Origin: Anadara kagoshimensis
Taxonomy: Eukaryota; Mollusca; Bivalvia; Arcoida; Arcidae
Direction: 5' to 3'
Length of the DNA: 64,000 nucleotides
NCBI GenBank assembly: GCA_021292105.1
Contig: CM037857.1
Coordinates: 36,649,932-36,713,931, forward strand
The notes beneath the pieces are model-generated. The model saw only the letters and a list, made by a program, of their open reading frames with translations, made no database searches and had not been told where the DNA came from. The translations under genes were made by a program, and so were the position numbers. Positions 1-64,000 of this stretch are shown here, piece after piece; position 1 is the first letter of the stretch; each line of letters starts with the position of its first letter.

Positions 1-178
1 TCCGAATCACAATCCAGAAGCAAAGTAAAAACTTTGGAACTGACAAGTTAGGTTAGATACGTGAACTTCCACCAGGGAAGTGAGGCCAGGTGCTCCGGAA
101 GGGAAGCGCCTCCTGTTTAGCTAGCTACACCCGCCACGTGTGTAATCAAAATTGTGTGAAAGGAACATGGAACTATGA
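1..178 (-). mobile_element. 3' end of a Penelope-like retroelement, 5'-truncated copy
   Basis: This stretch is the reverse complement of the 3' UTR that follows the reverse transcriptase at 27163-27909. The match runs from the tail (AATCCAGAAGCAAAGTAAAAA) to the segment just after the RT stop codon (GGAACATGGAACTATGA), then stops abruptly at about position 178. It carries no coding sequence. The window edge cuts its 3' tail. Confidence 0.75.
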
Positions 179-479
179 ATTAGTTCAGGAAAAAAAACAT
201 ATTTAGGAAAACCCACAAATTTTGAAATTTAACTCGGGATCGAAATTGAGATTAGTCAATGCAATTTTGCCATAGATCAAAACTTGGTAGTTTATCACCA
301 CATTTAACTAAAAGGAAAAACTACTTACATTTCTGATGTTTATGAAGTATATGTACATTGTTGGGTACTCACTGTGTGAAATATCCCTGTAATATGAATG
401 TTGTCTAAAATTTGATGTTACTTTTAACAAGCATGTACTGCATTTTGACGAGTTGCAGTTCTTTATCATGATTAATTGA

Positions 480-812
480 TTAATGGTGTTTAACGTCCCA
501 GTCAAGACTATTTCACTTATACCGAGACGTCGCCAGCTATAGGCGAAGGTGCAGAAATTTTGCCTGTGCGTTGCGCTGATGGCATTATACAGCAGGGCTC
601 TTTAACGTGCCAAGCCCACCGTGACACGGGGTCTCGTTTATTTTAAGTTTTCATCCGAAAAAAACGTAACTTTCCTTTCGTAATGCCAACTGCTTGGCTA
701 AAGAACAGTCATTACCCACTTTCAAGTCTTGGGTCAGACCCGGCCGGGGTTCGAACCCACAACCTCCCACTTACGGAGCGAGCACTTTACCAACTGAGCT
801 ACCGCAGTGGTC
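480..812 (-). mobile_element. tRNA-headed SINE, near full length
   Basis: Read on the - strand, the element opens at 812 with a tRNA-like head: an A box (TAGCTCAGTTGG) and a perfect B box (GGTTCGAACC) at normal spacing. About 230 bp of body follow, and it ends in a tail around GGGACGTTAAACACCATTA at about 480-500. Parts of the same sequence recur at 25676, 39790, 61201 and 62629, which shows that it is dispersed. tRNA-headed SINEs such as RUDI are known in bivalves; I cannot assign this one to a named family. Confidence 0.8.
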
Positions 813-1019
813 TATCTTTATTATGATACCTCACCTGTATAAAGTAGAGAACTTGTGTCATTGTGACTGATGCCATCTAAGCATCCTTTTATAGATATTA
901 CAACTGGCTACATTCAGTGTCCAACATCAGGGAAAATAAGGGAAATTTTAAGCTCAATTCAACTCATTTTCAGTTAGACCTTTACATACTAGTGTTACTT
1001 TTATTAATAATTCATGTAG

Positions 1020-1640
1020 GAATCGCCATGTCTGTCCGTGTAAACTGGAGTCCGGACCATATCTCATAGCTGCTTTGGATGACTGTCATTAAACTTCACA
1101 TGAATAATCTTCATGATCCAAAAGTGAGTCATGACATTGAGCCAAGGTCATATCGAAAAAGGTCAATGTTGTAGAAAAAGTATGTTTGTAAATCGTGTCT
1201 GGACCATATCTCAAAGCTGCTTTGGACGACTGTCCTAAAACTTAACATGAATAATCTTCATGGTCTAAATGTGTGTCATGATCTTGAACTAAGGTCATAT
1301 CTGAAAGGTCAAGGTCACGGAAAAAGTATGTTGAAAATGATGTCTGAGCCATATCTCATAACTTTTTTGGATGACTATCATAAAACTTCACATGAATAAT
1401 CTTCATGGTCCAAAGATGTGTCATGACATTTAACCAAGGTCATATCGTCATGGTTGAAGGTGGAAAAATATGTTTGAAAATATTGTCTGGGTCATACCTT
1501 TTAGCTGCTTCGGAAGACTGTCATAAAACTTCACATGAATAATCTCCTTGTTCGAAAGATGTGTCATGATCTTAAACCAAGGTCATATCACATTAAACCC
1601 TTTAGATGTTGGGGGGGGCTTGACTGACAAGGCTTGGCTG
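1020..1640. repeat. Degenerate ~145-bp tandem array, Helentron-like type
   Basis: About four diverged units share 'ACCATATCTCA', 'AAACTTCACATGAATAATCTT' and 'AAGGTCATATC' and recur every 140-148 bp (for example near 1056, 1200 and 1347). The left edge resembles the 'GTCTGTCCGTG' leader of the element at 51131. Several units carry AGGTCA half-sites. It looks like an old member of the same structural class as 16795-18573, with its ends lost. Confidence 0.5.
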
Positions 1641-2340
1641 CTTACTTTGGAACGCTGTAAATATTCAAACAAACCACGTGTTTATGTCAGTAATTATATC
1701 CATGATCATTTAAACTTTACTTGCATATTATAATTGTTATTGCGTAAAGATCCATTCTCTTCCGATATCCAAATTCCTCAAATTATTTGGAATAAACAGG
1801 GCATTACTTGAGTGGTCTTTTCAAAAGGGATGGCTCTGGCATATGGATTACAGTATCTAATTGGGGGTAATGAAAATACCTGGTTTTCTCTCAATACCGT
1901 ATTGATATCAGCATAAACACTTAACTGTATGTAAAACACTGTTATACACCTAACACCATTGAATCAAACTGCAAGACAACTTAACTTCATCAACAGTACT
2001 TTTGTTATACACGTTATTATGCCCTACAAGAGTCAATTATTTTTTCAAGAGAGACATTATTGACAAAACACTAATGTAACATTAGTGGTTACTAGTAATT
2101 ATACGGGTCTTATAATTTTGTTTATTTAGTATTGTGTGTATTGAAAAAAATCATTTATTGTTAAAGCTTTTTTCATTACAATTATTTTTTGTTGTTCATA
2201 CACTTAATTGACATACACCTTCTGATTACGGATCAATCTATAGTTAGGATGACTACACAGTTAATATGGATTTGAACATTAAGAGCATTTATACCAAATG
2301 TCGCCAATCTAATAAAAGCCTTGGTGATACTGAATACAAT
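1641..2340. other. No recognisable feature
   Basis: AT-rich unique-looking sequence. Both strands lack long open frames, tRNA-like boxes and clear tandem or inverted structure. Confidence 0.5.
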
Positions 2341-2344
2341 CCAA

Positions 2345-2490
2345 CCAGTCAATAAAGGCCAACCAAGGGAACAATTGAAGTTGCCTATACGGGGAGATGA
2401 CCTTTATAGAGGTTCAAATAACTTTAATGAAGAGCAAATACTGGCCTTTAGAAACAGGCGGTCCGTATATAGATATGTTTGACTGTACTT
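2345..2490. mobile_element. Possible pogo/Tigger-like MITE remnant
   Basis: The right end (GTTTGACTGTA) and the internal 'ACCTTTATAGAGG' and 'GGCCTTTAGAAACAGG' resemble the clearer TA-flanked element at 24669-24847, whose right end reads GGTTTGACTG. The left end is poorly matched, so this is tentative. Confidence 0.3.
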
Positions 2491-2559
2491 GGTAAATGTT
2501 ACCACATCAATACTCACATGTCCAAATATTTACAATGTAAAACAATGACTGCAAAACTG

Positions 2560-3500
2560 ACCATCTCATCTTTGACCTGGTTCGTCCAAGTACGTCAAAG
2601 TTTTTTTTTTAAAAAAAACCTCACCAATATAAGACCATTGTCTTTGTCCATTCAGACCCCAAGGTAGAGTAATGACTCCACAATTCACCAATATGATTCT
2701 GACCCTGCTCCCTCCAAATACATCTAGCTATACCAATGACTCCAAAACTTGCTACTAGTATCCAAAAACGACAAGATAGGCAAATGACTCGCTGAAAACC
2801 TGCAATTATCATGACTGTTCGAAAGTGACCAAGATTGTTTCTTTAACTCATCAATGATCACCAGTGCTCTGTACAAAGACTTCAAAGTAGACCGTTGGTT
2901 CTATTACTCATCGATCTAAACTAGTCTCGGTCACTACTAATACACAAACTTACCCGTATCTTTCTTGTCTTAGGCATTCAAAAGATGTCAAAATAGACGT
3001 TTGTCTCTAAAACTCTTGGTCTGTATACAAAGACTTCAAAGTAGACCGTTGGCTCTATAGCTCATAGATCTGAACTAGTCTTGGTTATCACAAATGCTCG
3101 ACTCAAAATTTCTTGTCTTGACTTTTAGAAAGATGTCACAAAATATACATATGTCTCTAGAAGTCTTGATCTGTCCAAAGACTTCAAGGTCATATCAGTC
3201 TGGTCTTGTTCTATCAAAAGATTTTAAGGCAGACGATTGGCTCTATGTCTCGTCAATCTGACCCTGGTCTTCGGTCAGTACAAATAATTGGCGCTTACCT
3301 CACCAAACAGATACTGATATTGATCTGACCAAGACTTCATTCCATAACTCGGATATGACTCTGATCTTGACTTGTTCATAGGCTTCGAGGTAGACAGACT
3401 AACATGCCTCTTAAAACACACCAATCTGGGATTCATCTAACCAAAGCATCATTCTATAACTCATCAATACAAGCATGGTCTTGATTTGTCCAAAGACTTA
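2560..3500. repeat. Highly diverged tandem repeat region
   Basis: Phrases such as 'CCAAAGACTTCAA', 'GTAGACCGTTGG', 'CTCTATAGCTCATAGATCTG' and 'AACTAGTCTTGGT' return irregularly every ~95-130 bp, with many substitutions and indels. I read this as an old minisatellite. No coding potential is visible. Confidence 0.45.
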
Positions 3501-4103
3501 AAGAAAACGTCATTACAAAATATGAAAAACCGTAAGTAAAACTTCGTTCAAGACTTGGCATTGCTAGTTTTGGAACCTAATTGTTAAACTATATAATGGC
3601 CACAGTTTTTTTTAAATTCAATATTGTTTAAGGACATTTATGGCCCCGGTTTAGTATCATGACTTATCGTAAATTCATTATGTTTTTATATATGGATTAA
3701 ACACACGTCCGAGTTTTTATGTTTGCTTAGCTGTTAAAATTTAAATCGTGTGGTGATTGACACTAATGAATACATATATATGTGCTTTTATTACGATTGA
3801 ATTGTTTGTTTTACCGTCAAAGATCAGTGTTACATTGTGTAACTAAATCCTTGCTAAATAACTCACTTAAATACATATTATTAGTAATATATGTATTTGT
3901 TTAACGCAATTGAAGGTGTAGTGGTTTTAAATAATCGGTAACAGTTTTTTCCTATATAACGCCTCGTCCGATGAGTGGTAATCTCGGTTTAATCTAAATC
4001 CGCTTATATAACCCATTAAGAATTATTTTAAACATATTTCTGCCAGAGCATTATTTGAGTGTCAAACAATTGGATCAGTGTTCCATTAGCTGGGCTGTTA
4101 CAA
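3501..4103. other. No recognisable feature
   Basis: AT-rich sequence without open frames of note, clear repeats or RNA signatures. Confidence 0.45.
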
Positions 4104-4113
4104 ATGGAGAGAG

Positions 4114-4152
<39 letters not shown>
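4104..4152. repeat. (CA)n microsatellite
   Basis: An almost pure AC run of about 48 bp. Confidence 0.9.
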
Positions 4153-4155
<3 letters not shown>

Positions 4156-4172
4156 TCATTGCCAATTTGATT

Positions 4173-4390
4173 ATATATATACTAGTAGTTGACAATAAAT
4201 GGTATCGTACTGATTGTAGAATGTAAGCTAGATGGTTTGTACACCCCCGCCCCCACTCCCATATTCACACATACACACTGCCCGTTGCCTTTGATTGTAT
4301 ATGTATCAGCATATATAGTTGACAATAAATGGTATCGTTTTATTTGGGTGTCACTGATTGTAGAATGCAATCCGAATGGTTTGTATCACT
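4173..4390. repeat. Two-copy direct repeat, ~130 bp apart
   Basis: The segment containing 'AGTTGACAATAAATGGTATCG' and then 'CTGATTGTAGAATG' occurs at 4188-4222 and again at 4318-4365. Each copy is followed by a related 'GATGGTTTGTAC' or 'AATGGTTTGTATC'. The two short open frames over it on opposite strands are by-products of the duplication. Confidence 0.6.
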
Positions 4391-4659
4391 TGAACTACAT
4401 TGGACATCACTGTGTGTTCGATCTAATTAAGTCGAAAGCTATATAATCATTGATGACATTATCTTTTTCGGGGTTCTCTGCCTGGAATATGAACTGAAGC
4501 ATCGCTCGGAGGGTCCGGGTATGGAATACAAACCCAAAACCCATGGAAGTTTCGTAATCACTATACAAATTCAATATTCTAATTTCCTTTGTTAACTGTT
4601 TAGTATTGTCATAATTAATTTTTTAACACTCTAAATGAAATATTTTTAAAAAAAATGCC

Positions 4660-4772
4660 ATTGTCATATAATTTTTTGAATTTTCTGAATGAAATATTCA
4701 AAAAATTGCCATTGTCATATTATTTTTTAAATATTTCATTCAGAAAACTCAAAAAAGTTATAACATGACAGT
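4660..4772. mobile_element. Foldback mini-element, degenerate
   Basis: An inverted pair of ~34 bp at 4671-4704 and 4725-4758 (TTTTCTGAATGAAATATT on one arm, AATATTTCATTCAGAAAA on the other) sits between TGTCAT-type ends. It resembles the compact palindromes at 5036, 16522 and 45249. Confidence 0.45.
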
Positions 4773-5035
4773 ATTCTCTATCACATTTGCTATTGTGAGG
4801 TATATATACCGTAAATGCTACTGCCTTATTTCATTTTAATGTCAAACACGAAGTTAAGGATTTTAACATTGTCGGTCATACTTTGCAGAGATTAAACTTG
4901 CGATTTGTTATTTGTGGAATATGCACGCTATATTACTGAAATTTTACAGGAAAGGTCGCATCACACAATGCTTATGGCATTATCAATATCTCAACAATAC
5001 TATAGACGGAAAGACCATTTGAGCCATCCATTGAT

Positions 5036-5133
5036 ATTGTCATTTACCACTTTTTGAAATTGATCATAAAATGCATTCAAAAAGTGGTATATGACAATAA
5101 AGATAAATTCAAAAAGTGGTATATGACAATATA
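5036..5133. mobile_element. Foldback mini-element with an extra half copy
   Basis: TGTCATTTACCACTTTTTGA is followed 18 bp later by its near-perfect inverse TTCAAAAAGTGGTATATGACA. The right arm is then repeated once more at 5109-5133. No protein could be encoded. The same palindrome design occurs at 16522 and 45249. Confidence 0.65.
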
Positions 5134-5515
5134 AAAAAAATGATTGAAAAAGCCTTAAAATAAGGAAACCATACAATTTTGAACATTTCTGGGAAAATTT
5201 ATTTTTCAAAACTTTCACATAGAATTTAATGGGTGGTTGGTTTGGGTTCAAAATGAAGTCTTTTCATATAGACAATGTGAAGGACACCCCCCTTTGATTT
5301 TGCCCCCGACAAACTGTAAAGTGGCGGGGGGAAAACAAGTAACGTTATTTCCAAAACAATTTGTCTTGAAAATTATATCATGTTTACTTCAAAATGCCAA
5401 ATACACCCCGGTTTTATTGGAGATTTTCGTCTAGTTTGTAAACCTTCCTACTAACACCATTAAATGTCATTCTTTACTGAGAATTAATCAACATTGCAAA
5501 CATGCGATTCCGTAC
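5134..5515. other. No recognisable feature
   Basis: It contains a short C-rich patch (5287-5330) but no supported gene, repeat or RNA. Confidence 0.4.
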
Positions 5516-5760
5516 AAGCAAACATACAAATCCATGTCCAAAAGCAAAGTAAAAACTTTGAAAGCCGACAAATTTAGTTATAATATGTGGTTCCATTAGA
5601 GAAGTGAGACCGGGTGTTCCAGAAGGATAAACATACCCTGTTTAGCTAACTACAACTGCTAAGTGTGAAATTAAAAGTGAGAATAAAAGGAATTACGAGA
5701 CGTCAAATATATCCAAAATAATTCTGGATATCTTCAAGTTCGACGTACTTCTCTCGCTGT
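5516..5760 (-). mobile_element. Penelope-like 3' end, 5'-truncated copy
   Basis: It begins at the tail (AGCAAACATACAAATCCATGT), runs through the shared 3' UTR, and extends about 60 bp into the degraded C-terminal RT coding part (GACGTCAAATATATCC, the inverse of the RT terminus at 27885-27910). It is more diverged than the copy at 27140. Confidence 0.75.
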
Positions 5761-6159
5761 TTTTTAAGTCTTGTTTTATTATTACATGTAAATAGCTTTG
5801 CTTATAATACATTGAAAAGTTTAAAGTAAATGGTTTGCAATATCAGAAATAACACAGCGTCTAGATGACGAGACATTACTGCGGGACCCGCTCATCACGT
5901 TATAGTAATATATAAGTCATCACGTTATAGCAATTAATACCAGAAGTATATACTAAGCGAGTCAGTTAAAAAAACGAACACAGACATAAACACATTTTAA
6001 TACAAACAATAAAAAAACTTTTGGCGATTTATACTCTATAATATCAATAAACGGAGAAAAGTTATGATTTTCAATGAACCACATCTACGAACTTTGAGTT
6101 GGTAGTTATCAATACTTACATTTTGACATTTATTATGTCAACTAGTGTCTGATATATCC
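5761..6159. other. No recognisable feature
   Basis: AT-rich sequence. Nothing supported on either strand. Confidence 0.45.
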
Positions 6160-7420
6160 GTAATTTAACCCAAGCAGTAGACGCATTGATTTATGTTTAA
6201 CTTGTTTCTGATATGGCCACGCTTTAGCCAAAAGTTGAGACGCAGCTAATGATTGATGTCCACAATTTAACTCAATGTTAAGACGCACTGAATATCTGTG
6301 TTTAACTGGAAACGTTTAGACGCACTGAATATCTGTGTTTAACTGGAAACGTTTAGACGCACTGAATATGTGTTTAACTGGAAACGTTTAGACGCACTGA
6401 ATATCTGTGTTTAACTGGAAACGTTTAGGCGCACTGAATATCTGTGTTTAACTGGAAATGTCTACAATTCAACCCAATGTTTAGACGCACTGAATATCTG
6501 TGTTTAACTGGAAACGTTTAGACGCACTGAACATCTGTGTTTAACTTGAAATGTCTATAATTCAACCCAATGTTTAGACGCACTGAATATCTGTGTTTAA
6601 CTGGAAACGTTTAGACGCACTGAATATCTGTGTTTAACTGGAAACGTTTAGACGCACTGAATATCTGTATTTAACTGGAAATGTCTATAATTCAACCCAA
6701 TGTTTAGACGCACCGAATATCTGTGTTTAACTGGAAACGTTTAGACGCACTGAACATCTGTGTTTAACTGGAAATGTCTATAATTCAACCCAATGTTAAG
6801 ACGCACTGAATATCTGTGTTTAACTGGACACGTTTAGACGCACTGAATATCTGTGTTTAACTGGGAACGTTTAGACGCACTGAATATCTGTGTTTAACTG
6901 GAAATGTCTATAATTCAACCCAATGTTTAGACGCACTGAATATCTGTGTTTAACCGGAAACGTTTAGACGCACTGAACATCTGTGTTTAACTGGAAATGT
7001 CTATAATTCAACCCAATGTTTAGACGCACTGAATATCTGTGTTTAACCGAAAATGTTTAGACGCACTGAATATCTGTGTTTCACTGGAAATGTCTATGAT
7101 TTAACCCAATGTTTAGACGCACTGAATATCCCTTTTTAACTTAAGCCAATGTTGAGACGCACTGAATATCTGTGTTTAACTGGAAATGTTTAGTCGCACT
7201 GAATGTCTGTGTTTAACTAGAAATGTCTATAATCTATAATTTAACCCAATGATTAGACGCAATGAATATCTGTGTTTAACTGGAATGTCTATAATTTAAC
7301 CCACTGTTGTCTGGGATATCCATAATTTAACCCAAGTTAAGACGCACTAAAAGACTTCTGGTAACTGGTTTCCTGAGAAAATACGAGTGTCCACATTTTG
7401 ACCCAATGTGTAGTCGCACT
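6160..7420. repeat. Interleaved 37-bp / 56-bp minisatellite
   Basis: A 37-bp unit (TTTAGACGCACTGAATATCT, then GTGTTTAACTGGAAACG) alternates irregularly with a 56-bp version. The longer unit adds 'TCTATAATTCAACCCAATG' before the next TTTAGACGCAC. The core (6300-7280) is well conserved and the edges decay into single degenerate units. About 25 units are visible. Confidence 0.85.
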
Positions 7421-8022
7421 AAATTATTTATGTTACATGTGACTGGTGCATCAGAAGATATCCACAACTTCACCAAGGTGTCTATTACTAAAACTGAACA
7501 TCTACCACACCTGTGATCATCTATGATACGTGTAACAGGTTTCTGTGAAGATATTTACAATTTAACCCAGAGGTCTAGAAATAAACAAACATAATGTATA
7601 TCACACCCGTGTTTACCAGATTCAGAGAGCAAGTTGCGTTTTCTAGTTTCTGAATAAAATGTCCACACAGTTTGCTCTATCACTAACAAGTACACCTATG
7701 AAATTCATGTTGACTAGTTTCTGAGAAGACGTCTACATAATAAACCTTTCGAAAAACCGATAGGTATGGCGTAGCACGTAACAGATAAATTGCGAGAGAA
7801 GCCATGTCCATGCTCAGTCCGCCATGCTCAGTCCGCTATGCTCACGCCGCGATGTCACGGATGGCGACTCGGGTATTTTGTATACTTTGTCAGTCTTCCT
7901 TGAATAGAATGAGTCATGATAAAACGGGGACTCCTATAGAAATATGTTTACACTATCCATACATTGAAAGTTTGTAGACATTCAATAGTCTATTTTTGGC
8001 ATAATCTTTTATGTAATTTTGG
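7421..8022. other. Unannotated flank of the receptor pseudogene
   Basis: Beyond a short triplicated 'CCATGCTCAGTCCG'-like motif at 7808-7850, no feature is supported. Confidence 0.4.
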
Positions 8023-9287
8023 CTAATATGACAGATGCATTGTAGCGGTTATGAAGAAAAACATTGCGAAGATCATTTCGGCCATTAAGAACAGAATAAG
8101 AAACAGAAAATCAACGATTTTGCAACAATCTGCCAATTTAGACTGTCTTCTTCGTCTTCTTCAACAAGGTCCAATTCTTTTTCAACATGGCCATTTTTAC
8201 ATCAGTTTCCTGGTTGTCAACTTTTGATTTTTTACACTTAGGTTTACAACAACAGCATATTGCATTACGAACCTTTACCTTTATACGGTGACAGATTTGT
8301 AAAAATTTAGGAATTGGTTCCGAATCTTCTCTATAATATATATTAAGAGTGTTATGGTCGCCATGACGGATCGTTCCCAAGAGAGCACGTGCAGTTAAGT
8401 ATACTGTTACGGCTGCATTTTAGTTGCATTCTGTGGTAGATTGTCGCTGATTAGAGTTAGAAAGACCGCCAATGACAAAAATAAAGTAACCGCATATCCA
8501 ATCTTTTCTCCCGATTCTACTGGAAGGATAAAAAGATAACAGTTTATCATTCCATAAATACAGAATAGGTAAAAAAACGTTGATTAAAATCAACAACGGC
8601 CTTCTCTGTAGTTTTATATTGAAAGAAACCGACGATTCTGAACGGAAGTTTGATTAACAGCAGACGTACTTATTAACTCCATTCGCCATTTGATTCCTAG
8701 TTTGATATATCAATGGTTGAACTTCCGGCATTGAACCTTATTGTGCTGCGCTTGTGGTCCAACCATAAATATTAGGCTACAAGTTTGGATATCAAATGGA
8801 TAGAACGATGTGTCGACAGAGCACTTTGATTGAAACTTTCGTAAGGCTTCCATTTTAAACCTTCCCGTCATTTCCTATCTGAACAAACAACGAAGTGTGA
8901 CCCAGTTCTGATATACCGTAAACGTCGTTTTTCAAGTATCACATCCTGGTCGCCATATTTGTCCTTGCGGTAAGAAAAATTTCAGTTATTCCTCCATATG
9001 TTTGCCGAATTCCAAGTCAATTCACTGTCTGTCCATTCTATTGTAATGATACGCAGATGTTTGAATTTTTTGTTCCACCATAATAAAGTCATCAATACCC
9101 AGCAAGTGAAGAGTCATAGATATATCAACAGGCTGTGATTGATCCGGATTGGACGTACATTCTTGTTGTAACTATTAGTTGTAAATATTAATGTTTCAAT
9201 ACCCTTCGCATTTGTCACAGTTTGTTGATAAGAGTGTTCAACGAACATTAATACCAAAACTATCAAATACACACTTTTCAGCCCCAT
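8023..9287 (-). pseudogene. Intronless nicotinic acetylcholine receptor-like (Cys-loop receptor) pseudogene
   Basis: Reading the - strand in all three frames recovers a whole pentameric ligand-gated channel in the right order. It starts with a signal peptide at 9287 (MGLKSVYLIVLVLMF), then a ligand-domain start with SYNKNVRP and LLGIDDF. The Cys-loop, CSVDTSFYPFDIQTC (13 residues between the cysteines), lies at about 8779-8823. TM1 is preceded by FNIKLQRRPL. TM2 contains ESGEKIGYAVTLFLSLAVFL and ends in LISDNLP at about 8420-8525. Next come EPIPKFL and a Cys/Lys-rich cytoplasmic loop, and last TM4 (WQIVAKSLIFCFLFLMAEM) with a stop at 8023-8025. The segments fall in different frames, separated by several frameshifts and stops, so no intact protein is made. 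At 1265 bp with no introns it matches the size of a spliced receptor mRNA, which suggests a retrocopy. I did not see the paired cysteines of alpha subunits. Family known: intronless bivalve receptors from retroposition. Inferred: loss of function. Confidence 0.88.
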
Positions 9288-10157
9288 GATCCACTACCGA
9301 GTTGTAAGTAAATAGTGTTGAAATCTTCGTTACTGTAATATTTATAACTATTCGTGTTTAATTGGTAATCCATATATGTCGATAATCTGTGTATTGCAAA
9401 TTGGTTCAATATTTATATATAGGTCTGGTCGTAATTATTAAATTGGCACGATTAACACTGTAAAGTAAAATAGTGTTGACCCAAAAAACGGGGTTTAAAA
9501 TTTGACCACACGGATCAATAAACGAAGATTTAAAAAAGAATGGTTTAACGGGATTTTATGAAGCGATTAGTGGATTTAAATTTAAAAGTCGTCGGGTTCA
9601 TAGATGAGACATTCCATATATAGATATATCTTTCGGCAACTTAACAAACATTGACTTATTACTCTGGTTACAACCTTATTGTCTGTCACTGTTTGGTACT
9701 TTACGTCATTGGCTTTATCTTGCTGATTTCTATGTTACGTCATTGGCTATTATCTTGCTGATTCCTATGTTATGTCATTGTGTTTCCATTTGATTGCATT
9801 TCTTTCTTATCATTTGTTATCATTAACTGATCACTATGGCGACTACAAATCAAGTCTTTCATTTTGTAACAAGGCCTAATTGGAAACATATTTTGAGGTA
9901 GAATGTACAAATGCGACACTTTGTCTGGATCCGTCGTTCAGTATCATTTGGTATAATCTTAACCATAATGACGGTTTTGTTTAGATAAGGCTTGTTTAAT
10001 ATTCTAGTATTAGGCTCTGTGGCTGACTTGGATATTTTGTACCTTGATGGATTCCTCATAAATTTGCTTTGGTGAAGTATTTCACCACCGGTATATACTA
10101 CGCGCGTTTGTTTTTGAAGTATTATACAGAAGTCCCACTACCTTAATAATTGTTTAA
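9288..10157. other. Upstream flank of the pseudogene, no gene seen
   Basis: A direct duplication of ~38 bp ('CGTCATTGGCTTTATCTTGC' and its second copy) lies at 9702-9778. No coding frame or RNA signature is supported. Confidence 0.45.
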
Positions 10158-10325
10158 TATACTATACTATACTATGCTATGCTATGCTATGCTATGCTAT
10201 GCTATGCTATGCTATGTCATGCCATGCCATGCCATGCCATACCATACCATACCATACCATACCATACCATACCATACCATACCATACCATACTATACTAT
10301 ACTATACTATATTATACTATACTAT
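10158..10325. repeat. Pentanucleotide array with ordered variant blocks
   Basis: About 33 five-base units change along the array in consecutive blocks: ACTAT, then GCTAT, GCCAT, ACCAT, and back to ACTAT. Neighbouring blocks differ by one base of the motif. The 86-aa open frame across it is a repeat artefact. Confidence 0.9.
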
Positions 10326-11639
10326 TGTTCACAACTGTAATGTGAACCGACATACTTACCATCTCCGGTTTAATGGAAGATGTCGTCAGTCAAAATCAAA
10401 TCTTCAATAAAAATCAAGTTAAACAACTCAACAAAAATATTACTTTACTGCGTTACTAAAGAAGGGCGCAACGATTAAACTAAAGAAAATATCTGACTAA
10501 TAATACATTATCAACAATATTAGAAGTAACGTTCTCATTCACATGGTATTATTTGTCTTCTGAAGATTAGTCGATATATATTGTATACACGTTTGTCTCC
10601 GATTGAACCTCATTAAATTTTCAGTGTTTGAAAAGATGCGGGCCAGAAAAATGAAACCACACAAAGTGAATGCTTTCAGGTTATCACACGGATTCAATAC
10701 GCCCCATTCATCAAACGTATAGTGTTATTTTGAATGGTTTTTCAAAAGACAACTCAGTATCTTGTCCAATTGAGTTCGTAAGCGGCACCCGAGTCGGAGA
10801 ATTCAAATAATCACGATTTTCAGAAATTTTGCACACGTGTATAATAAACAAACATACGCATGTTTTTGGGTTTTATATTTTTCAGGACATTCCAATTTCC
10901 ACACCTTTTAGTATAATTCAAAATATTCTCTCTTGAATGCCGCAATATAAGAGCTTATAATTTACAGATTTTCAGTGGGCTTGTTTTTTGGGTTCAGTAT
11001 CTTCTTGCTTTACTTATTTGAACTATCCCCTATGTATCTTTTATCTTATTATACAGTGCATGCCCAAAGTAGGGAATGTTTCAAAAATGTGTTTATTGTT
11101 ATTCTCTGTAATATAGTGTCTGGTTGCCATGCAATTTTTCTATCCATTACATTTTTTTCTATTGGGATGTGCAAAAAAGTATAAACCATGATTGATAGAG
11201 AAGTGGAAAGGGTTTAATTAATCATTTATTCATTCATATCCAATTCACATGGTTTTGTCATTGATTCGTTAAGGTTTTTTTTTATTGAACCCATTTGGTT
11301 TTTCGTTTTTGTGTACACATACTGAAGTACCATTGAATGATTTCCCATCGGAAGTAAAAAACAAATACAAAATAATTGAGATTGTTTTATAAATAAATTA
11401 ATATTTTAATTGCAGAATTAAATAAGTTTTTTGGCATCTGACGGCATTATTGATTTGTCTGACATTAAATTAATTGGATGTTCCGGTATCTCGATGGTTT
11501 ATATAAATACAATGTACGTGATTGAGTCTATTATAGGTTGTGAAAAACCTGCCGCGGCATTGACAAAAAACCGCTAAAAATCAATACAATTAGGAGTAAT
11601 TGCTGTTATTCTATGGTGTTCTGTTGCGGCCAAATTTGC
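10326..11639. other. No recognisable feature
   Basis: AT-rich sequence. A 69-codon open frame at 10975-11184 is hydrophobic but has no family motif, and I do not call it a gene. Confidence 0.4.
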
Positions 11640-12670
11640 ATTATTGCTCCTTCGACCTGAACGCGAAAAAGCAAAGGAGCGAAAAACGATGTGGAAGGAG
11701 CAAAGTTGTGATGGCGAAGTTTCGAAGTTGTGATAACGCATAGGAGCGATATTGTAATGGCGAAGGAACGAAAATACGATGACGAAGGAACGAAGTTGTA
11801 ATAACTTAAAGGAGCGAAATCGTAATGGCAAAGGAAAATACGATGTCGAAGAGACGAAGTTGTAATAACGTACAGGAGCGAAATTGTAATGGCGAAGGAA
11901 CGAAAATACGACGAAGAACGAAGTTGTAATAACGTAAAGGAGCGAAATCGTAATGGCAAAGGAACGAAAATACGACGAAGAGGCGAAGTTGTAATAACGT
12001 ACAGGAGCGAAATCGTAATGGCAAAGGAACGAAAATACGATGTCGAAGAGGCGAAGTTGTAATAACGTACAGGAGCGAAATCGTAATGGCGAAGGAACGA
12101 AAATACGATGGCGAAGAGACGAAGTTGTAATAACGTACAGGAGCGAAATCGTAATGGCAAAGGAACGAAAATACGATGACGAAGAAACGAGGTTGTAATA
12201 ACGTACAGAAGCGAAATCGTAATGGCAAAGGAACGAAAATACGATGTCGAAGAGACGAAGTTGTAATAACGTAAAGGAGCGAAATCGTAATGGCAAAGGA
12301 ACGAAAATACGATGTCGAAGAGACGAAGTTGTAATAACGTAAAGGAGCGAAATCGTAATGGCAAAGGAACGAAAATACGATGTCGAAGAGGCGAAGTTGT
12401 AATAACGTACAGGAGCGAAATCGTAATGGCGAAGGAACGAAAATACGATGGCGAAGAAACAAAGTTGTAATAACGTACAGGAGCGAAATCGTAATGGCAA
12501 AGGAAAATACGATGACGAAGGAACGAAGTTGCGATCGCAAAAGAACGATAGTATCTTTGCTCCATCGCCATCGATTCCTCGCTCTTTCGCCATCGTGTTT
12601 TTGCTCCTTCACCTTTTCTCGTTATCACAACTTAGATGCTTCGCCATTGTGTTTTTGCTCCTTCGTTTCT
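11640..12670. repeat. 68-bp minisatellite flanked by inverted repeat units
   Basis: About 12 units of 68 bp carry ACGAAAATACGATGTCGAAG, GCGAAGTTGTAATAACGTA and AGGAGCGAAATCGTAATGGC. At the right (about 12560-12665) the same words turn over (CTCCTTC, TTCGCCATCGTGTTTTTGCT), so the array ends in an inverted arm. Because 68 is not a multiple of three and the unit has no - strand stop in any phase, all three - frames stay open for 800-1020 bp. Those frames are serine/arginine/phenylalanine repeats without any domain. Confidence 0.88.
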
Positions 12671-13729
12671 TTGAATTGAATTCAAGTCGAAGATGCGATA
12701 ATACAATTTTGGCCCTAACAAAACACCATAGTGATTCTTATGTTTTATTTCATCTGACCGGTAAATTAACACTGCTGTTTGCCCTTTTGAAACTAATGGG
12801 TTCCTAACAAATGTCATTTGTGTAGCCAAAGAACGTCTCAATTAGCCGACCAATTAATGGTTTATTTTTTCCGGTATCTGTATTGAAAGTATTTACAATA
12901 ACTCTGAAATTATTAACATAAATGATATAATGTGATATATAGCAAAGTGGAAATAAAAAATGTTTACTTTGCAATAACCATAGCAACCAGGTATACGTCA
13001 CAACAAACGAACAATATAATTTAACCACTAATGGGGTGCATATTAGATATAATGAAAAACGTATGAGACGTTATTCTTTTATTCATTCACTTTGATATAT
13101 AATTCGATCTTTGAACATACATAAATCGAGTTTTAACATTTTGTATTTTTTAAAAATATACATATCTCAATATTTTTGATATGATAAAATAAATCACATA
13201 TGGAATATAATTTATGGCTATTAATTAACACTAGAGCCTTGATGGTGTTTACCGGAATAAATAAGAATTTCCGGAAAAGCTTTACATGTACACTTTCTGT
13301 AATTATTAATGAATCATTAATGTGTTAACAAAAACTGAATACATATTGAAATGATGCCCCGTACAAAATGATACCCAATGTTTTTGTCACTGTTGTATCC
13401 GTATATTCTACTGGATCTGTCATCGATGGCAAACTTTTTCAACAGTACTCAGTCTTTATGTATTCCATGAAAAAATGCTGCACAGTTGATATGCTTTCAC
13501 AGCAGAGCGAGGTACAGAATTTTGTACACCCGAGGCCTGGCTTAATTAGCTCACTTGATATTCAGTCACTTGCATTAGAATATGGAATTGTATTGTTTAA
13601 TTAAAATTCAAAAGAAGTCAAAGTGTTTTGCCGTACATTCTTGAAATAAGGAATGCTTCGGAAATTTATCAATATTTATGTTAATATACCCTGTTATTTA
13701 TTCTATGGTCAGAGGTTAAGTAAAATCTA
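12671..13729. other. No recognisable feature
   Basis: AT-rich sequence with several short open frames, none with a recognisable family motif. Confidence 0.4.
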
Positions 13730-14312
13730 TCACACAAGGTTGAGACTTAAATGCAGTTCGCTTAAACAAGACCTATACAACAAAAATTAATAACTGGTAC
13801 AAATTGTTCATTTTGAGACATAGAAACAACAAAACATTATTTATTAGAATGCAAAAATTATGATCACATTAATTCGATTACAAATTAAAATTAAAGTTAC
13901 ACCGTATTATAGACACTGGGCTTTTACTTCAAGGAGATTCAATCCTACCGAATTCTTCAAATATTGAAATCTTTAAAACAGCTCAAAATTTTATTACCCT
14001 ATCTAAGCGATTCTCAAACTAGAACAATATTTTGTCAACTTACTATTTATACCAGTATGTACAATATGTACATCTTACTTGTAACTTTCTTACTCGTGTA
14101 CTATTGCTTATATATTTGTACCTGGCTTCATCATTACATTTTTCTTTATTTTGTCCATTCAATTTTGATTTTACAGTTGCTAAGGAAACGGGTTAATATA
14201 AGCCATTCTGGCTTGTTCCTTAACCCTTTTCTATATTTCTATATGTTTATATTTAGATTTAAATATGTTGTATACATTGTTTTTTTAGAATAAAATATTG
14301 TTTAAACTAAAC
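13730..14312 (+). mobile_element. 3' fragment of a non-LTR retrotransposon (LINE)
   Basis: Translated pieces read RLRLKCSSLKQDLYNKN, then IETTKHYLLECKNYDHI, then LLLQGDS and ITLSKRF. This matches the order at the C-terminus of ORF2 in jockey/CR1-type LINEs, including the Cys/His-containing 'E-H-LL-C--Y' signature. An AT-rich 3' UTR follows, with AATAAA near 14290. The frame is broken and everything upstream is missing, as expected for a 5'-truncated LINE. I am unsure of the exact clade. Confidence 0.65.
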
Positions 14313-15126
14313 GATGTTTTTGTGGGGCGGTTTTCCAAAACGCTGTTGAAACGATGTCATATGAAGTTTTTGATTAAGTGGTACGCTCGTGGGCCTTAGT
14401 TTTATTGTGATCGACCCAACAAATGGCCTGTTAAGAGCCATGCTAGAACATTTTAAAATGGTTAATTTAAATTCAATTTAATAATGAATCATAATAGTAA
14501 TTTATTCTTTTGTTTGTTGTATTAAGCATACATTACGATTTTGCCAAAAATAATACTATAAAAAGGTAGAAATATTACAACACTAATCAAGTTTAAAGGC
14601 AAACTACTTATGTATTCATAAATATTTGTGTATTTAAGCCATCTATACACGTGCCTATGGTAATAAACTGGTACAATGATATTGCATTTTCTTATAGTAA
14701 CAATTAATGACAAAAATCTACCATTAATATCAACATTGTTTAATCTACCGTTATGTTTTTTTTACTGTGTGTTGTTTTCAAACAAAACAATCTTTTAAGT
14801 AGTTATTATTCTTTCGTTGATCACGAGGGTAGCTAGACATATTAATCACTTCCAGTTATCATATTTATCCACTGGCGTTGGTCAAAATACAACCAGGACG
14901 ACTGGGCCCTACAAAAGTATTCCAACTACATCACTGCATGGCTATCGTTTTGCCGTCTGCAATACAAATTAGGGTTTTTTTTATAACCGATGGTCCAAAA
15001 AAGTATTGCTGTGTTGTAATATTATATTCAATCTTGTGTTCTTTCGTGCTTTCTGTTGATTTCCATACTGCATCGCCATACATTAAAATCTACAGCTACA
15101 CTAAAAAATCACTAGAGTGCTGTATC

Positions 15127-15165
<39 letters not shown>

Positions 15166-15880
15166 CTTGAGAACTAAACGACCTCGAACTTCCATTGATT
15201 ATATCAGACAGAAGTGTTGCTGTGCTGTTAATTGTTTAATGTTTTACACAGAGACACACCACGAAGCCACATTTGTCTGACGTAGCAGGTAGCACCTTGA
15301 AGTTCTCCATCTCTGCACTCTTATGGCACCTGTTCTGGAATGAACCCGACGTCATACGTAAGCGTAATTGATCTAATAGGAACCATGTGTGTAGAGGGAG
15401 AAATACGTTGTATAATCTGATTGATGGAATTTTCTTTGAAAACTAACTCATGGTAAATACACTTATGTTTTAATTAAATGTATACATTTTGCTATCAATC
15501 AAAACACAAAAACATTACAAAGTACATATATGTAACATTACAATATTTGATGTTTTACGTGCTGTAATTGACTTAACAAATATGGTACAATGGCCAAGTT
15601 ATAACCCCCCCCCCCAAAAAAAAAAAAAAAAAAAAAAAACAGAAGTCCAGTATATATATATACTTTTGATAAAAACAAAACAGACGCCGTGACGTGTTTA
15701 CCATCTGACCAATGGATTAAGCACTACCACAAACAAACAAACAAATATCTTTCTAATTGTGAACATAAAATGCTCATAACATCGCAATCTGTTTTTCAAT
15801 TTATTTATTTATTTATTGGCAAATTACAAAAAAACGCCAAGACAAACATTTTAACTTTATGTTTTATGAAAAATATTTGA
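14313..15880. other. Upstream region of the C1q gene, simple repeats only
   Basis: It contains a (GA)n run at 15128-15163, a C9/A24 tract at 15606-15640 and short (AAAC)n and (TTTA)n stretches. No other supported feature was found. Confidence 0.45.
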
Positions 15881-15963
15881 TTTAACTTAAAAAAACCTGA
15901 CACCGCAATAGAGCCAATCAGATAAGAATTGCATTAAAATCCTACAACAGCTGCATAATACAT

Positions 15964-15970
15964 TATAAAC
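15964..15970 (+). promoter_or_regulatory. Possible TATA box of the C1q gene
   Basis: TATAAAC lies 64 bp upstream of the start codon at 16028, a plausible distance for a short 5' UTR. The AT-rich context makes chance occurrence likely. Confidence 0.3.
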
Positions 15971-16027
15971 ACTTTCTAAATTATACAATACATAAACCCA
16001 GATTAAAATTATTTATGAGTTTACAAT

Positions 16028-16292
16028 ATGATGAATTATCTTATCTTAGTACTATACACCTGTGTATTCTCAGTGCCGTGTTTAAAAATTATGGCTCCCT
16101 TGTTAACGTATATGATATATATCTTGGGATATTACTATCCGGTGTGTAATGGCTTACTCGATCAAGTTACATCATCACCGTTGGATAATGTATTTCACCT
16201 GATAAATCAACTACAGACACAGGTGAACACATTACAAGCACAAGTAAACTCACAACAAAATCTCATACAGACACAGGGGTCAGAAATTAAAG
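16028..16292 (+). CDS. C1q gene exon 1: signal peptide and coiled coil
   Basis: ATG at 16028; donor AAAG|GTATGC at 16293. It codes for residues 1-88 plus one base of the next codon. The open frame runs on into the intron to 16342, but the donor and the matching phase of exon 2 favour splicing here. Confidence 0.85.
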
Positions 16293-19105
16293 GTATGCTA
16301 ATGACAGATCTCGAAATTGATCATCTTCCTTCGTGTATATAAAAACATTTTGTCCTGTGTCCAGGTGTCATAAAAGGTTAATGAAACACGGCACAAAACA
16401 TCCTGAAGCACAATAAAGAATAATCAAATTTCACTGTCATAGACGGGCATCGGTACATTTTTGCAAATCTCTTCTAGATACGCTATGTGATTTTTGAGTA
16501 ATCTTGGATCTTACAAACACTAATGCCATGTGTTACTTTTGAATTTTTATGAAATAATACATTCAAAAGTAGCACATGACATTATGAATCAACGTCAGTC
16601 AGTGTTAGAAAGCATCAGGATGGACACATTATGAATTTTTGATCAGATCAGCGCTTGATTATCCTAAAACAATTTTGTTTATTTTCCAGGACAATTCGCG
16701 TAGTTTGCTTTTAACAGTTAAATCAAAACATATTCTGAAGCTCAACATGTCTTTATTTTAACCAAACACGGAAAATAAAGCAATGTTTAGCATAACAAGA
16801 GGCCCATGGGCCTGATACGCTCACCTGATAACTAATGGCTAGCTGATAGATTTAAAGACAACATAAATACTAAACCCCAATGAATTTTTTCTTTACATCA
16901 TAATAACCGTTGTATCAATACCTACAACATTCTAGTATACATGCATATACAAAAAGTTAATAGTTTTCAAGATAATTAACCATTTCAGTATTGTTTCACA
17001 TCTGTGACCTTGACCTTTGAACCCATGACCTTTTTCTATACATCAAAATGATCATTGTATCAATACCTACAACATTCTAATATACATGCCTATACAAAAA
17101 GTTTATAGTTTTCGAGATAATTAACCATTTCGGTATTGTTTCGCATCTGTGACCTTGACCTTTGAACCCATGACCTTTTTCTATACATCAAAATGATCGT
17201 TGTATCAATACCTACAACATTCTAATATACATGCCTATACAAAAAGTTTATAGTTTTCGAGATAATTAACCATTTCGGTATTGTTTCACATCTGTGACCT
17301 TGACCTTTGAACCCATGACCTTTTTCTATACATCAAAATGATCGTTGTATCAATACCTACAACATTCTAATATACATGCCAATACAAAATATTTATAGTT
17401 TTCGAGATAATTAACCATTTCGGTATTGTTTCACATCTGTGACCTTGACCTTTGAACCCATGACCTTTTTCTATACATCAAAATGATCGTTGTATCAATA
17501 CCTACAACATTCTAATATACATGCCTATACAAAAAGTTTATAGTTTTCGAGATAATTAACCATTTCGGTATTGTTTCACATGTGACCTTGACCTTTGAAC
17601 CCATGACCTTTTTCTATACATCAAAATGATCATTGTATCAATACCTACAACATTCTAATATACATGCCTATACAAAAAGTTTATAGTTTTCGAGATAATT
17701 AACCATTTCAGTATTGTTTCACATCTGTGACCTTGACCTTTGAACCCATGACCTTTTTCTATACATCAAAATGATCGTTGTATCAATACCTACATTATTC
17801 TAATATACATGCCTACACAAAATGTTTATAGTTTTTGAGATAATTAACCATTTCGGTATTGTTTCGCATCTGTGACCTTGACCTTTGAACCCATGACCTT
17901 TTTCTATACATCAAAATGATCGTTGTATCAATACCTACAACATTCTAATATACATGCCTATACAAAAAGTTTATAGTTTTCGAGATAATTATTATAATCA
18001 GAGGTAAAAAAATTTAGGTCACGACCTTCACAATTGACCTTGACCTCATTTTGAAGATACTAACAAGAAGATGTCAAAACTGAAAACCCCATGTCATTAT
18101 CTGGTCAAATAGTCAAGTTATAACAATTTGAAGCTATTTTACGATTTTTTCAAAATTAAACGCAAAAACGCGTAACCTATTTTTTATTCGAATTTTACAA
18201 AATGAACAAACTATAGCAGCCTAAGACCCTAGAGAAGCCAAATATCACATCAGATTTTTCCTGCAATCAGTACTTTCGGAGAAGAAGATTTTTTAAGATT
18301 TTTAAACCCCTAGGTCACCTTGACCTAGTTATGGTAGCCATGGCAACGCCACGAACAAATCTGAATTGCACCGGCCCATATATACTTCTGACAAAGTTTC
18401 ATTAAAAACTGTCCGGTAGTTTCAGAGGAGAATTCGAAAATAGGTGTTAACGACGCACGCACGCACGCACACACGCACACACGCACGCACGCACGCACGC
18501 ACACACGCACACACGCACATACACACGCTGCGCTATGCCATAAGCTCACATGACCTTCGGTCAGGTGAGCTAAAAATACTAGTAACTAATATGAATATTT
18601 CTTTTACCAGTTAAACCAACAGAGAAATAATATCATATACCCGTTTTACACTCAAAAACATATCTTTTGGCATCATTCAGGAAGGTGCTACACAATTTTT
18701 GAGACCAACAAAATATTCTAAACATCTACAATGTATTTTAGACTTGGACAAATCTGAAATAATTGGTTTTGGATTTAAATGGAGTTCTTGAGTATTTTTT
18801 TATTTGTAACAAACAAGAACTTATTTTAACATTTATATTTATCAGTAACACATGTACAGTTAGTCTTGTCTAAGCTTTTCATACTCACATGTTTATTTTT
18901 TTAAAGCTTGTACCAACCTAACAAACATCAGTTCAAGAGTTTTAAGTTTGGAACAGAATATACAAACACTAGGTAGGTATTATGTATGCAATCATATTAC
19001 CTCATTACTCTCTGTGCATATAATAATATGATATGCACACACACACACACGCACACACACACATATGTGTGTGTGTGCGTGTGTGTGTGTGAGTAATGAT
19101 ATTAC

Positions 19106-19148
<43 letters not shown>

Positions 19149-20309
19149 ATTCCTATTAGTGTCAGTAACAAAATATTACAAAGAAGCTTAAGTATTGGTG
19201 TTTCTTTAAACCTGCGAACTTGCATTAATATTATGTATGTAATTTTATTAATTTTTCATCTGTGTGGAAAATTTTGACAATACATTTGAACGTACACGAG
19301 TCGTTGTTGACTGTAAGTTATCCTGGTTCTTAGTTGAAGTTTGTCACTGCCTTGTGCAGATCTGACGTTCGGTCTCTATTATTTGCTCTTATTGTGTATC
19401 GCTGCCTTGTGCAGATCTGACGTTCGGTCTCTATTATTTGCTCTTATTGTGTATCGCTGCCTTGTGCAGATCTGACGTTCAGTCTCTATTATTTGCTCTT
19501 ATTGTGTATCGCTGCCTTGTGCAGATCTGACGTTCGGTCTCTATTATTTGCTCTTATTGTGTATCGCTGCCTTGTGCAGATCTGACGTTCGGTCTCTATT
19601 ATTTGCTCTTATTGTGTATCGCTGCCTTGTGCAGATCTGACGTTCGGTCTCTATTATTTGCTCTTATTGTGTATCGCTGCCTTGTGCAGATCTGACGTTC
19701 AGTCTCTATTATTTGCTCTTATTGTGTATCGCTGCCTTGTGCAGATCTGACGTTCGGTCTCTATTATTTGCTCTTATTGTGTATCGCTGCCTTGTGCAGA
19801 TCTGACGTTCGGCTTGCCTAGTACATATTCTCTATGATTTGTTCTTACTGACCACCGATCGTGTCAAATGCTTAATACGTTTAATTTTTTTATTTTCAGA
19901 GACCAGGAGAAATCCAGTAGCATTCTTTGTAAGATTGACAAAAAGCATTACCAATCATCATCAATCATCTATCGTGGTGTTTGATAATGTAATCCTCAAT
20001 TTTGGCAACGCTTACGACAAGAATGTGGGGATATTTGTTGCTCCACAGCGAGGTATTTACAGATTTGAAATGGTCTTATCAGCTAATGTTGCCAATGGTC
20101 ATGTAGATATTTTACAAAATGGTCAGAAGATGCTTACGGTCATTGCTGACCACTACACAGATCATTTATACGGTGCCGGAAGTGGTTCCGTTGTTTTACA
20201 CCTGGACCAAGGTGATAAAGTGTGGATTCAGTTTACTGATACTAACACAGCAGAAATTAATGGCGGCCATGTCACGGCTTTTTCTGGATTTCTTATCGAT
20301 GATATATAA
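16028..20309 (+). CDS. Secreted coiled-coil C1q-domain-containing protein (3 exons)
   Basis: Three exons (16028-16292, 18907-18972, 19900-20309) join in frame to 246 codons. Both introns have GT/AG borders and phase 1, so exon 2 can be skipped without changing frame. The N-terminus is hydrophobic (residues 1-40, likely signal peptide). A heptad-like Gln/Leu/Val/Asn-rich stretch follows (INQLQTQVNTLQAQVNSQQN), continuing into exon 2 (VLSLEQNIQTL), and should form a trimerising coiled coil. Exon 3 is a complete C1q jelly-roll domain, from VAFFVRLTKS through VFDNVILNFGNAY, GIYRFEMVLSANV and GDKVWIQF to FSGFLIDDI. Molluscan proteins of this type act outside the cell as lectin-like pattern-recognition molecules or in shell and mucus matrices; which applies here is not shown. 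Introns hold a Helentron-like element and a 55-bp minisatellite. Confidence 0.9.
16522..16583. mobile_element. Foldback mini-element
   Basis: AATGCCATGTGTTACTTTTG and its inverse, ending in GTAGCACATGACATT, enclose about 18 bp. It lies in intron 1 of the C1q gene and shares its design with the palindromes at 5036 and 45249. Confidence 0.6.
16795..18573 (+). mobile_element. Helentron-like ('pearl'-type) non-autonomous element with 145-bp array
   Basis: The 5' end carries the perfect palindrome GGCCCATGGGCC (16801-16812), then GCTCACCTGA (16819-16828). That word returns inverted as TCAGGTGAGC (18561-18570), giving subterminal inverted repeats. The 3' end is a hairpin (AGCTCACATGACC, loop TTC, GGTCAGGTGAGCT; one mismatch), with CTAG seven bases after it. 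The core is eight tandem units of 145 bp starting at 16896, 17041, 17186, 17331, 17476, 17619, 17764 and 17909. An (ACGC)/(ACAC) microsatellite sits before the hairpin. A 5' palindrome, subterminal inverted repeats, internal tandem repeats and a 3' hairpin are the reported layout of Helentron-associated elements, including bivalve 'pearl' elements. No transposase is encoded. Confidence 0.65.
18907..18972 (+). CDS. C1q gene exon 2
   Basis: A 66-bp exon between a pyrimidine-rich acceptor ending TTAAAG and the donor G|GTAGGT. It reads ACTNLTNISSSRVLSLEQNI then QTL, includes two N-glycosylation sequons (NLT, NIS), and extends the coiled coil. Phase 1 at both ends. Confidence 0.8.
19030..19146. 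repeat. Palindromic (CA)n/(TG)n microsatellite
   Basis: A CA run, the junction ACATATGTGT, then TG runs of about 30 and 50 bp. The two halves can pair with each other. It lies in intron 2 of the C1q gene. Confidence 0.85.
19346..19815 (+). repeat. 55-bp minisatellite in C1q intron 2
   Basis: Nine nearly identical units start with GCTGCCTTGTGCAGATCTGA and include CTCTATTATTTGCTCTTATT. Unit starts from 19401 onward are exactly 55 bp apart. The array ends only 85 bp before the acceptor of exon 3. Confidence 0.9.
19900..20309 (+). CDS. C1q gene exon 3: C1q domain
   Basis: Acceptor TATTTTCAG|AGACC; stop TAA at 20307-20309. It codes for the whole C1q domain (about residues 111-246). A candidate polyadenylation signal AATAAA lies at 20474-20479. 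Confidence 0.9.
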
Positions 20310-20482
20310 TATATTTGTTGAAGGCATTACTAAAGTCAAAACGTGAGAATCATTGTTAGTTGTCTTTTTGGCCACATTGTTTTTCTTCTTGATATGCAAC
20401 ACTTTCAAACAAAAAAGATGACTATTAATGATTTTGTATGTATCTGCATATAACTATATGAGTAAGCAACAATAATAAACAG

Positions 20483-20750
20483 ACCAGTCCATGTTCAAAT
20501 CACTACAATGTTCAGAGCAAAGGGACAACTTTGAAACCCGGGCAAATAAAGTAAAACACGTAGACTTCCACTAGAGAATTGAAGCCGGGTACTCCGGACG
20601 GGTAGGGTAGCTACCTACACCCGCCATGTGTGAAATCAAAATTGAGAATAAAAAGAAACATGGAACTATTGGACGTCAAATATATCCAAGATATTTTTGG
20701 ATACAGAGAGGTCATATTTATCAACAAGTTGACTCGGTTTTGATAGCCGA
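20483..20750 (-). mobile_element. Penelope-like 3' end, 5'-truncated copy
   Basis: Diverged tail (ACCAGTCCATGTTCAAATCAC), shared 3' UTR (GAAGCCGGGTACTCCGG, CACCCGCCATGTGTG), then a short piece of degraded RT C-terminus (GACGTCAAATATATCCAAG, TTATCAACAAGTT). It lies directly downstream of the C1q polyadenylation signal. Confidence 0.75.
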
Positions 20751-21337
20751 GTTATGGTCTTTTGTAATTTTTTTGTAACAAATATTTTCCAGACTTTTTC
20801 CATTATTAAGGATTTAAGACATTTGGATTCATATTTGGTATAAACAGCATTATATAGCTGACTTACATATCCAGACTAATTTTGTTTCAAGTTTGACAGA
20901 GTGAATGCCCCTTTTGAAATTTGTCACTTTCTTAACAAATAATTAATAAATTTTCTTTTTTATTCAGAATTTGGTATATATGTATATAACTATGACTTTT
21001 GTTGACATGAGCTCTAGTTGTTGTTGTTGTTGTAATGTTGTTTTACGTCGCATCAGTAATCTTTCAGCTATACACGCGATAAGCACGTTTAAATCAATTA
21101 AATATAATGTCTAAGGATAACTCAAGATCAAGTTCATGTATATGTGAGATGTGCAAGTGTTTGTTATGTACTGCTTTGTATGCCTTTAAGGTGCTTGCTA
21201 ATCGTAAGACAGTATATCACTACCAAGTGTACCAATCGCTCAGTCATACTATCTTGACATTTGGTGACCCAGTCAATAATATATTAATTTGTCCTCTTTA
21301 TGCTGAGCCTTAGACAGCATCTCAAATTTGAAAGTTT
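20751..21337. other. No recognisable feature
   Basis: AT-rich sequence with a (GTT)n stretch at 21015-21033. No gene supported. Confidence 0.4.
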
Positions 21338-21412
21338 CATGTATGACACGACCAAGGATCAAAACCAAGACCTCTCTCCCAAAAAGCGGATGCTCTAACC
21401 ACTACCCACCAA
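21338..21412 (-). mobile_element. tRNA-like SINE head fragment
   Basis: On the - strand, TGGGTAGTGGTTAGAGCATC fits an A box and GGTTTTGATCC fits a B box about 35 bp later. There is no closed acceptor stem, so it is read as a SINE relic, not a tRNA gene. Confidence 0.5.
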
Positions 21413-21949
21413 TTGCAAGAAAGTAACCCGGAAGTTGAAATAATTTTGTGCTAGTAAGATTTTTTGTTTAAAATTATTGTTGTTAATGATCGAACTTTAT
21501 ATAAACTTAAACCAAAGATCTACATCATAGAAGATTTAAGTAATAAGTTTGAATTTTTTATTTTTCGATTTGACACATAATTGAATTTGATACAAATTCT
21601 ACACAATTTCACCTACATTTGCTGACGTTGTCTCCATTCTTAACTGACTATGTGGTTTATGGGTGGACTTTAAAAGCAAGTTAACTTCATTATAACAAAT
21701 TTGTATTTTCTCGGTTGTTTATTTTACACATTAATCTATCATCATCGTAGCCAGTCAATCGTTTTATGCATTACCATTTCGTCAAACATCAAAGCAAGTA
21801 TTACATAATATAATTTCTTTTATGCTTGAAAACACCAGTTAACGTAAATGAACACACGCTGTATAGATCATTATCTTTGTGTGGAATTGCACATTGCATA
21901 AACAGTTATGGTGTAACCTCAGTTAATAACTCGGTTAGCAGTTATATAG
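21413..21949. other. No recognisable feature
   Basis: AT-rich sequence without supported structure. Confidence 0.4.
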
Positions 21950-21954
21950 ATTTA

Positions 21955-22248
21955 AACGTGCTTGAACGGCTTGTGGTACCACAAAATGCGTGTTTGAACG
22001 GCTTGTGGTATCACAAAAATGTGTGTTTGAACGGCTCGTGGTACCACAAAATGCGTGTTTGAACGGCTTGTGGTATCACAAAAATGTGTGTTTGAACGGC
22101 TCGTGGTACCACAAAATGCGTGTTTGAACGGCTTGTGGTATCACAAAAATGCGTGTTTGAACGGCTCGTGGTACCACACAATGCCTGTTTAAACGGCTCG
22201 TGATACCACAAAATGCGTGTTTGAACGGCTCGTGATACCACAAAATGC
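21955..22248. repeat. ~33-bp minisatellite with alternating unit types
   Basis: About nine units of GTTTGAACGGCT(T/C)GTGGTA(T/C)CACAAAAATG. A 'TTGTGGTATCAC' type and a 'TCGTGGTACCAC' type alternate, making a ~67-bp dimer. The second type contains the perfect palindrome GTGGTACCAC. The open - frame across it is a by-product. Confidence 0.85.
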
Positions 22249-23070
22249 TACTGATAAATAACTACTTGTGTCGGGCTGACCGATCAAACTTTATTTATTT
22301 GTCCAGATCGGTACATTTTAGTGCGCAAGGTTGCCATTTAGGTACTTTTTATTGTTAAGTGTTTGATTTTGGTACAATTTAATACAAAAAGTCCGAATTT
22401 TCAGTACTTTTAATTAAAAAACAGTCAAAAGGGAAAAATCTGTCTAATTTGACCTTTTCATTTTATCCGACCGTTTACACCGTGTACAACCCTTTCCGAG
22501 ATAGAATCGCTGAAGCGCCCGTGTGACTCGCATATAAGGTATGATAGAATCGCACATCCTCGCTTCAAATACAAACACGAGGTAAGGTGTTGCTACTTTG
22601 TACTCTGTTTCATACTTTGATTGTAAGCATGCAAATTACCATTTACCCCACGGAACAAAAGACACTCTAACGCACCCTCCAGTGTCTTTAACCACTTAAA
22701 TGAACCAGTCATTTCTTCAAACACTTCGGATCAGTTTCGGTCTATTGAAGCCGATGCGAACATTTTGTCATATTTTAACCAAAATATTGCTACTGCCGCT
22801 CTAAGCCTGTATCATCCAAGTAGAATATAGATTAAAATAACCTCATACACACTTGCAAACAAGACATATATTGAAAATTATACGCAAAGAGAAAATATCA
22901 GCAATTTTGGCCGCCAAAAATAAGGAATATTTTAGTTTGTCCTTTAGCCAGTAATATACACAAAGTATCTTACTTGTTGTACTACTAAATAGTCCCAAAC
23001 ACAAATAGCTGTTAACGTTACGATAGTACACACCATTGACTGAAACATCATCGTATGTAGTAGTCTGGTA
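22249..23070. other. No recognisable feature
   Basis: Unique-looking sequence. No coding frame, repeat or RNA supported. Confidence 0.4.
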
Positions 23071-23294
23071 TAGTGCGTCAAGTTTGACCTGACCGTTTGA
23101 CCTTTAATTTGAATTATCAGATTGGGATAGCAGACTGTGTGATTTAGGTAAGAATCATTAAAACCCCAGTACCCTGCATCACTATCATCTATCCTTGTAT
23201 ATCAACTTTATATGACCCCTAAATTACACAATGGATATATCTGTTTGAATATTCAAATTAAATGTCAAACGGCTGGGTCAAACTTACGGTGATA
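23071..23294. mobile_element. MITE with ~45-bp terminal inverted repeats
   Basis: The left arm (AAGTTTGACCTGACCGTTTG, then ACCTTTAATTTGAAT) pairs with the right arm (ATTCAAATTAAATGTCAAAC, then GGCTGGGTCAAACTT). The 224-bp element has no coding capacity. I could not define a target duplication. Confidence 0.7.
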
Positions 23295-24339
23295 CCCACG
23301 TAAAACACATGTTAGTAATAAACGCTAACATTCATACGTTTATTGGCAATTTATCATGGGAACAATCACGTATATACTGCTATTTGTCTCATGTAGCAGC
23401 TCTTGTCCAAATGAAAGTACCCGATTTCAGAAACAAATACAAATTACCAAAGTGTAATCATTGGTGTATTACTAGCAAATGCATGCATAAGTTAATAAAT
23501 TGTGGAACTGACAAAGTACATAGAATTGTTATAAATACTAAATTCTTTGTCAAACCCGATCAAATAGACAATTCAAATAAAACCCAGGGTTAGCTCTGCC
23601 GTTTTACAATTTAACCAATTTCTATCTTTTTATAATTCCGGCTCCAAGCAATAGATTTTGGCAAATATTTTTACTCAAATGTTTTTATCAATTTCATTAT
23701 GAGGTAGACAAAAATCATACCTGTTTTTACACAACTTTCATAAATGTTATAAACTGTTGATAAAAAACAAGCTATACAGAAGATTAGAAGAACTACAAAG
23801 AAAGATTTTTGTCGCTTTTAGTTTCTTTGTATTTCTTAAACATATAAATTTGCCCCTTAATTTTCAAATTGGCTAATGTATAGATCCAACTTTTGAGACC
23901 CAGAGCTTATCCTGAAGACGTGAAGTTTTGGTTACATCTCATGATCGATCTGATAGGATATCATGTTCATTGTAATACTCGAGTATCGTAGCTGACATCA
24001 ACTTTTCAGAGGAGCCAGAATAAAAAGGATGACGTGAATGTCAACAATATACACATTTATTACCAATCAAAGTTTTACAACAAATGTGTTCTGTTTACAC
24101 ATTTCCTTTTGTTGGCAGTAACTTCTTGGTGGTCGTAACTATTGCCAAGTGTGGTTTAATTCAGTTACACATTAAAACAAATTTAAATCATATGTTAGGA
24201 AAACCAAAAGGGTAATTTATAGTCTCTATGCATTTTATTATTAACATTCATGCATTAAATTATCCTTGGATTATGTTCATTAAACAACTTATCTCCGTAA
24301 AACGAGTTTAGTATGACGTCATTTAGTACCTCTTAATGG
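23295..24339. other. No recognisable feature
   Basis: A 94-codon open frame at 23309-23593 has no family motif and no clear splice context, so it is not called. Confidence 0.4.
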
Positions 24340-24610
24340 TCGACATGGCAGAGTGGTACTCACTATCACTGGCTTTCAAAGTCAAGGGTTGTTGGTTCGA
24401 ATCTCACTCAGGAATTTTCTGAGACGATTTTCATCTCCTGTCCATACTAGAGCTGTAAAAAGCTTACAGGATACAAGAAATTAGTCTTTCGGATGAGACT
24501 CAAAACCGAGGTCTCGTGTCTCAGTGCACGCTAAAGACACAATCTGTAGAGTTCGGAAATGAGTAGGCCACCTGTGGCCGCTACAGAGTACGCTTACAAC
24601 TAAAAAGCGA
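24340..24610 (+). mobile_element. tRNA-Ser/Leu-type SINE with conserved core
   Basis: The head, GACATGGCAGAGTGGTACTC with B box GGTTCGAATC, has the layout of a type II tRNA. It is followed by the core 'TTTCGGATGAGACTCAAAACC', 'GAGGTCTCGTGTCTCAGTGCACG' split over 24486-24530, a style of core seen in SINEs of many marine invertebrates. The acceptor stem does not close and the anticodon position would be TCA, so it is not a functional tRNA. Confidence 0.65.
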
Positions 24611-24668
24611 TTGAAACAGACTAAGCAAAGAGTAAGATTCACGGAATGATGTGAAATCGAGTGCATTA

Positions 24669-24847
24669 CAGTCGAACCTGCCTTAAAGACCACCTGTATA
24701 TGGGACCACGTGCTTATAAAGGTCAGTAGAATTGCATCCCAATTGTTCTTTATTCATATTATTTGAACCTGTATATAAAGGCCATCTGCCCATAAAGATC
24801 ACTTTTACTTGTTTTCTTTGTGTGGTCTTTATGGACAGGTTTGACTG
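24669..24847. mobile_element. pogo/Tigger-like MITE with TA target duplication
   Basis: CAGTCGAACCTGCCTTAAAG at the left pairs with TCTTTATGGACAGGTTTGAC-TG at the right. TA flanks both ends (24667-24668 and 24848-24849). Length is 179 bp and no transposase is present. Confidence 0.75.
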
Positions 24848-24849
24848 TA

Positions 24850-25675
24850 CTTTGAAAATTAAGTGTACGACTTCAAGATATATCATTCTGTGGCATTAAA
24901 GGGACTCCGTAGTTAAGCATTACTAAAGCATTACAAAAAAGACATAAGAATTCGAACTCGTCAAATATTTGATTACGTCTGGAATATGTTTTTTCTTACT
25001 TTCTGAAGCTTTATTTAATTAGCGATTATATAAGTTGTTTGTACATTTGTATTTCAATTGCATTCACGTTGCACAATATTTTAACACCAGAAACATCCCC
25101 TTTTACATAAAAAGAACTTGGATTCCCCACTTAACATTTATACCAGTAGTTAAAATGTGGTTTTCATTATTTTAGAATAGTATACTCCGGTATTTTACCG
25201 TGATGTAATGCAATTTAATAAAATTATCAACAGGTATACATTTACGTTAAAGAGCTTAATCAGTGTGTGCTCTTTAGAAAAGCGAAACAACAACAACAAT
25301 AACAACAACAAAAACCTCTTAGGGGTTACAGTATTAAGTAGGACTGGTTGTGCATGTCTTACGTAGAGTACAAGCTATTCGAAAGTTAAAGACGCTGTCA
25401 CACTCTAGCGTATAGAGCCAGCGTATGTGGAACGTGTCGAATATTTCGAAAAATTGTTTATACGCACACCTTTTCAGCGTATAGAGTCGATTTTCGGTTA
25501 ATGATCGTAAGAATAACGTAAACCTAGCGTACCATCGATCAGCGTATGAGTAGAGTGCGCATAGCGTTTGTCAGCGTATGTGAAGTGATGTGTATTCTAG
25601 TTCAAGGACGTATACCGACGTATGAGTAACGTATGTAGAACGTCACCCTAAAGATGTATAGTGTACATATACGTG
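24850..25675. other. AT-rich spacer with a cluster of RCGTATG words
   Basis: From 25405 to 25670 the word AGCGTATG/ACGTATG and close variants occur about ten times at irregular spacing, beginning with a 'CGCTGTCACACTCTAGCGTAT' segment. This may be an internal fragment of an unrecognised DNA element. 24850-25400 shows nothing. Confidence 0.35.
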
Positions 25676-25945
25676 GAGTATGTGGGAGGTCGTGGGTTCG
25701 AACCCTGGCCGTGGTCTGACTAAGACTTAAAAATAGATATTTACTATTCTTTCGCCAAGCAGTTGAAATCTAGAAATGAAATTCATGTAGTCTTTCCGAC
25801 GGTAAGATGCCGTGTAACGGCAGGCATGGCAATTTATTTGAAGAACCCTTCCTTCGTATAGCCCCAAGCCGCGCACTGCAAAGGTTAAAATATCTACAAC
25901 TTCACGTATAACTGGTGATGTTCGATATAAGTAAAATATTCTTCA
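25676..25945 (+). mobile_element. SINE, 5'-truncated, same family as 480-812
   Basis: It starts inside the tRNA-like head (GTGGGAGGTCGTGGGTTCGA, with the B box). It then follows the body of the 480-812 element (CTGACTAAGACTTAAAAATAG, CTTTCGCCAAGCAGTTG) to the tail region (GATATAAGTAAAATATTCTT). Confidence 0.65.
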
Positions 25946-25949
25946 CATG

Positions 25950-25997
25950 GACACAAAACAACATTCATTCAATCAATCAAATGATCGATGATGATCG

Positions 25998-26036
<39 letters not shown>

Positions 26037-26037
26037 T
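25950..26037. repeat. (ATCA)n microsatellite
   Basis: ATCA/TCAA repeats, with two GATCGATGATGATC interruptions at the left. Confidence 0.85.
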
Positions 26038-26316
26038 TATAAAGAAGAACTTTGACTGATCGTATAAGATAATGGATATAGGGCACATTTTACGTTACTA
26101 CAACATACATGTATTTGTGTCCGTTATGCACGAATTTGTTGCATAACCACACAAGATGAAGAATAAAACCAATGATTGTTTAGTCTATCTTAACTTAACA
26201 CAAACATAACATAAGACATGTAGTTAGTTTTTTAGTGATAGGGTTTATTTCTTTTCAAACATTAGTGCTCGTGTTACGGAATAACAGATTTATCTTATAT
26301 TACATATTATAATAAT

Positions 26317-26362
26317 ACCAGTTTTATATTTACAGCACTAGACGGCCGTTTCGGAATACATA
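26317..26362 (+). repeat. Dispersed 45-bp conserved core, copy 1
   Basis: ACCAGTTTTATATTTACAGC followed by ACTAGACGGCCGTTTCGGAA-TAC. The same core occurs at 36663-36702 (+) and 42470-42515 (-), while the flanks differ. The class is unknown. Confidence 0.6.
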
Positions 26363-26439
26363 TACATATATATGAGAGAGACCGCCAGTGACTGATCGGT
26401 CTATACGTTTTCCGTATGTACAGGATATCAAAAAGGCCA

Positions 26440-26560
26440 GGTAAACTACCACGTCTGTCATGGCAAGCCGGGTAAACTACCACGTCTGTCACGACAAGCC
26501 GGGTAAACTACCACGTCTGTCACGACAAGCCGGGTAAACTACCACGTCTGTCATGATAAT
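26440..26560 (+). repeat. 31-bp minisatellite, four units
   Basis: GGTAAACTACCACGTCTGTC plus CACGACAAGCC, with starts at 26440, 26471, 26502 and 26533. Confidence 0.85.
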
Positions 26561-27139
26561 GAGGGATTTTGTCCACTAGTTGCTTTTTCATGATCTTCAC
26601 ATTAAAACAAGATTATATAATAGAGAAATAAATTTCATAAAATCAAATCAAACAATGCTTTATTGAAAAAAATACTCCTCGTTCTTTGAATTCCATTTAC
26701 TTTTGTTTTAAGTAATAAACTTGATCAAAGAAAAACCTGGCTTGGTTATAATGTGACCAACTTTCGATAACAACCACAACTGTAAAAGAAATGAAGACTA
26801 GCTGATTGATATATGCTTAGTATAATATCTCTATATTAAATTTAGACGGTGATTGTCCGCCCATTAAATCCATAAAGAAATTTGCTTAATACTATCTAAT
26901 CTATACATTCCACCCCTAAATTAATCTAGCTTTACTGTATATACCTAAAGAACAATGGCATGATATTGCCAAAAAACCCAGACTGGACCTTATACAGGAC
27001 AGGCCTGTTAAAAGTTAGACAGTCTTACGAAATAGTGCCGAATGTGTAGCTTATTTCGGACCCGTATTAGCTATACATGTATCTGGGTTTTTTTTATTTA
27101 TTTTTTTTAAACATTTTACATAATATATTAAGACACTCG
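26561..27139. other. No recognisable feature
   Basis: AT-rich sequence upstream of the reverse transcriptase fragment. The upstream half of the element is not present here. Confidence 0.45.
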
Positions 27140-28110
27140 CTCACCCACATATTATCAGTTATATGGATTCTGGTTATTTTGTCAAGCATCATACGGATTC
27201 CAAACAAAAATATACTGAAGATACCATCAACAAAATGTTAGAGTTTTTGATAGATAACATATTTGTTGTGTTTGGTAATATAGTTTTTCAGCAAACAATC
27301 GGTATACCAATGGGTACAAACTGTGCACCATTGCTTGCTGATTTGTTTCTTTATTCTTACGAAGCAGAATTTATGCAGAACCTTGTTAAATCTGGAGAGA
27401 AAACTGTCGCCAAATCATTCAACTCAACATACAGATACATAGATGACGTTCTGTCTCTTAACAATCCTAAATTTGGAGACTATGTAAATGTCATCTATCC
27501 TAGTGAGCTTGAAATAAAAGACACGACTGATTCCTCAAGTTCTGCTTCATATTTAGACTTATACCTGAATTATGACGCACAAGAAAGGCTACATTTGAAA
27601 CTTTATGACAAACGTGATGACTTCAATTTTTCTATTGTCAACTTTCCTTTTTTATGCAGCAATATACCTGCTTCTCCTGCTTATGGTGTATTTGTTTCCC
27701 AATTAATACGCTATGGTAGAGCTTGTTCCCACTACGGGGACTTTGTACAACGAAGTAGGCTGCTTGCAAATAAATTGTTGACTCAGGGATATTGCAAGCC
27801 TAGGCTTATCAAGGCCCTCAAAAAGTTTTATGGCCGTCATCACAGTATTGTTGATAAGTTTGATGTCTCTGTGTCCAGGATTGCCTTGGATATATTTGAC
27901 GTCTCATAGTTCCATGTTCCTTTCACACAATTTTGATTACACACGTGACGGGTGTAGCTAGCTAAACAGGAGGTGCTTACCCTTCCATAGCACCCGGCCT
28001 CACTTCCCTGGTGGAAGTTCACGTGTCTAACCTAACTTGTCAGTTCCAAAGTTTTTACTTTGCTTCTGGATTGTGATTCGGAAATGGATAAGTATGTTTG
28101 TTTTTTATTA
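27140..28110 (+). mobile_element. Penelope-like retroelement, 5'-truncated copy with RT and 3' UTR
   Basis: A 248-codon open frame (27163-27909) is followed by the 3' UTR and tail found in truncated form throughout this window. The UTR contains GTGACGGGTGTAGCTAGC, CCGGCCTCACTTCCCTGGTG and TTTACTTTGCTTCTGGATTG, and ends near GTATGTTTGTTTTT. This is the best-preserved copy in the window and serves as the reference for the others. The coding part starts inside the RT, so the N-terminal half and any 5' region are missing. The assignment to Penelope-like elements rests on the RT style; another non-LTR lineage cannot be excluded. Confidence 0.7.
27163..27909 (+). CDS. Reverse transcriptase, C-terminal part (mobile element)
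   Basis: The motifs are in RT order: MLEFLIDNIFVVFGNIVFQQ; GIPMGTNCAPLLADLF (palm motif B region); FRYIDD-type catalytic box seen as YRYIDDVLSLNN at about residues 90-101; then SYLDLYL, LYDKRDDFNF and SNIPASPAYGVF. The C-terminus (KALKKFYGRHHSIVDKF) leads to a TAG stop at 27907-27909. The first Met falls inside the domain, so the frame is a truncated remnant and not a full enzyme. Such a protein would copy element RNA at a nicked target; with no N-terminus and no endonuclease domain in view, activity is not expected. It lies 1.1 kb upstream of the spondin-like gene and is unrelated to it. Confidence 0.8.
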   Translation: MDSGYFVKHHTDSKQKYTEDTINKMLEFLIDNIFVVFGNIVFQQTIGIPMGTNCAPLLADLFLYSYEAEFMQNLVKSGEKTVAKSFNSTYRYIDDVLSLNNPKFGDYVNVIYPSELEIKDTTDSSSSASYLDLYLNYDAQERLHLKLYDKRDDFNFSIVNFPFLCSNIPASPAYGVFVSQLIRYGRACSHYGDFVQRSRLLANKLLTQGYCKPRLIKALKKFYGRHHSIVDKFDVSVSRIALDIFDVS

Positions 28111-28720
28111 TATCTTGTGGGTATCTGCTATATCTATCTCTGGACAGCATTGTAATCTCTAGCTATCCATGTCTAGGTCACATGACAGGAGAGGCGCTAG
28201 CTCAGTGTTAAGCTTTCGGCAGCTCTATACTATGTGTTAAACACACAGGCGCTTGAAATGGTTAATAAAAGAAATCATTGACCGTATCAAGCGTCTGTGT
28301 TTAAATATTCGAAATAATTTCAGAAAAATGAAGATCTTTATCTAAGTTATTTCTTTAAAATAACAATAAAAATTGTCTCGTCTCGAAAAAAGACAATTGA
28401 TGACCAATAAAAGTGCAGGATTAGATAGAAAATTTATAGAACGTTGTCATTATCATGATTCTGTCAAGATTTTGGTGTTTATAGAACGTTGTAATTCTGT
28501 CAATAAGTTTTATCACTAATGATGAGAGAAGACCATCGCCGTTCTTGTTATGTTTAGTGCGTTATAAGACATACATTACAAGACTTTGAAAGTCATACAT
28601 TATTACAACAAAGTTATTATTCTGTTTAACACACTATTTCTCACCATACCATAACACATTGCAATAAAAATCTATGTTAATAAACATTACACATATATGT
28701 TGGCATGATTCCTGATTTCA
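28111..28720. other. Upstream region of the spondin-like gene
   Basis: At 28185-28255 a short piece (CTAGCTCAGTGTTAAGCTTTC) resembles the ends of the MITE at 43718 and 47281. An imperfect inverted pair, GTGTTAAACACACAGGCGCTTG with TCAAGCGTCTGTGTTTAA, lies at 28234-28306. Nothing else is supported. Confidence 0.4.
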
Positions 28721-28726
28721 GGAACA

Positions 28727-28739
28727 TCCAATGACGTCA
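28727..28739 (+). promoter_or_regulatory. CCAAT box and palindromic CRE upstream of the spondin-like gene
   Basis: CCAATGACGTCA places a CCAAT pentamer directly against a full TGACGTCA cAMP-response element, about 190 bp upstream of the TATA box. Binding is inferred only from the motif. Confidence 0.4.
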
Positions 28740-28930
28740 TAGAGACATCAAACTCCTGCAATTAATCAAAGAAAAATGTAATGGCCATATGTTTCTTTCC
28801 TCCAAAGACAGATTTGCGTACTTTATGAACTGGATTTAGTTCCATGGCTTCGCCTCAATAACCACAGCTCATTGACCTCAATCAGCGCAGACGATACACA
28901 AAATCCGCTGGGGGCCGATCTAGACAGTTG

Positions 28931-28938
28931 TATATAAA
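28931..28938 (+). promoter_or_regulatory. TATA box of the spondin-like gene
   Basis: TATATAAA at 28931, 79 bp before the start codon. It predicts transcription start near 28960 and a 5' UTR of about 50 bases (TTCCGCTTCTCGTCAC region). Confidence 0.55.
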
Positions 28939-29009
28939 GTCGACTTCCGCTTCTCGTCACTTATAACAAATATCTTTCACACTGTTGTGTATTTACACGT
29001 GTATTAACC

Positions 29010-29256
29010 ATGTCGCGTTTATCTATGATGCGGACTTATCATTTCTTATACATTGTGCTTATTTTTATTTTGTTTACTTTTTGCGATTCAAAACCGTCAA
29101 AAGGAAAAACAAATAAAGGTGTTAAACGTGCAGGAAAATGCAGAACAAAAATGTTAGCTGAATATAATCTGGCGTTTTATGCCGACTGGTCACCTACTGT
29201 GTTCAATAAGCTATATCCAAGATACCGACCATCTGCCCAATGGTCAAAGCTTGTAG
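29010..29256 (+). CDS. Spondin-like gene exon 1
   Basis: The start ATG at 29010 is the first after the TATA box. The donor TAG|GTAAGT at 29257 is a strong consensus. It codes for the signal peptide, a Lys-rich stretch and the first part of spondin_N, ending ...QWSKLV. Read-through of the intron stops at 29336. Confidence 0.9.
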
Positions 29257-31024
29257 GTAAGTCATTTCAATGTCATTATTTATTTATTTATTTATTAAGG
29301 TTATTTTTTGTTTTAATCTTCGTTGATCATTGCTAAATATATGTTTTACCTGTACAAATGTATTTCTTTCATTTCGTTTTAAATATTTATTTGTTTGCAA
29401 TATTTGTCTTTTTAATTTTTTTTAAATTTGTTTAACTTCTGCTGGATCTATCTATTGCAATAAACATTTTATTATCATACAACCCTTTTTTAAAAGCATT
29501 TAAAAAATTATAAATGCAGGAAGTTACTGTCGTTATTGAATACTGTAAATGCTACCAATTTTCAATTGAAGAGTTTTTAATAACATGCACATGTATTTTT
29601 CTGATAAAACCAATTTACAACAAAATGCATTTTCTTCTTTGCAAATTCTACATCTTCAGCTCATGACTCTTTAACTGACCAATATTTAAATAAATGCTTA
29701 ATTCAATTGTTGTAAAATGATAATATTCTGAATACTGTGAATCCGGGAGAATTTTTCGTGTATCATTTTCACATAAATTCGCGCGAAAATATTCCTTGCG
29801 CGAATATTTTATATGAAATTATCTCATTCCGTGTCCAGGATTTGACGCCCATAAGTTCAATGTTCTTTTCACCCAATTTTGATAATACACGTGACGGGTA
29901 TAGCGATGCTAACCTTTCTGGAGCACCCGGTCTCACTTCTCTTGTTTAACCTAACTTGTCAGTTTCAAAGTTTTTACTTTGCTTCTGGATTGTGATTTGG
30001 ACATGGGTTAGTATGTTTGTTTTTACTTTGCTTCTGGATTGTGATTTGGACATGGGTTAGTATGTTTGTTTTTACTTGGCTTCTGGATTGTGATTTGGAC
30101 ATGAGTTAGTATGTTTGTTTTTACTTTGCTTCTGGATTGTGATTTGGACATGGGTTAGTATGCTTCTGGATTGTGCTTTGGACATGGATTAGTATGTTTG
30201 TTTTACTTTGCTTCTGGATTGTGATTTGGACATTGGTTAGTATGTTTGTTTTTACTTTACTTCTGGATTGTGATTTGGACATGGGTTAGTATGTTTGTTT
30301 TTACTTTGCTTCTGGATTGTGATTTGAACATGGATTAGTATGTTTGTTTTTACTTGTCTTCTGGATTGTGATTTGGACATGGATTAGTATGTTTGTTTTT
30401 ACTTGTCTTCTGGATTGTGATTTGGACATGGTTAGTATGTTTGTTTTGCTTTGCTTCTGGGTTGTGATTTGGACATGGGTTAGTATGTTTGTTTTTACTT
30501 TACTTTTGAATTGTGATTAAGACATGGGTTAGTACGTTTGTTTTTACTTTGCTTCTGGATTGTGATTTAGACATGGGTTAGTATGTTTGTTTTTTATCAC
30601 TAACATTTGCACTGACGACCCCCACGTCCTCTAAACATTTGTGTATGTTATTTTGTGTTCTTGGTTGCACTGGTACTGACTTAAAATCTTTCATGATATG
30701 TTTAAGTTCATTTTAGCGAAACAGGAGATTCTTGACGTTCCGGAGCACTCGGCCTCACTTCTCTGGTGGAAGTTCAGGTGTTTAAGCTAATTTGTCAGTT
30801 CCAAAGTTTTACTTTGCTTTAGGATTGTTAGATGGGCATGGATTAATGTAATTGTATTACTATAATTATTATTATTATTAAAAGATATTTCTCTACATGG
30901 TTTGTCTTCTACCGAGGAGCTTTAGAACGTGACGAGACAATGTTTATTTTTATAGTTCCAATATCATGGGAACAATTTCTTATAATATCAAACTAAAATA
31001 AAAGGTTACATGTATATCCACAAT

Positions 31025-31077
<53 letters not shown>

Positions 31078-34000
31078 ACATTATCCTGGTTGCTGAAAAT
31101 ATAATGCATATTTGTTTTAATTAGTATTCTTTACATGTATAAGGTAAGGTCATGTATATATGATATACCGGTATATTATTTGTAGGTGTATAGATGTCAG
31201 TGACTGTTGTAAACGTCATGCTATATGTTATATTGTATGTCAAAATAAAGTAAAAAACAAACATACCAATCCAAGTCCAAATCACAATCCTAAAGCAGTA
31301 AAACAAACATATCAATCCAAGTCCAAATCGCAACCCGGAAGTAAAGTAAAAACAAACATACCAATCCATGTCCAAATCACAATCCTAAAGCACGGTAAAA
31401 CAACATACAATCCAAGTCCAAATCACAATCCTAAAGCACGGTAAAACAAACATACCAATCCATGTCCAAATCACAATCCTAAAGCACGGTAAAACAAACA
31501 TACCAATCCATGTCCAAATCACAATCCTAAAGCACGGTAAAACAAACATACCAATCCATGTCCAAATCACAATCCTAAAGCACGGTAAAACAAACATACC
31601 AATCCATGTCCAAATCACAATCCTAAAGCACGGTAAAACAAACATACCAATCCATGTCCAAATCACAATCCTAAAGCACGGTAAAACAAACATACCAATC
31701 CAGTCCAAATCACAATCCTAAAGCACGGTAAAACAAACATACCAATCCAAGTCCAAATCACAATCCTAAAGCACGGTAAAACAAACATACCAATCCAGTC
31801 CAAATCACAATCCTAAAGCACGGTAAAACAAACATACCAATCCAAGTCCAAATCACAATCCTAAAGCACGGTAAAACAAACATACCAATCCAAGTCCAAA
31901 TCACAATCCTAAAGCACGGTAAAACAAACATACCAATCCATGTCCAATCACAATCCTAAAGCACGGTAAAACAAACATACCAATCCAAGTCCCAATCACA
32001 ATCCTAAAGCACGGTAAAACAAACATACCAATCCATGTCCAATCACAATCCTAAAGCACGGTAAAACAAACATACCAATCCAGTCCCAATCACAATCCTA
32101 AAGCACGGTAAAACAAACATACCAATCCAGTCCAATCACAATCCTAAAGCACGGTAAAACAAACATACCAATCCAAGTCCAAATCACAATCCTAAAGCAC
32201 GGTAAAACAAACATACCAATCCAAGTCCAAATCACAATCCTAAAGCACGGTAAAACAAACATACCAATCCATGTCCCAATCACAATCCTAAAGCACGGTA
32301 AAACAAACATACCAATCCATGTCCCAATCACAATCCTAAAGCACGGTAAAACAAACATACCAATCCAAGTCCAATCACAATCCTAAAGCACGGTAAAACA
32401 AACATACCAATCCATGTCCAATCACAATCCTAAAGCACGGTAAAACAGACATACCAATCCATGTCCAAATCACAATCCTAAAGCACGTATAAAACAGACA
32501 TACCAATCCATGTCCAAATCACAATCTAAAGCAGTATAAACAGACATACCAATCCATGTCCAAATCACAATCTATAGCACAGTATAAACAGACATACCAA
32601 TCCATGTCCAAATCACAATCTAAGGCACAGTATAAACAGATATACCAATCCATGTCCAAATCACAATCTGAAAGCACAGTATAAACAGACATACCAATCC
32701 ATGTCCAAATCACAATCTATAGGCACAGTATAAACAGACATACCAATCCATGTCCAAATCACAATCTATAGGCACAGTAAAACAGACATACCAATCCATG
32801 TCCAAATCACAATCTAAAGCACAGTATAAACAGACATACCAATCCATGTCCAAATCACAATCTATAGGCACAGTATAAACAGACATACCAATCCATGTCC
32901 AAATCACAATCTAAAAGCACAGTATAAACAGACATACCAATCCATGTCCAAATCACAATCTAAGCACAGTATAAACAGACATACCAATCCATGTCCAAAT
33001 CACAATCTAAAAGCACAGTATAAACAGACATACCAATCCATGTCCAAATCACAATCTAAAAGCACAGTATAAACAGACATACCAATCCATGTCCAAATCA
33101 CAATCTAAAAGCACAGTATAAACAGACATACCAATCCATGTCCAAAATCACAATCTAAAGCACAGTATAAACAGACATACCAATCCATGTCCAAATCACA
33201 ATCTATAGGCACAGTATAAACAGACATACCAATCCATGTCCAAATCACAATCTATAGGCACAGTATAAACAGACATACCAATCCATGTCCAAATCACAAT
33301 CTATAGGCACAGTATAAACAGACATACCAATCCATGTCCAAATCACAATCTATAGGCACAGTATAAACAGACATACCAATCCATGTCCAAATCACAATCT
33401 ATAGGCACAGTATAAACAGACATACCAATCCATGTCCAAATCACAATCTAAAAGCACAGTATAAACAGACATACCAATCCATGTCCAAATCACAATCTAA
33501 AAGCACAGTATAAACAGACATACCAATCCATGTCCAAATCACAATCTAAAAGCACAGTATAAACAGACATACCAATCCATGTCCAAATCACAATCTATAG
33601 GCACAGTATAAACAGACATACCAATCCATGTCCAAATCACAATCTATAGGCACAGTATAAACAGACATACCAATCCATGTCCAAATCACAATCTAAAAGC
33701 ACAGTATAAACAGACATACCAATCCATGTCCAAATCACAATCTAAAAGCACAGTATAAACAGACATACCAATCCATGTCCAAATCACAATCTATAGGCAC
33801 AGTATAAACAGACATACCAATCCATGTCCAAATCACAATCTATACGCACAGTATAAACAGACATACCAATCCATGTCCAAATCACAATCTATAGGCACAG
33901 TATAAACAGACATACCAATCCATGTCCAAATCACAATCTATAGGCACAGTATAAACAGACATACCAATCCGTGTCCAAATCACAATCTAAAAGCACAGTA

Positions 34001-37000
34001 TAAACAGACATACCAATCCATGTCCAAATCACAATCTAAAAGCACAGTATAAACAGACATACCAATCCATGTCCAAATCACAATCTATAGGCACAGTATA
34101 AACAGACATACCAATCCATGTCCAAATCACAATCTAAAAGCACAGTATAAACAGATATACCAATCCATGTCCAAATTACAATCTGAAAGCACAGTATAAA
34201 CAGACATACCAATCCATGTCCAAATCACAATCCTAAAGCACGGTAAAACAGACATACCAATCCATGTCCAAATCACAATCTAAAAGCACAGTATAAACAA
34301 ACATACCAATCCATGTCCAAATTACAATCTAAAAGCACAGTATAAACAGGCATACCAATACATGTCCAAATCACAATCTAAAAGCACAGTATAAACAGAC
34401 ATACCAATCCATGTCCAAATCACAATCTAAAAGCACAGTATAAACAAACATACCAATCCATGTCCAAATTACAATCTAAAAGCACAGTATAAACAGACAT
34501 ACCAATCCATGTCCAAATTACAATCTAAAAGCACAGTATAAACAGACATACCAATCCATGTCCAACTTACAATCTAAAAGCACAGTATAAACAGACATAC
34601 CAATCCATGTCCAAATTACAATCTAAAAGCACAGTATAAACAGACATACCAATCCATGTCCAAATCACAATCTCAAAAAGCACAGTATAAACAGACATAC
34701 CAATCCATGTCCAAATCACAATCCTAAAGCACGGTAAAACAAACATACCAATCCATGTCCAAATCACAATCCTAAAGCACGGTAAAACAGACATACCAAT
34801 CCAAGTCCAAATCACAATCCCAAAAAGCAAAGTAAAAACAAACATACAAATCCATGTCCAAATCACAATCCTAAAGCACAGTATAAACAGACATACCAAT
34901 CCATGTCCAAATCACAATCCTAAAGCACGGTAAAACAAACATACCAATCCATGTCCAAATCACAATCCTAAAGCACGGTAAAACAGACATACCAATCCAA
35001 GTCCAAATCACAATCCCAAAAAGCAAAGTAAAAACAAACATACAAATCCATGTCCAAATCACAATCCTAAAGCACGGTAAAACAGACATACCAATCCATG
35101 TCCAAATCACAATCCCAAAAGCAAAGTAAAAACAAACATACCAATCCATGTTCAAATCACAATTCTAAAGCACGGTAAAAACAGACATACCAATATCCAT
35201 GTCCAAATCACAATCCCAAAAGCAAAGTAAAAACAAATATTCCAATCCATGTTCAAACCGCAGTCCCATAGCAAAGTAAGAATTTTGAAAACTGGCAAAT
35301 TAAGTGGAAGACGTAAACCTCTACCAGGGAAATTATGCCTGGTGCTGTGAAAGTGTAGCTTGTTTAGCTAGCTACATCTGCCGTGTCAAATCAAAATTGA
35401 GAATGATTATAACATGGAATATGTGACATCTTGTATATATCCAGACTATATCCAGAACATTTTAGATACAGTTACGTCATACATAAAACTTTTTGAAGAC
35501 CTTGATAAACCTAGACTAGCTATATCTCTGCTTTAGCAAGCAATTTATTTGTAAGCAGCTTGCTTCGTTATATAAAGACCACGTAGTGGGAACAAGCTCT
35601 ACCGCAGCGTGTTAATTTAGAAACAGACAAATACACTACAAGCAGCAGGCATATTGCTGCATAGAAAAGGAAACTTGACGATAGAAAAATTGATGCCATC
35701 ACGTTTTTCATAAATAATAAATAAATAAATAAATAAATAAATACATGTAAATAAGATACCGATTGTTGTCTACTCCAAATACACTCAGAGATCTACATTT
35801 CTATCGAGGAAATGTGGTTATATAAATCAACTGAGATGAGAACTTGCTGGATACAAAACACTTGGCGTGTAATTGAACGCAATTAGTATAAACTAACTAG
35901 GCGTATCTGTTCTCTGGTTATCTCCATAACGAACACATAAGTACATTGAGGTTAACTTGTAAGATATAAATTTGGGGGTTTAACATCCGCTTTTTAATCA
36001 AAAAAGGATGCAAAGATTAATTATATGATTTGAAACATATCGGTGTGGAAATACAGAACAACACAGACACTTTGTTACCAGCACTAACTTAGGCTTATAA
36101 TATCAAAAACTTTTATCAAGATCCTTGGTCAAAAAATGTTTGCTCTTGTTGACTTCCATCAAAGTTTGGGTGTTTATCGATATTAGCATCAAAGTATCAG
36201 CTTTGACGTAGGTTTATAATAAAAAAAACTTTGATCATTGATAATTAATCAAATAATGTTTGATCATGGTGACTTTAATTAAAGTTTAGATTTTACACTA
36301 TCAAAGTTTCGTTCAGAGCTTACATATATGGAACCCTAGGATAATTAATATACGTTAAACTTATTGACACTTTTTGGTATTATACAGTACAGTTTTCATC
36401 AAAGTACTTAATCCATTGAGCATAAGCATGATTCCTACAAGTGTTTCATCTGAAGATCAAGCTTGACCAGAATAAGTGATTAAATCACTGTTTTTATAGT
36501 CTTTATACACTACACACCCTTCAAAGTGACTTTGTTCAAAATGTTTGATAGTGTTAATTAGGGACGTGAATTACTTTATCCATATGCATATATATATAAG
36601 CATATATATATATATACTTCCCTGTGTAAACCTACATTAATAAATCTATTTATTACTTCACTGGTTTTAATTTTGCAGCACTAGACGGCCGTTTCGGAAT
36701 ACAATTTCTCGTACGAGTAATTATCCAAACAGCTTGTGTGTCGTCTATGTATGTTTTACTACTGGAGATGCTCACCAAGTCGGTCTCTACAGTTCCTTTC
36801 ATTGTAATCAATAAGACGCTTTTAAGTTTGCGCAAGACGAAACAATACTAGTACTCCGGTGAAAGTGCAATCAAATTGGACAAAATTAATGTAGCCTTAG
36901 CTATAGCCCTACCACAGAACTATATATTGGACCAGTATGATTAATAAACTACGTGTACCAGTATATTGTAAACGTATTTATTTTCGAGGTGTACTAATTT

Positions 37001-40000
37001 TCACTTATTTCGCGGTCGATTGTTCTGTGCGAAAATTAATATCGAGCGAATATGATATTATGCTAATTGTATTATATTGCTTATTTCAAAAACGCGAAAA
37101 CAAACTACACGAATATGTCTAAATTTCCTATTCCGCGAAAGTAAATACTCGCGAAATTAAATACGTTTACATTATATTATATACATATTTCATAGTTGTT
37201 GTGAATAAGTGAATAAGAATAATAAGTAACAAGAAACTCGACATTTTTATCAATTTCCTTTCAAAGAAAAAGGGTATCCAATCTTTATTTTTATTTTGTC
37301 TAATTGTTCAATATTTTTCCTGGGGTTATGGTTCCAATTGGAAAATCTTGTCCGGGTGATGATGGGAAGTATCAGCAGTGATATTAGATGTACATTTCAT
37401 TAACCCCAGTTAATTTGTCAAACATATTTTAGTAATGGCCATTTGACGTTTTCAATGGGAATTTCTCCAAATACATTTAACTGAAATCTCAAACAAACAT
37501 ACCAATCCATGTCCAAATCACAGTCCTAAGCAATTTAAACAAAAAATAGTACCGACAAATTAGATAAAACAAGTGAAATTCCACCAGGGAAGTATGACCA
37601 GGTGCCCCGGAAGAACCTCACATCCGTCACGTATGTAATAAGTAAAAACGTGTAAAAACATGAACATTGACAGTAGTGCAAATCAATGAACGTGCATGTA
37701 TGTGCAAAATACAAAATATATCAATTGCCGGGAAATTGTGATTTACATATTTTGCTTTTCATTTTAAGCTCAAAAATAAAAATTCAAAAAAAGCTAAAAG
37801 TGCATAAAATTGTATTGTAAAAACAGACAAAAACAAATCATATCAAAACATTGGAAAGGAAAAGGATAAAACAAAAGGAAGATGATAGAACTTATAATGG
37901 CTTTAAAAGTATAAAATTGGATTTTTTTTCTTCAGTGCAAATTCCAATGTACCTATAACAAGCTCCGGAAACTTTGACCTTGAACTACCTTAAATACATT
38001 GTATACGGTATATAGCGGTTGATATGTGGTTTAGTTTCAACCTACATAGTTTTCAATTATATCTCTGATATTTATGCTGAGTTGCATGTTTATTTCGATT
38101 GCATATCAAATGTATATACATTTAATTTACTTTTTATAAACATTATCTTAAAACATATTTACAAGCACAACAGGGAGTCATATTTGTAAGTGTGCAACAA
38201 GCGTTTCAGAAATAAATGTTTTTTCTATCGATGAACTTGTCAGTTTTAAAGCATAATTGGAAAATAGCTTTGTTAGTATAAAAAACCAAATGCAAATATC
38301 ATACAAGAAATGATTTTCTGAAAAGCAGTAACATGCTGATCATATCTTAAAATGTTTTTTTTTTTATTTATTATCACTATTTGTGTTGGCACAAACATGC
38401 ACCAGTCTAACTTACGTAATAAAGTGTTTCTTACAATAACAAGTGAAGTGATATTACCGCTGTGTTGATGTGTCTGCGATGAAAAGAAAACTTAATTATC
38501 CAACGTATCGTAATGTTTTTGTAAAGTTATTATTTTCGCACGTTGAAATAAAATCTACTAGAACATATGGTATTAATATAAATATATAAAGTTTCTCATA
38601 AACATTTATCGTTAAGGTAGCTGATTTTTGTGTACTTTTCTACTGCATCGCTCACCGAGTTTTCAAGGACGCAGTCTTACAGGTTATACAACATTTAATT
38701 ATAAAGCACTGTGTGCCATTTCCATTTTTTAAATAATAATAATAATAATAAATCTTTATTTAAAGTCGAGTTTTTAAAAAACATAAATGCATAAGTTGTA
38801 GAAAGGTTTCGATTGACTAGATACATATAATACAAAAGTACAACACATGCAAACACATTTACAGACACGTAAGCAAAATCAAGCGGACTGATTGATAATG
38901 TGGTTATCAAGCACACGTTATAATAAGAACTAGCACCTCATGTTCTATTCTTCACGCGATACCAAGCTATGTTACCCTTTACTTGTTCACGCAATAGTAC
39001 TTCAATTTTTAATTCAAATCTGATGCACCTGTTGCATCGTAATTATGACACACAAGTTTTACAGAAAATAGACATGACATGCCACCAACAGGTACTCATT
39101 ATGTTACACCACTAAGCTATATCTAAATCTCTGTTCATGAAGTATGCATTAAGATTTTGGTCTACGACTGTTAGCACCCGGCCTCACTTCCCTGGTGGAA
39201 GTTCATGTGTTTGACTTTAAATTGACAGTTTCAAATGTTTAACTTAACTTTGGATTGCGATTTTGACTTGGATAGGTATGTTTGTTTTTAATACTAGTAT
39301 TTAATTAACATTAAAACTGTGAATATTTGCTTATTTTTAAACTTCAAATTATGACATATTGTCGATGCCCAGCTCACATGTGGTCTTCTTTCAGAACTGC
39401 ATTATTTACTAACTAAATGAACTCCCATAGACACAATGAAGTTGGGTTTGACTGCACTTGGTAGCGACATAAATTTCCTCACCCATTTATCATGGTTTTT
39501 TTTTTAAATTATATTTTCTTGTACCAACAGGGAGATCACATGACGATACTTACAAATTGTGGTCATTAGGATCCCTTGCCAGTCCCGCAGTGAAGGCATT
39601 TGCAGAAGATGCAGATTCAGCATTGTTAGACGAAGATGCACAAGCATATAGAGGAATATTTGATACTTTCACCGCTGCACCCATTACAAGTGGAATGGGG
39701 AAATCAGCTGTCAGGTTTTTGGCTGATGGAAAAAGGACCAAGGTTAGATTCAGATCAGTTGATGATTGTTCCTGTGAATGAATACATAAACAGTGTGTTA
39801 CACCCAACCAAGATTATTTCATTTATATCGAGACATCGCCTGTTATTACAGCATATAATTTATCCAAAAATACCGTGGTAATCTTGTTGTAAAATGCCCC
39901 ATATAATTTCACAGAAGTCTTTGCTTAATGAACATGACCAATTAACTAGGTTTTGCTGCTTTTTATGTCTCATTACGGGGCCTTACTTCCGCAAGATCTT

Positions 40001-41922
40001 ATATTATTATAGGTAAACAATACTGACCTGCCCGTTTGACTTTACATTAGGGATACTTAATATATATATATATATATACTCAACAAAAAAGTTTAGGGCC
40101 ACATCAAAAACATTATTTAATTTTGTAGAACGTAAATCATATCATTTCATATTCACATTTCTCATAATTTCATTAAGGAGAGAGAGAGAGAGAGGCCCAA
40201 CCGGTATATGCGTATTGTAAGGTTACTAATGTAAGAACAAGTCACTGCAATATTAGGCATATCTTTAAAGTAAATGGATGGCAGAGCCAAATCCCTCTGC
40301 GAGTTCTGTTGATAAAAAGTGCGTCGACTTGAATGGCCCATTGTTTTTGTAATATAGTTGTATTTGTTTTGTTTTATTTTTAAGATGTCGTTTATGGTGA
40401 AGATGGTTCCTAGCCCTGACTGGTTTGTGGGGATAGATTCCTTAGATCTGTGCAAAAAAGGGAGATGGCAGAATGAAATAACACTAGACTTGGCACCAAT
40501 CGATGCCGGGACAGACAAAGGTTTTTCATTTACGTCGCCAAATTGGCCAAACACGCCACAGGAAGAAATATATCAGATTAACAACACATTTCCAGACCAC
40601 CCTGCAGGGTCATTTCATTTTCCAAATCTGGAAAAACTTCCTAGAATTGGTCATGTGATTTTGACGAAAGTAGCCGAATATAAACGAAGAGGAAGAAATA
40701 ATGACCTTTCACCTACAGAACCAAACGTTGAAATTTTTGAAGCAGACGATGAATTTGAACATGAAGATGATGGAATTGTTACTTCCGGTTTAATGGCGAT
40801 GAGGCAAGTCAGTTCAGACGACACACAACCAGGAATGCAATCTGATCAAAAAGGTATACTACATGTATTAAAATCAAACCCCAAATCATTTCCTTAAAAG
40901 TCAGTTCATTATTACATTATGCATGTGCAGGCCCCGGTTTCACAATCATTCCTTAGCTAAGATTTCCCTTAACTTAAATCTTGCAAAATTTGAAATCTTT
41001 AAGATTCTGTTAATTTTCAGGATATTGAGGAATTTAAGATGTCATTTTTAAGCTCAATTCTAGATTAAAACATTTGCCTTTACTTTTAACAAAAATATTC
41101 ACCAGTAGTTTCAAAAAGAGATTACAAAAATTTGCTAAATTTAAGTTAAGGAAAATCTTAGCTAAGGAATGATTGCGAAACCGGGGCCAGTTGCTTTGAA
41201 AATGGATATCTTTTCCCCTCTACGAATGTATGTATACGAAATTCAAGTAAAAGTGTCAATAATGGTAACTTTCTATCATTTTATTTGTGTTGGTTATCAC
41301 TATAGTGACTGTTATGGTATTGCTTACCACCAAAATATCTCATAGTCACCCGTTTTTTTTGTCATAGGTTTTGTTGGAAATGACTCAGTTTAAACATTTA
41401 AATAAAAAATCCTCGCACAATTATCTTTATAGCCAAGTATTGCATATATTTTTATTTGACTCATAATCGAGGTTAACAAGTCTCCACATAAGTCATTTTA
41501 TTTTGACTTATAGTCACATAGAAATTTAAAATAAAAACTCAAGAAAGTTGACGACAACATCAATACCCGGCGACGACATTGACGATCACATGATTCCTAG
41601 ATGTCTCAGTCTTTTCACACAAGACAAACTTTACCAGGTTTTACAGGTAGGTTTGTGAAATTGTTTAAAAAGGCAATTAAAAACCTTGTTTTTAATATTT
41701 TCAGTTCCACCAGTAGATTGCAAAGTATCCGAATGGAATATGTGGAGTGATTGTTCAAAAACCTGTGGGTTTGGTGTCCGATTTCGTGAAAGGACTGTTG
41801 TGCAACAACCAAGAAATGGTGGTTATGGTTGTCCTAATTTGACCGATCAAAAGACATGTGGTAGCATGCGTAATTGTCGTTGGAATCATTTCCGGTTCCT
41901 GTCGACAAAGAGAAGAGATTAA
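29010..41922 (+). CDS. Spondin-2 (mindin)-like secreted protein (4 exons)
   Basis: Four exons (29010-29256, 39531-39742, 40385-40853, 41705-41922) join in consistent phases (1, 0, 1) to 381 codons; vertebrate spondin-2 has about 330. Residues 1-27 are a signal peptide (YHFLYIVLIFILFTF). The spondin_N domain follows: AEYNLAFYADWSP, RPSAQWSKLVG, LWSLGSLASPAVKAFAED, SGMGKSAVRF, then the signature MVPSPDWFVGIDSLDLC, LAPIDAGTDKGFSF and HPAGSFHFP. An acidic, Ser/Thr-rich linker (EADDEFEHEDD) precedes one thrombospondin type 1 repeat with WNMWSDC and CSKTCGFGVRFRER, which keep the usual C-mannosylation and O-fucosylation positions. Mindin is an extracellular-matrix protein that binds integrins and microbial surface sugars; the same role is inferred here. 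Intron 1 is 10.3 kb and full of satellite DNA. Confidence 0.92.
29829..30600 (+). mobile_element. Penelope-like 3' end with its tail expanded to ~13 tandem units
   Basis: A diverged 3' UTR (TGACGCCCATAAGTTCAATG, GATAATACACGTGACGGGTA, CCGGTCTCACTTCTCTTG) runs into TTTTTACTTTGCTTCTGGAT, and from 29960 this 49-bp tail repeats head to tail to about 30600. The repeat is in the same orientation as the UTR and lies exactly where the tail should be. It is in intron 1 of the spondin-like gene. Confidence 0.8.
30715..30850 (+). mobile_element. Penelope-like 3' UTR fragment
   Basis: CCGGAGCACTCGGCCTCACT, TCTCTGGTGGAAGTTCAGGT and a single degenerate tail (ACTTTGCTTTAGGATTGTT). The copy has no coding part. 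Confidence 0.7.
31026..31077. repeat. (CT)n microsatellite
   Basis: A pure CT run of about 52 bp. Confidence 0.95.
31228..35270 (-). repeat. 48/49-bp satellite array derived from the retroelement 3' tail
   Basis: About 83 head-to-tail units of ACATACCAATCCATGTCCAA plus ATCACAATC and a variable linker. Two subfamilies are ordered in blocks. Linker CTAAAGCACGGTAAAACAA (48 bp) fills 31270-32480, and CTAAAAGCACAGTATAAACAG or CTATAGGCACAGTATAAACAG (49 bp) fills 32480-34680. A mixed zone then includes units with the ancestral linker CCCAAAAGCAAAGTAAAAAC up to 35270. The monomer is the reverse complement of the element tail at 28040-28105. The 48-bp units keep a 16-residue reading frame open on the - strand; these frames are artefacts. 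The whole array lies in intron 1 of the spondin-like gene. Confidence 0.92.
35230..35712 (-). mobile_element. Penelope-like copy, 5'-truncated, carrying the satellite as its tail
   Basis: Directly next to the last satellite unit come the 3' UTR (GCAAAGTAAGAATTTTGAAA, ACCAGGGAAATTATGCCTGG) and a degraded RT C-terminal third. The RT part still matches 27601-27905 in order (inverse of AAACGTGATG, TATGCAGCAATAT, GGTAGAGCTTGTTCCCACTA). The copy stops at about 35712, where an (AAAT)n run begins (35713-35742). Confidence 0.8.
35743..36650. other. Intronic AT-rich sequence
   Basis: A loose ~110-bp direct duplication around 36110-36310 (shared ATCAAAGTTT, AATGTTTG and TGACTT words) and a TATA-rich palindromic run at 36585-36616 are the only structures seen. 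Confidence 0.4.
36654..36702 (+). repeat. Dispersed 45-bp conserved core, copy 2
   Basis: CTGGTTTTAATTTTGCAGC then ACTAGACGGCCGTTTCGGAA-TAC, as at 26317 and 42470. Confidence 0.6.
36703..37487. other. Intronic sequence, nothing recognised
   Basis: No supported gene, RNA or repeat apart from AT-rich stretches. Confidence 0.4.
37488..37645 (-). mobile_element. Penelope-like 3' end, 5'-truncated copy
   Basis: Tail (AAACAAACATACCAATCCAT) and 3' UTR (AATTCCACCAGGGAAGTATG, GGTGCCCCGGAAG), ending within the UTR. Confidence 0.7.
37646..39164. other. Intronic sequence, nothing recognised
   Basis: AT-rich sequence with short (AAT)n at 38735-38750. No coding or RNA signature. Confidence 0.4.
39165..39295 (+). 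mobile_element. Penelope-like 3' end, 5'-truncated copy
   Basis: AGCACCCGGCCTCACTTCCC, TGGTGGAAGTTCATGTGTTT and the tail GGATAGGTATGTTTGTTTTT. It ends at the same 3' terminus as the other copies, 235 bp before exon 2. Confidence 0.7.
39531..39742 (+). CDS. Spondin-like gene exon 2
   Basis: Acceptor GTACCAACAG|GGAGAT; donor AAG|GTTAGA. It codes for GRSHDDTYKLWSLGSLASPA through SGMGKSAVRFLADGKRTK, the central part of spondin_N. It enters in phase 1 and leaves in phase 0. Confidence 0.88.
39790..39852 (-). mobile_element. SINE tail fragment
   Basis: TTATTTCATTTATATCGAGA-CATCGCC matches the tail side of the 480-812 SINE (TATTTCACTTATACCGAGAC-GTCGCC) with moderate divergence. Confidence 0.5.
40385..40853 (+). 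CDS. Spondin-like gene exon 3
   Basis: Acceptor TTTTATTTTTAAG|ATG; donor AAAAG|GTATAC. It codes for the spondin_N signature (VPSPDWFVGIDSLDLC, APIDAGTD) and the acidic linker. The Met at 40385 is internal. An upstream in-frame Met at 40358 lies in intron sequence and is not the start. Confidence 0.9.
40930..41188. mobile_element. MITE with ~47-bp terminal inverted repeats
   Basis: GGCCCCGGTTTCACAATCAT, then TCCTTAGCTAAGATTTTCC-like, at the left is mirrored at the right, ending GCGAAACCGGGGCC. The 259-bp element lies in intron 3 of the spondin-like gene. A half copy lies at 54785. Confidence 0.8.
41705..41922 (+). CDS. Spondin-like gene exon 4: thrombospondin type 1 repeat
   Basis: Acceptor ATATTTTCAG|TTCCACC; stop TAA at 41920-41922. 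Six cysteines, WNMWSDC and CSKTCGFG are kept. Candidate polyadenylation signals are AATAAA at 42015 and 42174. Confidence 0.9.
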
Positions 41923-42469
41923 TTATAAGAATTGATGTAGATATATTTATGATTTATTTTTATATTTTTGTATATGTTGTTAGCTTGATTTAAAGATTTA
42001 TGGGTTATTTTGCTAATAAAGATAATATTTTGGTAGGTTTGCATGTTTGTGTATTTGTGTAAAATGTATATCACTGGGTGTTTCGCAATGTGAGACCTTG
42101 TCGTTAAAATGCTGACCATCTTGGCACTGAACCAAGTGAACTTGGTCATAGTAATAGCAACAAAGAAAATGCTACAATAAAGAACAAAACACAAGTGTAC
42201 TAGCATTTACATAGCAAATCAAGTGATGACCTATTGGTACCAATGATGGAATAATTCTAATTTTGTATTATTGTCAGAAATGTACTAATGTCTAAATTTG
42301 CTGCAGTTAAAATTTGAAATTCCTCAAAAACTAACGTATTCTTCTTCATGCAAACTGTTTCCTTAACTAAATTTGGTAAAATATATTTTGGTCCTTTGGT
42401 ATCTTTTCAACATCTTGAAAACAGATTTGGTTTCATAATTTTGGTCCAAGCACTACTGATGAGAAACTG

Positions 42470-42515
42470 TATTCCGAAACGGCCGTCTAGTGTTGTAAAA
42501 TTATAACTGGTATAA
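42470..42515 (-). repeat. Dispersed 45-bp conserved core, copy 3
   Basis: Inverse orientation: GTATTCCGAAACGGCCGTCT-AGTG then TTGTAAAATTATAACTGGT. Matches the copies at 26317 and 36654. Confidence 0.6.
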
Positions 42516-42838
42516 TATGTAATCTGACTGACTTTGGACGGCCACTTGTTACATTGATAAAAAGTTATATAGACATTTGGCGCAATAGTCCGACTAGTCA
42601 GCCCACTAAACCACCATTTTAATTCAGTTTTGACTTTTTGGAGGTTTGTGGTCTGACAGCTTCCATTATTGAATTCTTGAAATTTCTGACGAAAACGGCA
42701 GAAACGAAAACACGCGTTGATAACTTCCAGTATTTCATTACCTTTGCTCTTGATAACTGGTATAATAGGTAATCTGGCTAACTTTGGACGGCCACTTGTT
42801 ACATTGATAAAAAGTTATATAGACATTTGGCGCAAGTA
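42500..42838 (+). repeat. Pair of ~83-bp direct repeats
   Basis: AACTGGTATAATATGTAATC, TTTGGACGGCCACTTGTTAC and ATATAGACATTTGGCGCAA occur at 42507-42590 and again at 42757-42838 with few differences. They enclose about 170 bp without coding potential. Confidence 0.7.
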
Positions 42839-42857
42839 TGCATTTGTGGAGTCCAAT

Positions 42858-43075
42858 CAAAAACAAACATACAAATCCATGTTCTAATCACAAGTAAGAA
42901 CCTCTTGTTTGGCTAGCTACACCGTACCTGCAGCGTGTGTAATAAAATTGAGCGAAATGAACATGGAACTATGGGACGTCAAACATATCCAGGGCAAACC
43001 TGGACATGGACAAACTTATCAACAATACTGTGATGACGGCCATAAAACTTTTGAGGTCCCTAATAAGCCTATGCT
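42858..43075 (-). mobile_element. Penelope-like copy, 5'-truncated, with RT remnant
   Basis: Tail (AAAACAAACATACAAATCCA), a shortened 3' UTR (TTTGGCTAGCTACACC), then the inverse of the RT C-terminus (GGGACGTCAAACATATCCAG, TATCAACAATACTGTGATGA). Part of the UTR is missing compared with 27140-28110. A short - to + shadow frame (42909-43103) crosses it. Confidence 0.75.
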
Positions 43076-43091
43076 ACCATTGTTGCAACCG

Positions 43092-43392
43092 CTATTGAAA
43101 TAGTCGTTATTTCAGTGCATTCTCAACCGCTATTGAAATAATTATTTCAATAGAGGTCGTTATTTCAGTGCATTCTCAACCGCTATTGAAATAATTATTT
43201 CAATAGTGGTCGTTATTTCAGTGCATTCTCAACCGCTATTGAAATAATTATTTCAATAGAGGTCGTTATTTCGGTGCAGATTCAACCGCTATTGAAATAA
43301 TTATTCCAATTTCAATAGTGGTCGTTATTTCAGTGCATTCTCAACCGCTATTGAAATATTATTTCAATAGTGGTCGTTATTTCAATAGCGGT
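43092..43392. repeat. ~53-bp tandem repeat, each unit a perfect hairpin
   Basis: Each unit holds CTATTGAAATAATTATTTCA-ATAG, a perfect 24-bp palindrome, followed by GGTCGTTATTTCAGTGCATT-CTCAA. About five units, with small variants (one palindrome is expanded, one shortened). It abuts the retroelement copy at 42858. Confidence 0.85.
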
Positions 43393-43717
43393 TTTAACAT
43401 ACCATCCCACTGATTTTACAAGAAGTGTTGACAAGTAAATTTCATAACGATCAACGACGAGCAACCCTGATAAATTAATCGCCCCAAACCAATATAATTC
43501 CACTTATATCGTTATGTCACTAATTGCAATGGTGGTGAAGTTGTAGAAACAAACGCATGTCCTCTCTCTGCAGAAAATGTGATTATATTGACATCTTTAT
43601 ATATCGTGGTGTGTCCGTCTTGGTGCAGGAACTTAGTATCCTTGTTATAAAAATCAGTTTAGCTGAATTAAAGCGATTTCTAGCATTTTCCATTGGCTTT
43701 AAGACCATCACTTACAG

Positions 43718-44055
43718 TACAGACATGTCGAGGGTTTAACACTGAGCTATCGAAAAGGAGTCGAAACTCGGCTGTCAAGTGACCCAGATATTGTTAGCTA
43801 GTGACCCTAAAAAGCTAACGAGAGATAGATAACAGCTGCCGAGATATACAATACAGACCTGTCTAAAGTTAAACACTAGGATAGCAAATTGGTACCGTTT
43901 ATCTCGGCCCATCGTTAACTACATTTCCACAGCATTTTGGCAGTTTTTATCTATCTCTTTTCGGTCACTAACTATCTATTTCCGGCCACTAGTTTGTCGG
44001 GCTTACACTACTTTTTTGTTAGCTAAGTGTTAAACTTTCGACAGATCTATCCTGC
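43718..44055. mobile_element. Composite MITE, copy A
   Basis: CAGTACAGACATGTCGAGGG-TTTAACACT at the left and its inverse (AGTGTTAAACTTTCGACAGA-TCTATCCTG) at the right. A third terminal-like motif (CAATACAGACCTGTCTAAAG) sits inside at about 43849. Length is about 338 bp and it is non-coding. Copy B is at 47281. Confidence 0.6.
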
Positions 44056-44968
44056 AGCTAACGAGGGGTCAATATAGCTACAATTCGTTTGCTTTGTGTT
44101 AAACTTTCGACGCATCTGCACTGCATAATACCAAACGCACCATGATAAGAGTCATTCAAAAATATTATACGAGGCTTAAAAACAATAATAATAGCAATCA
44201 ACGAGCTCATTGTTTCCACTAGTTTAGTAAACTATTTTCAATTTTGAAAACAGATTAAATTTCCATAGATTCACAGTGTGATTCAGTGATAAAGTTTTTA
44301 CAAGAACTTGATATCCCTTTCTATTATAACTGTTCAGCTATAATATAAGACTACCACTGATAAAAATAAAGTGCCATGATAGGGGGACATTCAAAAAGTT
44401 TCTTCACAGCTAATGCAGTATTCTTGAACTAGTAATGACAGATTTAAATTTCATATGCTCATATTATAACGTTAGTGTGATTCAATGAATACATCTTTTG
44501 CATTATTTCCCATTCATAGTCATTTGATTGACCATAACATTGTCAATAAGCATAAACACACATACAACACAAATACACATAACATATACAACACATAAAA
44601 CAGTGCTGAAATAGAGGCAAGAGAAGCTGGAAAGACAGGGAAAGAAGATATCCCAGAACCGTACCGATGGAGAGGTGTTGTTCCCCTGGGGAATTTAGAG
44701 GCATGAGTCAGATCAAGTAAGCCATCACATAAAACATTACTAACTTAAAGTAATAGCAAGTATACATGTATTAAAATTACAACAAAAACATTATAAAAAC
44801 ATAATTTAACAGATAACGACATATAATGCAGACAATGCAAACTTGAATTGCAATTAGAACATTGGCATGGGCTGTCATTCGCCAATTCAATTCAACAGTT
44901 CAATTCATTTTTATTCCATAGGATATACAATTAATATAAAGTTGTAATTCTCTATGCTTTGATTTTAA
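44056..44968. other. No recognisable feature
   Basis: AT-rich sequence. A short stretch at 44610-44700 is less AT-rich but has no family motif. Confidence 0.4.
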
Positions 44969-45248
44969 GCCCCATTTATACGGCGAGAATTGCATACCTA
45001 AGTATTTTTACTCATATGTAAATTTACTCACGTAAGCAAAAGTATATTTTGCTTTGCGTTCATACATAATTTATGTACCATAAGTAAATTTGAAGTTTTC
45101 TACCAATCTTGGATAATTTTCATTCTGAACATTGAACAGTTTAGACTTTATTATCAAATAAGAACGTTTCTTTACTATTTAAGCACTGATTTGCTACTGG
45201 GCTATTATAATGACAAATGGGCAGTTCTACTTGGTGATCCAGTATATC

Positions 45249-45305
45249 TGTCATATACCATTTATTGAATTAATCATAAAATACATTAAAAATGGTATAT
45301 GACAT
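45249..45305. mobile_element. Foldback mini-element
   Basis: TGTCATATACCATTTATTGA and inverse ending AAAAATGGTATATGACA around a ~16-bp centre. It is nested in the TTAA-flanked element. Confidence 0.6.
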
Positions 45306-45547
45306 ATTCTTAAAAGACTTGTTTTTTCAAGATTTATACAAACAAACAAAATTTTAGATCAGCGCAGACCACATTAAAATATCGTCAAGTTAGGGTAGAA
45401 CGACACTTGATCTTCGATCTCTTTGAGTTGCTTGAAATGTCCATTGTGATGTTTGCAAAAAAGGATTGACGTCCATGTCGTATTTGCTTGTTCTGTAAAA
45501 GGAGCTTGTGTTGTTCATCATGACATATATACGATATTTAGATTAGC

Positions 45548-45668
45548 TCATGTCTCCTAAAACCCAGTCTGGCCCCCAAAATGTTTACACATTTTAGCTA
45601 TTTATTACATTAAAACTTCTTTTTTAACTGAGCTGGACCCTTAACTCATATTAGTTAAGCTTCATCTC
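45548..45668 (-). mobile_element. Fragment related to the element end at 48588
   Basis: Its reverse complement (GATGAAGCTTAACTAATATG, AATAAATAGCTAAAATGTGT, CCAGACTGGGTTTTAGG) matches 48593-48705 throughout. Confidence 0.55.
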
Positions 45669-46600
45669 TGTATATGAGGCTGCAAATTGATTCTTTAGTA
45701 ATCGGTGAAATGTTTTTATTGAACTAGATGGTGAAAATCATTTCAGTGATGTTGAAGATGATGATGTTTGTAATATTTGTTTTCCCAAAACACTTCATGA
45801 CGACATGGCATCTCCTTTCATGGACAATTCGTTGTCAAATTTGTAAAAGTAATTTTTCTTTACATTCTGTGGTTGGGTTTTGTTGCTCAAGCACTTTCTC
45901 TTTGAAAACTCAAAACGTCAAATTTTTGTGACAGTTTGTCACTAGTTTTGTGCTTTTGTCAAATAAATCTACTTCAATTACAACTTTTGATCTATTCTTT
46001 ACTGGATAGTTATTACAAATCAATGAGGACCAAGGTTGTTTATAGTGGTTGGCTTCTTTAACCGCGATAATTTCGATCCCCGAATGTAACACCATATGTG
46101 GTGAGTGGGTTTCCCTTACAAAAGGCACCTGTTGGTTAGCTCAATGTTAATCTGCGACATTGTATATCATTAGATAACACTATTAAACAATTTTTTCTGG
46201 AACAAGGCAGATTACAAACACCCATATTCACTCCTGCACCACATGGACCTGAATGAACATTAAACCATAGAGATAAATAACCTGGCATTTATAAGTCCAT
46301 GTGTTTAAAATTATGTGAGTAAATATTACTGTGCGTTCATACGACACTGTAGCAAAATTTGCACACCTAAGTATAAAATACTCACATACTACAGCAAATT
46401 TGCACTTGGTCCCTACTAGGTGCAAATTTACTTACATGAGTAAAATTTGCGTATATGCAAAGTTGTTCATACGACACAATTTGCATATGTGAGTAAATTT
46501 ACATACTAGTGTGAGTAAAGAATACTTAGGTATGCAATTCTCGCCGTATAAATGGGGCTTAAGTCAAGTCGGTTTACTAGTATATCAGTTTCTTGTCTGA

Positions 46601-47146
46601 CAGTGGCGTAACTGCATTTAGGTCAAGAGGCACGTGCCTACACATTATTTTGACAAAAATTTTGATGTCAAGTTAAGAATTATTTAAATAAATTCAATTA
46701 ATACAGGTTTTTCCAATTTTTCTACTGCATGGGTTTTTAAACCACGAGTTACTAGGCTTAGCGTGACAAGCAAATCTTTTTTTTCAATCTAGAGTTATAT
46801 GCTCAAGACTGACACTTTTCAAGTCTTGGGGTCTGTCTGGTCGTTATTCGAACCCCTGGTCTTCCACATACGAAACGAGCACTAAATGAAGTCAATATTT
46901 CTTTTTGAATTGACGATTTTAAATAGTCTAATTTTTTTATAGCATACGATTTGTAATATAGAAACACTCGGAATTGCGTGTTTTTCTGTCTAATATTTCA
47001 AAATTTCCGGAGGAGGACCTCCGACCCCCCCCCCCCCCTTAGACAGGAGGGGTGTCCTTTTCACACCATCTCCCATAGGCGCTTTGTGCCTCGTACACAG
47101 ACTTCGTCTGCGCCTACATGATATCTCAAACCCAGCTACGCCCCTG
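46601..47146. mobile_element. hAT-like MITE with a SINE fragment inside
   Basis: Ends CAGTGGCGTAACTG and the inverse of CAGGGGCGTAGCTGG are typical of hAT-type non-autonomous elements. At 46805-46890 the - strand holds a SINE head relic (GGGGTTCGAATA as B box). A C15 tract lies at 47025-47038. No clean 8-bp target duplication is visible. Confidence 0.5.
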
Positions 47147-47280
47147 TGTGGTTTGGCAGCTAATTCAAATAAACGTGTTGCTGAGAAAAGGCTTAAACAA
47201 TCGATTCCATATTGTGTAGTTTTATATGTGGTATATTGTTGAAATTTGCTTGAAAGAGTAAGAACAATTCAACAACGTAT

Positions 47281-47611
47281 AGTCCCGGCCTGTCTAAAGT
47301 TTAACGAACAGGAGTTGACGGTCGACTGCAGAGATATGCGGATAGCTATTTACCGAAAAAGTGCAGAGGTATAGATAGCAGTTGCCCAAAATACAGGACA
47401 GACCTGTCGAAAGTTTAACATTTAGTTAACGAATTAGTACCGAATCGACAGTTCATCTTGGCCTTTCGTTAGTTATATCTCGATAGTAGCGATCTATATA
47501 TCATTCGGTAGTTTTTCGATCACTAGCTTTTTATATCTCGAGCACTCAACAACCAAGATTCGATACCTTTTCGTTATATCAGTGTTAAACTTTATATAGG
47601 CCTGTACTGTA
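47281..47611. mobile_element. Composite MITE, copy B
   Basis: CCGGCCTGTCTAAAGTTTAAC at the left, AGTGTTAAACTTTATATAGG-CCTGTACTG at the right and an internal copy (ACAGGACAGACCTGTCGAAA) at about 47392. Same architecture as 43718-44055. Confidence 0.6.
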
Positions 47612-47618
47612 AACCGAT

Positions 47619-47774
47619 GATGGCAACGAGCTCGAGGGTCCGATGATGGTAACGAGTTCGAGGGTCCGATGATGGTAACGAGTTTGAGGGTCCGATGATG
47701 GTAACGAGTTCGAGGGTCCGATGATGGTAACGAGTTCGAGGGTCCGATGATGGTAACGAGCTCGAGGGTCCGAG
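47619..47774. repeat. 26-bp minisatellite, six units
   Basis: GATGGTAACGAGTTCGAGGG-TCC repeated with one or two substitutions per unit. The open - frame over it is an artefact. Confidence 0.9.
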
Positions 47775-48131
47775 ATGAGCTATCCATTCAACACTTATTC
47801 GTTCGACATGTGTGTACCGTATGTAGAAACATAAAACAAATGAATTAATTATACTTAAACGGATGTCTGTATAAATAATTATGTACCTGGCATCAGAAGT
47901 CCATTGTACTGTAGTCTGGTAACATATAAACTTAAAACTTATTGGCTGGACCGACAAACTTGAAAATAAATAAATAAATTTGCACAAATCAAAAGATTTA
48001 GATTTGAATATTGTACATACATACATAAATAATGTACTAACTAATATATCTTGGGTTGAATTTGTTATAGTTAAAATAATTGATCAATTAACATTCAAAA
48101 TGTAAGGCAATAAAGATAACACTAAAATAAC

Positions 48132-48166
<35 letters not shown>

Positions 48167-48514
48167 ATTTAACATTGAATCTATTACGAATATTTTGAAG
48201 CAGATCGGATAATCATAAAAATCCCAACAAATATGATAAATCAAATCTTGCGTTGTCTAATTCCGATCCTAATCCGTTTTTCGTTTCTGTGTTTAGCAAT
48301 ATTCAAACCTGTGTGTGATAAGGATGTAGGCATAAGTCGTCAAGAAGTTTGAAAATGTCTTGCAGCCTTAGAACATGCCTAAATACTTTAAAGATAGGAC
48401 AACATGCACTTAGGTAGATATATTCTGATGAGATATACACACACATATGTTTGAAGCACAATACACTAATGACAGAATTACAGATGACAGTACTCGCTAC
48501 ACAAATTATTCGAA

Positions 48515-48516
<2 letters not shown>
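47775..48516. other. No gene; (AATA)n at 48122-48170
   Basis: AT-rich sequence with one microsatellite of about 48 bp. Confidence 0.5.

Positions 48517-48547
<31 letters not shown>
48517..48547 (+). repeat. Poly-G tract
   Basis: About 31 consecutive G, then AGAGGGGAAGAGGG. Length may be affected by sequencing. Confidence 0.85.
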
Positions 48548-48548
<1 letters not shown>

Positions 48549-48912
48549 GAGGGGAAGAGGGTTCTTATTCCAAGGTGACTTGGATTTTCAGGGATGAAGC
48601 TTAACTATTTTGAGTAAGGAGCCCAGATCACTTCAGAAAAGAAGTTGCAATGGTAAAAAATAGCTAAAATATGTAAATATTAAGGGTCCCAGACTGATTT
48701 CAGGGATTTATCGGTATTTTGGGGAAAAGGCCCTAAACTAAAAGTTGGGAAAAACTGCCAACTTTTTGTTAATTTTGGGAAAACCTGGACACATTTTTGA
48801 TGCCATTAATAATTAAATCTAATGCTTTTAGTTCTTATGAGTTTATTGCAGATTGAGTGTTTATCAGTGTTTAATTTAACTTGATTTTCGAGTTTGTCAT
48901 CATTGCATTTTG

Positions 48913-49330
48913 TAGCCCGAGATTCCTCTGGCCCGAAATTTTTTTTTTTTTTTTTTTATCAATTTCGGGCCAGAGATCGGGCTTCATTATTTTACATAAC
49001 GTGATGCCGTTGAAATCCTACGGCAGGGTAAGATTTAATTTGGCGGATATGTTCACTTTATTTTCACGGGCATTGGGTAATGAACCAGTCAGATCGCTTA
49101 CCTGAACCTTTATTCACAAGAATCCATCGAAAAAACTACGTGGCAACTCCGTTTTATATCCATTCCAGCCATATAAATCCAACACTTGTGTATCTGAAAA
49201 GGGAGACTTTAACCCGCGAGATCTCGCGTTATTTGAAAAAAATGGCGAGATGATGAAGGATGTGTTGGATTTGAAATTGATAAAAAAAAAAAAAAAAAAA
49301 AAAATTTCGGGCCAGAGGAATCTCGGGCTA
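48913..49330. mobile_element. Mutator-like MITE with 9-bp target duplication
   Basis: TGCATTTTG at 48904-48912 is repeated at 49331-49339. Between them the ends TAGCCCGAGATTCCTCTGGC-CCGAAATT and its exact inverse frame runs of T and A. A further inverted copy (AATTTCGGGCCAGAGATCGG-GC) follows the left T-run, so the left side alone can fold. A perfect palindrome CGCGAGATCTCGCG lies at about 49215. The two 73-74 aa frames over it are by-products. Confidence 0.75.
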
Positions 49331-49760
49331 TGCATTTTGCTGTTCTACTTTCAACAGCGACATTTAATACAGAGGGATAAGAAACAATAACCTAAAAAAT
49401 GGTCGTTATCGGATTTACCTCCAAGTGTCAATATATGTTCGTTAAAGATCAAGAGCGATAATATGAAATAGCTTTCTGATTATGAACCGTTACAGTAAAA
49501 TCTCACGTTACTTTACGAGATTCGTGTAGCGCGTCCCCCATCATGTAGTTCAATGGAATAAGTATCGCCAAGTATTCCCGTTTAATATTAATTTCGTCAT
49601 TTTTTCAAGTATGCAACCTTTAGAAAATAAACAAAAGTTGTTTGAAACATTTTGTAATATTTTTATATATCTGGATATACACAAAATGTAGTAATTTTTT
49701 TCCTATCCCAACATGCTGTTTCTTTCTTTTCTTTTTTTTTAGAACATGGTTATAGATGTG

Positions 49761-50035
49761 CAGATTATCTTATGATCTGGAACACAGTGTGTAAATGTTT
49801 TCATTTTATATATTTTTTCATGTTCTAAACACATTTCTCTCCAGTATGGTGTATATTTGGAATCATGAGGATTTTAATTTAAGTAGCATTAAACGGTTGA
49901 TGGTTAACAATTTTCATCAATTTACGACCTCAAACTCAAGCTTAGGATATCCGAGATGAGCAAATTATCTTATGATCTGGAACACAGTGTGTAAATATTT
50001 TCATTTTATATATTTTTTCAGTTCTAAACTTATTT
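49761..50035 (+). repeat. Two-copy direct repeat, 200 bp apart
   Basis: ATTATCTTATGATCTGGAAC, ACAGTGTGTAAATTTTTC-like and TTTATATATTTTTTCA occur at 49763-49830 and at 49963-50030. Confidence 0.75.
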
Positions 50036-51130
50036 GAATATGAAACTGTTCCCTATTTAATTATTTAATCTAATATTCCTTTGGGTATTATTATTTTTTA
50101 TTTTATTATTTGACCGTGTAACTGCTGACCGGATATATAAAAACTGTCTGCTAGGCAAAATTTGTGCTAACAGATTAATCTATGCTCGATCCAAGGACCT
50201 ATCTCATATTTGCATATGAATAGCAGCACACCTCATACTTTACTCTAAGGCTCGTTCCTTATCCCTCTGCATTAAATGACACTGCTTTCAATCTCAATGT
50301 CAGAAGTTGGTTTAATCATGGTCTCGGAAGCCTTTGATGTAGAAGCGGTATTATCATCTTGCTTTGCAGATGTTGTTTTAAAATAATCTTTTTACTTGAT
50401 TTTGCATCCTCCGTCTTGAGGCACTTTGTGTAGTACTTGCTTTTGTGTGACATTATAGAGTTATTGAATCATGATCTCTTAAGTGTTTGTTGCTACACTC
50501 CAGATAATGAATAGTGATGCATTTGATAGAAATGCATAGCTGAAGCTGATGTTTAAAACTGGTACCAGTTGATGAATTGCTTTTACATTTACTTAATGAC
50601 CCTGAATATCGTAGCGAGGAACCCATTTATGAATAAAAACAGCTTATTGGGGGCTTTCACAAAATTTACTTTCATTTTTCATTTTAAATCAACACAATTT
50701 TCTAATTGGGAATTTTCTCAGCCGATTTTTGAAAAAAATCCATGTTTTTTCATTGGGAATGGGGCTGAATTTCGGCCCTAAATAGGCTCTTGATAAATCC
50801 CTGGATTTTATTTAGCCAATGGCTAATGGGCCCCTGCTAATCTTCAATCTTCATCCCTGATTTTTATTTCCCACTATTCAGAGCTCAGATAATTTTTATA
50901 GCAGGTTAGACTGGTTAGTACTCTGTAAAGTAATCAAATTAATTAAGAGTTCAAGCCGAACTACCAATTGCGGAACACTTAGTTCTTCCTACCATGTGCT
51001 ACTTGCACTCTGCACCAAGAACTGTAAAAAGTTTTCACTTGTCACCCAGTATAATAACAGATCAACTGTATAGTAACTGCATTCTAATTTACTTTCAACA
51101 CAAGCTAAAGATTAATATATCAGACTTTTT
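50036..51130. other. No gene recognised
   Basis: The stretch includes the right part of the element ending at 50865. No coding motif was found on either strand. Confidence 0.4.
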
Positions 51131-53063
51131 GTCCCCGCCGCAACGCGGAGCGGAGACATAGAAATGCCGGGTGTCCGTGCGTCCGTCCCTCACACTTTTT
51201 TGTAAGCGCTCTCATGCCTACAAATTTTGACGGATTTACATGAAATTTATACCAAATGTTTATACTACTAATACCTTGGTCAAGTTAAAAAATCAGCATT
51301 GGTCGATACTTTTTGTTGGAGTTATGGGACTTTGACCACAATAATGACTCTGTTTTATCCAAAACTTGACCTTGTAAGCGCTCTCATGCCTACAAATTTT
51401 GACGGATTTACATGAAATTTATACCAAATGTTTATACCACTAATACCTTGGTCAAGTTCGAAAATCAGCATTGGTCGATACTTTTTGTTGGAGTTATGGG
51501 ACTTTGACCACAATAATGACTCTGTTTTATCCAAAACTTGACCTTGTAAGCGCTCTCATGCCTACAAATTTTGACGGATTTTCATGAAATTTATACCAAA
51601 TGTTTATATCACTAATACCTTGATTAAGTTAGAAAATCAGCATTGGCCGATACTTTTTGTTTGAGTTATGGGACTTTGACCACAATAATGACTCCGTTTT
51701 ATCCAAAACTTGACCTTGTAAGCGCTCTCATGCCTACAAATTTTGACGGATTTTCATTAAATTTATACCAAATGTTTATACCACTAATACCTTGGTCAAG
51801 TTCGAAAATCAGCATTGGTCGATACTTTTTGATGGAGTTATGGGACTTTGACCACAATAATGACTCTGTTTTATCCAAAACTTGACCTTGTAAGCGCTCT
51901 CATGCCTACAAATTTTGACGGATTTACATGAAATTTATACCAAATGTTTATACTACTAATACCTTGGTCAAGTTCGAAAATCAGCATTGGTCGATACTTT
52001 TTGTTGGAGTTATGGGACTTTGACCACAATAATGACTCTGTTTTATCCAAAACTTGACCTTGTAAGCGCTCTCATGCCTACAAATTTTGACGGATTTTCA
52101 TGAAATTTATACCAAATGTTTATATCACTAATACCTTGGTTAAGTTAGAAAATCAGCATTGGCCGATACTTTTTGTTTGAGTTATGGGACTTTGACCACA
52201 ATAATGACTCCGTTTTATCCAAAACTTGACCTTGTAAGCGCTCTCATGCCTACAAATATTGACGGATTTTCATTAAATTTATACCAAATGTTTATACCAC
52301 TAATACCTTGGTCAAGTTCGAAAATCAGCATTGGTCGATACTTTTTGATGGAGTTATGGGACTTTGACCACAATAATGACTCTGTTTTATCCAAAACTTG
52401 ACCTTGTAAGCGCTCTCATGCCTACAAATTTTGACGGATTCACATGAAATTTATACCAAATGTTTATACTACTAATACCTTGGTCAAGTTCGAAAATCAG
52501 CATTGGTCGATACTTTTTGTTGGAGTTATGGGACTTTGACCACAATAATGACTCTGTTTTATCCAAAACTTGACCTTGTAAGCGCTCTCATGCCTACAAA
52601 TTTTGACGGATTTTCATGAAATTTATACCAAATGTTTATATCACTAATACCTTGGTTAAGTTAGAAAATCAGCATTGGCCGATACTTTTTGTTTGAGTTA
52701 TGGGACTTTGACCACAATAATGACTCCGTTTTATCCAAAACTTGACATTGTAAGTGCTCGCATGCCTACAAATTTTGACGAATTTTCATTAAATTTATAC
52801 CAAATATTTATACCACTAATACCTTGGTCAAGTTTGAAAATCAGCATTGGTCGATACTTTTTGTTGGAGTTATGGGACTTTGACCACAATAATGACTCCG
52901 TTTTATCCAAAACTTGACCTTGTAAGCGCTCGCATGCCTACAAATTTTGACGGATTTTCATTAAATTTATACCAAATGTTTATACCACTAATACCTTGGT
53001 CAAGTTCGAAAATCAGCATTGGTCGATACTTTTTGTTGGAGTTATGGGTGACCGGCGGGGGAC
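51131..53063 (+). mobile_element. Element with 172-bp higher-order tandem array ('pearl'/Helentron-like)
   Basis: The ends GTCCCCGCCG (51131) and CGGCGGGGGAC (53053-53063) are short inverted matches. The leader CAACGCGGAGCGGAGACATA can fold. The rest is eleven tandem units of 172 bp, starting at 51201 and every 172 bp to 52921. Three unit types follow in fixed order (for example TTTGTTGGAG, TTTGTTTGAG, TTTGATGGAG), so the true period is 516 bp. Nearly identical 80-codon frames at 51643, 52159 and 52675 reflect this period and are not genes. Each unit also has TTGACC words. Confidence 0.7.
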
Positions 53064-53307
53064 CCAGGAATTCTATTCTCGTTATCTTTTAACTAAGTAA
53101 ATTGAAATTCAATCTCTTGCAAAAGATCCTGGTGATAATTTAGAGATATTTAATGGTAATGGATTTTGTCAGTGGTACCACATGATAACACACTCCCCCA
53201 TGCCAACAATTATTTCCATTGGATATGGAATTGCATCAATCAGTTGACATTTTCCATAGAAATATTGTTCCCATAGAAATGTCGTTATTTCAGGAAATTA
53301 CAACATA

Positions 53308-54708
53308 CAGTCGACTCTCTTTAATTCGAAATTGATTGAATCAAAATTTCGCTTAAATCTAAATGATACAAATGGTCCCATCAGATTGCTATGTATTTCT
53401 GTGTAAATTTGTTTGTTTAATTCGAAATGCCAAATTCGAAGCGAATTTTCAGTCCAAATTACGAAATATTATGAAAATTCCATTGTTTAAATCGAAGTGA
53501 ATTTTCAGGCCAAATTACGAAATATTACGAAAATTCCAATGTTTAAATCGAAGTGAATTTTCAGTCAAAATTACAAAATATTACGAAAATTCAATGTTTA
53601 AATCAAATAAAAAAATACACAAAAATATTTTATCTTAAACTTGAACAATACCTGAAATAATCAATCCATCTCTTATTTGAGAAGTGTTAATAGTAACAGA
53701 GTGAAGGCTTACTCGGAAGATTCATTTCCGACTAAAAATACCCATGAAAAATAAGTCGGCATCTCATGCTATTTTCACAATTTTCACTTTGTATTCAACA
53801 TAGCGGTCATCAGGAAAGTGTCGGTCAGTAAAAGGAGAAATTTCATTGGTGTAAACTTAAAAAATGGGCAGTCTTCTGCTTCCACAGTCAGTGTTTAACA
53901 GAATACCCCAAGCTAATTGACAAGCCTAAACTTCTTTGATCTATGAAGGCAAATTGTATACACCATTCAGCTCATTGTGTAAGGTGTTACTTACATGTGT
54001 GTGACTTGACAAGCTGTGATTTAAAAAATCACCAAGTTCAGGCATTTAGTATTAGTATTACAGATGAAGAAATTATGATTATGAATAAAATTTAATGAAT
54101 TTTTACACGAGTTACTAGTATAGCTAGATTGGCCGTAGAAACAATTCTTGTTTTCTTCAATTGAGAATAGCTAGCAATGTGCACGGGAAACATCAGTGGG
54201 ACTTTTTAAGGTACGGTGTTTCTTGTTTCTTTAAGACTCTTTGTAACATTTGAACACAAACTTTATTTGGACCTTGTCATTCAGTGTTTAAAAGAAAACT
54301 TCAATGGAACCTTGTAAGTTACGATGAAGTTTTTTCAAGACCTTTTTTGGCCTCACCATAATCGGTGTTTAACAGGAAATTTCAAATGAATCTTGTAAGT
54401 TACGGTGAATTTTCTTATTTACTTTTTATTGCTTAAATAATGTAGTAAAACTTTAGTTTGTTAAGCTTTACATTAACATAGAAAAATTAAAATCATTTTA
54501 AATTTTGAATGTTGATTGTTAGCGATACACTATAATACACAACAGCATACACGTGACATCAATGGAGGAGCGCTTCACTATTAGAATTATCTCCCGTTAT
54601 CATCATTTTGAAGTGTCCGTCAGCGATCAAAATGGTTAATTCGACATTCAGATAAATCAAATTTTTTTCACCCGATCCCTTTAATTTCGAATTAACGAGA
54701 GTCGACTG
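53308..54708. mobile_element. pogo/Tigger-like non-autonomous element with TA duplication
   Basis: CAGTCGACTCTCTTTAATTC-GAAATT at the left and the inverse of CAGTCGACTCTCGTTAATTC-GAAATT at the right, with TA on both outer sides (53306-53307, 54709-54710). Length is 1401 bp. Subterminal repeats (GAATTTTCAGKCCAAATTAC, three times at 53440-53570) are present. No transposase frame was found. Confidence 0.75.
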
Positions 54709-54784
54709 TAAATGTTTTCCAAACATCTGCACAAACATTAAGAGTTATCACATGTTACACTGGCAAATTCTATTACCCCAGAAC

Positions 54785-54852
54785 CAGACACTGGCTTCAC
54801 AATAGTTCCTTAGCTAAGATTTTCTTTAACTTAAAATCTGACAACTTTTGAC
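54785..54852 (+). mobile_element. Half copy of the GGCCCCGG MITE
   Basis: CTGGCTTCACAATAGTTCCT-TAGCTAAGATTTTC matches the left arm of 40930-41188. The right arm is absent. Confidence 0.5.
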
Positions 54853-55019
54853 TAAATATAATGCACTACAAATAATAAGTTTCCATAAAACAATAATAGT
54901 TATTATGTATATATGTACTGAACAGGACTCTTTTACCCTTTTACCCTTGATTTAGGGCCAAAATTGGGCCCAATTCCTAATAGTAAAAACATTAAAATGT
55001 TCTCAATTTTTGAGTTTTT

Positions 55020-55420
55020 TCCCCAAATACCTTGCCATTTGACGTATTGAACAGGTTTTTCCCAGAAATTTTTCATTGACCCAATTTTAGCAAATTATGC
55101 AAATTAGGTCAAATTTTTAGCCAATTCTTTGAAAATCTTCTCCTCAGAAACCACTGGAACAAATGAAACCAAACTTGATGTGGAGAGTCCCTAGTTTGGG
55201 AAGATCAAAGTTTGTACAAGACCACACTGTACGATATCCAAGATGGATGCCATTACTATAAATAGCAAAATCACTAAAATGGCCATTATGAATTCAATTT
55301 TCAATTGATTGTGTTCAAATTAAAGTACAGAAAGCAGATACTTGGCCATTTAACATATATAATAGGATTTTTCCAGACATTTTTCATTGACCCAATTTTA
55401 GGAAAATATGCAAATGAGCA
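55020..55420 (+). repeat. Diverged direct duplication, ~315 bp apart
   Basis: CCATTTGACGTATTGAACAG with TTTTTCATTGACCCAATTTT at 55032-55090 returns as CCATTTAACATATATAATAG with the same second word at 55347-55400. Confidence 0.6.
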
Positions 55421-55650
55421 TTACAGGTCCTTCTGTGCTTCTTATTTTAGGTCTCTTTCAAAGGACTGTACAACTTTCTTTTTTTAAATGCTGAGTTCTT
55501 GGTGAAAACAGTCACTACATATTTTCAAGTTTTGGTCAGACTTGGTATGGGTTCCAACCCACGACCTAGGGACTGAACACTGAAATTAGTAGAAAGTGTA
55601 CACAGTAGAAACTACGAAGACAACTTACTCATGTAATATGAATTTTTCAG

Positions 55651-55784
55651 AACATCAAGATTACTAGCATGTACCGTTAGTTCTTTGAGGAAGTACAGCA
55701 CAGAAGTAGATGTGCCGACAACAGCACCATCCGTGTCATCACCGCCACCAGAGACGGTAGAAATCCTTGAGCCAGCAGATGGAA
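55651..55784 (+). CDS. RRM gene exon: presequence-like segment
   Basis: Acceptor AATTTTTCAG|AACATC; donor GGAA|GTAAAT. Only the frame beginning at 55652 is open, and it continues in phase into 58890. Confidence 0.65.
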
Positions 55785-58700
55785 GTAAATGTTTTTTGTT
55801 CTTTAATATACCATTGACTTATATATGTATAATGTAGATTCAAATATTATAATAGTCATGTTCTAAGATTAAAAAAAACGTATAAAGATTATTATTTGTC
55901 ACCTCATAAATCTGTAAACAACAGTTTGAATAGATTTGAATTTGTATAGGTTCAAGTTTAAAAAATTAGATATAAAATAAAGAAAAAATTCTGTATGTCC
56001 TTAAAATATCCTCAAAAATCAATGTTTTACCGACTTGTCATTTCCCAGTAAAATTTTAAATCAAGTGGTAGAATGTACCAACCATTTGCAGTGATTTTGT
56101 TTGATTAAAATTACTGCTGAATAAAAAGGGAAAAATGACTCAAATTTCCAAAAACAACAGTGATGCACGAACAATTAAATCTACCCATAAAATATCAAAT
56201 AGTACCGGTACTACAATATATGTTTTTTGCATTGAAGAAGCATATCATAATGCACTTTGCTAAATCTTAAAACTTCAATTTACCCAATCTTAAAGGCAGA
56301 AGGTAGTTTTAAAAAAATGTTACAAAATCACTGTTGGTCCAGTTGTTTATAATTTGAAAAAAAAAAATTGTAAAAACTGACTTGATCACTGATCTCTCAC
56401 GAACTAAGTAATAGAGCTGAAACAAATACTAAATTTTACATGGTATCAAATGTTTTGCTGACCACAATATTTGGAAGCGATGTAAAATCTTTTGTGTTTT
56501 TTGCATCTTTTGTAGAGAGATGTTATACCAAACTTTTTTTACATTATCCATTAGAATGAGTTTTTATCATACCATATATAGTTAAATCTGTATTAAATAA
56601 ATGCATATATTTATGTGCTTCAGACCAGTAAAAATGTGACCTTTGTATTTCTACTTACAGTTAAACATGAATATAACAAACAACTATACAACAAATACAT
56701 AAATAGTTATTTAGTACAAAATTAAATATTGGACCCAACTGCTCCTCTATATAAGTCTATTTATAACTATATAATGAAGTCGCTTTATAAAGAAATTAAG
56801 AATAGAGTCCGCAGGGCTTGGTTATAAACATACATAGAGTCCGCAGGGCTTGGTTATAAACATACATAGAGTCCGCAGGGCTTGGTTATAAACATACATA
56901 GAGTCCGCAGGGCTTGGTTATAAACATACATAGAGTCCGCAGGGCTTGGTTATAAACATACATAGAGTCCGCAGGGCTTGGTTATAAACATACATAGAGT
57001 CCCAGGGCTTGGTTATAAACATACATAGAGTCCCAGGGCTTGGTTATAAACATACATAGAGTCCCAGGGCTTGGTTATAAACATACATAGAGTCCGCAGG
57101 GCTTGGTTATAAACATACATAGAGTCCCCAGGGCTTGGTTATAAACATACATAGAGTCCGCAGGGCTTGGTTATAAACATACATAGAGTCCGCAGGGCTT
57201 GGTTATAAACATACATAGAGTCCAGGGCTTGGTTATAAACATACATGTTTTACTGTAATTTGATTGATACAACATACATATAGTTGTTGAACACTTAAAC
57301 CAATCTACTGTTTATACAAATCTAATACACAATGTACCGGTAGCTAAGTTTCCATTCCTGGTAACCAAAATCACCATTGGTTACTAGTATTTATTTCTGA
57401 AAAATTCTTTGAAAAAGTAACATATTTTAGCAAATTTGTGAGAAAAAAAATTTGAATAGACTAGTTTCACAAATGTTGGAAATTTGACTACTTACAATTT
57501 TAAATTTGAGGAAACCTAAATAATAAATTTATTAAAAAGTTATGAGATATAACAGAAATAGTCAAATACCTTGAAAAGGTAGCATTTGATAGTTTACTGC
57601 TGGCCATTAGGTATAACTTGTTTGGATGTTTGGTGTTTCATATGTACAATGCATGGAGGTTTAGGTCAAAGGTCAATGCCAGTAACATACAAAAACACTT
57701 ATAAAATTTTGTTTACTGCACTGCTATACAGTGCTATGGTTCTTTACAGTTTTGACCAGGTTGCAAATGTGACTGTTAAGTATGGTAGTGTCTAGTTGGC
57801 AGGCAGTGAAAATTGGTTCCTTTTTCGTGAAATCAACTTCTAAAGTTATCAACCAAGAATCTTTAAAACCCTCTGAATAAATATGTATATCAAAGACATA
57901 TACCACAATTAATAGAACTATTTAAAAAAAAATTCTCCCATTTTACCATAGTTTTGAACTTGACTGTTTGACTTTGGAAGTTAGTTGTTTTAACAGTCTT
58001 GTATACTGAGGTGTCCTATTTTGTGAATTCAACTCCCATTAGGCATTACTAAAGTTTTCAGCCAAGATCTTTCAATTCTTGTTTCATTGATGTAAAGTAT
58101 GGAAAAAGTTGTTAAATTACTAAATTTACTGGTAATCCACAAATTGATTATCTCAGCAATTTCTAATTTTACTGTATTTAGATTGTTTTAAAATGACATA
58201 CTACTCTTTTATATTTACAGTCAAAATAAATCCATTCAATAAACTATTGGCCTAAGAATAGATATATGTATTTCAATAAATCAATTGCTTCACACGAGAC
58301 TCGTCCTCTTTCCCTTGATGTCACAAAAAGTTCGAAGTTGTTGACGTCACAAAAAGTACCTATACATTGTGGCAGAAGAATCCTTTGACCTGGTTGCGCT
58401 ATTTTTGCACACAGAAAGATTGTAAACAAACCACAATAAATCTATTTTAAATCAGAAAGATTTAATTAAAACATGGATGGGATCGTAAATATAAGCAATG
58501 AACTTTGATTGTAATTGATTTATTGACTTGTTCTCAGTTAGGATGGGATTGTAAATATAATAAAAAAACAAACATACAATCCATGTCCGAATCACAATCC
58601 AGAAGCAAAGTAAAAACTTTGGAACTGACAAGTTAGGTTAGACACCTGAACTTCCACCAGGGAAGTGAGGCCGGGTGCTTCCGAAGGGTAAGCTCCTCCT

Positions 58701-61700
58701 ATTACCAATGAACTGTGATCGTAATTGATTTTTGGCCTGTTTAGGGTTCATGGAAAATCTGCACATGACAATAGAGTTACATTTCAATAAATTGAATGCA
58801 TTCAATTCCTTAAATGTATTTGCTTTGTCTGGTTTTAAACTTTTTCATCAATCTGTTTGATTGCTAAAATTACTGTATATATATTTCAGGATATGATCCT
58901 CTGTCAATTTTTTTCCGTATAAAGAAAAAGAGAAAAAAGCAAAGGTTTAAAGAAGATGATGTGAAACAACTATTTCCAAATGCAGTCTCTTATGATATTA
59001 CAAAAGTTCCTGGGCTTGCTACTTTGACAAAGTAAGTTTTCTCTTTCCTGGTGCTGTGGTGGGTGAGTGATCTATAACACTGGCTCACAGGCCGAGTGGT
59101 TTATAACACTGGCTTACAGATCATGGTGCCACCTGCTGCCTAGGTTTGATTTGGTGACCAAGTGGTTTATAACACTGGCTTACAGATCATGGTGCCACCT
59201 GCTGCCTAGGTTTGATTTGGTGGCCGAGTGGTTTATAACACTGGCTTACAGATCATGGTGCCACCTGCTGCCTAGGTTTGATTTGGTGACCAAGTGGTTT
59301 ATAACACTGGCTTACAGATCATGGTGCCACCTGCTGCCTAGGTTTGATTTGGTGACCCAGTGGTTTATAACACTGGCTTACAGATCATGGTGCCACCTGC
59401 TGCCTAGGTTTGATTTGGTGACCAAGTGGTTTATAACACTGGCTTACAGATCATGGTGCCACCTGCTGCCTAGGTTTGATTTGGTGACCAAGTGGTTTAT
59501 AACACTGGCTTACAGATCATGGTGCCACCTGCTGCCTAGGTTTGATTTGGTGACCCAGTGGTTTATAACACTGGCTTACAGATCATGGTGCCACCTGCTG
59601 CCTAGGTTTGATTTGGTGACCAGTGGTTTATAACACTGGCTTACAGATCATGGTGCCACCTGCTGCCTAGGTTTGATTTGGTGACCAAGTGGTTTATAAC
59701 ACTGGCTTACAGATCATGGTGCCACCTGCTGCCTAGGTTTGATTTGGTGACCCAGTGGTTTATAACACTGGCTTACAGATCATGGTGCCACCTGCTGCCT
59801 AGGTTTGATTTGGTGACCAAGTGGTTTATAACACTGGCTTACAGATCATGGTGCCACCTGCTGCCTAGGTTTGATTTGGTGACCAAGTGGTTTATAACAC
59901 TGGCTTACAGATCATGGTGCCACCTGCTGCCTAGGTTTGATTTGGTGACCAAGTGGTTTATAACACTGGCTTGCAGATCATACTGCCATGTATGACGAGA
60001 ATTTCCAAATTGCTGGAACAGCCAATTAATGACCATATATATATATAAGCATACACAAGAAATGAGTGATGCCACAGTAGCAAAGGTATTATACTCATAT
60101 AGTTATATTTGGTCTCAAACAGAGTTTTATACAATAAAATGTCACAAATGTACATATGACGCATGGGTTCAAAATTATGTTTTGTAATGGAAGGTCCAGA
60201 ACTTTTTGTCATACCGGTATTTTTGGTAGATCCCAAATAGAATTTTGTATGTCCAATATCAACACTGAAAGATCCATGAATAATTATGTTATATAGAAAA
60301 AGTAGACTTATCTGGTATTACCAGGCTGGTCAAAATGGCAGGTCTGTTAGACTTTTACAGTTTAAATATCAAGGGTCCCAATGTAAAACCAATTGGTCCT
60401 GGACCTTAGACCCAGGGAATGTTGATCCCCTGAAGTGCACTTGACTTCCAGTGAATGAAGTTAGACAGTATATGAAATGCCTTGGTAGTTATATAAAGTA
60501 ATTGTAATAGACTTGTGCATATTTATTTAACTGTTATTGAAATTTTATTATGTAAACCATCAATTTTCAGCCATGGCACAATCAAATTTTCATCAGCATC
60601 AACAGCAAAAGAAGTCATTCAGAATATGAATGGAAAAGTTTTAAAAAATGGAGCTGTACTTAAAGTTGGACCAGCATTGAGGCCCCCAGAAGGTAGAAAC
60701 TTCTATAAAACACTTTGATTGATTTTTTTTCTTTTTTCTGAGTCAGTCCTTAACATAATGGTTGAACTTTTGATTTTCTCTAAGTAGGTGCTTTCTTTCT
60801 TTAGTTCTTTTTGTCTGTATTTTTTCATACAAAGTATTTATGCATCATAATCATGTTAAGACCATACCACATTTATGCATTAGAAGAATTTCATCTCTAT
60901 GATCTATTTTTATATGCCATGACTTTGAACTAAGATCATAACATAAAGTTCAAGATCTGTGGGATCTTGTATTAAAATTACCAGACTTTTGGTCCTTTTT
61001 CAGGAATATTAGTTTGTTTTATGATCTAAAATATAGTTAAGTTAATGAGCCACAAAGTTCTTTTGTACATTGATGATCAATTTTTTTAACAGAAAAAACA
61101 ATTTATATCTATTCTATTTCGTTTCAGAATGGTTGACCCTCGATCAAATTGAGATACCTAAGAAAATTGAAAGGTAATAATATGTCAAAACTAATGATAT
61201 GACCACTGCAGTAGCTCAGTTGATAGCATGCTTGCTCCATATGTGGGAGATCAGAGTTTAAACCCCCAGCCAGTTTTGACCAAAACTTGAAAATAGATAG
61301 TGAATGTTCTTTAGCTAAGTACCTTGCATTTAGAAATGAAAGTCACAGGGTCTTTTTGAAGACTCACTATAAACCAATGCCCTTTGTGTCCATGGTAGGT
61401 GTCACATCTGCAAATTGCTCTGACAAAAAGGTGAAAATTTTTGAATTAATGTATTGCTTAGAAATACATGGTTTGGTACATTGTTTCTTTTTCAAAAACA
61501 CCATCCGTCGGACTATGCATTGATCGACCCCACCCCACCCCCACCCCCACCCCCCTCGAGGAGATTTTTGGTTATATTCAGTCTTGCCCCAACACCATTT
61601 TCCCAACTACGCCAAGATTAAACACACTTAAATCATACTTATCCCAAAAAAGAAATGCCAAAATTAACAGGTGACATGTAACTGAAAACAGATATCCCGT

Positions 61701-61929
61701 AATACAGTACTTTTGTCTTAGACTTATATTACCTACATGTATATGTAGCGTTTTCTTTGTGACATGTTTTTACAAGTCTAATTTTAACTGTTTATTATTT
61801 AACATTAATTCTCAGTTTGGTAGAAAATTTGCTACACATTACATTCAAAATGACTTCGAGTCAGTGCTAAATATTTTTAACCCAAAACGTTTTGTTGGAT
61901 ACTACTATTGTTTCAGGGAACTTAGATAG
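55651..61929 (+). CDS. RRM-type RNA-binding protein, probably mitochondrial (5' incomplete)
   Basis: Exons 55651-55784, 58890-59031, 60571-60692 and 61128-61173 join with matching phases and no stop. The first visible exon reads TSRLLACTVSSLRKYSTEVD, which looks like the end of a mitochondrial presequence (Arg, Ser, Tyr, no acids before the cleavage-like RKYST), then a Pro/Ser/Thr linker. The second and third exons make one compact RNA-recognition motif: SIFFRI as beta-1/RNP2, EDDVKQLFP as helix 1, AVSYDI as beta-2, HGTIKFSS as RNP1, TAKEVIQNMNG as helix 2 and AVLKV as beta-4. The last part is EEWLTLDQIEIPKKIER. The start codon exon is not identified. The only candidate last exon in the window (61917-61929, stop TAG) lies inside a MITE end, so the true 3' end may be elsewhere. 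I do not recognise the exact gene. Confidence 0.7.
55785..56802. other. RRM gene intron, left part
   Basis: AT-rich intron sequence. 56690-56760 ends in GGACCCAACTGCTCCTCTAT, resembling the end of the window at 63975 (GGCCCAACCACTTCTCTATA), which suggests an unrecognised dispersed repeat. Confidence 0.4.
56803..57246 (+). repeat. 32-bp intronic minisatellite
   Basis: AGAGTCCGCAGGGCTTGGTT plus ATAAACATACAT, about 14 units. Some units have lost CGC (AGAGTCCCAGGG). Confidence 0.92.
57247..58476. other. RRM gene intron, middle part
   Basis: AT-rich sequence without supported genes. A short frame at 57586-57795 has no family motif. Confidence 0.4.
58480..58745 (-). mobile_element. Penelope-like 3' end inserted in a duplicated flank
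   Basis: The element part is 58563-58705: tail (AAACAAACATACAATCCATG) and most of the 3' UTR, to AAGCTCCTCCT. The left flank CAATGAACTTTGATTGTAAT-TGATTT (58495-58520) recurs at the right as CAATGAACTGTGATCGTAAT-TGATTT (58706-58731). The word GGATGGGAT(T/C)GTAAATATAA is also doubled to the left. Confidence 0.7.
58890..59031 (+). CDS. RRM gene exon: first half of the RRM
   Basis: Acceptor ATATATTTCAG|GATATG; donor ACAAA|GTAAGT. It codes for YDPLSIFFRIKKKRKKQRF and EDDVKQLFPNAVSYDITKVP. The basic KKKRKKQR stretch next to beta-1 probably adds RNA affinity. Confidence 0.75.
59075..59990 (+). repeat. 66-bp intronic array of a tRNA-like unit
   Basis: About 14 units of GGTGACCAAGTGGTTTATAA, CACTGGCTTACAGATCATGG, TGCCACCTGCTGCCTAGG and TTTGATTT. 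The unit resembles the head of a type II (Ser/Leu) tRNA: CCGAGTGGTTTA-like A box and AGGTTTGATTTGG at the B-box position. As 66 is divisible by three, the + strand stays open as a 22-residue peptide repeat, broken once by a one-base change of length. It starts 44 bp after an exon donor. Confidence 0.85.
60571..60692 (+). CDS. RRM gene exon: second half of the RRM
   Basis: Acceptor CAATTTTCAG|CCATGG; donor GAAG|GTAGAA. It codes for HGTIKFSSASTAKEVIQNMN and GKVLKNGAVLKVGPALRPPE, with RNP1 at its start. An upstream in-frame Met at 60515 is intronic. Confidence 0.78.
61128..61173 (+). CDS. RRM gene exon: C-terminal segment
   Basis: Acceptor TTTCGTTTCAG|AATGG; donor AAAG|GTAATA. It codes for EWLTLDQIEIPKKIE in the phase required by the exon before it. 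Confidence 0.65.
61201..61360 (+). mobile_element. SINE head, same family as 480-812
   Basis: GACCACTGCAGTAGCTCAGT (A box) through GACCAAAACTTGAAAATAG and TTCTTTAGCTAAGTACCTTG. The B box is degraded (GAGTTTAAACC) and the 3' half is missing. It starts 27 bp after the exon donor at 61174. Confidence 0.7.
61361..61897. other. No recognisable feature
   Basis: A C-rich CCCCACCC run lies at 61530-61555. Short open frames lack motifs. Confidence 0.4.
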
Positions 61930-62502
61930 TCGCTTTTTTGTCAATTAAGCTTTTATGTTTAATGATTTATATTTAATGTTATATATACTTAATCTAAAAT
62001 CTAAAAGCCCAATTAAATGTGAAAAAATAAGTGTTCTACAACCCTCTGGTTTTGCTCTACATACTGAAAATGAGTTGCTTTTCAAACGTTGCACATATGC
62101 CCTCTCTTTATCCGTGCCTCGTATGCAAATTCAGAGCATTGCATGAAGGGTAATTATTATACATATACATGAGTATGAATAAAACCTGAACCGCACACAT
62201 GAAAGACAACCTTGTTTTTACCCGTGTGATAATTAGTATGCAGGTCAACCAGGTGTAATTTACACCTATCTGAGGTACATTTAGGTATATATACAACACA
62301 TTGATTTTTCTTTGTTATGAAAAAAGACAAAAGTTTCGGTATATACCTGTATTGTAATTCAAGTTCAAGTCAGCAAACCTCATGTTTTTGATAGGTGATA
62401 TGATTTTATTTACAAGATTATCAAAATGAGTACTAATATAACAATACTTGATTTTATATTAAAGATAAATCGACTATCTAAGTTACCTGGAACAATAGTA
62501 GT
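61898..62502. mobile_element. MITE with ~33-bp inverted repeats overlapping a candidate exon
   Basis: ACTACTATTGTTTCAGGGAA-CTTAGATAGTCG at the left and its inverse at 62471-62502. The left repeat contains a TTGTTTCAG acceptor and a short frame to TAG that fits the phase of the RRM gene. No coding capacity is seen inside. Confidence 0.55.
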
Positions 62503-62628
62503 TTTACCAGCATTGATCGATGTACAGCTGAAATTTGTAATGCGGAGCTAGACAAAGTTTATGCTTCTAGTCAAAGTGCTAAAAAGGAGGAAACTACCAA
62601 ATTTTAAGTGCAAAAATTAAAATCACCT

Positions 62629-62725
62629 AAATTTCTGCATCTTCGCCTATAGCTGGCAATGTCTCGATATAAGTGAAATATTTTTTGACATATTCTTGGG
62701 ACGTTAAACACCATTACTCAACTCT
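62629..62725 (+). mobile_element. SINE tail fragment
   Basis: TTCTGCATCTTCGCCTATAG, CTGGCAATGTCTCGATATAA and GGGACGTTAAACACCATTA match the tail of the 480-812 SINE. The head is missing. Confidence 0.65.
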
Positions 62726-63857
62726 CAAATCTTTTTTGTCATGTTAAAATTCTTAATGCAAAGGATCAAATCTAAAAATTAATGATATCTTTATCACCAT
62801 GGCAACAGTGAAACACAAATTCTGATAAAACTTACCTTTTCTTTCTTGATGGTTGATTATTAGAAATCATAACCTGTGATTGCAATCTGAAGGCTTCAAC
62901 ATGTAGTTTATTTATTTTGTCCGGTTATCACTTCATCACCTTATTGATGTTTTTTGCATATGTGACAGATTAATCTCACGGGATAAGAGGTGCGATATTT
63001 TTTCCATATCACACCCCACGTGAGCATGTGCAGGGTATCTCAGTACAACGGGGACAATTTTTTTCTATTTTTGAATTATAGCGACTTATTATAGTTATAA
63101 AAATCCAAATTCGATCATTAACTACAACACTGAAGGAAAATTTTTATTTTCGTCCAAACTACCAAACACCGGTTCACAGTCAGTTTAGTCTATCACAAAT
63201 GACACAGTGGTCATCCGCTCTGAAACAAACATCTATGTCAATGTCAATGACCCAGTTTCTACGTGACGTAGCGATAACAGAAGAGTTTACTATTCACTTA
63301 GGTTAGTGCAGTTCAAGAACGGCTTGATTGTTTGGCGTAACTAGGATGGTCGAAATTGATTTAATTAACTGATGAATTCTTTCTGCATGATCAAACTTTA
63401 TAAAAATATCATAAATTAAAACTTTTAACTCTATCCGATCTTCAATTTTATCCTTCATTGTACCCCTTACTCCTACTTAAATAGTAAATTCTTCCGTAAC
63501 CATTACGTCACATGAAAGGCGCTACCATTTTGTCAATATTTTACCACTGTAAACACCCAAACGAAGCATTTTTGGTGCATTAAAGGAGATATAGTGCATG
63601 AATTTGATTGAAATTGGGATACTTAGCAACGACTTGACTTATGTGAATAAATGATTTATTGATTTGTACCCGTCGCCTTGACAAACTGCAAGATATTTGC
63701 GATTTTGCTTTCTCTGAAGTAGGGTATTCATCTTAGAGCAAAATCTTTGCTTTGCAGTTAGGAAACCCCTGCCTACAATTAAAATCTACATGTATATGCG
63801 AGAAAAGTAATCAATTACTTGTTTCAAACAGAGATCAGGAAATTCCAATATCGTAGT
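62726..63857. other. No gene recognised
   Basis: AT-rich sequence with isolated TGACGTA- and CACGTG-type words but no open frame or RNA signature. Confidence 0.4.
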
Positions 63858-63910
63858 CAGATATTTTCATCTCAAACTCGGTGGAGCCTTGTTTGAGATG
63901 AAAATATCTG
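63858..63910. repeat. Perfect 20-bp inverted repeat hairpin
   Basis: CAGATATTTTCATCTCAAAC and its exact inverse, separated by 13 bases. Probably the core of a small foldback element. Confidence 0.8.
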
Positions 63911-64000
63911 AACAGTAAAACATAATATAACGAACACGCTTAAAACGAATACATAGAAAGAACGAAGTCAATTATTTGGCCCAACCACTTCTCTATATAA

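Follow-up and report, generated by a model that had tools for sequence, protein, structure and literature searches.

A 64,000-nucleotide stretch of the Anadara kagoshimensis genome (hereafter the window; G000:C1:36649932-36713931) holds two oppositely oriented tandem arrays of a 48/49-bp satellite, each beside the 3' UTR of a retroelement, and raises the question of whether the satellite is the tail of that element and how a single tail could have become a tandem seed. Grown arrays erase the traces of their origin, which is why the beginnings of satellites have long been a puzzle. In the arrays that we read, the monomer was the element's tail, the arrays lay between the UTR (or a truncated unit) and the normal 3' end of the element, and amplification had taken place separately at many loci. 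The fuller reading, to which we give a probability of roughly 65%, is that the 49-bp unit is the tail at the 3' end of a Penelope-like retroelement, and that the satellite was seeded when the reverse transcriptase (RT) re-copied this tail and was enlarged afterwards by growth at the DNA level.

We searched the window's own genome (1.115 Gb, 36 contigs) and found 11 UTR matches within the window, arrays being present on only two of them and one tail unit on each of the other nine. The features surrounding the arrays are listed in Table 1. Since a UTR, and for the - array also an RT remnant, adjoins an array of the same orientation, each array stands on the 3' side of the element copy to which it belongs, in agreement with the initial annotation, which had placed a + array directly after a + UTR and a - array next to a - UTR with RT remnants. 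The first exon of a secreted spondin-like gene (29010-29257, + strand; Spond_N 21.7 bits, just below the cut-off of 24; GTAAG donor) lies about 600 bp ahead of the UTR of the + array, so the window arrays may sit in the first intron of this gene, whose next exon was not found.

Table 1. Positions of element parts and tail-unit arrays along the window.
Feature	Positions	Strand	Evidence
RT C-terminal part and stop codon, young element copy	27127..27909	+	open frame
3' UTR of young element copy	27906-28050	+	UTR profile match
Single tail unit of young element copy	28056-28103	+	unit profile match
3' UTR of the element copy bearing the + array	29853..29969	+	nhmmer 86 bits, model 3-145
+ array, 13 tail units, mostly 49 bp, canonical terminus GTATGTTTGTTTTT at end	29975..30591	+	
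Additional UTR copy plus a single tail unit, 103 bp past the + array	30694..30845	+	nhmmer 96 bits + one unit
The - array, 83 tail units, 48-49 bp	31255..35278	-	
3' UTR of the older element copy bearing the - array	35289..35419	-	nhmmer 97 bits, model 6-141
Degraded RT sequence lying upstream of the - array's UTR	35529..35715	-	tblastn 62-67% identity, two frames

In element copies with a single tail, the UTR ended in ...CAGTTCCAAA and was followed by GTTTTTACTTTGCTTCTGGATTGTGATTCGGACATGGATTAGTATGTTT and a second GTTTTT, past which the sequence varied by copy, save for a short GATTA-like preference. The spacing of the internal and 3'-terminal GTTTTT hexamers equals the satellite period of 49, and the monomer corresponds, as had been proposed, to the last 49 bp of the element, namely the stretch between these two hexamers in single-copy tails such as the one behind the UTR of the young copy. 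To count tail units per copy, we retained UTR matches reaching model position 139 and left out loci fetched through arrays (L001 and L031-L060), yielding 68 copies: 57 carried one unit, none was recognised in 6, and 5 had at least two, these being the two window arrays, the near-duplicate pair L016/L029 and L021, with a diverged second unit. Zero-unit copies (9 of 89 overall, including the 6 outside array loci) appeared diverged or deleted, and tail-less copies such as the Poseidon two-start-site model might suggest were not clearly seen by eye. Folding the RNA of the UTR and tail from 30 copies gave a weak consensus with covariation nearly absent, containing a small CAAAG/CUUUG hairpin around the internal UUUUU; the UTR/tail region had no Rfam match.

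The element is likely Penelope-like, judging from its RT sequence. The open frame of the young copy reached 20.1 bits with RVT_1 (cut-off 29.6), and its sole PDB match below an E-value of 0.001 was the Tetrahymena telomerase RT (6d6v), a weak match (E 6.9e-4) that fits Penelope-like elements. With regard to the pseudo-LTRs and tandem or partial-tandem copies of Penelope-like elements, locus L028 has a second UTR abutting the end of the first. Naiad is a large invertebrate clade of Penelope-like elements with the endonuclease at the N-terminus. Among the 150 of 248 candidates scored, we identified 50 GIY-YIG places in the genome, including one (C1:3803289) that precedes a UTR copy on the same strand (C1:3806887) by 3.3 kb, an arrangement that chance alone could explain. 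A search of positions 27000-36500 for a hammerhead ribozyme gave no Rfam match up to an E-value of 1; the copies there are all 5'-incomplete, and absence from the element is not implied.

Using three monomers of the - array as a query, we detected at least 31 array places including the window (hand count) and read 19 arrays from 17 of the 31 listed places, including the + array and the second array of one locus. All were dispersed, head-to-tail repeats of one monomer at many loci, as expected of a satellite, spanning from about 0.15 to more than 4 kb, the longest (C18) having at least 92 units. For the 18 arrays with a 5' flank read (all but C18), a same-strand UTR was located 1-70 bp upstream in 13 (11 of 16 when the two window arrays are left aside) and an opposite-strand UTR in none, with a chance of adjacency of 0.0088 per array. 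The weakest of these cases were C3c (UTR of 15 bits), C16b (70-bp AT-rich gap) and C15 (first unit of 3.7 bits). One further array, C19b, retained about 13-19 nt of the UTR edge, and the four others (C10a, C19a, C16a and C3b1) had no UTR and started mid-unit near GGATTGTGATTTGG (unit-profile positions 11-15), with unrelated sequence before; these could have lost their UTR by deletion, and target-site duplications around them were not clear by eye. In 16 of the 19 arrays (hand count), the 3' end coincided with the canonical terminus or missed it by a few bases, the exceptions being C19b and C6, which ended mid-unit, and C3c, which was ambiguous. The tail origin of the satellite is thus supported by the adjacent UTRs, the orientation, the 3' boundary of the arrays and the monomers particular to each locus. 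The expectation that arrays elsewhere abut a 3' UTR held for most of them and not always, and the outcome that would have spoken against this origin, most arrays lying without a UTR, did not occur among those read. Amid their 49-bp units, the L061 and L069 arrays contain deletion variants shortened to about 35-38 bp.

We ran junction patterns genome-wide, allowing at most 3 mismatches; a reversed control gave 0 each time. We obtained 39,146 matches to the UTR followed by a first unit and 12,372 tail-tail junctions (repeat including the terminus, 49-bp period), with exact junctions at 19 places on C1 and 7 on C2; many of the 12,372 are later growth inside arrays rather than separate seeds. A 72-base pattern for the UTR followed by at least two units retrieved 216 copies. 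Exactly two units followed by the normal end, with at most one mismatch in 112 bases, were present in five tails, of which two, on C13 and C15, had no mismatch; only rows with 0-1 mismatch were taken, and two mismatches could be ACTT for GATT. Three more places (C1:17882409, C1:20079911 and C2:30632718), known from exact junctions alone and possibly carrying a third, mutated unit, stand outside this count.

The typed 204-nt consensus of UTR and tail has only four direct repeats of at least 6 bp at a distance of at least 20 nt. The other repeat that includes the terminus, TTTTGATT, 171 nt apart, gave 14 junctions, or about 10 independent events since five near-identical ones are on C12, and these may reflect new insertions that landed next to old copies. 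The internal repeats CACGTG (78 nt apart) and AGTTCCA (134 nt apart) gave 1 and 0 junctions, respectively. Duplication therefore depends on the 3' end of the element, in a comparison confounded by distance, the internal controls being 78 and 134 bp apart against 49. A natural tandem UTR copy (L028:1663-1874), joined at TTTTTTATTACACAC behind the tail of the first copy, is an end duplication of the 171-nt type.

The seed would form as follows. The tail RNA would have GUUUUU at both its start and its end, and an RT primed at the 3' end would copy 49 nt and reach the internal GUUUUU; the end of the cDNA just made could then pair anew with the terminal GUUUUU and the tail would be copied again, resulting in a new insertion with 2, 3 or a few units. 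Once at least two units were present in the DNA, unequal exchange or slippage would expand and homogenise them into arrays. The initial annotation had left the choice between tail iteration during reverse transcription and unequal exchange as the seed; the junction counts favour the former, with unequal exchange as later growth, short of proof, as they are compatible with both RT re-copying and frequent DNA slippage at the 49-bp spacing and cannot tell the two apart. In telomerase repeat addition, the two ends of the template repeat and the product can realign. The present case is similar in having a TERT-related RT and a template with repeated ends, and differs in its 49-nt template, internal genomic sites and rare iteration. 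We only tentatively extend this likeness to the proposal that a Penelope-type RT performs telomerase-like repeat addition, re-copying a 49-nt template with GUUUUU ends, writing internal tandem repeats and seeding the satellite afresh at about 200 or more loci.

An alternative that we consider unlikely, if well short of negligible, is that RT only places one unit and that the seed arises in the DNA, by replication slippage or microhomology-mediated duplication between the GTTTTT hexamers after insertion, followed by unequal exchange. Slippage could plausibly use a 6-bp repeat at a spacing of 49 bp, every internal junction is compatible with this alternative, and growth at the DNA level is partly shown by array C15, where matches recur 1,217 bp apart (from coordinates), and by C10b, where units 2 and 3 are identical and unit 1 is different. 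Against these points, the internal 6- and 7-bp repeats are nearly devoid of junctions next to the 216 copies with at least two units, and the four UTR-less arrays lack the internal hexamer: a single tail truncated mid-unit, where they start, could not have expanded by slippage between two hexamers. The age of the copies also bears on this alternative, since a slow post-insertion process would raise the multi-unit share with age. Letter-perfect copies comprised 18 multi-unit (hand count, 12 contigs) and 867 single tails (2.1%), and copies with 1-3 mismatches 198 and 14,083 (1.4%; p 0.14 against exact copies), for a total of 14,950 single tails with up to 3 mismatches, a count that may include some multi-unit copies because ACTT and GATT differ by two letters. 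Doubling the exact singles, because GATT starts only 15 of the 30 single termini read, brought the ratio to 1.0% (p 0.27). Multi-unit tails were thus no rarer among young copies and their share did not clearly rise with age, over a narrow range (0 to 3 mismatches) and with patterns of different lengths (72 vs 63 bases), which speaks against a seed made in the DNA.

It is still less probable, in our estimation, that a few source elements gained a tail of at least two units once and that faithful RNA copying spread it by ordinary retrotransposition. A two-unit source element could be transcribed and spread, the 18 letter-perfect multi-unit tails are distributed over 12 contigs, and L016 and L029 have a common three-unit old tail, though they are apparently a segmental duplicate pair. 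Mismatches among the 100 of 216 multi-unit rows listed were nevertheless scattered and mostly private by eye, and most units were closest to units of their own array. Considering the 575 units with at least 18 bits and at least 40 bases, the nearest relative was strictly in the same array for 86.4%, compared to a mean of 2.5% (maximum 6.1%) with shuffled labels (50 shuffles, every fifth unit); this share, a sign of the homogenisation inside arrays that marks satellite DNA, was weak (7-22%) in C6, C10a and C3b2. First units were on average no closer to the first units of other loci than to the last unit of their own array (mean distance 0.230 vs 0.170). A point against our main reading is that only 15 of 19 first units were closer to the consensus of their own array than to the others' mean. 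Monomers cluster by locus, indicating that arrays grew locally, many times, and private variants were found such as ACATTGATTGG in array C4 and GGGCTTGTG in array C3c. That the element acquired an independent repeat as its tail, or that arrays attract insertions so that adjacency is secondary, is hardly credible: 4 of 18 arrays are without UTR, but in the arrays read every abutting UTR lies 5' of its array, shares its strand and matches the register of the element's end exactly, and exactly one unit is an ordinary part of 57 of the 68 UTR copies outside array-fetched loci.

Edge units were farther from the array consensus than middle units in several arrays, the pattern expected from unequal exchange, and not in others (e.g. 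C4). In 13 of the 15 arrays with at least 10 usable units, similarity to the consensus of other loci had no significant relation to the distance from the UTR (window - array: rho 0.06, p 0.57), the exceptions being C4 (rho +0.42, p 0.004) and C8 (rho -0.47, p 0.04), and we discarded a general gradient of monomer age from the UTR. The claim that the UTR-proximal zone is closest to the ancestral tail stands for linkers in the - array, where TTTACTTTGCT occurs only in units 1, 3, 5 and 9 of 83 (the UTR-side unit being 0), and fails as a general rule. A test for co-phylogeny of UTRs and arrays gave no signal (Mantel test, 13 loci, r -0.15, p 0.75), at a mean UTR distance of 0.32 that is possibly too diverged; this lack of correlation weighs against certainty in the preferred account.

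Satellites derived from retroelement 3' UTRs and from Penelope elements have already been published; the tail-specific, terminus-dependent seeding is new. In plant Ogre/Tat LTR retrotransposons, tandem repeats of the 3' UTR similarly expand into satellite arrays (PMC7004042, which cites Macas 2009; see also PMC9659126 for satellites from retroelement 3' UTRs), but in the passages cited these repeats are hypervariable in sequence and length and belong to another element class, whereas the unit described here is a fixed 49-bp terminal one between two hexamers. The 3' terminal repeats of LINE/SINE tails, such as the TGTAA repeats of UnaL2, are likewise ascribed to RT template slippage at the RNA end (“slippage retrotransposition”, Tu 2004 as cited in PMC3747384), with a repeat of 5 bases instead of 49-bp units that become satellite arrays. 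Among Penelope-like elements, a 31-bp tail is described in Adineta (PMC3846280), and Poseidon of Anolis has a “tail” with internal RT initiation (PMC11167929), similar to our element in its short extension between two RT start sites; Poseidon shows a preference for cutting at ATT, and the sequence after single tails in our element is GATTA-like. The Poseidon tail is 30-40 bp long and optional, with no iteration reported in the portion of PMC11167929 considered, whereas a single unit is present in most copies here and some carry many. A review (PMC12692304) names Penelope elements as a source of satellites, and the catfish satellite Harttia HviSat02-2707 is, like ours, connected to them (PMC11955569), with a monomer of about 2.7 kb by its name as opposed to a 49-bp tail, and no tail origin or mechanism described in the portion of that paper considered. 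No title among the literature matches listed, whose coverage lies mostly outside subscription papers, concerned tail iteration by Penelope-like elements.

One genome thus holds several stages: about 39,000 matches to the UTR with a first unit, 216 near-consensus tails of at least two units, among which five or more have exactly two and two of these are letter-perfect, and mature arrays with between 20 and more than 90 units, most of which are still joined to the parent element. If RT makes the seed, retrotransposition would be linked to satellite birth by a defined, testable step (the hexamer at both tail ends), and telomerase-like template re-use would take place in the retroelement relatives of telomerase.

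Other tandem repeats occur as well. Four exact tail junctions at G000:C1:4780186-4780383, known by coordinates alone, follow a 55-bp rather than a 49-bp period. The window has four other tandem arrays, with 91-98% matches and by eye unrelated to the tail, made of 68-bp (11694-12535), 145-bp (16886-17991), 172-bp (51200-53048) and 66-bp units (59095-59988).
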